Source of the DNA: Bacillota bacterium
GTDB taxonomy: Bacteria > Bacillota > UBA4882 > UBA10575
Length of the DNA: 45,468 nucleotides
Direction of reading: 5' to 3'
Assembly (NCBI GenBank): GCA_012838955.1
Contig: DUOH01000054.1
Span: 1-45,468 of the forward strand
In this document: one piece after another, positions 1 to 45,468 of the stretch
How the letters are laid out: every line of letters begins with the position of its first letter
How positions within the stretch are numbered: position 1 is the stretch's first letter
The notes under the pieces: generated by a model
Told to the model about the DNA's origin: nothing
Seen by the model: only the letters and a program-made list of their open reading frames with translations
Databases searched by the model: none
Program-made: the position numbers and the translations under genes

Positions 1-231
1 ACATATTGAAGCCTTTCATTCGATTCTTGAAGATGATTGTTACAGCAGGCATCAGTTTAATACTTACGCAGAAGCTTACGAACAAATCTCGTTGTACATG
101 GAGTACTATAACCAGCGCCGTCGCCATGGGAGTTTGAATAACATGGCTCCTGAAAAGTATTACCAGGCTATTATGAGTAATTCTATAAAACCTCAAGTAC
201 TTGTGGCATAATCTCCGGAATTAGGGGGTCA
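1..231 (+). mobile_element. IS3-family element, right end only
   Basis: Contains the 3' end of a transposase gene followed by about 20 bp of non-coding DNA. The probable element end is at 231, where the minus strand begins TGACCCCC, giving the TG...CA type of terminus usual for IS3 relatives (inference). The left end lies outside the window, so terminal repeats and a target duplication cannot be compared. The neighbouring minus-strand reading frame runs into the element and stops inside it, which supports an insertion boundary here. Confidence 0.7.
2..211 (+). CDS. IS3-family transposase, C-terminal part (partial)
   Basis: Sixty-nine codons and a TAA stop remain; the frame is open at the left edge of the window. 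The peptide begins HIEAFHSILEDD and contains YNQRRRHGSLNNMAPEKY. This matches the end of the DDE integrase core of IS3/IS150-type OrfB proteins, where a catalytic Glu sits in an E-x-F-x-S-x-L-K/E context and YN..R.H..L....P..Y follows. It catalyses cut-out and insertion of the element. Only the C-terminus is visible, so activity of the whole protein cannot be judged. Confidence 0.85.
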   Translation, partial: HIEAFHSILEDDCYSRHQFNTYAEAYEQISLYMEYYNQRRRHGSLNNMAPEKYYQAIMSNSIKPQVLVA

Positions 232-596
232 AGGCGGGGACTTTCTTGTTTCTTAAAAGGGACATCTTTACGTATTAATGAGGCTGCAATATTAATTTCA
301 AACCTTGTCCCAAAGAAACCATCCGAAGTGTCTGTTCTCCTTAATTCCTTTTTAAATAACTGAAATAGTTGTGTGTCCCGTTCATTTATTTCTTTTAAAT
401 GTTTTACCAACATACTCATCCTACATAACTCAAGGTCTCTTTTTTTGTAATCACCTGAATTATGAAGGATCAAAATGTTTTGCATGTTCTTACCAACAAC
501 AGTTTCCATCGAATGATTATTGGGGGTGAAACGGTATCCAAGTAGATTGCAAAGTTCAATATTTAGAGCACTGAACAACGAAATAAAGTTGAGCAC
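183..596 (-). pseudogene. Hypothetical protein truncated by the IS element
   Basis: The gene reads leftward from a GTG start at 596, preceded by AGGAGG five bases upstream. About 121 codons are native; from about 231 downward the frame runs through the IS end and stops at 183, so the last ~16 residues are IS-derived. The native part has an acidic/basic helical stretch (VKHLKEINERDTQLFQLF) and ends FFGTRFEINIAASLIRK...FKKQESP. I do not recognise the family with confidence. The F/W-G-x-R-F-E-I-x-x-A motif recalls the start of a restriction-nuclease-like fold (weak inference). The missing C-terminus makes it a likely pseudogene. Confidence 0.6.
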
Positions 597-834
597 CTTT
601 TCCTCCTTTTTAGCCTACGGCCCAAACATGTCAGATATCTCTCACGTACCCGCATTTCATATATAACCCCACATGGCAGATGTATCCGAATTCTGACGAA
701 CTGTAACAATTATGTTAAAGACCTACATACATAGATTCTATCAACTACTCTAATTTCCTGCAATATTTTATAAAATCCGACAGATTTAAACAAAACTCTT
801 CCCCGGCAGCTCCGGAGAAGGCAATAGAATACAT

Positions 835-858
835 AAAAAAGCCACCCCTCGGGGTGGC
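835..858 (-). terminator. Intrinsic terminator of the ABC exporter operon
   Basis: GCCACCCC at 841-848 pairs with GGGGTGGC at 851-858. Read on the minus strand the stem is followed by six T. It lies 67 bp past the DUF4340 stop. The rest of 597-924 shows no gene; it is AT-rich between 660 and 800. Confidence 0.85.
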
Positions 859-924
859 CAAATATTAAATCACATCACACTCGTTCTATTTCCCATCTTC
901 CCTATTTCACCATGGCAGGGCTTG

Positions 925-2316
925 TTATTCCTCACTCCCCGCCTCTTTTTCCTGTCCTTCGACGGTCTTCTTGATCCGCTCGATCAGATCGTCCACGGTC
1001 TCCCGGCCGATCTTGTAGACATACGCCCGTTGACTGCTGGTAATCAGGTATTCTTCCTCCGTGGTGAAAGGATAAATCTTCAGTTGGACGTCTGCGGTAG
1101 CGTCGGTGTCTCCTCCGGCCCGGTCCCGCTTCTGCTTTCTTTTCTCCTCTTCCTTGACCTTGATCACCACTTCCCAGAGGGGATCATGGTCGGCAAAGGC
1201 GCTACGCGGGGCTGGGGTGTCTTGCCCCTGTTCGTAGTATGGCTCGGTAAAGAAGAAGGAGCCGAGGTACCCCCACCAGACGTCGCCCAGGTCTTCCTCT
1301 TCCACGGTCAGCTCCCGGCCGCCGCGTTCCCGCAGGATGACGCTGTGGGCCTTCTGCTTATCCAGGCTGTTCAGGTTCTTATTGATATAATCCGCCAGCT
1401 TCAGATCGAGAAAGTCTAAGGATTCGTCTTCACCCAGCTTCAACAGGCAGGCTCTACGGTTGTGGGTCAGGTAGGAAGCATCCGCCGTCCCCGTCACCTG
1501 AAGGGTGACTTTCTCTCCGTCCGCAGTCGTCAGATCCAGGGTGAAGCGGGGCTTATCCAGTCCGTAGACGGCCAGGTCCGGCGCCTCGTCAATAAAGTCC
1601 TCCGCCCTCAGTTCATTCAGTTTCACCAGGAAATCCACGACCATATGGTGGGAGAGGAGCTCGGCAAAAGGCGCCGTCAGTCTCCAACCCCTCTCTTCCT
1701 TAGCCAAGGTATACGCCTTTCCTTTGTCGGTCCGCAGGTCCAGTCTGGTCAGGTCGTTCACGTCCACCGGCAGGACTTTCTTGAGCCTGACTTCTTTCGC
1801 CCGGTGATTCAGCCCGCCCCGGTCCGTCCCGTTGATCACAAAGACCTCCGGTTCTCCAGCGAAGCGGGCGTAGAACCTATAGGCGACTGGGGTTTCATCC
1901 CCGATCAACAACTCTCTGCTCTCCCCGGTGGTTAGCCCGACCTTTACTCGGAGCACGGGCTGATCCAAACCGTACTGGGCATAGTCGGTAACCTCTTCAT
2001 ACCTGCTCTCCGCCACCAGCTTGGTCATGACCTCCAGGATCCTTTCTACTGCTCCGGTGTCGACCTCGTCGTTCACCGGCTCGGTCATGGTCCACTTTTG
2101 GTCCGCGCCGCGCCGGAGGAGGAAATGGTCGGGGGCTTCCTCCTCAGCCGCGTGCGGTGTATAAGTGACTTCGATGGAATTGATCTTTTCCTCCGCCAAA
2201 CGGTAAACGGTCTTCTCCTCCAAGGCCTCCTCCTGGGTAAAGACCAGCCACCACAGGACCCCGCCCAGGATCAAAAGGAGCGCTGCTAAGAGAATGGTCT
2301 GCCGGAAATCTTTCAT
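925..2316 (-). CDS. DUF4340 domain protein, partner of Gld-type ABC exporter
   Basis: 463 residues. One N-terminal membrane segment (about residues 8-27, ILLAALLLILGGVLWWLVF) anchors a long soluble region with repeated beta-rich units typical of DUF4340, including paired YGLD-P patterns (QYGLDQP near 115, VYGLDKP near 250). Such proteins are found beside GldG-like ABC components and are presumed extracytoplasmic accessory subunits of unknown substrate. The ATG overlaps the stop of the preceding gene by ATGA (2313-2316), so it is translationally coupled and last in a four-gene operon that ends at the 835-858 terminator. The C-terminus is charged (EGQEKEAGSEE). Function is inferred from context only. 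Confidence 0.8.
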   Translation of the reverse strand: MKDFRQTILLAALLLILGGVLWWLVFTQEEALEEKTVYRLAEEKINSIEVTYTPHAAEEEAPDHFLLRRGADQKWTMTEPVNDEVDTGAVERILEVMTKLVAESRYEEVTDYAQYGLDQPVLRVKVGLTTGESRELLIGDETPVAYRFYARFAGEPEVFVINGTDRGGLNHRAKEVRLKKVLPVDVNDLTRLDLRTDKGKAYTLAKEERGWRLTAPFAELLSHHMVVDFLVKLNELRAEDFIDEAPDLAVYGLDKPRFTLDLTTADGEKVTLQVTGTADASYLTHNRRACLLKLGEDESLDFLDLKLADYINKNLNSLDKQKAHSVILRERGGRELTVEEEDLGDVWWGYLGSFFFTEPYYEQGQDTPAPRSAFADHDPLWEVVIKVKEEEKRKQKRDRAGGDTDATADVQLKIYPFTTEEEYLITSSQRAYVYKIGRETVDDLIERIKKTVEGQEKEAGSEE

Positions 2317-3815
2317 TTTACCTTTTTACGCCTCCTTATCCAGATGAACCCGCCGAGACCGAGGATGGCCAGGGGCAGTAGGCCCATGCTGAACCACCGG
2401 ATGAAGACTCCCTCGCGGGCGGGGATGGAGACCTGGGTCAACTCGGCCTGTTTCGGCAGGATGGTGATCTTGTCTTCCTCACCCAAGAGCCATTGCACAC
2501 TGTTGTAGAAGAAGTTCAAGTTTCCTCCTTGCTCCAAATAACTGTTGGTGATGAAGATGGAGTTGGCCACCAGCAGCAGGCGGCTCTCTATGCCCTCTTT
2601 TTCTTTAGCCCCTTCCGTCTCTGCCGTCCGTTCTCCCGCTTTCTCCGGGTTCCCCAGTTTACGCTGGGCGGCGATGGCCAGCGAGATGGGGCCCGCAGTC
2701 TCATCATCGTCCTGCTTGACCTGACCGTGGGGGTTCTTCTCCGCCCAGGAATTGTTGGAGCTGCGCAGCAGGATGTAGCGCTGCGCCTCCCCGGCGTAAC
2801 CCATGATCTCCCGGAGAGCGCGGTTGGCCGGAAAGACCAAATTCACCTGTTTGGCCTCGAGCTCTTTGGTGATCTCATGCTGTACATAGTTGGGATAGAC
2901 CGTGGTGGGATCAAATAAGGACCGGCGCTCAAGCTCCACCACCATGGCCTCTTCCGCTTCCAGACCCCACTCTGCCAGGATGCTCAGCACCCGCGGTAGT
3001 TTGGTCCCGGTGTAATCCAGGAGAAACATGACTCTTCCGCCCTGTGCCAGGTAAGAGCGGATCAGTTCCTCCTCTTCGGCCAGGAGATCCCGCTCCGGAC
3101 CGGCGCAGATCAAGAGGTCGCAATCCTCCGGAATCGCCCCTTCTTTCGGCAGGTTTACCTCGTGTACGTGGTAGCCTTCGCCAGTCAGATAATTGTGCAA
3201 AGCGTAAAACTCTTTGTTGATACTGCCTTCGCCATGTCCTTGAAGGAAATAGAGGTGTTTCTCCCCTCCGGCCAGGAGTTTGCTGAGGGCTCTGGTCACG
3301 GCCTGTTCCCCGTAGAACTGCGACTGGCCGTAGTAGGAATAACTAAAGATGTCGCTGGGGAAGATTTTCCGCTCTTCCTCGCCCATTAAGAGCAGAACGG
3401 TGCCTTCCTGCTGAATCTGGTAACGCTTGGCCTCCGCCGGATGTTTATAAGGGTCGATAAACCTGTAGCTCAAGTTTTTACTCCGCTCTTTATACTCTTT
3501 GAGGAGCTGCTGCACCATGCGTTCGTTGGACGACCCTTCCTGGTAAAAAGCGATGACCTCCACAGACTGGCCTTTGTCGTCCAAGGCGGCCAAGACCTGC
3601 CTGGTCTGCTCACTTAAGGAATACAGCTTATTTCTGGTGGTATCGTACCGCCAATTGTACCGAGCGGCCAAGAGGTTGATGATGATCCCGGCGGTAAAGA
3701 CAATCAGGATCACCAACAGAGTATTGCAAGTATATAAGAGGCGGCGGCTGTCTGTCTGCTTCCGCTCTGCGTTCCCTACGCTTCTTTGTTTTTTTGTGCT
3801 TTTCCAGATCGCCAT
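2313..3815 (-). CDS. GldG-like ABC exporter auxiliary protein
   Basis: About 500 residues: a membrane segment near residues 30-50 (LLVILIVFTAGIIINLLAA), a large extracytoplasmic domain of the ABC_transp_aux type (LYSLSEQT, YFLQGHGEGS, then LLICAGPERDLLAEEE and GGRVMFLLDY), and a C-terminal membrane segment followed by RRRKK. This is the architecture of GldG, the partner of GldF/GldA. I place the start at the ATG at 3815 (MAIWKS) because AGGAGG lies 11 bases upstream; a GTG at 3827 would abut the ribosome binding site. Three bases separate it from the permease gene. The family's role is known from Bacteroidota gliding, but in Bacillota the substrate is unknown. Confidence 0.8.
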   Translation of the reverse strand: MAIWKSTKKQRSVGNAERKQTDSRRLLYTCNTLLVILIVFTAGIIINLLAARYNWRYDTTRNKLYSLSEQTRQVLAALDDKGQSVEVIAFYQEGSSNERMVQQLLKEYKERSKNLSYRFIDPYKHPAEAKRYQIQQEGTVLLLMGEEERKIFPSDIFSYSYYGQSQFYGEQAVTRALSKLLAGGEKHLYFLQGHGEGSINKEFYALHNYLTGEGYHVHEVNLPKEGAIPEDCDLLICAGPERDLLAEEEELIRSYLAQGGRVMFLLDYTGTKLPRVLSILAEWGLEAEEAMVVELERRSLFDPTTVYPNYVQHEITKELEAKQVNLVFPANRALREIMGYAGEAQRYILLRSSNNSWAEKNPHGQVKQDDDETAGPISLAIAAQRKLGNPEKAGERTAETEGAKEKEGIESRLLLVANSIFITNSYLEQGGNLNFFYNSVQWLLGEEDKITILPKQAELTQVSIPAREGVFIRWFSMGLLPLAILGLGGFIWIRRRKKVK

Positions 3816-3817
3816 CT

Positions 3818-4528
3818 TTACTTCCACCTCCTGCTCTCAAGCTGGCGGACGGTTAAGAAGAGAAAAATCGCGGTCATTGTTAAGTAGAAGATGATGTGGG
3901 AGGAGTCGAGGATCCCCTTGTTAAAGTCTTCATAGTGCTTGATCAGGGACAGATTGCCCAGCAGTTCCCCGGTTTTTCCGCCCACTGCCTCCGCCATCCA
4001 ATCCACCAGCCAGAAGAAGAGTAAGATCCCAAAGCTGAAGAGGGCGGAGATGATCTGATTATCCGTGAGCGACGAGGTAAAGATGCCCACCGCCAGAAAG
4101 GAGACGCCCGCCAAGAAGAGCCCAAACAGACTGGTGACGATCGGTCCCCAATCCGGAGCGGCATAATGGCGAACAATGAGAAAATGAATGACAGTCAACG
4201 CCATCATCGACAACAACGCCACACATACAGCAAAGAACTTTCCAAAGACGAAATGCCCGGTGGAGATGGGCGCGGTCATTAATAGCTCATCAACCCCGGT
4301 CTTCTTCTCCTCCGCCAGGGTACGCATGGTCATCAGTGGCGCCATAAATAAGAGGACTACCACCATATTGGAGAAGGTGTACTCCAGATTGGCCACACCG
4401 AAACCTAAAACGATCCCGGAGAAGAAGAGTCCGTACAAGAGGATGAAGACCGCGGTAACCGCGTAGGCGATGGGCGACAGAAAGTAGGAAGCAAGTTCCC
4501 TACGCATAATCACCATGACTCCCTTCAT
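3818..4528 (-). CDS. ABC-2 type permease, GldF-like
   Basis: 236 residues with six hydrophobic segments and the start MKGVMVIMRRELASYFLSPIA, typical of ABC-2 permeases of the GldF/NosY class. TLAEEKKTGVDELLMTAPIS is the conserved cytoplasmic loop (EEK..G..ELL...P) that contacts the ATPase. It forms the membrane channel of the exporter. Its ATG overlaps the ATPase stop (4525-4528), and its stop is three bases before the GldG-like start, so the four genes appear to be one transcript. Confidence 0.85.
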   Translation of the reverse strand: MKGVMVIMRRELASYFLSPIAYAVTAVFILLYGLFFSGIVLGFGVANLEYTFSNMVVVLLFMAPLMTMRTLAEEKKTGVDELLMTAPISTGHFVFGKFFAVCVALLSMMALTVIHFLIVRHYAAPDWGPIVTSLFGLFLAGVSFLAVGIFTSSLTDNQIISALFSFGILLFFWLVDWMAEAVGGKTGELLGNLSLIKHYEDFNKGILDSSHIIFYLTMTAIFLFLTVRQLESRRWK

Positions 4529-5577
4529 TCTCCATTCCCCCCTTTGCTGCTCCGCTCAGCTCCGGCGGCGCTTGCTTCCGGTCTCTCCTCCGCCTGGCCG
4601 GGCGCCTGCCCCTCCTCGACATGCTCCTGAGTTGTTAAGCGGAGAAAGATCTCTTCCAGGCTCAGATTGGCGCTGCGCATCTCCAAGATGGTCAGCTTGG
4701 CCTGGGCAAAGGCAGAGAATAACCTGGCCCGTAGATCCGAAGGGGACTGGCTGGTAACGATGTATTTATGGTTGGGCTGCGCCTCCGTCCCCCAGGGGTT
4801 CTTGACTTCTCCCCCGTATGACCAGTCGTTAAGCTCCGGAATACTCTGGAGCAGGCCGGTGATGGCTTCCCGTTCCCCCCGGACCTCGATCTCTACCCGT
4901 TGTCCCTTATTAATCTGGTGAGAGAGTCCTTCCGGGGTATCCATGGCCACCAACCGCCCTTGATCCATGATAATCACCCGCTCGCAGATCATATTGACCT
5001 CCGGCAGAATGTGGGAGCTGAGGATGACCGTATGTTCCTGGGCCAGGCTCTTGATGAGGTTCCTGATCTCAATAATCTGTTTGGGGTCCAGCCCCACGGT
5101 GGGTTCGTCCAGAATCAGCACGGGTGGCGAGTTCAGCAAGGCCTGGGCCAAGCCGGTCCGCTGCTTGTATCCTTTGGAGAGACTCCCGATCAGTTGGAAA
5201 CGGACATCGCCCAAGCCGGTAATCTCCACTACCCGCGCGGTTTCCTTGGCCACCGCCTGTTTCGGCACACCCTTTAACCCGGCCACAAACTCCAGATACC
5301 CCTGTACGTTCATCTCCGGATACAGAGGCGGGATCTCCGGTAGGTAACCGATTTGCCTGCGCACAGCCAGCGGCTGTTCAAAAAGGTCATAGCCGCCCAC
5401 TCGAACACTTCCGCCGCTGGGATAGAGATAGCCGGTGATAATGCGCATGGTCGTTGTTTTTCCGGCGCCGTTCGGGCCCAAAAGACCCAGGATCTCCCCT
5501 TTTTTCAGGCTGAAGCTGATCTCGCTGACCCCTTTTTCGTTAGGGTACAGCTTAGAGACGTTCTCAACTTCAATCAC
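4525..5577 (-). CDS. ABC exporter ATP-binding protein, GldA-like
   Basis: 350 residues. Walker A GPNGAGKTT is at about 34-42, the Q-loop follows at YLPEIPPLYP, the signature is LSKGYKQR, and Walker B with D-loop is LILDEPTVGLDP; the H-loop is LSSHI. The C-terminal ~120 residues carry the extra domain usual in export ATPases, with an acidic, Ala/Gly-rich tail. The start is GTG at 5577 behind AAGGGAGG. It powers the permease encoded next. Substrate unknown; GldA, NosF and bacteriocin-export ATPases are similar in sequence, and the assignment to the Gld class rests on the GldG and DUF4340 neighbours. Confidence 0.85.
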   Translation of the reverse strand: MIEVENVSKLYPNEKGVSEISFSLKKGEILGLLGPNGAGKTTTMRIITGYLYPSGGSVRVGGYDLFEQPLAVRRQIGYLPEIPPLYPEMNVQGYLEFVAGLKGVPKQAVAKETARVVEITGLGDVRFQLIGSLSKGYKQRTGLAQALLNSPPVLILDEPTVGLDPKQIIEIRNLIKSLAQEHTVILSSHILPEVNMICERVIIMDQGRLVAMDTPEGLSHQINKGQRVEIEVRGEREAITGLLQSIPELNDWSYGGEVKNPWGTEAQPNHKYIVTSQSPSDLRARLFSAFAQAKLTILEMRSANLSLEEIFLRLTTQEHVEEGQAPGQAEERPEASAAGAERSSKGGNGE

Positions 5578-5734
5578 TGCTTAACCGACCTCCCTTAGAT
5601 TGGTTTAATCTCTAAGACCAGTACGGAATAGAGAAGAAAAAACCACCCCCCAGTCTGAAAGATGGTAAATTCCTCAATGCCTTTATTAATGACGATTTGA
5701 ACCGGAAAAATGTTCCCGGAATTACCAGAATTCG

Positions 5735-5763
5735 TTGAGGAGATTAGGAACAAATGGTATAAT
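5735..5763 (+). promoter_or_regulatory. Sigma-70-type promoter of the cob operon
   Basis: TTGAGG (5735-5740), a 17-bp spacer and TATAAT (5758-5763). The start would be near 5770, leaving an ~80-nt leader with a small GCC-GCAA-GGC hairpin (about 5791-5800). I see no cobalamin-riboswitch B12 box in it. The rest of 5578-5734 holds no gene. Confidence 0.7.
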
Positions 5764-5853
5764 TATCCTGGTTTTGAAGGTTGAAGATAGGCCGCAAGGC
5801 GTCCTCAAAGCCTAAAAGGTTAAAAGAAAAACGCTTAAAGAGAGGAAAATATA

Positions 5854-6951
5854 ATGCAAGCGCTTACCAAGGTAATTGACGGAATCAAACAACTCGATGA
5901 AGAAGCAATGGCACAGACCCAAAAGTACTTGGACAGCTTGATTAAACCCCTCGGTAGTCTGGGAAAGCTGGAAAGTATCGCGGTTCAGCTGGCCGGTATC
6001 TCCGGTCGGGTCAAGCGCGAAGTTCCAAAGAAGTGCATTGTGATTATGTGTGCGGACAACGGTGTTTGGGAGGAAGGGGTCACCTCTTGTCCGCAAGAGA
6101 TTACCGCCAGCCAAACCCGGAATTTTACCAAAGGCATCTGTGGAATTAATGTCTTGGCGCGTCATGCCGGGGCGGACCTTCGGATTGTTGATATTGGAGT
6201 TAAAGAGATACTAAACCACCCGCAGATCCTTAACAGAAGAATTCGCCCCGGCACCTGGAATATGGCCCACGGACCGGCCATGACGAGAGCGGAAGCGATC
6301 CAAGGGATCAAAGTAGGGGTTGACTTGATAGCCCGCTTGGCCGCAGAAGGTTATGGGCTCATTGGCACCGGTGAAATGGGCGCCGGAAATACCAGTACCA
6401 GTAGTGCAGTATTGATGGGGCTTATGGGCTGTGACGCCAGTGTTGCGGTGGGAAAGGGCGCCGGTCTCACCCAGGAAGGTTTCCTCCACAAACAGCAAAT
6501 TATCGAACGGGCTTTAACCATTAATCAGCCTGATCCCAATGACCCTTTGGATCTCTTGTCAAAAGTAGGCGGCTTCGATCTGGCGGGTTTGACAGGGTGT
6601 TTTTTAGGAGCGGCGTACCAACGGATTCCCATTGTAATCGATGGCTTTATCTCAGCCGTTGCCGCGCTACTGGCTTACAAGTTGCAACCGTTGTCCCGCG
6701 GATATATGATTCCGTCGCATCGATCGGCGGAACCGGGAGTTGATTTAGTGATGCGCGAGTTAGGACTCCAGCCCTTCTTCCACCTGGAAATGAGGTTAGG
6801 CGAGGGGACGGGCTGTCCGTTCGCCTTCTTTCTGGTAGATGCGGCTGTTAAGATCGTCGCTGAGATGGCGACTTTTCAAACAGCGGCCTTGCCGGATGAT
6901 TATTTAGTCGATATTCGCAACGAATGTGCCAGAAACGGAGAAGACAGATGA
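5854..6951 (+). CDS. cobT: Nicotinate-nucleotide--dimethylbenzimidazole phosphoribosyltransferase
   Basis: 365 residues, the usual length. The enzyme transfers phosphoribose from nicotinate mononucleotide to the lower-ligand base to make alpha-ribazole phosphate for cobamide assembly. Visible family features are the N-terminal LIKPLGSLGKLE, a central GEMGAGNTS glycine motif, and the C-terminal RLGEGTGC (near residue 316) that holds the catalytic Glu. Start ATG follows AGAGAGG. It leads the cobT-cobU-cobS-cobC operon and overlaps cobU by four bases. The base actually used cannot be deduced. Confidence 0.95.
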   Translation: MQALTKVIDGIKQLDEEAMAQTQKYLDSLIKPLGSLGKLESIAVQLAGISGRVKREVPKKCIVIMCADNGVWEEGVTSCPQEITASQTRNFTKGICGINVLARHAGADLRIVDIGVKEILNHPQILNRRIRPGTWNMAHGPAMTRAEAIQGIKVGVDLIARLAAEGYGLIGTGEMGAGNTSTSSAVLMGLMGCDASVAVGKGAGLTQEGFLHKQQIIERALTINQPDPNDPLDLLSKVGGFDLAGLTGCFLGAAYQRIPIVIDGFISAVAALLAYKLQPLSRGYMIPSHRSAEPGVDLVMRELGLQPFFHLEMRLGEGTGCPFAFFLVDAAVKIVAEMATFQTAALPDDYLVDIRNECARNGEDR

Positions 6952-7508
6952 CAGAGTTAATTCTTATTACCGGCGGAGCCCGCAGCGGTAAAAGTTCCTA
7001 TGCGCAACAATTAGCCGGCGATCTGGGAGAGCGGGTGCTTTATGTCGCAACGGCCATCGGGTTTGATGCTGAAATGCAGGACCGGATCGCCCGACACCGG
7101 CAACAAAGACCGGCGCACTGGGATACCTGGGAAGGGTGGCAGAATTTAAAAACAATCTTCACCCACCAGTCGGAGACTTATGATGTAATCCTATTGGACT
7201 GCCTTACCTTACTGGTTTCCAATTGGCTCCTGCACCAAACCGAAGCAACGTTGGAGGAGTGGGATGGAGCAGCCTTGGAACAGTTGGAGCAGAGCATCAT
7301 TGAGGACCTCCGGAGCTTTCTGGAAGAAGCAAGTCGCCGCCAGACAACGGTTATTATGGTTACCAATGAAGTCGGGTTCGGAATTGTTCCCGAAAACCGG
7401 TTGGCCCGGATCTTCAGAGATGTAGCCGGTCGTGTTAATCAGTACATTGCTACCAGAGCCAAAACAGTTTACTTGGTGATCTGCGGCCAAGTGTTGCAGA
7501 TCAAGTGA
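6948..7508 (+). CDS. cobU: Adenosylcobinamide kinase / adenosylcobinamide-phosphate guanylyltransferase
   Basis: 186 residues. The protein phosphorylates adenosylcobinamide and then forms the GDP derivative used by CobS. The P-loop GGARSGKS is at residues 9-16, and the His-containing segment IARHRQQRPAHW near 40-55 carries the probable guanylylated His. LLDCLTLLVSNWL and VTNEVGFGIVP follow as in CobU/CobP. I choose ATG 6948, which overlaps the cobT stop (ATGA) and has GGAG seven bases upstream, over an ATG 24 bases earlier inside cobT. Confidence 0.95.
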   Translation: MTELILITGGARSGKSSYAQQLAGDLGERVLYVATAIGFDAEMQDRIARHRQQRPAHWDTWEGWQNLKTIFTHQSETYDVILLDCLTLLVSNWLLHQTEATLEEWDGAALEQLEQSIIEDLRSFLEEASRRQTTVIMVTNEVGFGIVPENRLARIFRDVAGRVNQYIATRAKTVYLVICGQVLQIK

Positions 7509-7515
7509 GGGCGCT

Positions 7516-8262
7516 ATGAAAAAATTCTTTTTAATACTACAGTTCTTGACCAGAATCCCAATTCCAGTGGACATAGAGGTAAATCCCGAGGACTTCCCCA
7601 GGGGGGTCAGGTATTTTCCCTTGGTTGGCCTAGTGATCGGGGTTTTGGATGCCTTATGCTTCCGGTTGTGCGCAGCAGGTTTAGAAGAGATGATGGCGGT
7701 CATTTTGACCTTGTTATTTAACACCTTAATTACCGGAGCCTTACACCTGGATGGGCTAGCGGATACTTGCGACGGAATCTTCTCCGCCCGTTCAAAAGAG
7801 AAGATGTTGGAGATTATGAAGGACAGCCGACTTGGTACCAATGGCGCAATCGCGATCTTCTTTGATCTTGCTTTGAAAGCCGCCTTACTTCATCAGCTGA
7901 ACGCAGTATCCATTATTCCAGCGTTGATCGTGACCCCGGTTATCTCCCGGACTACAATGACTTTTTTAATGATCCTATCTCCACCGGCACGCCCGGAAGG
8001 CGGTTTGGGCAATCTATTCGTCGGCAAGCTCAGACCGGGGGATCTTCTATTCGCCTCAGTTCTGTGTTTAATTATAGCTGTAAGTGTCATCTCCGTTCAT
8101 GTTATACCCGTAATCGCCCTCAATCTACTGGGATTTATCGGTTATCGCCGGTTGGTGACTGCCAAAATCCAGGGAATGACCGGCGATACTTTAGGGGCGA
8201 TGAATGAAGTGAGTGAAATTCTTACTCTGCTGGGATTGGTGTGGTGGCAGTCTATTGGATGA
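7516..8262 (+). CDS. cobS: Adenosylcobinamide-GDP ribazoletransferase (cobalamin synthase)
   Basis: 248 residues, a polytopic membrane protein. The N-terminus (FFLILQFLTRIPIP) and the acidic motif HLDGLADTCDGIFSARSKE near residue 78 are diagnostic; the Asp-rich stretch binds the metal used in joining adenosylcobinamide-GDP to alpha-ribazole. The end of the family, KIQGMTGDTLGAMNEVSE, is present. Spacing to cobU is seven bases. It completes the lower-ligand loop at the membrane. Confidence 0.95.
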   Translation: MKKFFLILQFLTRIPIPVDIEVNPEDFPRGVRYFPLVGLVIGVLDALCFRLCAAGLEEMMAVILTLLFNTLITGALHLDGLADTCDGIFSARSKEKMLEIMKDSRLGTNGAIAIFFDLALKAALLHQLNAVSIIPALIVTPVISRTTMTFLMILSPPARPEGGLGNLFVGKLRPGDLLFASVLCLIIAVSVISVHVIPVIALNLLGFIGYRRLVTAKIQGMTGDTLGAMNEVSEILTLLGLVWWQSIG

Positions 8263-8286
8263 AAACTAATGAAGAGGATTGGGAAG

Positions 8287-8874
8287 ATGCAGCTTTATCT
8301 GGTACGGCATGGAGCTACTGCCCTGAATGAAAAAAGAGTATATCAAGGATGGACTGATCTGCCTTTAACCGAAACCGGTCAACAGCAGTGTGCATTAGTG
8401 AAGGAGAAGTTGAGCGGGGTTAAATTTGATACAGTGATTAGCAGCCCGTTGGAACGGGCTGTCAGTTCCGCCCAGATCATCGCAGGAACTCCCCGTAACT
8501 GCATCATCACGGACGAAGCATTGAAAGAGGTTAATTTTGGCGCTTGGGAAGGTTTGAATTCTGGTGAGGCGGAAGAGAAATATCCGGCAGAATGGCAAGC
8601 TTGGTATAGGGATTGGATTAACTACGGACCACCGCAGGGTGAAAACTTCACCCTGTTTTACCGGCGGGTGGTGGTTGCGGTGAAACAAATAATCCACTAT
8701 TATCCGGGGAAAACCGTTTTATTAGTCAGTCATGAGGGTACTTTGCGATGTATCGTCAGCCACTTGCTGGACTTGCCTCCGGAGGCCTTTTGGCGTTTCT
8801 CCTTTGAATTCGGCTGCTACAGTAAATTGGAGATCAACCAAGGGAGCACGGTGCTGAAGAAGATGAATTGTTAA
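8287..8874 (+). CDS. cobC: Alpha-ribazole phosphatase-like histidine phosphatase
   Basis: 195 residues from ATG 8287. LYLVRHGATALNE is the phosphohistidine RHG motif, followed by SSPLERAVSSA, an acidic FGAWEGL, and VSHEGTLRCI with the second catalytic His. All belong to the phosphoglycerate-mutase-like histidine phosphatases. Position after cobS supports removal of phosphate from alpha-ribazole phosphate or cobalamin phosphate. The start at 8287 has AAGAGG nine bases upstream; an ATG at 8269 is possible but poorly preceded. The stop overlaps the convergent amidohydrolase stop by four bases, leaving no room for a terminator. Confidence 0.85.
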   Translation: MQLYLVRHGATALNEKRVYQGWTDLPLTETGQQQCALVKEKLSGVKFDTVISSPLERAVSSAQIIAGTPRNCIITDEALKEVNFGAWEGLNSGEAEEKYPAEWQAWYRDWINYGPPQGENFTLFYRRVVVAVKQIIHYYPGKTVLLVSHEGTLRCIVSHLLDLPPEAFWRFSFEFGCYSKLEINQGSTVLKKMNC

Positions 8875-9683
8875 TGGTCCTGTCCTAGCAGGGCAAGGGC
8901 GTTCCGCCCCAGGATCCCCTCTTTCTCTTCAGGGGAGAGGTCCAAGGCCAAAATCTCCTCAACCGCGTCCCGCTGATCCGCCCAGGGGGAATCGGAACCA
9001 AAGAGAATCCGTTCTGCGCCATGTTTCCGGACGAACCGCACCATCCGGTCCTTCTCCAAATGGGGCAGGCAGTAAGAGGTATCCAGATAGAGGGGAAGGC
9101 CCACCAAATGTTCTTCCGCTGCCTCCCAGCGTTTCCAGCCCCCCATATGCCCAGCAATCCAGGTTCCCTCCGGAAAATCCTCGATTACCTGACGAAGGCC
9201 TGCGGGCTCACAGTGGCAAGGCTCAGGCAAGCCGATGTCTACTCCACAGTGAAAGAGGACGGGCAATTTTTCCCTGCATAGCTCCTCGTAGATGGGGAAG
9301 AGCCTCTTCTCCTCCACAAAAAAGTCTTGGTAATCAGGGTGAAACTTCAGACCTTTGAGGCCGAGATCGCGTATTCTTTTAAGTTCTCCCCGCCAATCAG
9401 GCGTCTCTGGATGCAAGGTGCCAAAGGAATAGATCCGGCCGACTCCGAGCTGATTTTGAATCTGCGCGGCCCAAGTATTGATCGCCTTCTCCTGCCCGGG
9501 TTTGGTGGCGATATGCTGGACCACGGAGATACCAACCCCCGCCTTCTCCATGGATTTTAAGAGTGAATCCAGTCTGCCGTCGAGATAAGGCTTGATCCCC
9601 TGCCGGGCGCTGCCGGCTAATTTCGGGATGGCATAAGCCGCAATCTGGTCCGGGAAACAATGAGTATGAATATCAATAATCAT
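8871..9683 (-). CDS. Amidohydrolase-2 family metal-dependent hydrolase
   Basis: 270 residues with a TIM-barrel amidohydrolase pattern: the metal-binding IDIHTHCF at the N-terminus, GLKFHPDYQDF at about 135, PVLFHCGVD at about 165, AGHMGGW, and the catalytic Asp in LFGSDSPW near 235. Relatives include uronate isomerase-like and ACMSD-like decarboxylases, so a decarboxylase or hydrolase role is equally likely and the substrate is unknown. Start ATG 9683 has AGGTGA upstream; TTG 9686 is a less likely alternative. It is convergent with cobC and follows the aldo/keto reductase across the 9800-9849 terminator. Confidence 0.8.
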   Translation of the reverse strand: MIIDIHTHCFPDQIAAYAIPKLAGSARQGIKPYLDGRLDSLLKSMEKAGVGISVVQHIATKPGQEKAINTWAAQIQNQLGVGRIYSFGTLHPETPDWRGELKRIRDLGLKGLKFHPDYQDFFVEEKRLFPIYEELCREKLPVLFHCGVDIGLPEPCHCEPAGLRQVIEDFPEGTWIAGHMGGWKRWEAAEEHLVGLPLYLDTSYCLPHLEKDRMVRFVRKHGAERILFGSDSPWADQRDAVEEILALDLSPEEKEGILGRNALALLGQDH

Positions 9684-9799
9684 CAATCGTCTTCACCTGC
9701 TTTCCTATCCGCCCATGCCTTCCTGCGCTTCTGGGCGTCTCCTGCATAGTTTCTCCCCGCAAGACTCCGGAACGGGGCTCTGCCCTTCGCCCGGAATAT

Positions 9800-9849
9800 A
9801 GAAAAGGCGGGTTATACGCGCCAGGGACACGCGGCAATCCTCCCGCCTT
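9800..9849 (-). terminator. Probable terminator after the aldo/keto reductase
   Basis: AAGGCGGG (9804-9811) pairs with CCCGCCTT (9842-9849) and is followed on the minus strand by TTTTCTAT. The ~30-nt loop contains a further small CGCG/CGCG pairing. The interval 9687-9908 otherwise shows only short unsupported frames. Confidence 0.6.
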
Positions 9850-9908
9850 GATTTGTGTAACCAATGTTTATATGAGCCGAAGACCTCACCATATAACCAG
9901 CTATTCAC

Positions 9909-10898
9909 TTACTTCAATATCTCCTCAATCCGCGCCACCTCTTCGGCGGAGAAATCCAAGCGCTTGATCGCGCCGGCACAGTCCTCGATCTGACTGACTT
10001 TACTGGCGCCGATCAGGACCGAAGTCAGCCTGCCCTCCCGCAGCAGCCAAGCCAGGGCCATCTGGGCCAGGCTCTGCCCTCTGGCGGCGGCCAGTTCATT
10101 CAGACTCCGGGCTTTCTCCACCTTCTCGGCGGTGATATCTTGGGGCTGTAAAAAGATACTGCCACCGGCAGCCCGGGAATCGGCGGGGATTCCATGCAAG
10201 TAACGATCAGTCAGCAAGCCTTTGGCCAAGGGCGAAAAGGCGATGCTGCCCACGCCTTCCTCTTGGAGAAGGGGCAATAAACCCGCTTCCGGCTGCCGGT
10301 TAAACATGGAGTAGGACATCTGATGGATCAAACAGGGCGTGCCCAATTGCCGCAAGATGGAAATAGCCGCTTTGGTCTGGGAGGCATCATAATTAGAGAG
10401 CCCGACGTAAAGGGCTTTTCCTTGCCGCACCAACAAGTCAAGAGCCCCCATCGTCTCTTCCAGGGGAGTTCCGGGGTCAGGCCGGTGGTGATAGAAGATA
10501 TCCACATATTCCAAGCCCATCCTCTTTAAGCTCTGGTCCAAACTGGCCACCAGGTACTTCTTGGAGCCCCAGTTTCCGTAGGGACCCGGCCACATCTCAT
10601 ACCCGGCCTTGGTGGAGATGACCAGCTCATCCCGGTAACCATGAAGATCCTGCCGTAAGATGCGGCCGAAGGTTTCTTCCGCAGCGCCGGGCGGCGGGCC
10701 GTAGTTATTAGCCAAATCAAAATGGGTAATCCCCAGATCAAAGGCTTTCCGCACCATGGCTCGGCTGTTTTCAAAGAGTGTCACCCCGCCGAAATTATGC
10801 CATAAGCCCAAAGAAACGGCGGGAAGCATTAATCCGCTCCTCCCGCAGCGATTGTACTTCATTTCGGTATAGCGGTGTTCACACGGAAGATACGACAT
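9909..10898 (-). CDS. Aldo/keto reductase, YghZ (glyceraldehyde-3-phosphate reductase)-like
   Basis: 329 residues. The start MSYLP...MKYNRCGRSGL...SLGLWHNFGG closely follows the YghZ/Kvbeta-like group. The catalytic tetrad is visible as Asp and Tyr in FDLANNYGPPPG, Lys in VISTKAGYEMWPG and His in VDIFYHHRPDP; the C-terminus carries the NADPH-binding SVLIGASK. It reduces aldehydes to alcohols. I use ATG 10898 because GAGGGGG lies eight bases upstream; a longer frame from 10967 would begin inside the terminator hairpin of the preceding gene. Substrate is inferred from family only. Confidence 0.9.
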   Translation of the reverse strand: MSYLPCEHRYTEMKYNRCGRSGLMLPAVSLGLWHNFGGVTLFENSRAMVRKAFDLGITHFDLANNYGPPPGAAEETFGRILRQDLHGYRDELVISTKAGYEMWPGPYGNWGSKKYLVASLDQSLKRMGLEYVDIFYHHRPDPGTPLEETMGALDLLVRQGKALYVGLSNYDASQTKAAISILRQLGTPCLIHQMSYSMFNRQPEAGLLPLLQEEGVGSIAFSPLAKGLLTDRYLHGIPADSRAAGGSIFLQPQDITAEKVEKARSLNELAAARGQSLAQMALAWLLREGRLTSVLIGASKVSQIEDCAGAIKRLDFSAEEVARIEEILK

Positions 10899-10944
10899 GT
10901 TCATTTCCCCCTCGTCAGTTAGGATAGCCACCTTCGGCACGGGT

Positions 10945-10987
10945 AAGTAAAAAGAACCGGTTTTCAAAGGTATTTGAAGACCGGTTC
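10945..10987 (-). terminator. Intrinsic terminator after the hydrogenase regulator
   Basis: GAACCGGT (10954-10961) plus TTCAAA pairs with TTTGAA and ACCGGTTC (10980-10987) across one wobble, with a GGTA loop; the minus strand continues TTTTTACTT. It separates the TM1266-type gene from the aldo/keto reductase. Confidence 0.85.
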
Positions 10988-10995
10988 AACTCCTT

Positions 10996-11253
10996 TTATG
11001 CCCGCTTGGCCATGGTGGCCCGGGCGCTCACGCCGGGAACATTCCCCAACCTCCCGGTGAGAGCATTAATCTCATCCTCTGTTCCTTCCACAATCAAGGC
11101 GATGGTGCCCAGGTTGCGGCTGTGGTCCGGGATTCCCATCCGGCCGATGATAACCTCCCCAGCCTCACTAATGATTTGATTTACTTTACACTGAATCTCC
11201 GTTGGGTTTTCCAGAATCACGGCGATCACGGCCAGGCGTTCTTCTTGATTCAT
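10996..11253 (-). CDS. Iron-only hydrogenase system regulator, TM1266 type
   Basis: 85 residues, a small ACT-like ferredoxin fold. The sequence LAVIAVILENP, KVNQIISEAGEVIIGRMGIP and IALIVEGTEDEINALTGRLGNVPGV is characteristic of the putative regulator family that accompanies HydE/HydF/HydG. Its action is not known; the resemblance to NikR C-terminal and ACT domains suggests ligand sensing without a DNA-binding region (inference). The start is preceded by AGAGGAGG. It lies 54 bp after the PilZ gene and could be co-transcribed with it; a strong terminator follows. Confidence 0.9.
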   Translation of the reverse strand: MNQEERLAVIAVILENPTEIQCKVNQIISEAGEVIIGRMGIPDHSRNLGTIALIVEGTEDEINALTGRLGNVPGVSARATMAKRA

Positions 11254-11307
11254 TGCAGTGTCCTCCTCTTCGTAATGATAAACGGCTTCACTACAAAACG
11301 TTCGACC

Positions 11308-11850
11308 TTAGATGACCCGGGGATAGCGCTGGGCGGAATTCTCCAGAGAACTCTCCTCCGCTACAGCCGCCTTCCTCCTTATTCTGGCTTGTACTATATT
11401 CAATAAGCCGGTCAACTTCATGCGCTCATTTTCATCAATATCAAATTCAATGTCATACCGGTAACGACCTGAATCCACCTCTCGCACTCCGATCAGTCTT
11501 CCGTTCACCGTAACCTCCTCGTTGTTCAGCCGGGTGGTAAACTGCAGAACACACTCTTGATCGCTGGGCAACAGCAGATCAGCCAGGAAACTCAAGCCGC
11601 CCGGTCCCATATCCTCAATGAGAATATTTGCTTTCCTGCTGCTTCCGTCTTCGCCTTCGATCTCCAAGATCCTCATCTCTCCGGGCAGAGGTTGAGGGAA
11701 AGCAACCCGAAAATACTTGCGCCTCTCTTCCTGCAGTAGAAATTCACTCTCTTCAAAGGCTGTCCCAAGTTCGGCGTTGATTACCTCCGGATCCGGCAGC
11801 CCACGCCGATTCATTCCTTTATACGCCGCACGTCTTCTGAACAGGTCCAT
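11308..11850 (-). CDS. PilZ domain protein (probable c-di-GMP receptor)
   Basis: 180 residues. The PilZ signature is visible as RKYFRV (RxxxR, about residue 45) followed ~35 residues later by IEDMGPGGLSF, in the place of the usual D/NxSxxG; here the Ser is Gly. The remaining beta-barrel (TVNGRLIGVREVDSGRYRYDIEF) and a basic C-terminal helix (ARIRRK) fit. PilZ proteins bind c-di-GMP and alter motility or export. The start ATG is behind GGAGGGGGG. Its position between hydG and the hydrogenase regulator is unusual and may be accidental. Binding competence with the Ser-to-Gly change is uncertain. Confidence 0.8.
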   Translation of the reverse strand: MDLFRRRAAYKGMNRRGLPDPEVINAELGTAFEESEFLLQEERRKYFRVAFPQPLPGEMRILEIEGEDGSSRKANILIEDMGPGGLSFLADLLLPSDQECVLQFTTRLNNEEVTVNGRLIGVREVDSGRYRYDIEFDIDENERMKLTGLLNIVQARIRRKAAVAEESSLENSAQRYPRVI

Positions 11851-11910
11851 CTTCGGTACCCCCCTCCGATTGAAGTGCGAAACCTCTGATTTGTAATCTT
11901 CCCCAATTTA

Positions 11911-11939
11911 ATCATAGCAAATATTGGAAAACAAGGCAA
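11911..11939 (-). promoter_or_regulatory. Promoter of the PilZ / hydrogenase-regulator unit
   Basis: On the minus strand, TTGCCT (11939-11934), a 17-bp spacer and TATGAT (11916-11911), about 60 bp before the PilZ start. Confidence 0.6.
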
Positions 11940-11964
11940 TATTAAAACCCACTCTTCTGGCGAT

Positions 11965-11996
11965 GTTTACAAATTTGTCACAACCTCTTTGTAAAC
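11965..11996. repeat. Inverted repeat between hydG and the PilZ gene
   Basis: GTTTACAAA (11965-11973) and TTTGTAAAC (11988-11996) form a perfect 9-bp inverted repeat around a 14-nt spacer. There is no T tract on either side, so it is not a canonical terminator. It lies ~25 bp upstream of the PilZ -35 and could be an operator. Confidence 0.6.
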
Positions 11997-12006
11997 TGTC
12001 GGGCTT

Positions 12007-13455
12007 TTAGAGAAAAAGATCCCGTTCGCCTTCTTCCAATTTTCCCAAAGCCTCCAGCACAAAGGTTTTGCCCTTTCCCTCCGGTAACTTGGCCAACTGC
12101 TCCCGGATGACCTTTTCTCCAGCTTGCCGGGTCTCCTCATCCGCATAATCCAGCAAATACTCTTTGAGCGTACAGAGGGCGTTGGGGATACAGAAATTAT
12201 GCACAAAGCCGGTTTTGGCCAATTCCATAAAGTGTTCTCCAGTTCGCCCGGAACGGTAACATGCCGTGCAGAAAGACGGGATACACCCTGTGCGGCAGGT
12301 CTCGCGCACCACCTCGACGAGGGGACGGGTATCCCCCAACTGGAACTGTTCCTTATCCGGCATTAGGTTGGCGGTGGATTCCTGGTAACCGCCGACTCCA
12401 ATCCTACTCCCGGCGTCGATCTGGGAGATCCCCAGGGGAATCACTTCCCTGCGCACTTCCGGGCTTTCCCGCGCTGTGAGAATCATTCCCGTATAGGGCA
12501 CGGACAACCGGATGACCGCAATCAGCTTCTTGAAGTCTTCATCACTCACGGCATACGGCGGGTGAAAGGCCTCCGGGGTGTCGATCGCCGGTTGGATCCG
12601 GGGAAAAGAGATGGTGTGCGGACCAACCCCGTTAAACTTCTCTTCCAGATGGATAGTATGATAGAGCAAGCCCATGGCCTCAAATCTCCAGTCATATAAA
12701 CCGAAGAGCACGCCGATGCCTACATCGTCCACCCCGGCTTCCAAGGCCCGGTCATGGCAGTATAGCCGCCACCGGTAATGGCCTTTTAAAGTGTTGGCCG
12801 GATGCACTTGGTGATAGGTTGCATGGTGATAGGTTTCTTGAAACACTTGGAAGGTACCGATTCCTACTTCTTTCAACCGTTTGAGCTCTTCCACGCTCAG
12901 CGGGGCGCAGTTAATATTGGCCCGTCTGATCTCCCCTTTGGGGCTGCGGACACTGTAGACCTGCTTGATACTGTTGCAGAGGTAATCAATGTCGGTCTCC
13001 CCCGACTCGCCGTACACCAGAATCGTGCGCTTCTGACCTTCGCTGATCATAATCTCCACTTCACACTTGATCTCTTCCATGGTCAGTGTCTTCCGGTGAA
13101 TACTGCGATTGGAGGACCGGTAACCGCAGTATGAACAGTTGTTGCTACATTTATTGCTCATATACAGAGGAGCGAAGAAGACGATCCGGTCCCCGTACAC
13201 CTCCTGTTTTAACTTGCTGGCCAGGGCGTACATCTCCGCCAAGGTCTCCGCATCCTTGTTCTGCAGTAAAACCGCCATCTCCTCCGGTTCCAACCGGATC
13301 TGCCGGGCGGCTTTCGCCAATACCCGCCGGACATCAGCAGGCGAAGGATGCTCCCACTTATGTAAGATCCTCCAGATCTCGTCATCATCAATGAAATCCC
13401 GTTCCATCCGGTCATACTCCGCCAATTCCTTCCGATACCTTTTAAAACCAGTCAT
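12007..13455 (-). CDS. hydG: [FeFe] hydrogenase H-cluster maturase HydG (tyrosine lyase)
   Basis: 482 residues, the family length. HydG is a radical-SAM enzyme that cleaves tyrosine and supplies Fe(CO)(CN) units for the H-cluster. The radical-SAM CX3CX2C is C103, C107, C110 in NKCSNNCSYCGY. The second cluster-binding motif CX2CX22C, which separates HydG from ThiH, is present as C396, C399, C422 in CTACYRSGRTG...NFC. The start ATG follows AGGTAGGG. It has a ~390-nt leader with its own promoter and an internal terminator. hydE is not in the window; hydF lies 1.9 kb away on the other strand. Confidence 0.96.
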   Translation of the reverse strand: MTGFKRYRKELAEYDRMERDFIDDDEIWRILHKWEHPSPADVRRVLAKAARQIRLEPEEMAVLLQNKDAETLAEMYALASKLKQEVYGDRIVFFAPLYMSNKCSNNCSYCGYRSSNRSIHRKTLTMEEIKCEVEIMISEGQKRTILVYGESGETDIDYLCNSIKQVYSVRSPKGEIRRANINCAPLSVEELKRLKEVGIGTFQVFQETYHHATYHQVHPANTLKGHYRWRLYCHDRALEAGVDDVGIGVLFGLYDWRFEAMGLLYHTIHLEEKFNGVGPHTISFPRIQPAIDTPEAFHPPYAVSDEDFKKLIAVIRLSVPYTGMILTARESPEVRREVIPLGISQIDAGSRIGVGGYQESTANLMPDKEQFQLGDTRPLVEVVRETCRTGCIPSFCTACYRSGRTGEHFMELAKTGFVHNFCIPNALCTLKEYLLDYADEETRQAGEKVIREQLAKLPEGKGKTFVLEALGKLEEGERDLFL

Positions 13456-13570
13456 CTCATCAATCCCTACCTTTCGCCTTCGTTACCTCCAGCCCCAGCC
13501 GGAAAACTCAACAAACTCCGGTCGGGCCCGCCATCCGTCTTTAACAACCCTCCGCCGGGGACTACCGGAG

Positions 13571-13659
13571 AAATAAAAGAGCCTTCTCTGCGAAGCCGGA
13601 GCATTCTCAGAAAAGGCCTGTTGCAAACAGATTATTCTATAAGAATGCTCTCCGGCTTC
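13571..13659 (-). promoter_or_regulatory. Attenuator-like terminator/antiterminator in the hydG leader
   Basis: Reading on the minus strand, an upstream arm (13659-13642, GAAGCCGGAG then CATTCT) pairs with a downstream arm (13607-13592) over 16 bp with a 2-nt bulge. The downstream arm also forms the 17-nt loop of a second hairpin, GCCTTTTCTG (13617-13608) with CAGAGAAGGC (13590-13581), one G-U, followed by TCTTTTATTT (13580-13571). The second hairpin has terminator form. The two pairings cannot coexist, as in attenuators and riboswitch expression platforms. The signal sensed is unknown. This lies about 115 nt upstream of hydG. Confidence 0.65.
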
Positions 13660-13846
13660 AGAATCCTCTTTAGCTTAAGAGACATTAAATGTGAAAAATC
13701 ATTCATGATGATGAAGGAGGACCGTCTCGGTCAGCCGGTTGTCGCCGACTGCTCTTCTGTACGCAGATCCAGAGAGGCACGGCCAAAATGAGATCACGAA
13801 TAACCATGTCCGACCGTCACCATCACAAATGTTTTAATTTTTTTAT

Positions 13847-13875
13847 ATTATATCATAAATTTCCCCTGATGAAAA
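13847..13875 (-). promoter_or_regulatory. Predicted hydG promoter
   Basis: On the minus strand, TTTTCA (13875-13870), a 17-bp spacer and TATAAT (13852-13847). Start near 13840 would give a ~385-nt leader before hydG. The leader also contains a 7-bp hairpin at 13732-13751 (CAGTCGG/CCGGCTG). The remainder of the gap to 14053 shows no gene. Confidence 0.55.
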
Positions 13876-14053
13876 CAGCTTTTGCTCTGCTTTCCGCATC
13901 ACCACGCACTGTCGTCCATCACTCACCACCAATTCGCCAGAACATCCGCCAATAGATAGCTTTTTAAAAAGAATCTTACAGTACCTTGAGGAAATAACTT
14001 TTGTTGATGAAATCATAAGGCTTGATTGCAGAGCTCAAGAAAGAAAGGGAAGG

Positions 14054-14743
14054 TTAAATCTTCACTTCTACCGGATCGCCCATTGTCATACCTTCCTCAG
14101 TGACCAGTGAGTCATAGGCGAGAACCTTTACTCCGGCCTCCTTTGCCACCTGCAACGCCTCGGTAAAAGCCGCGTCCATCGCCTTGTGAGGCCGGAAACA
14201 CCGGGGCCCTTTCATCTGAATTAAAAAGAAGATACAACCCTCATAGCCAGCGCGTACAGCGGTAGCCAGTTCCTGCAGATGTTTGGCGCCCCGCTCGGTG
14301 GGAGCGTCCGGAAAGAGGGCGATCCCTTTCTCTTCAAGGGTGACGCCTTTCACTTCAATAAACCCTCTGGTCGACGAGGTCTCGTAGGACAAGTCAAAGC
14401 GTGAAGCGCCATACTTCACTTCCCGGGCCAGCCCTTCTATGTCCGTAAACTCCGGCAGCAATTTCTTTCCCAACGCTTCATAAACCACGGTATTAGGAGC
14501 TTGAGAATCAATATTCACCAGCATCGCCCCTTTATAGACCGCCACCAAAGAGTATCTGGTCTTGCGGCCGGGATGTCCGGCTTCTTCCAGAATAACCGTA
14601 ACGCCCGGCTGGAGCAGTTCGCGACAGCGACCGGTATTCTTCACATGGACGGTTTCTACTTCTTCGCTGGCCAGCCTGACCCGGGCGAGGAAGCGATTGG
14701 GGCGTTCTAAAAAAGTGGCGCGTTTCGTAACTTCGTATTTCAT
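14054..14743 (-). CDS. sfsA: DNA-binding protein SfsA (sugar fermentation stimulation family)
   Basis: 229 residues from ATG 14743, which has GAGGGA upstream; a frame extending to 14800 lacks support. The family hallmarks are visible: FLERPNRFLARV, HVKNTGRCREL, FDLSYE and FIEVKGVTL with FPDAPTERGAKHL, and a C-terminal VLAYDS. The N-terminal half is OB-fold-like and the central part resembles a nuclease fold with D..E-V-K residues. It is described as stimulating sugar fermentation in E. coli, with uncertain mechanism. It stands alone between the hydG leader and the divergent RNA/hydF region. Confidence 0.93.
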   Translation of the reverse strand: MKYEVTKRATFLERPNRFLARVRLASEEVETVHVKNTGRCRELLQPGVTVILEEAGHPGRKTRYSLVAVYKGAMLVNIDSQAPNTVVYEALGKKLLPEFTDIEGLAREVKYGASRFDLSYETSSTRGFIEVKGVTLEEKGIALFPDAPTERGAKHLQELATAVRAGYEGCIFFLIQMKGPRCFRPHKAMDAAFTEALQVAKEAGVKVLAYDSLVTEEGMTMGDPVEVKI

Positions 14744-14943
14744 AATTCCCTCATCTTTCCGCTTGTGCCATGAGGCGTCTGCTAAAGAAGACAGTCTCAC
14801 CTTACTGTATTGGTTATTCTAAAGTATAAGCCGTTTTTTATCTGCCGGTCAATGTTTTTACCCGAAGTTAAGATAGAAAGCATTGAACTTTATCATCAAT
14901 TCTTTGTAAGGATTCTCCGGAAAACCGAATTTAGGATTTTAAC

Positions 14944-14972
14944 TTCCATATTCATGGTTCATGAGATATAAT
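14944..14972 (+). promoter_or_regulatory. Promoter of the candidate RNA upstream of hydF
   Basis: TATAAT at 14967-14972, with TTCCAT (14944-14949) 17 bp upstream as a weak -35. Predicted start about 14979. Confidence 0.6.
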
Positions 14973-14978
14973 GAAGTC

Positions 14979-15225
14979 AGGCATAGAAAAGCATATCCGC
15001 GCCAGGGTGAGTCTGGCTCACCTTGGAGAAGGAGTCGTTTCCCTGAGGCGAAAGGTCGGTACCACCGGTTACCCGGGAAGACCTGACGGTTAAGGGTGAA
15101 AGTCAAGAGTTTGACTACGGGCATCGGATCACGAACCATCAGAGGTGAAGACACACATATCTGAAATCGCCCTTGCACAGAGACCGGATTCGCCTTTTAG
15201 GGGATGAACCCGGTCTTTTCTTTTC
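14979..15225 (+). ncRNA. Candidate structured RNA or leader upstream of hydF
   Basis: About 245 nt between a promoter and an intrinsic terminator with no convincing reading frame. Several consecutive helices are visible: GGTGAG/CTCACC near 15005-15022 extended by CCA/TGG; GGTC...GACC enclosing CGG/CCG at about 15054-15085; CTGA-c-GGTT (15084-15092) with AACC-a-TCAG (15134-15142), enclosing the hairpin AGTCAA/TTGACT (15101-15116); and TCAGA (15139-15143) with TCTGA (about 15159-15163), sharing the TCAG bases. I could not match it to a known riboswitch, 6S, SRP, RNase P or tmRNA pattern from memory. It is either an independent RNA or a terminating leader of hydF, whose start is 100 bp downstream. 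Confidence 0.6.
15181..15225 (+). terminator. Intrinsic terminator ending the candidate RNA
   Basis: AGACCGG-a-TTC (15181-15191) pairs with GAA-c-CCGGTCT (15206-15216), followed by TTTTCTTTT. Confidence 0.85.
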
Positions 15226-15325
15226 AATGGACCGCAATCACCGCTTCAAGCCCGCCGGCTGAGCATGAAGACATCCACCGCCGGACCTGGACGCAACATA
15301 CTGTATAAGATAAGGAGGAAAGCGG

Positions 15326-16582
15326 ATGCCAGGATTGAATGAAACCCCAAGCTCATCCAGGCTGCAGATCGCCATCTTCGGGAGGAGAAACTCCGGTAAA
15401 TCCAGTATCATCAATGCCTTAACCGAGCAAACAGTCTCCTTGGTTTCGGAGGTGGCGGGCACTACCACCGACCCGGTGCGCAAAAGTATGGAACTGCTCC
15501 CCCTGGGCCCGGTAGTCTTCATCGACACCGCAGGCATCGATGATCAGGGAGTTTTGGGCGAAATGAGGGTGAAGCGCACCTTGGACGTTCTGAACCGGAC
15601 GGACCTGGCCATCCTGGTCGTCGACGGCGCCCGGGGCGTCGGGGAATGGGAAAAGAAGATCCTCGGCGCCATCCGGGAAAAGAAACTGCCGGTAGTGGGG
15701 GTGGTTAATAAGGTTGATCTGCCTGACTATCAAAGCGATCTGATCAAGGTCTGGCAGAAGGAATTGGGTCTTTCCCTAATCGAAGTCTCTTCCCTGACCG
15801 GCCGGGGAATTGACGACCTAAAACAAGCGCTCATCCGAACCGCCCCAGCCTCCCGTGAAGAACGGCCCCTCGTCTCCGACCTGATCAAACCGGGAGAAGT
15901 TGTTATCCTGGTCGTGCCTATAGACAGCGCCGCCCCCAAAGGACGGCTGATTCTCCCGCAGCAACAAGTCATCCGTGATCTCTTGGACCATGGAGCGCTG
16001 GCCCTGGTCACCAGAGAGAAAGAGCTGTCTCAAGCCCTGGCGGGAGTGGGGAAAAAGTCGGCGCTGGTGATTACGGATTCTCAGGCGTTTGGGGAGGTCT
16101 CCGCGCTTATCCCGGCCGACACTCCGCTGACTTCCTTCTCTATTATAATGGCCCGTTACAAAGGAGACCTAGATGAACTGGTCAGGGGGGCGCAAGCCGT
16201 AGAAGCCTTGCAGCCCGGTGACAGGGTACTGATCGCCGAGGCTTGTACCCACCACCGTCAGGCGGATGATCTCGGCGCCGTCAAGATCCCCCGCTGGCTG
16301 GAACAGAAGGTCGGGGGTAAACTTGATCTCCACTGGAGCACGGGGTTTAGCTTCCCATCCGACCTGAAAAGTTACAAATTAATCATCCATTGCGCCGGTT
16401 GCATGCTCAACCGCAGAGAGATGCTGTACCGAATTGCCCAGGCAAACCATGCCGGACTGCCTATTGTCAATTACGGGGTGCTCATCGCTTATCTCCACGG
16501 TATCCTTCCCCGGGCCCTCGCCCCCTTTCTGAGCGCAGGCGATCAAGGGGTCGGGACGCGGAGAGACCCGGCTACGCCTTGA
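15326..16582 (+). CDS. hydF: [FeFe] hydrogenase H-cluster maturation GTPase HydF
   Basis: 418 residues. HydF is the GTPase scaffold on which the 2Fe subcluster is assembled and from which it is passed to the hydrogenase. The N-terminal G domain shows GRRNSGKSS (residues 19-27), switch Thr in GTTTDPV, DTAG and NKVD. The C-terminal cluster site is C307-T-H309 with H355-C356-A-G-C359, fitting CxH...HCxxC. The middle dimerisation domain is intact. RBS AAGGAGG precedes ATG by seven bases. It is read away from hydG and preceded by the terminated RNA unit, so its own transcription must use read-through or an unseen promoter. Confidence 0.96.
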   Translation: MPGLNETPSSSRLQIAIFGRRNSGKSSIINALTEQTVSLVSEVAGTTTDPVRKSMELLPLGPVVFIDTAGIDDQGVLGEMRVKRTLDVLNRTDLAILVVDGARGVGEWEKKILGAIREKKLPVVGVVNKVDLPDYQSDLIKVWQKELGLSLIEVSSLTGRGIDDLKQALIRTAPASREERPLVSDLIKPGEVVILVVPIDSAAPKGRLILPQQQVIRDLLDHGALALVTREKELSQALAGVGKKSALVITDSQAFGEVSALIPADTPLTSFSIIMARYKGDLDELVRGAQAVEALQPGDRVLIAEACTHHRQADDLGAVKIPRWLEQKVGGKLDLHWSTGFSFPSDLKSYKLIIHCAGCMLNRREMLYRIAQANHAGLPIVNYGVLIAYLHGILPRALAPFLSAGDQGVGTRRDPATP

Positions 16583-16723
16583 TCGAACCCCGGGTAAATC
16601 CATAATAAATAAACAATCTTATTGAGCATTACATGTAGGCCTGATTAATGATAAAATTATCTTGAACTTGATGTGAGGTAAGGGCAGTATGATTTAATAT
16701 TAAGAAGATGGGGAGGATGAAGG

Positions 16724-17353
16724 ATGCTAATCAAAAAAGACGCTCTGGTCTTATTTCAGGGGGACAGTATCACCGATTGGGGCCGGAATTATGAAGACCC
16801 GGCTGACCTGGGACAAGGCTATGCCCTGATGACTGCGGCGTGGTTCAGTGCGCTCCACCCGGAGCTAAATGTGAAGTTTTTAAACAGGGGAATCAGCGGA
16901 AACCGCACGTCTGATCTGGTCGCCCGTTGGCAGCAGGATTGCCTGGATCTACAGCCCGATGTCTTATCCCTCCTGATCGGCATTAATGACACCTGGAGAA
17001 GGTTCGACCAGAACGACCCGACGACTCCGGAGGCGTTTGAAGATCATTACCGGTCTTTACTTACCACGGTCCGCCAGAAACTGAACTGCCCAATTATTAT
17101 CGGAGAACCTTTTTTGCTTCCGGTCACCCCAGAACAGCAGAGAGAGTGGCGGGCAGACCTCAACCCCAAGATTGACATCGTCAGATCCCTGGCCCAAGAG
17201 TTTAACGCCATCTATCTGCCTTTGGACGGAATTTTTGCCGCGGCCTCTACCAAACAACCCGCCCAATACTGGGCGGCGGATGGCGTCCACCCCACTCCGG
17301 CCGGGCAAGCCTTGATCAGCAGAGCTTGGCTGCAGGCGGTCGGGGCTTTGTAG
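16724..17353 (+). CDS. SGNH/GDSL-type esterase
   Basis: 209 residues. The four SGNH blocks are present: FQGDSITDWG (catalytic Ser), NRGISGNRTSDL (Gly), LLIGINDTWRR (Asn) and AADGVHPTPAGQ (Asp and His). There is no signal peptide, so it is probably cytoplasmic. The closest class is the small acylhydrolases acting on acetylated sugars or lysophospholipids; the substrate is unknown. Start has GGGGAGG upstream. It lies 141 bp after hydF and is closed by the 17407-17448 terminator, so co-transcription with hydF is possible. Confidence 0.9.
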   Translation: MLIKKDALVLFQGDSITDWGRNYEDPADLGQGYALMTAAWFSALHPELNVKFLNRGISGNRTSDLVARWQQDCLDLQPDVLSLLIGINDTWRRFDQNDPTTPEAFEDHYRSLLTTVRQKLNCPIIIGEPFLLPVTPEQQREWRADLNPKIDIVRSLAQEFNAIYLPLDGIFAAASTKQPAQYWAADGVHPTPAGQALISRAWLQAVGAL

Positions 17354-17406
17354 CCCGAAACTATTCGTAATGACAAATCAATCTTGTAGCGTCAACCCGG
17401 ATATTT

Positions 17407-17448
17407 AATAAAAATGCCTTAATCAAAGTAGATTAAGGCATTTTTATT
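17407..17448. terminator. Bidirectional intrinsic terminator
   Basis: A perfect 18-bp inverted repeat, left arm 17407-17424 and right arm 17431-17448 around AAAGTA, with A-rich and T-rich flanks on both strands. It serves the SGNH gene on the plus strand and rex on the minus strand. Confidence 0.92.
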
Positions 17449-17539
17449 CGTGTATTGAGCTTCAGATAAAAGCGCTAAAAGCCCTATAGGATAATTATGC
17501 ATTTAAGCAAGGAATAAGGTGTTTTATGATTCTGCCAGT

Positions 17540-18211
17540 TCAACCATGATCCCTTGCTGAAGCTCTCTGGTTGATCTTAAAGGAGAGTACCATCAAACTC
17601 TCACTGATATGCACATGTTCCACACAAACATCATCCGGCACTTTCAGGGAAACCGGAGCAAAATTCCAGATCCCCTTGACTCCTCCTTCCACCAGTAGAT
17701 CAGCGATCTCTTGGGCAGCAAAGTCCGGAACAGTAATGATTCCGATCTCCACCGACTGCTCATGCAAGAAGTCTCCCAATTCCGCCACATCTTTTACTAC
17801 CAGACCGTTGATGCTTTTCCCAATCTTCTGCGGGTCATGATCGAAGATCGCAGTCAGCAAGAAGCCCTTGCGGTAGAAGTTCTCATAATTAATTAAAGCC
17901 CTGCCCAGATATCCGGCGCCGATCAAGACCATCCGGTTCGTGGTATTCAGCCCCAAAATTCTGTTTACCGCCGTCAATAGGTCATCCACCCGGTAACCAT
18001 AGCCTTGTTGGCCGAAAGACCCGAACCAACTGAGGTCTTGACGTAATTGAGAAGCGCTCATCTTCATCCTGGCCGCCAGTTCCCGTGAAGATACTCTTTC
18101 CACTTCCCTCTGGGCCAGATCTGACAGGTAGCGATGGTACAAAGGGAGACGTCTGATTACCCCCGCCGGTATTCCGGCCGGACTAGTCTTCTTTGGGTTT
18201 TCCGTACGCAC
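17540..18211 (-). CDS. rex: Redox-sensing transcriptional repressor Rex
   Basis: 223 residues. Rex represses fermentation genes and releases DNA when NADH is high. The N-terminal winged helix is visible (residues about 15-75, VSSRELAARMKMSASQLRQDLSWFG with the following FGQQGYGY wing), then the Rossmann domain with LIGAGYLGRAL, DHDPQKIG and a C-terminal domain-swap helix. I start at GTG 18211: GGAGGTGA lies just upstream, whereas the ATG at 18226 would make the RBS part of the gene. Its target candidate is adhE, whose control region has two Rex-box-like sites. Confidence 0.94.
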   Translation of the reverse strand: MRTENPKKTSPAGIPAGVIRRLPLYHRYLSDLAQREVERVSSRELAARMKMSASQLRQDLSWFGSFGQQGYGYRVDDLLTAVNRILGLNTTNRMVLIGAGYLGRALINYENFYRKGFLLTAIFDHDPQKIGKSINGLVVKDVAELGDFLHEQSVEIGIITVPDFAAQEIADLLVEGGVKGIWNFAPVSLKVPDDVCVEHVHISESLMVLSFKINQRASARDHG

Positions 18212-18395
18212 TTCTTCACCTCCCATCAGCTTCCCGCCGATGTATTATTCCGCTCCTACTCAGGTTTCTCCTCTTGTCCAGACAAACAGCGGAAAGCTTC
18301 TCACCGGTAAAGGCGAAGCAACTTTCGGCCAGGTAAGACCGTTGCGCTGTTAGCAATAGGTTATTTTACAGGATTTCCCGTCTGACGCCGGGCTT

Positions 18396-21089
18396 TTAGG
18401 AAACCTTCTCTTGCCCGGAGTTTAATCCTTTTCCTTCATACACCTCTTGATACAGAGCCTCGATTTCGTTGACCAAAGGCATACGCGGATTAGTACCGGT
18501 GCATTGGTCATTGAAGGCAAGATCAGACATCTCCCTTACTTCTCTTCGGAATGCTTCCGGATCGACTCCGGCTGCTTTCAACGATAACGGGATCTCCAAC
18601 TCGCGCATTAGCCCTCTGATGGCCTTAATCAGACTGGTTACTCCCTCTTCAGTAGTTTCAGCCGGCAATCCCAGAAAACGGGCGATTTCCGCGTATCTCT
18701 CCGGTGCTTTATGGTATTCGTATTGGGGAAAAGCCACAAATTTGCTGGGCTTAGCGGCGTTGTAATTGATCACATAGGGCAGAAGAATGGCATTGGCCCG
18801 GCCGTGGGGGATATGAAATTTACCGCCCAGGACATGCGCCATACTGTGGTTCAAGCCCAAAAAGGCGTTGGTAAAGGCCATCCCGGCTAAACAAGAAGCG
18901 TTATGCATCTTCTCCCTGGCTTCTTTATCCTCACCGTTTCTATAAGCCCGCGGCAAGTATTCAAATACTAGTTTAATGGCTTTCTCCGCCAGTGCGTCCG
19001 TATAATCCGAGGCCATCACCGACACATAGGCTTCAATGGCATGGGTGAGCACATCCATCCCGGTATCGGCGGTTACGGATTTAGGTACCGTCAACACCAA
19101 CTCCGGGTCGATGATGGCGATATCCGGAGTTAATTCATAATCCGCCAAGGGGTATTTGATCTGCCGCTTCCGGTCTGTAATTACGGCAAAAGCCGTTACC
19201 TCGGAACCAGTGCCGGAAGTGGTGGGGATAGCCACAAAGGTGGCTTTCTTTCCTAAATGTGGAAACTTAAAGGCTCTCTTCCGGATATCAGCGAACTTCA
19301 GACGCAAGGTCTCAAACTCCGTCTCCGGATTCTCATAAAACAGCCACATACCTTTAGCCGCATCCATCGCCGACCCGCCACCCAAGGCGATGATGATATC
19401 GGGTTGAAACTCATTCATCAACCTGCAGCCTTGCTTGACCGTTTCCACGGAAGGGTCCGGTTCCACCTCGGAGAAGATTCGATAATCCATATCCGTCTTT
19501 TCCAGGTGGTAAAGGATCTTATCGACAAACCCCAGTTTAACCATGAACGGATCAGTGACGATAAAGGCTTTTTCCCCTTTAAGCTTGGCGAGATATTGGA
19601 GAGAACCGTATTCAAAGTAGACCTTTTGGGGAACTTTGAACCATTTCATCCGGTCTTTCCGCAGCGCAACCCGTTTGATGTTAATCAGATTTCTAACACT
19701 GATATTGTCCGTGGTTGAATTCTTCCCCATCGAACCGCAACCCAGGGTCAGAGAAGGAGTGTTGGTATTATAAAGATCACCGATGGCGCCGTGCGCGGAA
19801 GGAGAGTTCACCAACAAGCGTCCGGTTCTGACCTGCCGGGCGAATTCATTAATCACCTGCTCGTCGGTGGAGTGGATCACCGCGGAGTGCCCCAGACCGC
19901 CGAATTCGGTCATCTCTTCGCACCGTTTGATCCCTTCCCGGTAATCGGAGACGATATAGCAGGCCAAAATGGGGCTGAGTTTCTCTCTGGACAGGGGATA
20001 TTGCGGGCCGACCCCTTCCAACTCCGCCACCAGAATCTTGGTGTCCGGCGGAACCTTCAGGCCGGCCATTTCCCCTATTTTAACAGCTGGTTGCCCCACC
20101 ACCGCCGGACTCATACTCATTCTCTTCTCATCAATCGCTACTTTGGAGAGAGCCGCAATCTCCTCTGGTTTTAGGAAGTAGCATCCATACTCAGTCATTA
20201 ACTCTTTAACCTCTGCCGCTACCTCTTGGTCAATGATGACCGCTTGTTCGGAAGCGCAAATCATTCCGTTATCAAAGGTTTTGCTTAAAATTAAATCGGT
20301 TACTGCCCGTCGCAGATTGGCGGTTTTCTCTATATAGCAGGGAACATTTCCCGGGCCGACGCCCAGAGCCGGTTTTCCGCTGGAGTAAGCGGATTCCACC
20401 ATGCCTGCGCCGCCGGTGGCCAGGATCAGGCTGATTCCCTGGTGTTTCATTAAGAGGTTCGTCGCTTCAATGGAGGGTTTTTCGATCCACCCAATGCAAT
20501 CCTCTGGCGCTCCGGCGGCCACCGCAGCCTCCCGCATGACCCGGGCCGCGGCAATACTGGACTGAATCGCCTGTGGATGAAAACTGAAAATAATCGGATT
20601 TCTGGTCTTGATGGCAATCAAGCATTTAAACATCGTAGTAGAGGTGGGATTGGTGACCGGTGTTACTCCGGCGATGATGCCGATCGGTTCGGCGATCTTC
20701 ATGTATCCTTCTTCTTCATTTTCTTCGATGACACCGACGGTCTTTTCGTTCTTGATATCATGATATACATATTCCGTGGCAAATAGATTCTTAGTGATTT
20801 TATCTTCGTAGACACCCTTTCCCGTCTCTTCATAGGCCAGGCGCGCCAACTCCATGTGTCGATCCACTCCGGCCAAGGCCATGGCTTTGACAATCGCGTC
20901 AATCCGCTCTTGGGTATATTCCAGCAGTTTCTTTCCGGCTCGCGCCGCCTTGTCTACCAACTCATTGATACTCTCCTCTACTGTCTGTTCGGGAGAGTGC
21001 TTGGCTTCCATCAATACCACCTTACCCATGCCCGCCCGGGCACAGTCCGCCGTTTCCGTAGGCGTTTTTTTCATCCCGATGTTTTTCAT
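18396..21089 (-). CDS. adhE: Bifunctional acetaldehyde-CoA/alcohol dehydrogenase AdhE
   Basis: 897 residues. It converts acetyl-CoA to ethanol using two NADH. The N-terminal aldehyde dehydrogenase domain (about 30-460) has the catalytic Cys near 278 in NGMICASEQ. The C-terminal iron alcohol dehydrogenase domain (about 470-890) shows GGGSAMDAAKGMW, PTTSGTGSEVT and the metal-binding His residues in GLNHSMAHVLGGKFHIPHG. The start ATG 21089 has GGGGG eight bases upstream; ATG 21104 is less likely. A long leader with Rex-like sites precedes it, and rex follows on the same strand. Confidence 0.97.
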   Translation of the reverse strand: MKNIGMKKTPTETADCARAGMGKVVLMEAKHSPEQTVEESINELVDKAARAGKKLLEYTQERIDAIVKAMALAGVDRHMELARLAYEETGKGVYEDKITKNLFATEYVYHDIKNEKTVGVIEENEEEGYMKIAEPIGIIAGVTPVTNPTSTTMFKCLIAIKTRNPIIFSFHPQAIQSSIAAARVMREAAVAAGAPEDCIGWIEKPSIEATNLLMKHQGISLILATGGAGMVESAYSSGKPALGVGPGNVPCYIEKTANLRRAVTDLILSKTFDNGMICASEQAVIIDQEVAAEVKELMTEYGCYFLKPEEIAALSKVAIDEKRMSMSPAVVGQPAVKIGEMAGLKVPPDTKILVAELEGVGPQYPLSREKLSPILACYIVSDYREGIKRCEEMTEFGGLGHSAVIHSTDEQVINEFARQVRTGRLLVNSPSAHGAIGDLYNTNTPSLTLGCGSMGKNSTTDNISVRNLINIKRVALRKDRMKWFKVPQKVYFEYGSLQYLAKLKGEKAFIVTDPFMVKLGFVDKILYHLEKTDMDYRIFSEVEPDPSVETVKQGCRLMNEFQPDIIIALGGGSAMDAAKGMWLFYENPETEFETLRLKFADIRKRAFKFPHLGKKATFVAIPTTSGTGSEVTAFAVITDRKRQIKYPLADYELTPDIAIIDPELVLTVPKSVTADTGMDVLTHAIEAYVSVMASDYTDALAEKAIKLVFEYLPRAYRNGEDKEAREKMHNASCLAGMAFTNAFLGLNHSMAHVLGGKFHIPHGRANAILLPYVINYNAAKPSKFVAFPQYEYHKAPERYAEIARFLGLPAETTEEGVTSLIKAIRGLMRELEIPLSLKAAGVDPEAFRREVREMSDLAFNDQCTGTNPRMPLVNEIEALYQEVYEGKGLNSGQEKVS

Positions 21090-21236
21090 AGACGAAACCC
21101 CCATTCAATCAATAATTTCTCTTCTGGCGAATAAAAACACTTATCTATATTGTGCTTCTTTTATCTTTACCTATTACGGACTTGATTCTAAAAGACGATG
21201 GCTGGACGCGCACGAGCACACGGTGACGGCCTCGAC

Positions 21237-21285
21237 GAAGTTTGTTATTTTTTTAACATACTCTGTTAAAAAAATAACAAACTTC
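21237..21285 (-). promoter_or_regulatory. Double Rex operator in a 22-bp perfect palindrome
   Basis: The arms 21237-21258 and 21264-21285 are perfectly complementary around TACTC. Inside are two sites of Rex form (TTGTTAA-N4-TTAACAA): 21242-21259, with one mismatch in each half, and 21263-21280, with mismatches at the first base and in the right half. They lie from about +1 to +45 of adhE, just after its -10, where a bound repressor would block transcription. The Rex consensus is established for Bacillota; binding here is inferred. Confidence 0.8.
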
Positions 21286-21291
21286 ATTCTC

Positions 21292-21319
21292 ATTATACCT
21301 CATCTTTATAAAAAGTAAA
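21292..21319 (-). promoter_or_regulatory. Predicted adhE promoter
   Basis: On the minus strand, TTTACT (21319-21314), a 16-bp spacer and TATAAT (21297-21292), immediately upstream of the Rex-like sites. Confidence 0.65.
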
Positions 21320-21341
21320 GTTAAAGAAGGGAAAACAAGCA

Positions 21342-21368
21342 AACCGTGCGGCACTTAGCCGCACGGTT
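21342..21368 (-). terminator. Intrinsic terminator after the DegV gene
   Basis: AACCGTGCGGC (21342-21352) pairs with GCCGCACGGTT (21358-21368); on the minus strand TTGCTTGTTTT follows. Confidence 0.8.
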
Positions 21369-21405
21369 ATGTGCAGATCAGTAAGGGCAGAGACTTCTAT
21401 GGATT

Positions 21406-22287
21406 TTAGAGAGCGGTTTCTTTTTTATAAGGATCCTTATCCCGTAGGAAGAAGATGGCCAAGGTCCCTGGTCCGGAATGAGAACCGATGGCACAGCCGA
21501 TCATGGAAATAATGAACTTCTGGCAACCCGTTTCTTCCCGGAGGAGCTCCTTAAATTCCTCAGCAGCGGCCAGGTCATCCCCATGGCTGATCCCGATGGT
21601 CTGATCGGCCAGATTCACCCCTCGTTCCTTGATGAGCTCAATCATGCGGGCATAAAGTTTCTTGGTTCCCCTCGCTTTTTCCAAAGGAACCAGTTTACCG
21701 TCTTCCACATTTAAAATGGGTTTCACATTCAACAGTTCGCCTACTACCGCGGCGGTACGGCTCACCCGGCCACCGCGAAAGAGGTACTCTAAGTTGTCCA
21801 CAGTAAAGATATGTTCCATATTCTTGGCGTAAAACCGCACAGCCTCGACAATCTCTGCTCTGGACTTTCCGGCCTTGGCTAATTGCGCCGCTTTTAGCAC
21901 TACCAAGCCGAAACCTAGAGAAGCGCATTTCGTATCAATCAGGTCCAGCACAAAGTCAGGATACTCCCGCAAAACCTCGTCTTTGGCCAGGACGCTGGTC
22001 TCGAAGGTTCCGGATAAGCCTGAGGAAAACCCGACATAAATACATTCTCTGCCTTCGGCGGCATGTTTCTTGAAAGTCTCCACAAACAGAGGCAACGGAA
22101 CCTGCGCTGTCTTATAGACTTTTTTCACCCTCATATTAGCGTATAATTCTGTGGGCGTAATAGTCTCCCCGTCCCGGTACTCCTCTTCTCCATGATAAAC
22201 CAAGAGCGGAATCAGATCAATCTCGTAATCCTTTATAATCTCTTGAGGCAAATCACAGCCGCTATCTGTAATAATTTTGACACTCAC
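21406..22287 (-). CDS. DegV family fatty-acid-binding protein
   Basis: 293 residues. MSVKIITDSGCDLP and the following VYHGEEEYRDG are the standard DegV N-terminus; GFSSGLSGTFE near 88 is the fatty-acid-binding signature and GSHSGPGTLAIFF is the conserved C-terminus. Such proteins bind an acyl chain and, in FakB members, deliver it to the kinase FakA for phosphorylation. No fakA is seen here. GTG start with GGAGGGTGA upstream. The gene stands alone between its own promoter and a terminator. Confidence 0.93.
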   Translation of the reverse strand: MSVKIITDSGCDLPQEIIKDYEIDLIPLLVYHGEEEYRDGETITPTELYANMRVKKVYKTAQVPLPLFVETFKKHAAEGRECIYVGFSSGLSGTFETSVLAKDEVLREYPDFVLDLIDTKCASLGFGLVVLKAAQLAKAGKSRAEIVEAVRFYAKNMEHIFTVDNLEYLFRGGRVSRTAAVVGELLNVKPILNVEDGKLVPLEKARGTKKLYARMIELIKERGVNLADQTIGISHGDDLAAAEEFKELLREETGCQKFIISMIGCAIGSHSGPGTLAIFFLRDKDPYKKETAL

Positions 22288-22313
22288 AGTATCACCCTCC
22301 GTCCATTTCTAAT

Positions 22314-22342
22314 ATTATATCCACTTTTTACCCGGATGAACA
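22314..22342 (-). promoter_or_regulatory. Possible DegV promoter
   Basis: TATAAT (22319-22314 on the minus strand) with TGTTCA (22342-22337) 17 bp upstream; the -35 is weak. Confidence 0.45.
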
Positions 22343-22475
22343 GTAATTATCTGGATGAACTGGTTCCGACAGTTTGTGGAAGAAAGCTAAAGCCTTCTCC
22401 GCCAGCCAACGCTTTGTTCATCAAGGAGAGTATTATTTAGACGAATCTTATGATCACTTTGTTACATTTTTCAAT

Positions 22476-22498
22476 AAAAAAATGAGGGTTACCCCTCA
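22476..22498 (-). terminator. Intrinsic terminator overlapping a stop codon
   Basis: TGAGGG (22483-22488) and CCCTCA (22493-22498) with a four-base loop, followed by seven T on the minus strand. The loop contains the TAA stop of the small gene. Confidence 0.85.
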
Positions 22499-22650
22499 GC
22501 GGCGCTGGCCCCCTCTTCTCCCCTCTCCGCCCTCCGACACTCTTCGCATTGATCAAAACCTCCGGAGCAAGCGCAACAGATGATCTTTCCACACTCCACA
22601 CATAACGATTGTATTTCTCCGAATGAACCGCATTGATCACAAATCTCCAC
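22489..22650 (-). CDS. Small Cys-rich, probable zinc-binding protein
   Basis: 53 codons, GTG start at 22650 directly behind GGAGGGG. The peptide has four Cys pairs: CDQC, CVEC, CCAC and CEEC, with no His, then a charged tail (RRAERGEEGASAAEG). The spacing suggests two treble-clef or ribbon-type zinc sites (inference). The function is unknown. The ideal RBS, conserved-looking Cys pairs and a terminator placed exactly at the stop argue that it is real despite its size. Confidence 0.7.
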   Translation of the reverse strand: MEICDQCGSFGEIQSLCVECGKIICCACSGGFDQCEECRRAERGEEGASAAEG

Positions 22651-22835
22651 AAAACCCCTCCATTATTTGATGCTAGATTTAGGCTTTCTTTTTAACAGAT
22701 TATTATTCAACCCACCTGATTTATTATGGAATTTTCTGGCTGGCTAGAGCGAACAACAGATACTTTTCCCTGCTACCTACGACTTTAGCAATAAATAAAA
22801 AGGGACCTCCGCTATACTCTAATAATATCCGGTTG

Positions 22836-22864
22836 AAAAGAAAAAAGCCGTGGTCATCCACGAC
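22836..22864 (-). terminator. Intrinsic terminator after the ClpP-like gene
   Basis: GCCGTGG (22847-22853) pairs with CCACGAC (22858-22864), one wobble, and the minus strand continues TTTTTTCTTTT. Confidence 0.85.
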
Positions 22865-22910
22865 TTTCAGGTCTCCAGCCTGGCTCTCTACAGCATTAGC
22901 GGTGCAGGTC

Positions 22911-23495
22911 TTAGATTTTCAATTCACTAATATTGGTGATAATCTTGGACACGATCCCGTATTTTTGGGCTTCTTCCGCGCTCATCCAGAAGTTTCTTTC
23001 CGTATCTCTCTCCACATTTTCCAGGGGTTGACCAGTCTCTCTGCTGATCAGTTCATTAATCCGCTTGCGCGTCTTGACTATTTCCGCGGCTTCAATCTGA
23101 ATATCAGTGGCTTGACCGCGAACACCGCCTGATGGTTGATGTATCAGATATCTGGTGTTCGGCAGGGAATATCTGTTTTCTTTCTTGGCCCCTAAATAAA
23201 TGGTAATCCCGGCGCTGGCCACCCAGCCGCTACCAATGACGATGATCTCCGGTTTTACGAATTTGAACATATCATAGATGGTATCTCCGGACTCCACATG
23301 CCCTCCTTGAGTGTTCAAGAAGACCTTAATCGGATCAGTGGAGAGTTCCTGTAGATAAAGGAGTTGGCGTAAGACCCGCTCCGCCACTTTTTGGTTGATT
23401 TCACCGGAGATGATAATCGAACGTGTTCTGGTCAGAATCTCGTAGAACTTACTGTCTTCCTTGAACTCCGGCTCAAATTCGGCATTGACTTCCAT
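22911..23495 (-). CDS. ClpP-like serine protease subunit (S14), altered triad
   Basis: 194 residues from ATG 23495, which has GGGAGG eight bases upstream. The fold landmarks are clear: LNTQGGHVESGDTIYD, the Ser nucleophile region GSGWVASAG (S94), IHQPSGGVRGQATDI (H119) and the end motif ERDTERNFWMSAEEAQKYGIV. In standard ClpP this last motif reads DTERD/DTDRD and its final Asp is the catalytic one; here it is Asn168. The protein is also a WVASAG-type variant rather than the usual AASMGA. It may be a divergent ClpP paralogue, active or acting as a subunit in mixed rings. No clpX or tig is adjacent. Confidence 0.85.
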   Translation of the reverse strand: MEVNAEFEPEFKEDSKFYEILTRTRSIIISGEINQKVAERVLRQLLYLQELSTDPIKVFLNTQGGHVESGDTIYDMFKFVKPEIIVIGSGWVASAGITIYLGAKKENRYSLPNTRYLIHQPSGGVRGQATDIQIEAAEIVKTRKRINELISRETGQPLENVERDTERNFWMSAEEAQKYGIVSKIITNISELKI

Positions 23496-23628
23496 TAAAA
23501 TACCTCCCATCTCACAACAGAAAATCTGCGTCTCTTAGGTAAGATCTATGCACACATTTATTCTTTATTGATTAGCGATTTTTTCTTTAGATCCTGCTTC
23601 TGGAAGGTTAATTTTCCGGCTCCATAAA

Positions 23629-23880
23629 TTATTGAATGCTTTGACCGGCCAAAACACTCTCCGTTCGTCTCCGATTGCAGTCCGTCTCCGCAAAGTCCAG
23701 ACTCTCCCCCAAGCTCTCCCGGAACAAAACCCCACAGTATTCACAGGCCACATCCTTTAGGGGTGGCCCGCTTTTCTCACCCGGTCTGTGTTGATAGAAG
23801 ACTTCCTGACACAAGGGGCAACAATGCCCCAGTAAATAAGCGTGGAAATACTTCTTTGCGATCCATGTGTTAGCTTTCAT
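23629..23880 (-). CDS. Small CxxC protein, hypothetical
   Basis: 83 residues: a basic, aromatic N-terminus, then CCPLC near 20 and CEYC near 47, a likely single zinc ribbon, and a charged C-terminus. I do not recognise the family. ATG 23880 has only a weak RBS (GGCAGG, close to the ATG, or a distant AAGGAG). It lies between the ClpP-like gene and the damaged permease gene. The paired CxxC motifs are the main argument for coding. Confidence 0.5.
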   Translation of the reverse strand: MKANTWIAKKYFHAYLLGHCCPLCQEVFYQHRPGEKSGPPLKDVACEYCGVLFRESLGESLDFAETDCNRRRTESVLAGQSIQ

Positions 23881-23949
23881 CCTGCCATCCAGTACTCCTT
23901 TTTTGGATTACCTTGTGTCAAGATTTAAGTCTTCCCCTTTTAATATATT

Positions 23950-24411
23950 TTATCCCTTGATTCCACCGGCCATGATTCCGGAGATAACTCTCTTTTGGAA
24001 GATAATATAGATCATAATCATGGGGATGGCGGCAATGGCCGTCCCGGCCATTAACATCTCATATTTGGTCAAGTATTGTCCTTGAAAGACCTGTAAACCT
24101 ACTTGGATTGGCATCAATTCTTCTCTGCTGAACATGATTAAGGCCCACAGGTATTCATTCCAGGTGGAGATGGCGGTAAAGATTAAAACCGTCATCCAAG
24201 CGGGTTTGGCCAGTGGAACCATGATCCGGGTGAAGAGCCGGAACTTGCCGCACCCGTCAATGGCGGCCTCTTCAAATTCTTTTGGTACTCCTTCAAAGAA
24301 ACTCTTCAGAATGAAGATGGAGGTGGCCAGCCCGCCGCTGATCAAGGGGAGGACATAGCCCTGGCGGGATTTTCTATTAACATAAATTAGTATTATTACA
24401 TAATACATCAA
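23950..24411 (-). pseudogene. Sugar ABC transporter permease (MalG type), 5'-truncated
   Basis: From GYVLPLISGGLATSIFIL onward (about 135 residues) the frame is a typical MalG/UgpE-type inner-membrane permease, including the EAA loop EEAAIDGCGKFRLFTRIMVPLAKPA (shown here in two parts: EEAAIDGCGKFRL and FTRIMVPLAKP) and the C-terminal FQKRVISGIMAGGIKG. The first ~140 residues expected of a 270-290-residue permease are missing. Upstream of about 24370 the frame continues into an unrelated AT-rich segment (MMYYVIILIYVNRKS). No binding protein or second permease is near. It is a remnant of a deleted sugar transporter operon. Confidence 0.8.
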
Positions 24412-24432
24412 CCACCCGATTGGGTGGTTGAT
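24390..24432. repeat. Two adjacent palindromes at the permease breakpoint
   Basis: GTATTAT/ATAATAC (24390-24406) and ATCAACCACCC/GGGTGGTTGAT (24407-24432, loop GATT) abut each other. The second could terminate purL on the minus strand, although no clean T tract follows; it also marks the point where permease homology ends. Confidence 0.6.
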
Positions 24433-24502
24433 CTGTTTTAAGCAAAGGGTATATCTTTGGAATGAATTAATCCAGGCCGTTTTCAGCTAACCGTGTTTAC
24501 GT

Positions 24503-27500
24503 TCATCTAAAATATTCGACTCCGGCGGCAAAGAGCTTTTGATCCTTTTCTCCCGGGATATTACGGTAAAGATTTGTGCCAATCCGTTCCGAATGTCCCA
24601 TTTTACCCAGAACCCTCCCGTCCGGGCTGGTGAGGCCTTCAATCGCCTCCACGGACCCGTTCGGATTGTAACGTATATCAGAAGAGGGATTACCCTCAAG
24701 ATCAACGTATTGGGTAGCGATCTGCCCGTTCTTCGCCAACTCTTGGAGGAGCTCCCGACTGGCAACAAATCTACCTTCACCATGGGAGACGGCGATGGAA
24801 TGTACCTCACCCACCCGGAGGTGACTAAACCACGGGGATAAGGTAGAAGCCACTTTCGTCCGGACCATGCAGGAAACATGCCGTCCGATAGTGTTAAAAG
24901 TTAAAGTAGGCGAATCCGCATCCACCTCCCTGATCTCCCCGTATGGAACCAAACCAAGCTTGACCAGAGCCTGAAAACCGTTGCAGATCCCCAGCATCAA
25001 GCCGTCTCTCTGCTTGAGCAGATCCATGACCGCCTCTTTTACGTAGGGGTTCCGGAAGACTGTGGCAATAAATTTGCCGGATCCCGCGGGTTCGTCTCCA
25101 GCACTGAAGCCGCCGGGGATCATAATGATCTGAGATTTCTTGATTAACCCGGTCATGGTCTGAATGGACTCCTCAATCCCGGCCGGAGTCAGGTTGCGAA
25201 AGACCATAGTCTCCACTTTGGCGCCTACCGCCGCAAAAGCGCGGGCCGTATCGTATTCACAGTTAGTCCCGGGAAAGACCGGTATAAACACCGTAGGTTT
25301 TCCCCCGGTATAAGTCGGCGCCGCCTTCATTCTTCCCGTAGCAGCCCCTGTGTAACCCGTTTGCACCCGGGAGTAGTCGATAGACTCCTCCGGAGCAGCG
25401 CCAGTCTTCGCCAGTTTCACCCGGGTAGGAAAGACCTTCTCCAAAGACTCCTCCCAGCTGGCCAACGCCTCGGTTAAGGAAATTTCCGTCTCTTGCCCCG
25501 ACTGGGCCTGCAGTCGAATTACAGGTTCGGAGATGGTTTTACCGATGATCAGGTAATCCAGACCGGTTAAGACCTCTGCCGGATTGATCCCTTCTCCCAA
25601 CTCCAGCAGAATGGACCCGTATTGCGGGCGGAAGAACTCCTCCACATCGGCCAAAGGTTGCAGCTCCAAGCCCAGCATATTCCCGAAGGCCATCTTGGTC
25701 AGAGTAGCTGCCACTCCGCCCGCGCTCACGGCAGAAGCCGCCGAGACCAGGCCCTTCTCGTTCAGCTCATGAATGGCCACATAATTCTTTTTTAACTGCT
25801 CATAATCAGGATTCTCTGCAGCGTCCCGGGCCAGAGGAATCAGCACCACTGTGCTTTTCTCCTGCTTAAACTCGGGGGAGATCACCTTGGAGACGTCCAC
25901 AATACCTAGGGCGAAAGCCACTAGGGTGGGGGGCACATTGAGATCTTTAAAAGTTCCGGACATGCTATCTTTGCCCCCAATGGCCGGGATACCCAAGGCG
26001 GTCTGGACCTGGAAGGCTCCCAGTAAAGCGCTGAAGGGTTTACCCCATTTCTTACGATCAGTACCGAGTTTCTCAAAGTACTCTTGCAGGGTGAGACGGA
26101 CTTTACGATAGTCCCCGCCTAAGGCGACTACTTTGGCTAGAGCGTGAACAATGGCGTAAACCGCGCCATGAAACGGACTCCATTTCCCGATTAACGGGTC
26201 ATAGCCGTAGGTCATCACCGTACCGGTGGTAGTATCTCCCTCCAGTAACGGGATTTTGGCCACCATTCCATCGACCGGGGTCAGCTGATGCCTGCCTCCG
26301 AAGGGCATAAGGACCGTTCCCGCGCCGATGGTGCTGTCGAAGCGTTCCACCAAACCCTTTTGACTGCACACATTCAAACGGCTCAGATTGGCGAGCCAGG
26401 CGCCTTTCAAATCAGGCAGCGCTTGGCTTATTTCTGCAGGTAGTTTTGTAAAATAGTCCTCCTCTGCCTTGGGAGCGGAGACAGTTACTTCCGCGCTTTG
26501 TTTTGCCCCGTTGGTATTTAAAAACTCCCTGCTCAAATCGACAATGTACTTTCCCCGCCACTGCATACGCAGCCTGCTGCCGCTGACCTGGGCGGAGGTG
26601 ACCTTCGCCACTACGGTGGCTTCCAGATTTTCTTCGTCAGCAGCCTGTAAAAAGCGATCCAGGTTGGCCGGGGACACCACCACCGCCATTCTCTCCTGAG
26701 ATTCGGAGATAGCCAGTTCAGTACCGTCCAGACCCTCATATTTCTTAGGCACCAGATCCAAGTTGATCTCAAGCCCGGCGGCTAATTCACCGATGGCCAC
26801 CGCTACCCCGCCGGCGCCAAAATCATTGCACCGCTTAATTACCTTGCTGACCTCTGATTTTCTGAATAAACGTTGAATCTTCCGCTCAGTAGGCGGGTTC
26901 CCCTTCTGTACTTCTGCTCCACAGGTGGTCAAAGACTCCTCTGTATGCGCTTTGGAAGAGCCGGTCGCCCCGCCGCAGCCGTCGCGTCCGGTTCGTCCGC
27001 CCAGCAAGATGATGAGGTCTCCGGGCTCCGGTTCCGCGCGTACCACATTCTCCAGGGGAGCTGCGCCCACTACGGCGCCGATCTCCATCCTTTTCGCCAC
27101 AAAATCAGGGTCATAAACCTCCGCCACTTGCCCTGTGGCCAGGCCAATCTGGTTCCCGTACGAACTGAACCCCTGTGCCGCGCCGGTCGTAATCTTTCTC
27201 TGCGGTAATTTCCCGTGCAGAGTATCTGTGATCTTCATCCGGGGATCGCCGCTCCCGGTCACTCGCATGGCATGATATACATAAGATCTACCGGAGAGCG
27301 GATCCCGGATGGCCCCTCCCAGACAGGTAGCTGCCCCACCGAACGGTTCAATCTCCGTTGGGTGGTTATGAGTCTCGTTTTTGAACATCACCAACCAATC
27401 CTCGAGCGCTCCGCCTTGATCCGTTCGTTTGACCTTCACCCTGATACTGCAGGCGTTGATCTCTGCGGATTCGTCCAGATCAGCCAAGAGACCTCTTCGC

Positions 27501-28360
27501 TTCAGTTCCTTCATGGCTAGAGTAGCCAAATCCATCAGGCAGATTGGCTTCGGACGCTCACAGTAAACATCCGCCCGGGCCTGTAGATACCGGTCGTAAG
27601 CGGCCTTCATCTCTTTGGTGTATGGTCCGTCTTCGAAGACCACCTCCCGGATCTCCGTAAGGAAGGTAGTATGTCGGCAGTGATCCGACCAATAAGTATC
27701 CAGCACCCTCAGTTCGGTAATGGTCGGATCCCGTTTTTCCGTATCCTTGAAGTAAGCTTGGCAAAACTCCAGATCAGCCTGGGACATGGCCAGTCCCATC
27801 TCTTCCCGTAAAATCTCCAGTTCCTGACGGGTTTTGTTAATAAACCCTTCGATCTGCGGCACATCTGGAGGGTAACTCATCTCCATGGCCAGCGTCTCCG
27901 GCTTCTCCAGAGACGCTTCCCGTGAATCCAACGGATTTATACAGTACTCCTTGGCCTTTTGGTACTCTTCTTCACTCACCCGGCCTTTTAATACAATCAA
28001 CTTCGCCACGCGGATCTCCGGTCGTTTGCTCTGAGTCAGAATCTGCATACACTGTGCGGCGGAATCGGCCCGCTGGTCATACTGGCCGGGAAGGTACTCC
28101 ATGGCGATAATCCGGTCAGCAGGGTCAAACTCCATCTCTTCCTCGTACACCCGATCCACCGGAGGTTCGGAGAAGATAATGTTCTTGGCTTCCTGAAATT
28201 TTTCTTCTGAAACCCCTTCAATATCATAACGCTGAATAATTCTCACCGCTTCCAAGCCGGTCAGGCCCAGGAACTTTTGCAAATCCTCCAATAGGATCCG
28301 GGCTTCCACATCAAAACCTGGTTTCTTCTCGACAAAAATACGCCAAATTCTCTTCCCCAT
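24503..28360 (-). CDS. purL: Phosphoribosylformylglycinamidine synthase, single-chain form
   Basis: 1285 residues combining PurS-like, PurL and PurQ parts. The enzyme converts FGAR to FGAM in purine synthesis. The N-terminal ~160 residues are PurS-like/linker; TYWSDHCRHTTF and FKNETHNHPTEIEPFGGAATCLGG are PurL ATP-binding motifs; the C-terminal glutaminase (from about 1025) has PVFPGTNCEYD, the nucleophile Cys near 1126 in GICNGFQ, and the late SHGEGRF with the catalytic His. This large single-chain form occurs in many Clostridia. RBS AAGGAGG precedes ATG. No purine riboswitch is visible in the leader, and no other pur genes adjoin it. Confidence 0.96.
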   Translation of the reverse strand: MGKRIWRIFVEKKPGFDVEARILLEDLQKFLGLTGLEAVRIIQRYDIEGVSEEKFQEAKNIIFSEPPVDRVYEEEMEFDPADRIIAMEYLPGQYDQRADSAAQCMQILTQSKRPEIRVAKLIVLKGRVSEEEYQKAKEYCINPLDSREASLEKPETLAMEMSYPPDVPQIEGFINKTRQELEILREEMGLAMSQADLEFCQAYFKDTEKRDPTITELRVLDTYWSDHCRHTTFLTEIREVVFEDGPYTKEMKAAYDRYLQARADVYCERPKPICLMDLATLAMKELKRRGLLADLDESAEINACSIRVKVKRTDQGGALEDWLVMFKNETHNHPTEIEPFGGAATCLGGAIRDPLSGRSYVYHAMRVTGSGDPRMKITDTLHGKLPQRKITTGAAQGFSSYGNQIGLATGQVAEVYDPDFVAKRMEIGAVVGAAPLENVVRAEPEPGDLIILLGGRTGRDGCGGATGSSKAHTEESLTTCGAEVQKGNPPTERKIQRLFRKSEVSKVIKRCNDFGAGGVAVAIGELAAGLEINLDLVPKKYEGLDGTELAISESQERMAVVVSPANLDRFLQAADEENLEATVVAKVTSAQVSGSRLRMQWRGKYIVDLSREFLNTNGAKQSAEVTVSAPKAEEDYFTKLPAEISQALPDLKGAWLANLSRLNVCSQKGLVERFDSTIGAGTVLMPFGGRHQLTPVDGMVAKIPLLEGDTTTGTVMTYGYDPLIGKWSPFHGAVYAIVHALAKVVALGGDYRKVRLTLQEYFEKLGTDRKKWGKPFSALLGAFQVQTALGIPAIGGKDSMSGTFKDLNVPPTLVAFALGIVDVSKVISPEFKQEKSTVVLIPLARDAAENPDYEQLKKNYVAIHELNEKGLVSAASAVSAGGVAATLTKMAFGNMLGLELQPLADVEEFFRPQYGSILLELGEGINPAEVLTGLDYLIIGKTISEPVIRLQAQSGQETEISLTEALASWEESLEKVFPTRVKLAKTGAAPEESIDYSRVQTGYTGAATGRMKAAPTYTGGKPTVFIPVFPGTNCEYDTARAFAAVGAKVETMVFRNLTPAGIEESIQTMTGLIKKSQIIMIPGGFSAGDEPAGSGKFIATVFRNPYVKEAVMDLLKQRDGLMLGICNGFQALVKLGLVPYGEIREVDADSPTLTFNTIGRHVSCMVRTKVASTLSPWFSHLRVGEVHSIAVSHGEGRFVASRELLQELAKNGQIATQYVDLEGNPSSDIRYNPNGSVEAIEGLTSPDGRVLGKMGHSERIGTNLYRNIPGEKDQKLFAAGVEYFR

Positions 28361-28502
28361 CTGTACTCCTCCTTCTAAATGGTTAAATCAACAACAGCCA
28401 ACCTCGCAAAGGTATAGGCTTCCATCCTTAATGTATAGACCAACCACCTTTCCACGCGGCGGAGACACGATCACAACCACAAGCAGGCTCCGGCCCGCCC
28501 GC

Positions 28503-28530
28503 TTGCATCTATATTATAATATGATAGAAT
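28503..28530 (+). promoter_or_regulatory. Promoter of the LysR-type regulator gene
   Basis: TTGCAT (28503-28508), 16 bp, TAGAAT (28525-28530). It overlaps the divergent purL promoter, a typical arrangement for LysR autoregulation. Confidence 0.6.
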
Positions 28531-28542
28531 AAGATAAGTAAA
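28513..28542 (-). promoter_or_regulatory. Predicted purL promoter
   Basis: On the minus strand TTTACT (28542-28537), 18 bp, TATAAT (28518-28513). The leader is about 145 nt and GC-rich at its start. Confidence 0.6.
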
Positions 28543-28577
28543 ATTAATAAAACTAATATCAAATATAAGGGGTAATT

Positions 28578-29492
28578 ATGGACGTTAACTTTGAATTATA
28601 TAAAATGTTTTATCACACGGTCAAGGCGGGCAGTTTTTCCGCAGCAGCCAAAACCCTGTTTATTTCACAGTCCGCGGTCAGCCAGGGTATTAAAAACCTG
28701 GAAACCAAGTTGGGAACCAGGCTTTTTCTGCGGAAACGGGCGCCCCAAAGAAGCCTCCGTTTAACCACCGAGGGTGAGCTCCTCTTCTCTCACGTCAAAC
28801 AAGCCTATCATCTCCTGAAAGCCGCTGAAGAGAAACTTGGTAAAATCAATAACCTCACTGCCGGAGAAGTCAGGATCGGGGCCAGCGACACAGTATGCAA
28901 ATACTTCCTCTTACCTCAGGTACAAAACTTCAATGCCAAATATCCCGGGGTGAAGATTCAGTTCTACAATAGAACCTCCCCGCAGATCCGGGAGGCTTTA
29001 CGGAACGGCCTCCTTGATTTCGGGATCATCACCGTCAAGGAGCGGGAAGACGGCTTTAAGGTGACGGACCTATATGAAGTGGAAGATATCTTTGTGGCTG
29101 GCCGGAAATTCTCCCATCTTCAGGGAAGACTCCTACCCTTACAGAAACTTTCCGAACTTCCCCTCTTGATGTTGGATAAAAAAAGCTCCACCCGGGAGCT
29201 GATCGATGATTTTCTAACCGCCCAGGGCCTGAAAGTCACCCCCGAGATGGAACTGGAAAGCATAGATTTATTGGTGGAGTTGGCCAAGATCGGTTTTGGC
29301 GTCGCCCATGTCCTAAAGGAAAGCGCCGCCGGGGCCATCGCCGACGGCGTCCTCTTTCCGGTCAGGTTCCGAACCGGACTGCCCAAAAGAAAACTGGGGA
29401 TTATTACTCCGAAAGATGTTCCTCTTTCCCGGGCGGCTAGTACCTTTATTGAACTTCTGGTACACCAGACAGAAGGACAGGGACTTGTCTGA
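28578..29492 (+). CDS. LysR family transcriptional regulator
   Basis: 304 residues. The N-terminal winged helix (residues 1-60) has FYHTVKAGSFSAAAKTLFIS followed by QSAVSQGIKNLETKLGTRLF, and the PBP-like effector domain begins with GEVRIGASDTVCKYFLLP. It binds DNA and an unknown co-inducer. Overlapping divergent promoters suggest it may act on purL or only on itself. AAGGGG precedes ATG. The last five codons lie in the repeat that starts at 29469, so the C-terminus may have been altered by it. Confidence 0.9.
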   Translation: MDVNFELYKMFYHTVKAGSFSAAAKTLFISQSAVSQGIKNLETKLGTRLFLRKRAPQRSLRLTTEGELLFSHVKQAYHLLKAAEEKLGKINNLTAGEVRIGASDTVCKYFLLPQVQNFNAKYPGVKIQFYNRTSPQIREALRNGLLDFGIITVKEREDGFKVTDLYEVEDIFVAGRKFSHLQGRLLPLQKLSELPLLMLDKKSSTRELIDDFLTAQGLKVTPEMELESIDLLVELAKIGFGVAHVLKESAAGAIADGVLFPVRFRTGLPKRKLGIITPKDVPLSRAASTFIELLVHQTEGQGLV

Positions 29493-29622
29493 TAACTCGG
29501 ACAAGGGGATAGGAACTTGTCTGACACAGAGACAAAGGACAGACTGGGGACAGGGAATTGTATGATAGAAATTTCTCCCTCATTGCCTGCGAGGTTATTT
29601 CTGACAGGTCCCTGTCCCTCTG
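29469..29622. repeat. REP-like cluster of GGACAGGGA-x-TGTC units
   Basis: Four imperfect copies: about 29469-29492, 29499-29525 and 29530-29567 in direct orientation, and 29598-29622 inverted. The first and last differ at about 3 of 24 positions when one is reverse-complemented and could form a long hairpin across the lysR-mutS2 convergence. The first copy includes the lysR stop; mutS2 ends ten bases beyond the last. Confidence 0.7.
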
Positions 29623-29631
29623 TTTACCGGG

Positions 29632-31989
29632 CTAAAACTCGACCACAGTCACACCCATTCCGCCTTCGCCCGCTTCGCCCCAACGGGCGTTCTTCACTTG
29701 CTTGTGCTTTTTGAGATAATCACCAATGGCCGATCGGAGGGCGCCTGTGCCCTTGCCATGAATCAGTCGTACACTGGGTAAGCCGGCCAGCAGCGCTTCA
29801 TCAAGGTACTTATCGGTAGCGGCCAGGGCATCATCTACCGTCAAGCCCCGCAGATCCAACTCTGCCGAGATGGTCTGGGCTTTGTCCCTGACCAGCTTGC
29901 CATAGCCGGTTTTGCCCTGACCGGTTCTCCGCCCGGTACCCGGCTTCTCCTCTCCGGCGGGGGCGGCGGAAGTAATCTTCTCCTTCGGTACCCAGACCCG
30001 TAAGGCGCCGACCTGCACATGGACGGCATCCTCCCCAACCTCCAGGACTTCTCCATCCTGATCCAAGTGGCTAAGGAAGACCTTCATGCCCGGACTCAGC
30101 GGCCCATGCCACTCCCCGGCAGGCGCCGTCTGTGGTTCTACCAGTTTATCCAAGAGCTCCGCAGTTTTCCGCCGAGCTGTGTTCAATACTGCCGTCTGTT
30201 TTTCGGGGGCGGCTTCCCGCAGTTCTCGTAGGAGATTTTCCATCTCCCGCCTGGTTTCCCGCACCAAATCCTCGGCCTCCCGCTTGGCTTCAGCCAGCAT
30301 ACGAGAGCGTTCCGCCTTCAGACGGGCCAATTCCGCCCGGTACTCCGCTTCTTCCTTTTGTAGACGGACCCGGAGAGACGTGGCGTCTCTTCTCTCCTCC
30401 TCCAAGACCCGTTTTTCCGTGACGATCCGCTCAATCATCTCCTCCACTCTTCTGGTTCCCGGTTCAATTAACCGTTTGGCCTCAGCGATGATCTCCGGAT
30501 CCAGGCCCAAGCGGCCGACGATGGCCAAGGCGTTACTCTGCCCGGGAACACCAATCATCAGCCGATAAGTGGGTTTGAGGGTTTGAGGGTCAAACTCCAC
30601 GGAGGCGTTCTGGACCCCCGGGGTATTATAGGCAAAGATTTTTAAGTCATTGTAATGAGTGGTGGCCACCGTCCTGACTCCCTTTTGGTGCAGGGACTTC
30701 AAGATCGCAATGGCCAAAGTCGCTCCCTCGGTGGGATCAGTACCCGCTCCCAATTCATCCAGAAGAACCAGACACTTTTCATCCTCGGCCTCTTTCAAGA
30801 TGGAGACGATATTCGTCATGTGCGAGGAGAAGGTACTGAGGCTCTGTTCAATGCTTTGCTCATCACCGATATCCGCATAGACCCCATGAAAGATGGAGAT
30901 CTCCGAACCGGAACGGGCCGGAAGATGCAGACCTGCCTGGGCCAGCAAGACAAAAAGCCCCACGGTCTTTAAGGCCACTGTCTTTCCGCCAGTATTCGGC
31001 CCGGTAATCACCAGGATGTGGAAATCCTCCCCAATAGTCAGGTCAATCGGGACGACCTCTCCTTCCAACAACGGGTGGCGGGCTTCGATTAAACGTATAG
31101 ATCCCCGGTCATTAATGACCGGTTCGGTTCCTCTACATGCCAAGCTTAGCTTGGCTTTGGCAAAGGCCAGATCCAAACGGGCCAGAATCTCCAGATCTTC
31201 TTCAATCTCCGTAGCCACCGCGCCAACCAGCGCGCTGAGTCTGGTTAAGATCCGGAAGACTTCCTCCTCCGCCTCGGCTTCCGCCTTTCGCAACTGGTTA
31301 TTCATTTCCACCACAGCCATGGGCTCAATAAAGAGTGTGGCGCCACTGGCCGACTGGTCATGGACGATCCCCGGAAAAAGCGACTTGTATTCCTGCTTAA
31401 CCGGGATGACATAACGGTTGTTTCTAATGGTGACAAGCGCGTCTTGCAGATATTTCTGGTGCTCTCCCGAACGTGTGATGGACTCCAGTTTATCCTTGAT
31501 CCGATTTTGCATGGTTTTTATCTGGGCACGCAACACGCGTAGAGTGGGAGTGGCATCGTCATTAACCGTGCCCTCCGGCCCAATAGTCCGTTCAATCTCC
31601 TCCTCCAACTCCGGGAAGAGCACAAGCCGTCCGGCTAAGGACTTCAAGACCACGGACTCCTCCCGGGCGAAGAAGAACTTATTTAAAAGTCTGGCCGTGC
31701 GTAGGGTGGAGCCGATGGAAAGGAAATCCTCGGCCGGCAAAACCCTTCCGATTTTGGCCGCTTTGATCGTTTCCCGCAGATCAAAAATCCCGCCCAAAGG
31801 CGCTTGGGCTGCTTGTTGGCAGAGGGCTTTCGCTTCCGTGGTCTCCGCCTGCCAGATGTTAACCTCTTCCGGACGGACGGAAGGTCTTATCGCCATGGCC
31901 AGCTCTTTGCCGAGCGCGCTGCCGGCATATTCAGCCAAGCGTCGACGTACCTTGTCAAATTCTAATATACGTAACACTTTTTCCTGCAA
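29632..31989 (-). CDS. mutS2: Endonuclease MutS2
   Basis: 785 residues, the family length. The MutS-type ATPase has Walker A GPNTGGKT near 330, Walker B LVLLDELGAGTDPTEG and ATTHYNDLK. A coiled-coil stretch follows (about 515-620, KRVLEEERRDATS...), then a KOW-like segment and the C-terminal Smr domain with LDLRGLTVDDAL and IHGKGTGALR. It lacks the MutS mismatch-recognition domain. MutS2 acts on recombination intermediates and on collided ribosomes. Start is TTG at 31989 behind AGGGGG. It follows lon on the same strand after a structured 245-bp gap. Confidence 0.95.
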   Translation of the reverse strand: MQEKVLRILEFDKVRRRLAEYAGSALGKELAMAIRPSVRPEEVNIWQAETTEAKALCQQAAQAPLGGIFDLRETIKAAKIGRVLPAEDFLSIGSTLRTARLLNKFFFAREESVVLKSLAGRLVLFPELEEEIERTIGPEGTVNDDATPTLRVLRAQIKTMQNRIKDKLESITRSGEHQKYLQDALVTIRNNRYVIPVKQEYKSLFPGIVHDQSASGATLFIEPMAVVEMNNQLRKAEAEAEEEVFRILTRLSALVGAVATEIEEDLEILARLDLAFAKAKLSLACRGTEPVINDRGSIRLIEARHPLLEGEVVPIDLTIGEDFHILVITGPNTGGKTVALKTVGLFVLLAQAGLHLPARSGSEISIFHGVYADIGDEQSIEQSLSTFSSHMTNIVSILKEAEDEKCLVLLDELGAGTDPTEGATLAIAILKSLHQKGVRTVATTHYNDLKIFAYNTPGVQNASVEFDPQTLKPTYRLMIGVPGQSNALAIVGRLGLDPEIIAEAKRLIEPGTRRVEEMIERIVTEKRVLEEERRDATSLRVRLQKEEAEYRAELARLKAERSRMLAEAKREAEDLVRETRREMENLLRELREAAPEKQTAVLNTARRKTAELLDKLVEPQTAPAGEWHGPLSPGMKVFLSHLDQDGEVLEVGEDAVHVQVGALRVWVPKEKITSAAPAGEEKPGTGRRTGQGKTGYGKLVRDKAQTISAELDLRGLTVDDALAATDKYLDEALLAGLPSVRLIHGKGTGALRSAIGDYLKKHKQVKNARWGEAGEGGMGVTVVEF

Positions 31990-32117
31990 TATAAGATAAA
32001 CCCCCTGTAAAGTCGCGCCAGACCGGGCGCAAGCGCAGGCGTGCGCGTTTGTGTAGTTCGTCTCGTCTACGTTCGTACCCTTTCAGTACACGGTACGATT
32101 GTGATGAATTTATGTAG

Positions 32118-32190
32118 CCCGGTTACCCGGAACCTACGCGTTTCGCTTAAAAGAACAAACGCGTGAATGTTATGATTCCGGGTCAACGGG
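32118..32190. repeat. Long two-tier hairpin between lon and mutS2
   Basis: Outer arms 32118-32132 and 32176-32190 pair at 13 of 15 positions (core ACCCGGAA/TTCCGGGT); inner arms ACGCGTTT (32136-32143) and AAACGCGT (32157-32164) pair perfectly. Nearby are further hairpins, CGTACC/GGTACG (32074-32097) and GCGCC/GGCGC (about 32024-32040). No T tract follows on the minus strand, so it is not a standard lon terminator. No gene is seen in 31990-32234. Confidence 0.7.
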
Positions 32191-32234
32191 ATTCGTATAG
32201 AGCGGATTTAAGTCGACAGGTTCATGGTCGTCAC

Positions 32235-34619
32235 TTATCCAGCATTGATCGTGGTCTCTTTTGCAGACAAGGCCTCCTTGAGCACCTCGTCCATCTCATC
32301 AACCAGGACAAACTGGAGTTTCCGCGCGATGTTCGCCGGGATCTCCTCTAAATCCTTCTTATTTTCTTTGGGAATAATCACCTTTTTGATCCCGCCTCTA
32401 TGCGCAGCCAAGACCTTCTCCTTCAGTCCACCGATGGGTAGCACCCGCCCCCTGAGAGTGATCTCGCCGGTCATTGCGATATCGCTGCGCACCGGGATAT
32501 TGGAAAGAGCGGAGACTACTGCGGTAGCTATGGTAATGCCAGCGGAAGGACCGTCTTTAGGGATGGCGCCTTCCGGCACATGAATATGCAGGTCTGTTTC
32601 TTCATAAAAGTTCTCGGCGATCTCGAACTGAGCGGCGCGCGAACGGATATAACTGACCGCAGCTTGGGCGGATTCACGCATTACCTCGCCTAACTTTCCG
32701 GTGAGTAAGAGTTGTCCTTTGCCTTTTACCGCTGAAACCTCGATATTCAGTAGATCTCCCCCTACTTCCGTCCAGGCCAGACCGGTTACTACACCCACCC
32801 GTTCCTCCTCTTCAATTACGCCGTATCTGTACTTGGAAGTGCCCAAGAATTTCGCCAGGTTTTGTTTGCCGATCCGGACCGGAGTGGCGTGGCCTTCCAC
32901 GATCTGCCGGACAGACTTCCGGATGATCGTCGCCAATTCCCGCTCCAAGTTGCGTACACCGGATTCTCTGGTATAAGAGCGGATTACCTCCCGTAAGGCT
33001 GTCTCCGCTAACAGCAAGTCATCCTCGCCCAAACCGTGCTGCTTGATCTGTTTCGGCAAGAGGTGCCGCTGGGCGATCTTTACCTTCTCCTCTTCCGTAT
33101 ATCCAGATAGTTGAATAATCTCCATCCTGTCCAATAACGGCCGGGGAATATTATGGAAGGTATTGGCGGTAGTAATGAAGAGCACTTTGGAAAGATCAAA
33201 GGTGACTTCCAGATAGTGATCGCCGAACGCGGAGTTCTGCTCCGGGTCCAACACCTCGAGCAAGGCTGAGGACGGGTCCCCGCGGAAGTCCATACTCATC
33301 TTGTCGATCTCATCCAACAAGACCACCGGGTTCTTGGAACCGGCCTGCCGGATGCTTTGAATGATCTTCCCGGGCATAGCCCCGACATAGGTCCGTCTGT
33401 GGCCGCGGATCTCAGCCTCATCCCGCACTCCGCCCAAGGAGAAACGGACAAAATTTCTATTCATCGCCCGAGCAATCGAACGGGCCAGTGAGGTTTTTCC
33501 CACTCCCGGCGGGCCGAGCAGGCATAAAATTGGGCCCTTCAGTTCCTTGGCCAATTTGCAGACCGCCAAGTATTCCAGGATTCTTTCTTTTACTTTTTCC
33601 AAACCGTAGTGGTCCTCATCGAGAATGCGCTCGGCTTCTTTCAGATCCAAGTGATCCTCGGTGAAAGTATTCCAAGGCAAGGCCAGGAGCCAGTCCAGGT
33701 AGTTCCGGACCACTACCGCTTCTGCCACCATCGGAGGCATCTTGGCCAACCGCTCTACCTCATGCAGAGCTTTCTTTTCTACCTCGGCCGGAAGTTTTAA
33801 TTTTTCTATCTTTTCCCGCAACTCTTCCACTTCGGCGGCGCGGTCATCCTTCTCTCCCAGTTCCTTTTGGATAGCTTTCATCTGCTCACGAAGGTAATAT
33901 TCCTTTTGCGTCTTTTCCATCTGTTTTCTGACGCGCAGGTGAATCTTGCGTTCCATCTCTAAAATTTCAATTTCATTGATTAGGATAGCGCATAACTTCT
34001 CCAAACGGTCTTTCGGAGAGACCGCTTCCAAGATCCTCTGTTTATCTTCGACTTTTAAATATAAATGGGAAGCGATAATATCCGCCAGTCTTCCGGGATC
34101 ATCAATATTGGAGACCGAGGCCAGCACCTCCGGGGGTATCTTCTTGTTCTTCTTGATAAACTGGTCAAAATGGAAGAAAGTCGTACGCATCAAAGCCTCA
34201 AGTTCCATGCCTTTATCGGCCGACTCCTCTACTTTATGCACGCGTACCCGAAAATGGGGATCATTCTGCGTATACTCTTCAATCCGTACCCGGTACATGC
34301 CTTCCACCAGTACCCGCATAGTGCCGTCGGGCATCTTTAATAACTGTTTCACCTCGGCCATTGTTCCCATGGTATAGATATCCTGAGGCTCCGGTTCGTT
34401 GACTTTAGCCTGTTGTTGAGCAGCCAAAACGATCATTCTATTATTGACCATCGCCTCTTCCATGGCGCTGACCGACCGTTCCCTACCGACGTCCAAAGGG
34501 ATCACCATATAAGGGAAGACGATTACTCCCCGTAAGGGCAGGAGAGGAAATTCCTCCGAAACGGTGGTCGCCGTTTCGGCAGACTCTCTTCTTTGATCTG
34601 TATTTTCTTTAGGCACCAT
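32235..34619 (-). CDS. lon: ATP-dependent protease La (Lon)
   Basis: 794 residues. The N-terminal substrate-binding domain begins [19 protein letters not shown]; the AAA+ module has [13 protein letters not shown] and [10 protein letters not shown]; the C-terminal protease domain has the catalytic Ser near 692 in [10 protein letters not shown] and Lys near 733 in GGLKEK. Lon degrades damaged and regulatory proteins in the cytoplasm. I choose ATG 34619 because GGAGGTGA lies upstream; frames from 34643 would contain that RBS. No HrcA/CIRCE-type operator was seen. Confidence 0.96.
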
Positions 34620-34639
34620 TGGCCTCACCTCCAAAATCA

Positions 34640-34840
34640 TCACCCGTTACCTACGGGAATTAGCAATTCCTTGGCCACAGCCGGTTTCTTTTGCTCTAAA
34701 AACCTCTTCTTCCATATCGTCATACTATTCTGTAACGCCCGGCCTATTCCTTCCGTTACAATCTGGAGAGCGCGGGGAGTCATGGCGCCACATGGAATAT
34801 TAACTAATTTGACAACAAAATAGTAAATCCTTTCTGACAA
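34640..34840 (-). CDS. Possible small basic protein upstream of lon
   Basis: A 66-codon frame (TTG start) ends 21 bp before lon. It contains [20 protein letters not shown] and a basic [10 protein letters not shown] segment. Codon choice looks ordinary, but there is no good RBS at the TTG or at the internal ATG. I do not recognise a family. Most of the 34620-34952 gap is this frame; the remainder shows no gene, only an isolated TTGACA at 34809 without a matching -10. Confidence 0.25.
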
Positions 34841-34952
34841 AGGAAAACCCGTGCTTCCGTGCAGGACAATCCGGATCGGACACGAAATTTACTAATATTC
34901 CAGCGTTAGTTCACGACAGATCAACAATTTGATAAACGGGAGTGATTGGATC

Positions 34953-37661
34953 TTGACCCGCAAACTCATTTTCCTGATTTTCTTGATTTTACTGGCCTTT
35001 TTATTCCTAATGGACTACTCGGCAAATAGATTTTTAGATTGGTTATGGTTTAACAGTCTGGATTTGACAGAGGTCTTCTGGACTCCTTTGCTCACTGGGT
35101 TCTTCACTAAACTGATCTTGGGTTTAATCTTCTTCCTCTTTCTCTTCTTCAATCTGAAGAGCACCGGAAGAGCATTTATGGAATTAAACTCCGATTTGAA
35201 TATGACCGGCCGGCGGCACCGGATCATCTCAACCCTGTTATCCTTGACGCTCACTGTCTTCTTATTGTCCGGCGTCTCATATGATTGGACCATGATTCAG
35301 CAGGCCGTCCATAGAACTCCGGTGGGAACAACAGACCCCATCTTCGGCCTGGATTTAAGCTTTTACCTTTTTATCTACCCGCTTCTGCACAAGTTGTACC
35401 TGTTAACCACATCTCTAATTGTCCTATGCTTTTTCGCCGTAGCGGTCTCTTATTTGCTGGCGCGGGCCTATTGGTACCAGGAGAATCACTTTCAACTCTG
35501 GCCTAGAGCGCGGATTCACCTGACCATACTGGGCGTTTGTTTCCTAGTAGCCAAAGCCGGAGGGTATTGGCTTAACCGCTTTACTCTGCTTTTTACAGAG
35601 AATTCTTTGATTACCGGTGTGGATTTCACCGCCCATCACGTCCGCATCTTCGGTTCCAATCTATTGATCGGCATCGCTTTATCAGCCGCGGCCTTACTGG
35701 TCTGGTCGATCTTTGGCAAGCGGTATATGAAGCTGTTAATCGCCGCCGGCGGTCTCTGGCTGACCGTCTCCTTCCTGGTCGGAGCCGTTCCCGGGTTGGT
35801 GGAGAATTTTTACGTCAAACCAAACCAGTATCTTGTGGAAGAAAGATACATCGCCAATCATCTCAAGATGACCCGCTTTGGTTATGGTTTAGACCGGATC
35901 AAGGAAAAAACCTTTACTCCGCAGACCAACGGCTTTCCGGCGGACATTACGTCCGATCACCCGAGCCTGCTCAACCTCAGGATCTGGGATTATCGTCCGC
36001 TTCTACCTGTCTATAACCAACTCCAAACCATCAGGCCTTACTATACCTTCCATGATATTGACATTGACCGGTACAAGACTGCGGACGGCCAGCGCCAAGT
36101 AATGCTGGCCGTCAGAGAGATTGATCCCGCCGGCTTGCCCCCGGGCGCCAACAACTGGTTGAACCTGCATCTTACCTATACTCACGGCTATGGCCTGGTC
36201 ATGAATGCGGTGAATGAAATCACCCCGGAGGGGCAACCCCGCTTTGTCGTAAAAGACCTGCCACCCAAGGTTGATCCGGCTTTTCCAGAGGTCGTCCTGA
36301 CCCGTCCGGAGGTTTATTTTGGTGAGGTAAACCAAGATTACCTAGTAGTGAAGACGAAACAAGCAGAGTTCGACTACCCCCTGGGTGACGGAAATAAAAC
36401 CAATACCTACCAGGGAAAAGACGGGATCCCCCTACGTCGTCTAAGCATCCGGACTTTCCTGGCTTTGAAGCTCCGAGAGCGGAATCTGCTCCTGTCCGGA
36501 TATATCAGTAAAGACAGCCGTCTCCTGCTCCACCGGCGGATCCAGGACCGGGTGAAGAAACTCGCGCCCTTCCTCGGTTATGATGAAGATCCTTATCCGG
36601 TGGTGGCCGACGGACAGGTATACTGGCTACTCGACGCTTATACTTCATCATCTTATTTACCCTATGCAAAAAAGCATAAGCACGGTTTCAACTACATTCG
36701 CAATTCCATAAAGGTCGTGATAGACGCCTATAACGGCACAGTCGATTTTTACTTGGTGGATCGGGAGGACGCCATCGCCCAAACCTGGCAAAAGATCTAT
36801 CCCCGTCTGATCAAAGACTTTGACAAGATGCCGACTTCCCTCAAGAAACACATTCGCTATTCGGAGAGGCTGTTCACGATCCAACGGGATATGCTCCTCA
36901 CCTATCACCTTGCCGACCCGCAGGCTTTCTATAAAAAGGAAGACTACTGGGCGGTTCCGACCCAGATCTATGACGATCAGGAAGAACTGCTGGAGCCCTA
37001 TTATATTACATTGAATCTGCCTGGAGAAGAGAAGAGCGAATTTGTTTTAATGCAACCCTTCACCCCGCGCGGGAAGAGAAATATGGTCTCTTGGCTGGCC
37101 GCCAGGTGCGACGGAGAGCATTACGGAGAGTTGATCCTGTATAATCTGCCAAAAGATACGAACATCTACGGTCCCATGCAAATAGAGGCCAGGATCGGCC
37201 AGCACCCGGAGATTACCCAGTTGATTGCCTGGTGGAATCAGAATCAATCCCGCTTAATCCGGGGTAATCTAATCACCATTCCGTTAGGCAACGCCTTCTT
37301 ATACGCCGAGCCCTTCTATATCGTTTCGGAGCAGGGACAGATCCCGGAAGTGAAGAAGATCATCCTGGCCTACGGAGAAAGGATTGTCATGGGCGATACT
37401 TTAGAAGAAGCCTTGGCTGCCTTGAAAGATGGAACGGAGGGCGGATCCGCCGGTCCCCCGGCGGGCACGAAGGAAACGCCCGCGCAAAAAGAACAGCTCA
37501 CAACAGATGAGGATTCCCCGGGACCGAATTCTGCAGAGGGAGAAGTCAAGCCGGGATTAAGCGCGGAAGATAAGAAGATCATCGCCGAAATTGAAGAGAA
37601 GATACGAAGACAAGAAGGAGAGTTACAGGAGATCAAGGAGTTATTGAAGAAGTTGAAATAA
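34953..37661 (+). CDS. UPF0182 family membrane protein
   Basis: About 902 residues. Seven hydrophobic segments occupy roughly residues 5-290, followed by a large soluble region carrying family landmarks such as FYVKPNQYLVEERYIANHL, IWDYRPLLPVYNQLQ and FVLMQPFTPRGKRNMVSWLA. The tail (from about 825) is low-complexity, Pro/Glu/Thr-rich, and ends in a short coiled coil (EEKIRRQEGELQEIKELL). Family function is unknown. I use TTG 34953 with CGGGAG upstream; TTG 34929 is possible. It stands alone. Confidence 0.9.
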   Translation: MTRKLIFLIFLILLAFLFLMDYSANRFLDWLWFNSLDLTEVFWTPLLTGFFTKLILGLIFFLFLFFNLKSTGRAFMELNSDLNMTGRRHRIISTLLSLTLTVFLLSGVSYDWTMIQQAVHRTPVGTTDPIFGLDLSFYLFIYPLLHKLYLLTTSLIVLCFFAVAVSYLLARAYWYQENHFQLWPRARIHLTILGVCFLVAKAGGYWLNRFTLLFTENSLITGVDFTAHHVRIFGSNLLIGIALSAAALLVWSIFGKRYMKLLIAAGGLWLTVSFLVGAVPGLVENFYVKPNQYLVEERYIANHLKMTRFGYGLDRIKEKTFTPQTNGFPADITSDHPSLLNLRIWDYRPLLPVYNQLQTIRPYYTFHDIDIDRYKTADGQRQVMLAVREIDPAGLPPGANNWLNLHLTYTHGYGLVMNAVNEITPEGQPRFVVKDLPPKVDPAFPEVVLTRPEVYFGEVNQDYLVVKTKQAEFDYPLGDGNKTNTYQGKDGIPLRRLSIRTFLALKLRERNLLLSGYISKDSRLLLHRRIQDRVKKLAPFLGYDEDPYPVVADGQVYWLLDAYTSSSYLPYAKKHKHGFNYIRNSIKVVIDAYNGTVDFYLVDREDAIAQTWQKIYPRLIKDFDKMPTSLKKHIRYSERLFTIQRDMLLTYHLADPQAFYKKEDYWAVPTQIYDDQEELLEPYYITLNLPGEEKSEFVLMQPFTPRGKRNMVSWLAARCDGEHYGELILYNLPKDTNIYGPMQIEARIGQHPEITQLIAWWNQNQSRLIRGNLITIPLGNAFLYAEPFYIVSEQGQIPEVKKIILAYGERIVMGDTLEEALAALKDGTEGGSAGPPAGTKETPAQKEQLTTDEDSPGPNSAEGEVKPGLSAEDKKIIAEIEEKIRRQEGELQEIKELLKKLK

Positions 37662-37800
37662 AGATTATTCCTGGTGGGCCCCGTTTAGAAACACCGGATC
37701 GAGACAGAAAACAGATCATAACCGGATCTCTTCTCCCCTGGAGACAAAAAGCAGAAAGGCGCTCTTGAAGCGCTGGCTGTAAGCACATGGTAAATTGTGG

Positions 37801-37832
37801 ATAAAACAATACCCACCTGCAAAGGTGGGTAT
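37801..37832 (-). terminator. Terminator of the TVP38-type gene
   Basis: ATACCCACC (37809-37817) pairs with GGTGGGTAT (37824-37832), loop TGCAAA, and the minus strand continues TTGTTTTAT. The stem begins at the last base of the stop codon. 37662-37808 otherwise holds only a 5-bp hairpin near 37760. Confidence 0.85.
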
Positions 37833-38566
37833 TATTCCTCCTTGACCTCACTGGTGATCCCGAATCTCTTCAAAAGCCAAACTTCAAACTGTCTTCTATA
37901 TTTGAAGATGAAATAGATGGAGACCAAAGACAAAACACAGATTAGTACCCATTGCCCAGTCGATAGGTGAAAGACTCCGGCTCCGGCCAAGGTAGCTACG
38001 ACAATCCCGGGCAATCGGCCGCAGATTACTAAAAGAAGGAATAAGAATAAAGGTAAGGTGGAAAGCCCGGCCAAAAAACACAGGGCATCATCAGGGAAGA
38101 ACGGCAGCAGAAAGAGTAAGAAAAGGGACAGGAGAAATCTACCAGAGAATACTGTATTATATTTTTCATACAGATCGAGCCCGATTACTTTCAAAACTAA
38201 GGGCTTCCCGAATTTACGGGCAAGATAAAAGGCTAGAAGCGAACCGCAGATCTGACCCGCGGCGCTCAAGATAAAACCCTTTATCACCCCAAAGAGCGCC
38301 CCGCCCACCAAGGCCACGATATTCCCGGGCAACGGCGCGATGATGATCTGAAGAAGGTGCGCCCCAAAAAAGACCAAAGGCGCCCAGCTCCCAAAACCCA
38401 AGGTAAACTCCTGAAACGAATCGGCTGAAGAATAGATCTGAACAAACTTCCTATAAAAACCGGTGATCTTCTCCGGTAAATCCGGGAGGAAAATATGAAT
38501 AAGGACTACCGATAAGAGTAGTACAACAATTCCTTTCAAGATCCTCCTTATCCAAGGACTCCCCAT
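37832..38566 (-). CDS. TVP38/TMEM64 (DedA-like) membrane protein
   Basis: 244 residues with about five or six membrane segments. The central PLPGNIVALVGGALFGVIKGF...GQICGSLLAFYLARKFG is the conserved SNARE-associated/VTT core (read here as PLPGNIVALVGGALFG and GSLLAFYLARKFG), and FFPDDALCFLAGL is the second reentrant motif with its Asp pair. Such proteins are linked to lipid scrambling or proton-coupled transport; the substrate is unknown. ATG 38566 has AAGAGG upstream; TTG 38575 is less likely. It lies 18 bp after the TIGR00725 gene and is probably in its operon. Confidence 0.88.
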   Translation of the reverse strand: MGSPWIRRILKGIVVLLLSVVLIHIFLPDLPEKITGFYRKFVQIYSSADSFQEFTLGFGSWAPLVFFGAHLLQIIIAPLPGNIVALVGGALFGVIKGFILSAAGQICGSLLAFYLARKFGKPLVLKVIGLDLYEKYNTVFSGRFLLSLFLLFLLPFFPDDALCFLAGLSTLPLFLFLLLVICGRLPGIVVATLAGAGVFHLSTGQWVLICVLSLVSIYFIFKYRRQFEVWLLKRFGITSEVKEE

Positions 38567-38584
38567 TCCCGACAAACCTCTTTT

Positions 38585-39082
38585 CTATTCAGCCCGAAAA
38601 CCGAATATGTTCTTAATCTCCTCGATGACATCCTTTGGTTCGGCTACTGGAATCAACATCTTCGCTTGTTTATGTTCTATAAAAATGTCACCGATGGGGA
38701 AGTTCAGCAGGATCACTATCTTCCCGTTCTTCAAAGCTAAAGCAATTTCGGAGATGGTTCCCGCCCGACCGGGCAAAGCCACCACCACATCACTGGACAT
38801 CACGTTCAGAAAATTACGGCCGTCTCCCATCCCGGTAATGATGGGTATATCAATATAAGAAGAGGCCAATTCAGTATTGCGATCCGGCAGGATCCCAACG
38901 GTAATCCCACCATGCTCTTTAGCGCCCCGCGCCGAAGCCTCCATCACTCCGACCTGCCGTCCACCGTTCAAAAGGACCCACCCTTCTTTGGCGATCAGCT
39001 TCCCCAGTTCATAGGCTAACTCACATACTTCTTTAGAAGCTCCTTCGCCGCCTCCCATGACGCCAACGATGAACTTTTTCAT
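38585..39082 (-). CDS. TIGR00725 / LOG-like Rossmann protein
   Basis: 165 residues. VGVMGGGEGASKEV, LLNGGRQVGVMEASARGAKEHGG and ALPGRAGTISEIALALK follow the TIGR00725 group related to LOG phosphoribohydrolases ("lysine decarboxylase" family). The usual PGGxGTxxE motif reads PGRAGTISE: the second Gly is Arg, while Thr and Glu remain. LOG proteins release cytokinin-like bases from nucleotides, but for TIGR00725 the substrate is not established. RBS AGGAGG is upstream. First gene of a probable two-gene operon with the TVP38-type gene. Confidence 0.85.
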   Translation of the reverse strand: MKKFIVGVMGGGEGASKEVCELAYELGKLIAKEGWVLLNGGRQVGVMEASARGAKEHGGITVGILPDRNTELASSYIDIPIITGMGDGRNFLNVMSSDVVVALPGRAGTISEIALALKNGKIVILLNFPIGDIFIEHKQAKMLIPVAEPKDVIEEIKNIFGFRAE

Positions 39083-39201
39083 TAGTAAGCCTCCTTATAA
39101 CTACACCCGTTTAATATAACCCCCTTTATTAATTTATCTTTATTCCGGGAATACCTCGTTACAAATATATTAAATGATCGTCATGTCCATAATTAATCGG
39201 C

Positions 39202-39249
39202 TCAATCTTACTTAAGCTTAATCTTACTTAAGCCTAATCTCGCTTAAAT
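39202..39249. repeat. Three tandem 16-bp repeats
   Basis: Units at 39202-39217, 39218-39233 and 39234-39249. The first two differ at one base (TYAATCTTACTTAAGC); the third is more diverged. Each holds a CTTAA core. They lie ~120 bp upstream of the TIGR00725 gene on its promoter side, so an operator array is possible. Confidence 0.7.
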
Positions 39250-39260
39250 TAAGTATGAAT

Positions 39261-39363
39261 CTTTCCGGTCACGCACGGGCGCGCATCCGCAACGAGGGAA
39301 GATAGGTTGTGAAGTTACCTTTCCAGACGCACAGGCGCGTGTCCGTAAAGCCAGTGAAAGATA
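39261..39363. repeat. Imperfect 44-bp direct repeat
   Basis: Copies at 39261-39304 and 39319-39363 share CTTTCC, ACGCAC-x-GGCGCG, TCCG and GAAGATA or GAAAGATA in the same order. No gene is visible here. Confidence 0.6.
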
Positions 39364-39386
39364 AAGCAACCGGAGACCGGTTGCTT
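39355..39386 (-). terminator. Intrinsic terminator after hsp20
   Basis: AAGCAACCGG (39364-39373) pairs with CCGGTTGCTT (39377-39386), and the minus strand continues TTTATCTTT. Confidence 0.85.
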
Positions 39387-39432
39387 CACTCTCTTTCCCA
39401 CAAAGCTTCGTTCTGGCAAAAACCTTGGAAGA

Positions 39433-39843
39433 CTATTGGATCTCAATCCGTCGTCCTTTGGCCGTATCTCCTTCCGCCTTGGGGAGCATCACCTCTAAAA
39501 CCCCGTCTTTAAAAGTTGCTCTTACCTGGTCCTCTCTGATCCGGCCATGAAAAGGAATCCTCCGCATAAACGAGCCAAACCTACGCTCTCTTCTATAATA
39601 ATGCTCTCCTTGATCCGTGGCGTCTTCCCTTGCTTCCCCTTGAATGGTGAGCGAATTGTCATCCACTGTCAATTGGACGTTGTTTTTGTTCATTCCGGGA
39701 AGATTAGCCCGGACAATAAAGGACTCCGGCCGTTCGGAGACGTCAATGGATGGTTGCCAGAAACCGGTGAAGCTCCTGTTGATCACTTCAGCAAAAGGAG
39801 ACAAGTTGCTAAAGGGTTCCCAGGAAATCAAATCATTCATCAT
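39433..39843 (-). CDS. Hsp20/alpha-crystallin small heat-shock protein
   Basis: About 136 residues. The alpha-crystallin domain runs from DVSERPESFIVRANLPGM to the conserved A-x-x-x-x-G-V-L signature FKDGVLEVMLPKAE, and the C-terminal RRIEIQ carries the I-x-I motif that joins subunits into oligomers. It is a cytoplasmic holdase. The start is one of two adjacent ATG codons (39843 or 39840), with GGAGG five or eight bases upstream; a GTG at 39870 is less likely. No CIRCE element was seen upstream. Confidence 0.93.
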   Translation of the reverse strand: MMNDLISWEPFSNLSPFAEVINRSFTGFWQPSIDVSERPESFIVRANLPGMNKNNVQLTVDDNSLTIQGEAREDATDQGEHYYRRERRFGSFMRRIPFHGRIREDQVRATFKDGVLEVMLPKAEGDTAKGRRIEIQ

Positions 39844-40004
39844 CCACACCTCCGGATCTATGATTTCCACAGGACGGAGGTAATATACAGCCCGCTACTT
39901 ATAGCACCCGTTACTTGTTGCGCCCGCTACTTGTAACCAGTGGATTGCCTTATGGTACCCGGACGGTTAGGCGCGATCAGCCGCCAACACAGAGTTCTTC
40001 GTTC

Positions 40005-41093
40005 TCATTCTACTTTCTCTTTCCCACACTCGACTACGGAGGAGCCTTGAACACCGGTCAAGAGGAAGAGTTTGGCCGGATAGCCGGCGACCGCCAGCTC
40101 GGAAAGGCCGTCTCCATCAAAGTCTCCCCAGGCCGCATCGACCAAAGCCGAGTTCAGACTGGTCTTTTCGTTATGAAGGATGAATTGCCCGTCCTCATAA
40201 GAGAAGGAATGAACTCTTCCCCAGCCGTCCACGGTCACTACCCTTCCCCTGTTCGCTCCAGGCAGACGGCAGTTGACCAAGGCGTAAGCCGCTGTATTGA
40301 GCGGACTGGTCAAACTTTCCGCCACCAATTCCCGGCCTGTCCACTTCAGCAAGGAGAAGGCGCCAGCCTTACTCCCCAGCCCCGTCTCGATCAGCACCTC
40401 CACCTGTCCGTCCCCGTCCAGGTCTCCTCCGGTCATGGCCCGGATGTTTCCGCATAGAGGACCGCCTCCAAGTTTATGAAGGGAGACAGCGCCCGCGGTG
40501 CTCTCCGTCAAGGTGTAAACCTCTACTGTCATATCTAAATAGGTCTTGTGAACTACTCCCACCCGCGCCACGATGAGTTCATCAATTCCGTCACCGTCAA
40601 TATCAGCTACGGTTATTTCCTGTGGCAGAAGGGTATGATCAAGTTGGGAAGTTAATGCAAAGCCCTCAGTCGAACAGGTGAAAATATCCAGCCGGTGATT
40701 GGTTATGATCATAACCGTCTCTTCGCCGGAGGCAAAGGGTCGTCCCGTCGCCAAAAAAATCGGGCTCTTCTCTTCAATTAAGTTTCCGCTCTCCCAGATC
40801 TGTTCCCAAGCGCCGCCGGACCAGGAATAGACTCGACACAAAGCCGTATTTTCTATGTAATTCCGCCCCAAGACCACCAATTGATCACGACCGCTGGAGC
40901 AATAATCGGCAGCGACAAGGCGAAAAATACTATCAAATCCCATATCTTCTTCGATCCGGATCGGTTTTAGAGCAAAGGCCAGCGCTGGTTCGGAAAGCAG
41001 CAACGTCTCAAAGAGGGTGAGAAGAGAAACCATTAACAAGAGGGAAATCAAAAAATTGAGCCAAAATAAGCAGGTGTTTTTGGATGATTGCAA
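40005..41093 (-). CDS. Secreted FG-GAP/VCBS repeat protein
   Basis: 362 residues. A hydrophobic N-terminus (about residues 10-40, LNFLISLLLMVSLLTL) is a signal peptide or anchor. Three calcium-type DxDxDG repeats are clear: ADIDGDGIDELIVA, GGDLDGDGQVEVLIE and WGDFDGDGLSELAVAG, in a beta-propeller-like context. Function unknown; such proteins occur on surfaces and in adhesion or enzyme complexes. TTG start 41093 has GGGAG upstream. It is divergent from the DUF4912 gene; 41094-41386 shows no gene and no promoter I would defend. Confidence 0.75.
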   Translation of the reverse strand: MQSSKNTCLFWLNFLISLLLMVSLLTLFETLLLSEPALAFALKPIRIEEDMGFDSIFRLVAADYCSSGRDQLVVLGRNYIENTALCRVYSWSGGAWEQIWESGNLIEEKSPIFLATGRPFASGEETVMIITNHRLDIFTCSTEGFALTSQLDHTLLPQEITVADIDGDGIDELIVARVGVVHKTYLDMTVEVYTLTESTAGAVSLHKLGGGPLCGNIRAMTGGDLDGDGQVEVLIETGLGSKAGAFSLLKWTGRELVAESLTSPLNTAAYALVNCRLPGANRGRVVTVDGWGRVHSFSYEDGQFILHNEKTSLNSALVDAAWGDFDGDGLSELAVAGYPAKLFLLTGVQGSSVVECGKEKVE

Positions 41094-41386
41094 TTTCTTC
41101 CACTCCCAAAACTGTTCTTGAATTTCGTTTATACGCCAAATAGGAGGGCTATTCCCATTCCATCATCACTTTCGGTAGATAATCGATTTTCCCTTCCTCT
41201 TATTCTTTTTTTCAACAGTATATTACGAGAAAACAAGAGCCATAATTAGTAAAGACTCTAAATCTTCCCGGCTTGTTTATCCTTCATCATGACCAAGCAT
41301 TACCGGCTGCAGCGGCTCGTCTTTATTTTATTACGTGGAGAAAACCAGCTTCGATTGGAATTTTTTTGTTTACAAGGAGGATTGGC

Positions 41387-42397
41387 ATGACACCAGAGGA
41401 CCTGTTGAAGATGACTAAAGAAGAACTCTTGAAACTGGCCAGAAAGAAGAATATTCCTAACCGGTCCAGGATGACCAAAGCCGGCCTGATCGAGAAGATT
41501 CACCTTCTGATGTTGGAAGAAGAAGAAAAGAAAATGACTGAACCAACCAGTAAAGAGCGTCCTGCGCCTTATTACGGTCCGACCACGGTGCTCACCACCG
41601 AGAAAAAAGAGACTGACGAAGAAGTCTTGGAAATTCCCTTTTCATACAATCAAACATTGGTAACACTGATGGTCAGGGATCCGTACTGGCTCTACTCCTA
41701 CTGGGATTTTAGCGGTAAAACGGTTAATGAGTTATCTCAAGTATTCGGCGGCTGGGAACGTGTTCCGCTCTGCTTGCGTGTTTATAATCTGAGCGCGGAC
41801 GGAGAAAAGAGGAGCAGTTACTTTGATATCTCCCTCAACCATCAGGTTAAGAACTGGTATATAAATGTCAACCAACCGAACTGCAATTTCCAAGTGGATC
41901 TGGGGTACTTCACCCCCTCCGGCCATTTTCAAACCTTGGCGCGGTCAAATATTGTGACCACACCGCGAGACACCATCTCCGACGTGGTGGACGAGGAGTG
42001 GATGGTGGTGGAAGAAGACTATCGCCGTCTGTATCGGCTGGCGGTGGGCGCCGGGATCGGTCAAAGCTCACTGGAGATGACGGAGTCTTTGCTTAAACGG
42101 TTGGAACGAGAGGTTGGTTCGGGGGCAGTCAGCAGTATCAGCAGCCCGGTCCGGCTGCTGGAAGAGAAACGCCACTTCTGGCTGGTTTTAGATACGGAGC
42201 TCATCATCTATGGGGCCACAGAACCTGATGCCACCCTAACCATCCAGGGGCAACCGGTGAAACTGCGTCCGGACGGTAGTTTCACCCTGAGAATGGCTCT
42301 CCCGGAAGGCACACAGATTATTCCGGTGACCGCCACTTCCAGAGATGGGAAAGACCAGATTACCATAACTCCCCTGGTCAGCAAGGAAACCCGCTAG
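41387..42397 (+). CDS. DUF4912 domain protein with N-terminal SAP/Rho-N-like helix pair
   Basis: 336 residues. Residues 1-45 (MTPEDLLKMTKEELLKLARKK and ..MTKAGLIEKIHLLM) match the helix-extended-helix form of Rho_N/SAP motifs. Residues about 90-215 are DUF4912 (LMVRDPYWLYSYWDF, LRVYNLS, WYINVNQPNCNFQVDLGYFTPSGHF, shown in part), and a second beta domain closes the protein. AAGGAGG precedes ATG. DUF4912 genes commonly adjoin GH57 glucan enzymes, as here (21 bp apart), so a role in glycogen-type polysaccharide handling is inferred; the reaction, if any, is unknown. Confidence 0.85.
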   Translation: MTPEDLLKMTKEELLKLARKKNIPNRSRMTKAGLIEKIHLLMLEEEEKKMTEPTSKERPAPYYGPTTVLTTEKKETDEEVLEIPFSYNQTLVTLMVRDPYWLYSYWDFSGKTVNELSQVFGGWERVPLCLRVYNLSADGEKRSSYFDISLNHQVKNWYINVNQPNCNFQVDLGYFTPSGHFQTLARSNIVTTPRDTISDVVDEEWMVVEEDYRRLYRLAVGAGIGQSSLEMTESLLKRLEREVGSGAVSSISSPVRLLEEKRHFWLVLDTELIIYGATEPDATLTIQGQPVKLRPDGSFTLRMALPEGTQIIPVTATSRDGKDQITITPLVSKETR

Positions 42398-42418
42398 CGG
42401 GAGAAAGGAAGTTTCAAC

Positions 42419-44044
42419 ATGGAAGAGTTGGGTTACTTAAGCCTGGTTTTACACTCTCACCTGCCCTATGTACGCCATCCCGAGCATGATCGATTTCTAG
42501 AAGAAGACTGGCTTTTTGAGGCGATTACTGAGACGTATATTCCTTTGTTACGCGTATTTGAACGGTTGGTGGAAGATGGCGTTAAATTTCGGTTAACCCT
42601 AAGCTTGACCCCGCCGCTCTTGGCCATGTTATCGGATCCGTTATTGCAAGACCGTTATATCAGACACATAGAAAGATTAATTGAGTTGGCGGAGAAAGAA
42701 ATTGAGCGTACCAGATGGCTACCGCAATTTCAAGAATTGGCCGTGATGTACAAAGAGATGTTCACCTTTTCCCGGTGGTTCTTTGTGGAAAAATACAAGA
42801 AGAATATTGTGACGGCCTTCCGTAAACTGCAAGATGAAGGTTTTTTGGAGATTATCACCTGCGGGATGACCCACGGTTATCTCCCGCTGATGCTTCAAAA
42901 AGAAGCGGTGCGTGCACAGATCCATTATGCTACAGAATATCATACGCAGATGCTTGGCCGCCCGCCGCAAGGGATCTGGCTTCCGGAGTGCGGTTATAAC
43001 CCCGGTGACGATGAGATACTCAGAGAATACGGACTGCGTTTTTTCTTTACGGATGCCCACGGTATCTTACATGCTTCTCCCCGGCCGAAATACGGTAACT
43101 TTGCCCCGGTCTATTGTCCTTCCGGGGTAGCTGCCTTCGGCCGGGATTTGGAATCCTCCAAACAGGTCTGGAGCGCGCAAGAGGGCTACCCCGGTGACTA
43201 CGAATACAGGGAGTTCTATCGGGATATCGGTTTTGACTTGGAATATGAATATATCCGTCCCTACATTCATCCCAGCGGCGTCCGGATCAATACCGGCATC
43301 AAGTACTACCGGATTACTGGTCCGACTCACCATAAAGAGCCTTATAATCCATGGCGGGCCAAGGAAAAGGCGGCCATCCATGCGGGCAACTTCATGTTTA
43401 ACCGGGAGAAACAAATTGAGTACCTAGCCTCGATCCTGGACAGAAAACCATTGATTGTTTCTCCTTACGATGCGGAACTCTATGGACACTGGTGGTTTGA
43501 AGGGCCGCAATGGCTTGATTACCTAATCCGCAAAATCCATTACGACCAGCACACCATCAAGCTGATTACTCCCAGTGATTACTTGGAGATGTACCCACGG
43601 AACCAGGTCAGTGTTCCCTCCCTCTCTTCCTGGGGTTATAAAGGTTATAACGAAGTATGGTTGGAAGGGAGTAATGACTGGATCTACCGGCATCTACACC
43701 AGATTAGCCAAAAAATGATTGAACTGGCCAACCAGTATCCCAATGCCACGGGAATTCAAGAAAGGGCGCTGAATCAAGCGGCCCGTGAAGTTTTGCTGGC
43801 GCAAAGCAGCGATTGGGCGTTTATTATGAAGACAGGCACGATGGTTGATTATGCAGTAAAGAGAACGAAGAGTCACATCAGCCGCTTTCTCCGCTTGTAT
43901 GAGCAGATTACCGGAGACCGAATAGACCACGACTGGTTGAGTGATTTGGAGTACAAGGACAATATCTTCCCCGGTTTGGATTACCGGGCATACTCCTCGA
44001 ACGCCGGGTATAAGCGGTGGAAAAGAGAACTCAAACTCGCCTGA
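42419..44044 (+). CDS. GH57 1,4-alpha-glucan branching enzyme
   Basis: 541 residues, typical of the DUF1957-containing GH57 branching enzymes. The N-terminal LVLHSHLPYVRHPE is the first GH57 motif, GIWLPECGYNPG holds the probable nucleophile Glu near 190, and VSPYDAELYGHWWFEGP holds the acid/base Asp near 351. The C-terminal helical domain (AAREVLLAQSSDWAFIMKTGT, in part) matches DUF1957. It makes alpha-1,6 branches in glucan. The last seven codons and the stop lie in the first of three tandem repeats. Confidence 0.93.
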   Translation: MEELGYLSLVLHSHLPYVRHPEHDRFLEEDWLFEAITETYIPLLRVFERLVEDGVKFRLTLSLTPPLLAMLSDPLLQDRYIRHIERLIELAEKEIERTRWLPQFQELAVMYKEMFTFSRWFFVEKYKKNIVTAFRKLQDEGFLEIITCGMTHGYLPLMLQKEAVRAQIHYATEYHTQMLGRPPQGIWLPECGYNPGDDEILREYGLRFFFTDAHGILHASPRPKYGNFAPVYCPSGVAAFGRDLESSKQVWSAQEGYPGDYEYREFYRDIGFDLEYEYIRPYIHPSGVRINTGIKYYRITGPTHHKEPYNPWRAKEKAAIHAGNFMFNREKQIEYLASILDRKPLIVSPYDAELYGHWWFEGPQWLDYLIRKIHYDQHTIKLITPSDYLEMYPRNQVSVPSLSSWGYKGYNEVWLEGSNDWIYRHLHQISQKMIELANQYPNATGIQERALNQAAREVLLAQSSDWAFIMKTGTMVDYAVKRTKSHISRFLRLYEQITGDRIDHDWLSDLEYKDNIFPGLDYRAYSSNAGYKRWKRELKLA

Positions 44045-44263
44045 CTGCAAAAGGATCTCTCTACATCAGCAATTCGCCACTAGCCGCAGACAACAGGCGC
44101 ACGGAAAAGAGAACACAAACTCTGACTGCAAGGGATCCCACTACGTCAGCAACCCGCCACCAACCGTAGGCAATGGGTACGAGGAAAAAGGAACACAAAC
44201 CTTGACTGTAACAGGATCCCCTGTGTCAGCAATTCGCCACTAGCCGCAGACAACAGGCGCCGG
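44021..44263 (+). repeat. Three structured ~80-bp tandem repeats at the end of the GH57 gene
   Basis: Copies at 44021-44104, 44105-44184 and 44185-44263. Each begins AAAA(A)GRGAACNCAAAC, continues TGACTG, GGATC and TCAGCAA, and ends near CGG. Copies 1 and 3 share 35 identical bases (44066-44100 and 44226-44260), while copy 2 is diverged there. Pairings CTGAC/GTCAG and a CGCC/GGCG or ACCC/GGGT closing stem recur. There are no spacers, so it is not a CRISPR. No reading frame is maintained after the GH57 stop. Confidence 0.85.
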
Positions 44264-44272
44264 AAAAACAAG

Positions 44273-44293
44273 AACGCGTGCGAAGCACGCGTT
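44273..44293. other. Strong 9-bp hairpin after the repeats
   Basis: AACGCGTGC (44273-44281) and GCACGCGTT (44285-44293) around GAA. No T tract follows, so terminator function is doubtful. Confidence 0.6.
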
Positions 44294-44380
44294 AGTCATC
44301 TTTGCAGAAGAACTCTCATAAATCTTTCAAGAGAATAAGGGCAGTAGGTGATGAATACTATAGTTGTTCGGAGGTCTGGA

Positions 44381-45468
44381 ATGGAAAAGGGCATAAAAGA
44401 CAAGCTCACCCTGGTTATATGGTATCTGCTGTTGGGCGGAGCCTTTTTTCTCCTGGTCTTTCTATGCCTGCCTCCCGGTAAGCCGGTTCAACCTCTGACC
44501 ACGCAAGTGGTGAGCGATGACCAGACCCTAATCAGCTTGTTATTTGAAGAAAATAGAGAACCGGTCAGCCTCTCCGAAGTGCCGCTCTTTGTCCAACAGG
44601 CCTTTCTTTCCGTGGAAGACCACCGCTTTTATAAACACAGTGGGATCAGCCCGGTCAGTCTGTTACGGGCCGCTTATAATAACTTCTTCACCGATCAAGG
44701 CATTCAAGGCGGAAGCACCATCACCCAACAATTGGTTAAAAACGGTTTTTTAACTCCGGAGCGCTCAATCCTACGCAAGATTAAGGAGATGTTTCTTGCT
44801 TGGAAATTGGAGTTGCATTACAGTAAGGAAGCGATCCTGGAGATGTATTTGAATCAGATCTACTTCGGTCATGGCGCCCATGGGATTAAAACCGCCGCGC
44901 AGACCTACTTCGGCAGACCCCTCAACCAACTGAACCGGATTGAAATGGCCCTGCTGGCCGGGATCCCCAAAGGACCTGCTTTCTACTCTCCCTACCTGCA
45001 TCCGGATGCCGCCAGAGAAAGAATTCGCGTCGTCCTGAAGCGCATGGAAAAAGTAGGTTACCTCAGTGAAGCGGAAGCCCGACAAATTATGGAGGAACCT
45101 CTGCGTTTATCCGGTAGGTCCCAAAAGCAGCGCAAGGCGCCGTACTTTTTAGACTTTGTCTTGGAGGAGGCGGCCGAGAAGTTACAAATCCCTAAAGCAG
45201 AGATTTCCACTATGGGGCTGCGGATTGAAACTACGCTCTCCCTCCCCGTCCAACAGGCAGCGGAAGAGGTCTTAGCTACGGGCTTGCATCCCTACCAAAA
45301 AGGGATTCAACCGCAAGGAGCTCTAATCGCCGCTGACTCCCGGACTGGTGAGGTCAAAGCGCTGGTCGGAGGGACGAATTATAGTAAAGCCCCCTTCAAC
45401 AGGGCGCTGCATGCGCACAGGCAACCGGGTTCGGCTTTTAAGCCCTTTGTCTATCTGGCCGCTTTGGA
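44381..45468 (+). CDS. Class A penicillin-binding protein (PBP1A type), 3' end outside window
   Basis: 362 codons are present before the window ends. A single membrane anchor (about 9-30, LTLVIWYLLLGGAFFLLVFL) is followed by the GT51 glycosyltransferase domain: the catalytic Glu near 79 in SVEDHRFYKH, GGSTITQQLVKN and EMYLNQIYFGHGAHGI. The transpeptidase domain begins around 235 and the last visible residues include the active Ser near 351 in PGSAFKPF (SxxK). It polymerises and cross-links peptidoglycan outside the membrane. ATG is behind GGAGG. Confidence 0.95.
   Translation, partial: MEKGIKDKLTLVIWYLLLGGAFFLLVFLCLPPGKPVQPLTTQVVSDDQTLISLLFEENREPVSLSEVPLFVQQAFLSVEDHRFYKHSGISPVSLLRAAYNNFFTDQGIQGGSTITQQLVKNGFLTPERSILRKIKEMFLAWKLELHYSKEAILEMYLNQIYFGHGAHGIKTAAQTYFGRPLNQLNRIEMALLAGIPKGPAFYSPYLHPDAARERIRVVLKRMEKVGYLSEAEARQIMEEPLRLSGRSQKQRKAPYFLDFVLEEAAEKLQIPKAEISTMGLRIETTLSLPVQQAAEEVLATGLHPYQKGIQPQGALIAADSRTGEVKALVGGTNYSKAPFNRALHAHRQPGSAFKPFVYLAAL

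Follow-up and report, generated by a model that had tools for sequence, protein, structure and literature searches.

A conserved GA hairpin in hydG and TM1266 leaders of Bacillota and its putative role in transcription attenuation

Introduction

[FeFe] hydrogenases require HydE, HydF and HydG. Among the RNA hairpins that compete with a terminator, the LicT/SacY RAT hairpins and the ANTAR dual hairpins are short and sometimes occur in tandem, and the gene of their regulator is often found in the operon.

Leader RNAs have been described both in a similar layout and near hydrogenase genes. The HMP-PP riboswitch (thiS motif) has an aptamer embedded in the terminator and occurs exclusively with HET-P genes (PMC6478431). 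A Moco riboswitch lies 5ʹ of a hydrogenase cluster in Eubacterium limosum, and this leader RNA was proposed to control the operon (PMC5651825). Control of hydG has been described at the level of DNA: in two papers, Rex represses hydG and a TM1266-like regulator while sensing NADH/NAD+ (PMC6391272, PMC8457756), and the Rex targets of C. thermocellum include an energy-coupling factor transport protein (PMC8457756). The words ‘leader’, ‘terminator’ and ‘untranslated’ do not occur in PMC6391272.

Here we analyzed the hydG leader of a Bacillota contig of 45,468 nucleotides, referred to as the window, and the leaders of its relatives. The leader contains a short conserved element, which we named the GA hairpin. 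It resembles known terminator/antiterminator leaders (riboswitch platforms and protein-dependent attenuators) in its mutually exclusive structures, its predicted default read-through, and a small recognition hairpin that overlaps the antiterminator. It differs from them in that it matches no described class that we found, and in that its regulon consists of [FeFe]-hydrogenase maturation and a few transporters. Like RAT and ANTAR hairpins it is short, sometimes tandem, and competes with a terminator, but it carries a pair of symmetric 2x2 loops of the GA type, separated by 4 bp, its candidate protein is NikR/ACT-like, and its stabilization would terminate rather than antiterminate. With the HMP-PP riboswitch it shares the character of a compact, terminator-linked leader RNA in Firmicutes (PMC6478431); the GA hairpin, however, is located upstream of the terminator and accompanies hyd genes, TM1266 and transporters, which places it outside that class. 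The Moco riboswitch belongs to an established Rfam family, RF01055, to which the GA hairpins gave no match.

Results

The window gene hydG (12007..13455, minus strand; TIGR03955, E 1.4e-150) codes for the [FeFe] hydrogenase H-cluster maturase and is the gene that the leader would control. The leader runs from about 13840 to 13456 on the minus strand, behind a promoter-like sequence, TTTTCA-17-TATAAT with a TG before the -10 element (13847..13875, minus). This site (13875-13847) is sigma-70-like with 10/12 matches; it is a consensus match only, and the number of such sites in the region was modestly above chance (7 vs 4.0 +/- 1.9).

An intrinsic terminator with a T tract lies ahead of the hydG coding region (13617-13581, minus). 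Its 5ʹ arm (13608..13617) pairs with its 3ʹ arm (13581..13590), 13617-13608 with 13590-13581, by 10 pairs including one G-U, and is followed by the T-rich tail TCTTTTATTT (13571..13580). The antiterminator on the same strand is formed by 13659-13642 and 13607-13592, with 16 pairs arranged as 8+8 flanking a 2-nt bulge. Arm 1 (13642..13659) and the GA hairpin (13648..13681, minus) have the hairpin’s 3ʹ strand in common, and arm 2 (13592..13607) is located in the terminator loop. An earlier note on this DNA had proposed the 16-bp long-range pairing of 13592-13607 with 13642-13659 and the position of its distal arm inside the loop of a 10-bp terminator. Its coordinates were exact, all pairs were Watson-Crick, and the loop position was confirmed. 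Since the terminator loop and the distal arm of the antiterminator are one and the same segment, antiterminator and terminator are mutually exclusive, and because the 3ʹ strand of the hairpin belongs to an antiterminator arm, GA hairpin and antiterminator exclude each other as well. By these shared strands, the combination of hairpin and terminator (OFF) excludes the antiterminator (ON). The sensor that the note had placed at 13660-13840 did not hold as a whole region: the conserved sensor-like element is 13648-13681, overlapping the antiterminator.

The 5ʹ part of the leader was predicted, from folds of this leader and of the leaders of relatives, to form a multibranched domain closed by a 15-bp helix (13700..13831, minus). 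This domain is a window-specific elaboration. Close relatives have a simpler helix as its counterpart, none was found elsewhere, and a GA hairpin, the first of two, often occupies that place.

The leader was folded in both states, as the note had suggested. For 13700-13566, the antiterminator state had an energy of -40.9 kcal/mol and the state of hairpin plus terminator -37.6 kcal/mol; the antiterminator was thus better by only 3.3 kcal/mol, a difference within the error of the model. The 278-nt leader folded better than 200/200 shuffles (z = -4.07). Of dinucleotide-shuffled leaders, 1/2000 had a terminator with a loop complementary to an upstream arm, and no second instance of this layout was found in the window, whichever strand was considered. 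When growing transcripts were folded, the local hairpin persisted up to about 13610, and the antiterminator replaced it as 13607-13592 emerged.

The GA hairpin of the window (CTCT-TA-AGCT-AA-AGAGGATTCT-GA-AGCC-GG-AGAG) is 34 nt long, with one A-C mismatch in its 4-bp middle stem. The plan of the conserved switch element is an outer stem, a 2x2 loop GA/RA, 4 bp, a 2x2 loop RA/GA, an inner stem and a variable loop. Two covariance models were built, R1 from 23 sequences and R2 from 77. The window hairpin scored 38.7 bits with R1 (E 7.6e-7) and was the sole R1 match in its own whole genome. When 102 matches were aligned (96 distinct), 92.9% of the cells were paired. In the 96 distinct hairpins, 252 cells carried double changes, against 77.6 after shuffling, a number reached by 0/500 shuffles. 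The covariation score was 0.696, compared with 0.246 for shuffled and 0.085-0.205 for slid controls; the rows had been aligned to the model, which favours the model’s own structure. Positions C3, A12, G14, C30 and G41 were invariant in the 96 sequences, while the middle stem of four pairs was free in sequence; either strand reads approximately CUGA-N4-RAGG. A kink-turn combines tandem G-A pairs with an adjacent bulge of 3 nt on a single strand; the GA hairpin, with symmetric 2x2 loops flanking its middle stem, is not a kink-turn.

At gathering score, neither the window nor the GA hairpins of the searched loci matched any Rfam family, T-box included. A permissive Rfam search of the leader gave chance matches only (best E 0.83), among them SNORD37, mir-9457 and c-di-GMP-II-GCG. 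Nor did any title or abstract opening listed by full-text searches report such a hydG/TM1266 leader, in a literature that stops short of most subscription papers and of a 2017 survey of 224 candidate RNAs. The earlier note had known of no such element for hydG, in line with both searches. We rate the GA hairpin as a new RNA family, and the device that it forms as one of a known kind. Moco/tungsten riboswitches (RF01055) were observed near two other hydG loci (L043 6859-6975; L060 10878-10995).

The hydG loci of 80 genomes were then compared. In the nearest relatives (L021, L022, L023, L027, L036, then L033 and L038), a hairpin and a terminator are found just 5ʹ of hydG, and the terminator loop complements the 3ʹ strand of the hairpin, with compensating changes. 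The relatives’ leaders, whose alignment the earlier note called for, have the same order of elements. Outside the conserved 3ʹ part, BLAST matches of whole leaders were short and uninformative. A hand-written descriptor, derived from some of these same leaders with the Syntrophomonas-type group left out of its design, matched 39 times in the 144 kb preceding hydG (30/80 loci) and 11 times in 1.36 Mb elsewhere. The Syntrophomonas-type leaders and the TM1266 leaders of L039-L055 have the same hairpin plan with different stem sequences. Across the window and the 80 loci, R1 matched 56 times, with 23 of the matches being training rows of R1 itself; 54 lay on the coding strand no more than 2 kb ahead of hydG, and those in L063 and L069 were chance. 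A diverged GA hairpin was seen in Coprothermobacter platensis (L088 4574-4613) 5ʹ of a small gene and hydG, where no terminator was found downstream.

A set of 398 genomes was then searched, whose assignment to Bacillota was inferred from named relatives. R1 matched in 41 at E <= 0.01. With R2 at E <= 0.1, 66 genomes matched, of which 48 were retained by context and 18 dropped (G008, G029, G076, G087, G108, G148, G166, G203, G271, G284, G315, G331, G347, G381, G396, G399, G404, G410). Without inspection, the R2 places in G076 and G148 and that of G399 on C75 were counted as chance. False positives of the models were low-complexity repeats of the GCTGAGGCTGAG type and matches in coding sequence. 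One dropped genome, G008, has a separate hairpin before hydE, seen with laxer filters, and in another, G347, a hairpin with a broken middle stem was noticed by eye before an apparently decayed TM1266 gene (L177).

The model placed the GA hairpin before hydG, hydE, hydF and TM1266 in many Bacillota families. The first genes 3ʹ of it were TM1266, hydG, hydF (G006, G009, G011), hydE (G003, G363) and a few transporters. The filtered search underestimates the hairpin, because a further 19/40 TM1266 leaders matched with filters off: in about 0.5 kb before TM1266 of 40 genomes without an earlier match, 21 matches were obtained at E <= 0.16, 21/21 of them on the coding strand, and 19 loci had a hairpin. 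In the window, hydF (15326-16582, plus strand) is divergent from the hydG operon, and in the genome-wide model search no GA hairpin turned up before it, unlike in G006, G009 and G011 of the same family.

A loose test for a terminator downstream of the hairpin was passed by 65/66 curated hairpins, and in these 65 leaders the hairpin lay 15-84 nt upstream of the terminator; a strict terminator was present within 120 nt in 64/65, against 4.4 expected. In 33 non-redundant leaders, the complementarity of hairpins to their own terminators was -22.9 kcal/mol, compared with -19.6 +/- 0.6 kcal/mol for swapped terminators, a difference reached in 0/5000 permutations. Against shuffled hairpins, the pairing of hairpin with terminator gave z <= -1.64 in 19/33 leaders (window, z -2.4), and no excess was found in L135, L112 and L113. 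The strand that pairs with the terminator varies by group, the 5ʹ strand in some and the 3ʹ strand in others. Thus the alternative pairing is retained in relatives and is weak or absent in some groups; as predicted from sequence, the antiterminator is clear in many groups including that of the window and is not evident in all. The earlier note had compared the layout to attenuators and riboswitch expression platforms. The order of elements, the compensating changes and these family statistics uphold the layout itself, and regulation by a ligand stays putative.

Transporter genes also carry the hairpin. In family f41, 8/9 genomes had matches, most with a hairpin and a terminator before hydG. 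Five of these genomes (G064, G140, G173, G247, G270) have a near-identical hairpin before an ECF S-component gene, with its 3ʹ strand in the Shine-Dalgarno region; PF12822 (ECF S-component) was tested for G064 and G270. When 20 further places upstream of ECF homologues were searched, a hairpin before the ECF gene itself was found only in G105, the sixth f41 genome, as a diverged copy; G299 and G316 among them have a hairpin before TM1266 of a shared operon. The ECF gene directly follows TM1266 in these two genomes and in G223. In another family, G293 has two hairpins, one found by the model and one by eye, and a terminator before an ECF homologue. In G011, G012 and G013, hairpin and terminator precede an NMT1/SsuA-type ABC operon, and in G171 the hairpin precedes an SsuC-like permease operon. 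Genes neighbouring the transporters gave no clue to the ligand. In G171, the leaders before TM1266 and before the SsuC-type transporter (L116 and L135) both contain GA hairpins in tandem, and their terminators are almost identical; this suggests a duplication of the regulatory leader.

TM1266 was the only regulator seen to accompany the GA hairpin widely, and the hairpin is frequently directly before its gene. The window homolog (10996..11253, minus; TIGR03959, E 6.3e-27) is separated from hydG by an ORF of 180 aa without an NCBIfam match (11308..11850, minus). The whole chain of 85 aa was modelled as a bab-bab domain (pLDDT 93), which matched 2nzc, T. maritima TM1266, with Z 15.0. It also matched the regulatory domains of NikR (Foldseek E 6.5e-6; Z up to 13.5, rmsd 1.9, 84 aligned), and TM1266 lacks the N-terminal ribbon-helix-helix DNA-binding domain of NikR.

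All retained hairpin genomes (48/48) have TM1266, which proves little because the hairpin precedes TM1266 itself in most of them and the count is circular. Two counts are less circular. Hairpins before hydG, hydF or hydE, sorted by hand, were found in 21 of the 182 genomes with both hydG and TM1266 and in 0/41 with hydG and no TM1266 (Fisher p 0.017, phylogeny-uncorrected). In those 182 genomes, the filtered search saw the hairpin in only 47. With filters off, no hairpin was found before hydG in 20/20 genomes that have hydG and no TM1266. In the second count, 19/40 TM1266 leaders compare with 0/20 hydG leaders of TM1266-less genomes (p 7.7e-5, phylogeny-uncorrected), a comparison of different genes with different upstream lengths. 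One exception was G010. It carries a hairpin in front of hydE and gave no match to TM1266; the genome is 94% complete, with partial matches to hydG.

Discussion

We consider it probable, at roughly 0.7, that the leader controls hydG by transcription attenuation and relies for this on the conserved GA hairpin, whose stabilization by an effector would lead to termination. During transcription, the GA hairpin would be the first to form. With the emergence of 13607-13592, the antiterminator would displace it by default and hydG would be read. An effector that keeps the hairpin closed would make its 3ʹ strand unavailable, so that the terminator could fold and transcription would stop; H-cluster assembly would in this way be repressed by feedback. 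In one family the hairpin lies over the Shine-Dalgarno sequence of the ECF gene, and there its closure would block translation.

As for the effector, our leading candidate, put forward tentatively, is the TM1266 protein, which may act together with a small molecule or metal that it binds. A symmetric TM1266 protein on the pseudo-two-fold hairpin would make an attractive model. One may speculate further that TM1266 oligomers bind GA hairpins in their own and other leaders, controlling by feedback both H-cluster assembly and precursor uptake through ECF/SsuABC-type transporters; TM1266 would then be a NikR/ACT-type sensor domain that lost, or never had, its DNA-binding part and acts on RNA. Direct binding of a small-molecule effector to the RNA is nearly as likely. 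The GA hairpin, alone or in tandem, could be a riboswitch for a metabolite or ion, with TM1266 only a member of the regulon and the hairpin-controlled transporters importing the ligand or a precursor. This possibility, which falls somewhat short of an even chance, gains from the same hairpin before transporters (ECF S-component, SsuC-type, NMT1/SsuA-type), from the ECF gene after TM1266 in three genomes, and from the five invariant hairpin columns. The domain is, however, very small for it, its conserved part being two symmetric 2x2 loops, and the lack of hairpins before hydG in the 20 TM1266-less genomes speaks for the protein.

An element with no effector at all appears unlikely. In that case a constitutive partial terminator would set a fixed level of read-through, and the hairpin would serve RNA stability or pausing, consistent with the putative status of any ligand or protein effector and with the different terminator-pairing strands between leaders; yet the strong covariation, the free stem identity with fixed internal loops and the recurrence before functionally linked genes argue for specific recognition. 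Two other readings of the window leader are very improbable. Inverted repeats of the length seen here are not unique, since the window has 12 pairs of >= 14 nt, but a chance repeat beside an unrelated terminator accounts poorly for a layout met in 1/2000 shuffled leaders and for an order and complementarity kept in relatives. Equally improbable is ribosome-mediated attenuation by a leader peptide: by eye, a 9-codon frame that starts with ATG close to the leader’s 5ʹ end has no evident Shine-Dalgarno sequence and no counterpart in L021-L023, L027 and L036.

If TM1266 acts on the hairpin, it would stand for a new class of regulators that bind RNA and control a riboregulon of their own, and a concrete job would be given to a family that NCBIfam names only ‘putative regulator’. 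Through the hairpin, transporters of the ECF and ABC types would be linked with the assembly of the H-cluster, a link that may point to a precursor or a signal, and the hairpin could be a handle to tune hydrogen production in thermophilic and syntrophic bacteria. Rex acts on the same genes as the GA hairpin, but by repression at the DNA level, in the Rex reports cited above; a conserved leader RNA would mean control after initiation, separate from the published control by Rex. In the window, the hydG promoter has no clear Rex site. Two Rex-like operators, TTGTTA-N6-TAACAA with 1 mismatch each, lie in a 22-bp perfect inverted repeat at 21242-21280, upstream of adhE (18396-21104, minus), and a rex gene is located at 17540-18226.

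Follow-up and report, generated by a model that had tools for sequence, protein, structure and literature searches.

The products of hydE, hydF and hydG build the active site of the hydrogen-producing [FeFe]-hydrogenase. To our knowledge, how bacteria tune the expression of HydE, HydF and HydG has apparently been little studied, and in the literature searched, which had most subscription journals outside its coverage, we found no RNA-based control or leader RNA of these three genes. The closest described systems are transcription-terminating metabolite riboswitches and T-box leaders, and a tyrosine T-box would have been a logical candidate for HydG. In a 45,468-nt stretch of a Bacillota genome (GenBank assembly GCA_012838955.1, contig DUOH01000054.1; hereafter the window), a structured RNA separates sfsA on the minus strand from hydF on the plus strand. 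We propose that it is probably a cis-acting, transcription-attenuating 5′ leader of the H-cluster maturation genes, and most likely a riboswitch class outside Rfam.

The identities of HydF, HydG, SfsA and a small TM1266 protein in the window were confirmed by profile. The leader and the gene it is expected to control consist of the following features:

14944–14972, plus strand: leader promoter read in the sequence, with a weak −35 (TTCCAT, 14944–14949), a 17-bp spacer and a −10 (TATAAT, 14967–14972)
14996–15033, plus strand: hairpin of the 5′ domain, from the fold
15179–15224, plus strand: intrinsic terminator, from sequence and folds; its 5′ arm (GACCGGAUUCGCC, 15182–15194) is also the 3′ side of helices P1 and P3
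15312–15318, plus strand: ribosome-binding site of hydF (AAGGAGG), read in the sequence
15326–16582, plus strand: hydF, the controlled gene (TIGR03918, 571 bits)

The leader RNA extends from ∼14980 to 15224 (about 245 nt) and its 3′ end is a hairpin (15179–15217) followed in the sequence by TTTTCTTTT (U-tract, TCTTTTCTTTT), with the hydF start ∼100 nt beyond the terminator. Both signals are missing from generic scans, the promoter because its −35 is weak and the terminator because its stem has mismatches; the generic promoter scan also listed no promoter-like site between the terminator and hydF. Folding of 14971–15225 gave −92.6 kcal/mol compared with −77.4 ± 5.2 kcal/mol for dinucleotide shuffles (z = −2.94), and none of 200 shuffles was as stable. 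No ORF with a Shine–Dalgarno sequence occurs in this leader or in the two homologous leaders described below, so leader-peptide attenuation is unlikely. These results agree with a preliminary description of the region, which had named a TATAAT promoter, a structured RNA of ∼245 nt with consecutive helices, an intrinsic terminator, the lack of a reading frame and the lack of a better promoter before hydF; its coordinates were right.

BLASTN searches of the bacterium's own genome, 60 relatives, the class, plasmids and phages returned nothing beyond the element itself and a single chance match of 24 nt, and the element is single-copy in its genome. The most similar HydF proteins are encoded by G004 (76%) and G005 (72%), two genomes from other genera of the same family. 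In both, hydF lies downstream of hydE and hydG, and an element with its own promoter and terminator is found on the same strand upstream of hydE-hydG-hydF. The promoters sit at the matching place (TTGACT-16-TATAAT and TTGGAC-17-TATAAT), and the G004 terminator lies tens of bases 5′ of the likely hydE start codon. Both copies have, with minor differences, the motif TTTCCCTGAGGCGAAAGGT...ACCTAACGGTTAAGGGTAAAAG, followed by a distal strand and then by AACCGGATTCGTC inside the terminator hairpin. The 5′ hairpin of the window copy could not be aligned by sequence with its relatives, which also have a 5′ hairpin. To avoid circularity, a leave-one-out sequence profile was made from G004 and G005 only, with the window copy excluded. 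Its best match in the 45-kb window was 15038–15102 (E = 6.9e-7), which was also the best match when set against about 0.96 Mb of other sequence.

Two covariance models, R1 for the entire core and R2 for just the putative sensor, include the window sequence and recover the three copies, with the window scoring there by construction. When they were run against 29 genomes from the class and 398 from the phylum, no credible fourth copy appeared, and the exact core pattern was absent from viral contigs. Matches of about 20–26 bits in the 398 genomes, including one in G278, were at chance level, and a match in G322 was rejected as antisense inside a radical-SAM ORF. Matches in G329 were likewise not credible copies: they fall in tandem repeats of ∼276 bp (locus L147, 700–1700) beside a transposase-like ORF, which looks IS110-like. 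Within these repeats, CCTAACGGTTAA can pair like P* and P2, and the repeats score 25–27 bits to R2, probably by chance.

The conserved part of the RNA contains the elements of a predicted switch:

15038–15102, plus strand: conserved core and putative aptamer (alignment, relatives-only profile, ensemble probabilities)
15041–15096, plus strand: helix P*, 15041–15044 (CCCU) with 15093–15096 (AGGG) (alignment, ensemble probabilities)
15053–15084, plus strand: helix P2, 15053–15057 (AGGUC) with 15080–15084 (GACCU) (alignment, ensemble probabilities)
15047–15194, plus strand: antiterminator, with P1 (15047–15052/15189–15194), P3 (15087–15091/15182–15186) and P4 (15092–15099/15167–15174) (minimum free energy (MFE) fold in all three homologues, pair counts)

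P* closes a conserved 8×8 internal loop (GAGRCGAA / NACGGUUA) and the hairpin P2. In the antiterminator, the consensus is GRCGAA/UUCGYC for P1, AGGUY/RACCU for P2 and CGGUU/RACCG for P3, which is continued by P4. When transcripts were cut after the terminator 5′ arm, the antiterminator was the MFE structure in all three copies, and the MFE structure of every full-length transcript contained the terminator. Since P1 and P3 occupy the terminator 5′ arm, these two folds are mutually exclusive. With lengthening transcript, the predicted order was P*, antiterminator and terminator in each copy. Ensemble probabilities were mostly 0.8–0.98 for P*, 0.8–0.95 for P1 and 0.88–1.0 for the terminator; late in the series, P2 and P3 had low probability in the window copy but not in the G004 and G005 copies. 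All three copies share an identical terminator 5′ arm (ACCGGATTCG), and the 3′ arm varies, as expected if the 5′ arm has a second partner. The internal-loop nucleotides of P* are also the strand material of P1 and P3 in the antiterminator, and the loop is nearly invariant because of this double duty, which would fit a sensor competing with the antiterminator. The helices seen previously were present, but the structure that matters most is not one minimum-energy fold; it is a group of folds that exclude one another.

This arrangement bears on whether the element could be an independent small RNA that lies between sfsA and hydF by chance, an alternative in the preliminary description that has since lost ground. 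Its own promoter and terminator, and the ∼100 nt separating the terminator from hydF, would suit such an RNA. However, in two other genera the homologues precede hydE and share its strand despite differing gene order, the terminator arm doubles as an antiterminator strand and the genome has no other copy. Together, these observations make a small RNA very unlikely.

Pairing in the antiterminator was assessed across the three sequences. For its 25 pairs, 96% of cells pair, compared with 26–53% when the partners are slid by 1–3 columns. Both sides change at three of the 25 pairs (P1 position 2, P2 position 5 and P4 position 6); P1 position 2, for example, is G-C in the window, G-U in G005 and A-U in G004. 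The covariation is thin because there are only three copies, with P* and most of P1–P3 invariant, and its score was reached by 41 of 500 shuffles with these three sequences only; we consider it suggestive only. Pairing of the terminator arm yields an energy gain (MFE) that 42, 4 and 38 of 300 shuffles also reached, so the gain is not exceptional for a single copy. The case for a switch rests on the same predicted exclusive folds being kept at homologous positions. A constitutive structured 5′ leader and terminator without regulated switching, acting as an mRNA stabiliser or a fixed attenuator, would agree with the ordinary antiterminator energetics of the single sequences and with there being only three copies. 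We consider this very unlikely, since each of the three genera shows the same three exclusive folds in the same predicted order, and the P* internal loop is conserved though unpaired in P*.

Based on these comparisons, cis attenuation by the leader is well supported, which upholds the earlier suggestion of a terminating leader for H-cluster maturation: homologues precede hydE-hydG-hydF and share the predicted terminator/antiterminator switch. Two features by which riboswitches are recognised were found, namely placement before functionally related genes (hydF in the window; hydE-hydG-hydF in G004 and G005) and, computationally, a mutually exclusive terminator and antiterminator kept in homologues. 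Against this reading, copies were found in three genera only, with no credible one outside the family among the genomes searched, and such a narrow distribution is unusual for a metabolite riboswitch. The weak −35 of the window promoter and the low late probability of P2 and P3 in the window copy also count against it. The riboswitch claim is therefore provisional, due to this distribution and the thin covariation.

We propose that RNA polymerase would start near 14980 and that the core would first fold stably into P*, which encloses the 8×8 internal loop and P2 and is the putative sensor. Transcription of the 3′ part would then let P4 and P3 displace P* and P1 form, giving a three-way-junction antiterminator. 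This would hold the terminator 5′ arm, and polymerase would read on into hydF. A ligand (or protein) that stabilises P* would tie up the 5′ strands of P1, P3 and P4, the terminator would form and hydF would be off, i.e. an OFF switch. In this scheme we infer ligand binding, the identity of the ligand, the OFF rather than ON direction and transcription from the leader promoter. As possible ligands, the preliminary description had suggested iron, SAM, tyrosine or a cluster intermediate. Tentatively, the element could belong to a new riboswitch class whose ligand is a precursor of the H-cluster, or a substrate or cofactor needed to make the cluster, and which would repress the maturase genes by feedback. 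If true, this would be the first case in which RNA controls [FeFe]-hydrogenase maturation. A maturase-linked switch would also offer a defined RNA for asking what cells sense when building the H-cluster and, possibly, a genetic sensor for an unstable metallo-intermediate.

The attenuator might respond to a trans-acting RNA-binding protein instead of a small molecule, for example a member of the TM1266 family (TIGR03959, 'iron-only hydrogenase system putative regulator'). The TM1266 gene (10996–11253) is close to hydG. Of 16 genomes of the family, 15 carry the gene, among them the three that have the element, and an RNA limited to one family would suit a local protein–RNA pair. However, TM1266 is equally common without the element (all but one of the genomes that lack it have the gene), i.e. 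the two do not co-vary. We know of no RNA-binding activity of TM1266, and the literature searched contained no paper on its function. Control by such a protein is unlikely, and a small-molecule riboswitch remains our preferred reading.

Other leaders precede hyd genes in this family. In the neighbouring genus g2 (L006–L009 and L014), a different conserved leader that is not in Rfam lies ∼60–200 bases before hydF and is followed by hydF-hydG-hydE. This leader has a strong promoter and a terminator, and its two hairpins contain tandem G-A internal loops. Clear matches to a model of it (R3) came from 6 genomes, each belonging to genus g2; one of these, G012, had been left out of the model. Upstream of hydF, an uncultured Firmicute (L065, ∼150 bases) and a Clostridium (L102, ∼160 bases; R3 match, E = 0.99) have a hairpin similar to the g2 motif UCUAA-N-GAGG...CC-GAG, and these hairpins possibly form a wider hydF leader class. 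Within the window, a second attenuator is predicted upstream of hydG (13841–13571, minus strand; −10 near 13853), where the hairpin GAAGCCGGAG...CUCCGGCUUC overlaps and competes with the intrinsic terminator GCCUUUUCUG...CAGAGAAGGC, followed by UCUUUUAUUU. Since the g2 hydF leader, a different RNA, also has a terminator and the window hydG leader a predicted one, attenuation of maturase genes may be a habit of the family that uses unrelated RNAs. The maturase genes of the window themselves seem, from sequence comparison, to have differing histories because their closest relatives differ: hydG (12007–13455) is closest to genus g2 (68–70%), and hydF (15326–16582) to G004/G005 (72–76%).

The element was compared with known RNA classes. 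A scan of the window with the Rfam 15 covariance models gave no family at the gathering threshold and, at E < 10, only unrelated snoRNA/CRISPR fragments, and scanning the G004 and G005 homologues gave no relevant match, in line with its first description as an unrecognised structured RNA. It matches neither 6S RNA (RF00013) nor RNase P RNA (RF00010). The two 6S RNA genes of this genome (G000) are on contig C30 (6924–7104 and 50112–50302, both above the Rfam cut-off) and its RNase P RNA is on contig C3. Apparent similarities to motifs of the cobalamin, glycine and RNase P classes were set aside as no model matched. Kinship with the g2 hydF leader was rejected, as the only sign of it was one borderline pairwise score (L007, 164, where shuffles reached at most 145).

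The g2 hydF-hydG-hydE leader is similar in outline, with a promoter, a ∼150-nt conserved structured RNA and a terminator directly before hydF in the same family, but there is no detectable model similarity, and neither the window nor G004/G005 gave a match to R3. T-box leaders share the competition between antiterminator and terminator in a Firmicute-type leader. In contrast to these, the element has no Rfam T-box match and lacks the conserved UGGNACC antiterminator bulge; a GGUACC in P2 of the window is absent from G004. Compared with transcription-terminating metabolite riboswitches (SAM-I type expression platform), the element has a core that matches no Rfam family and was found in three genera only. 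Nevertheless, it resembles them in having an early sensor helix, and in an exclusive antiterminator and intrinsic terminator before a biosynthetic gene.
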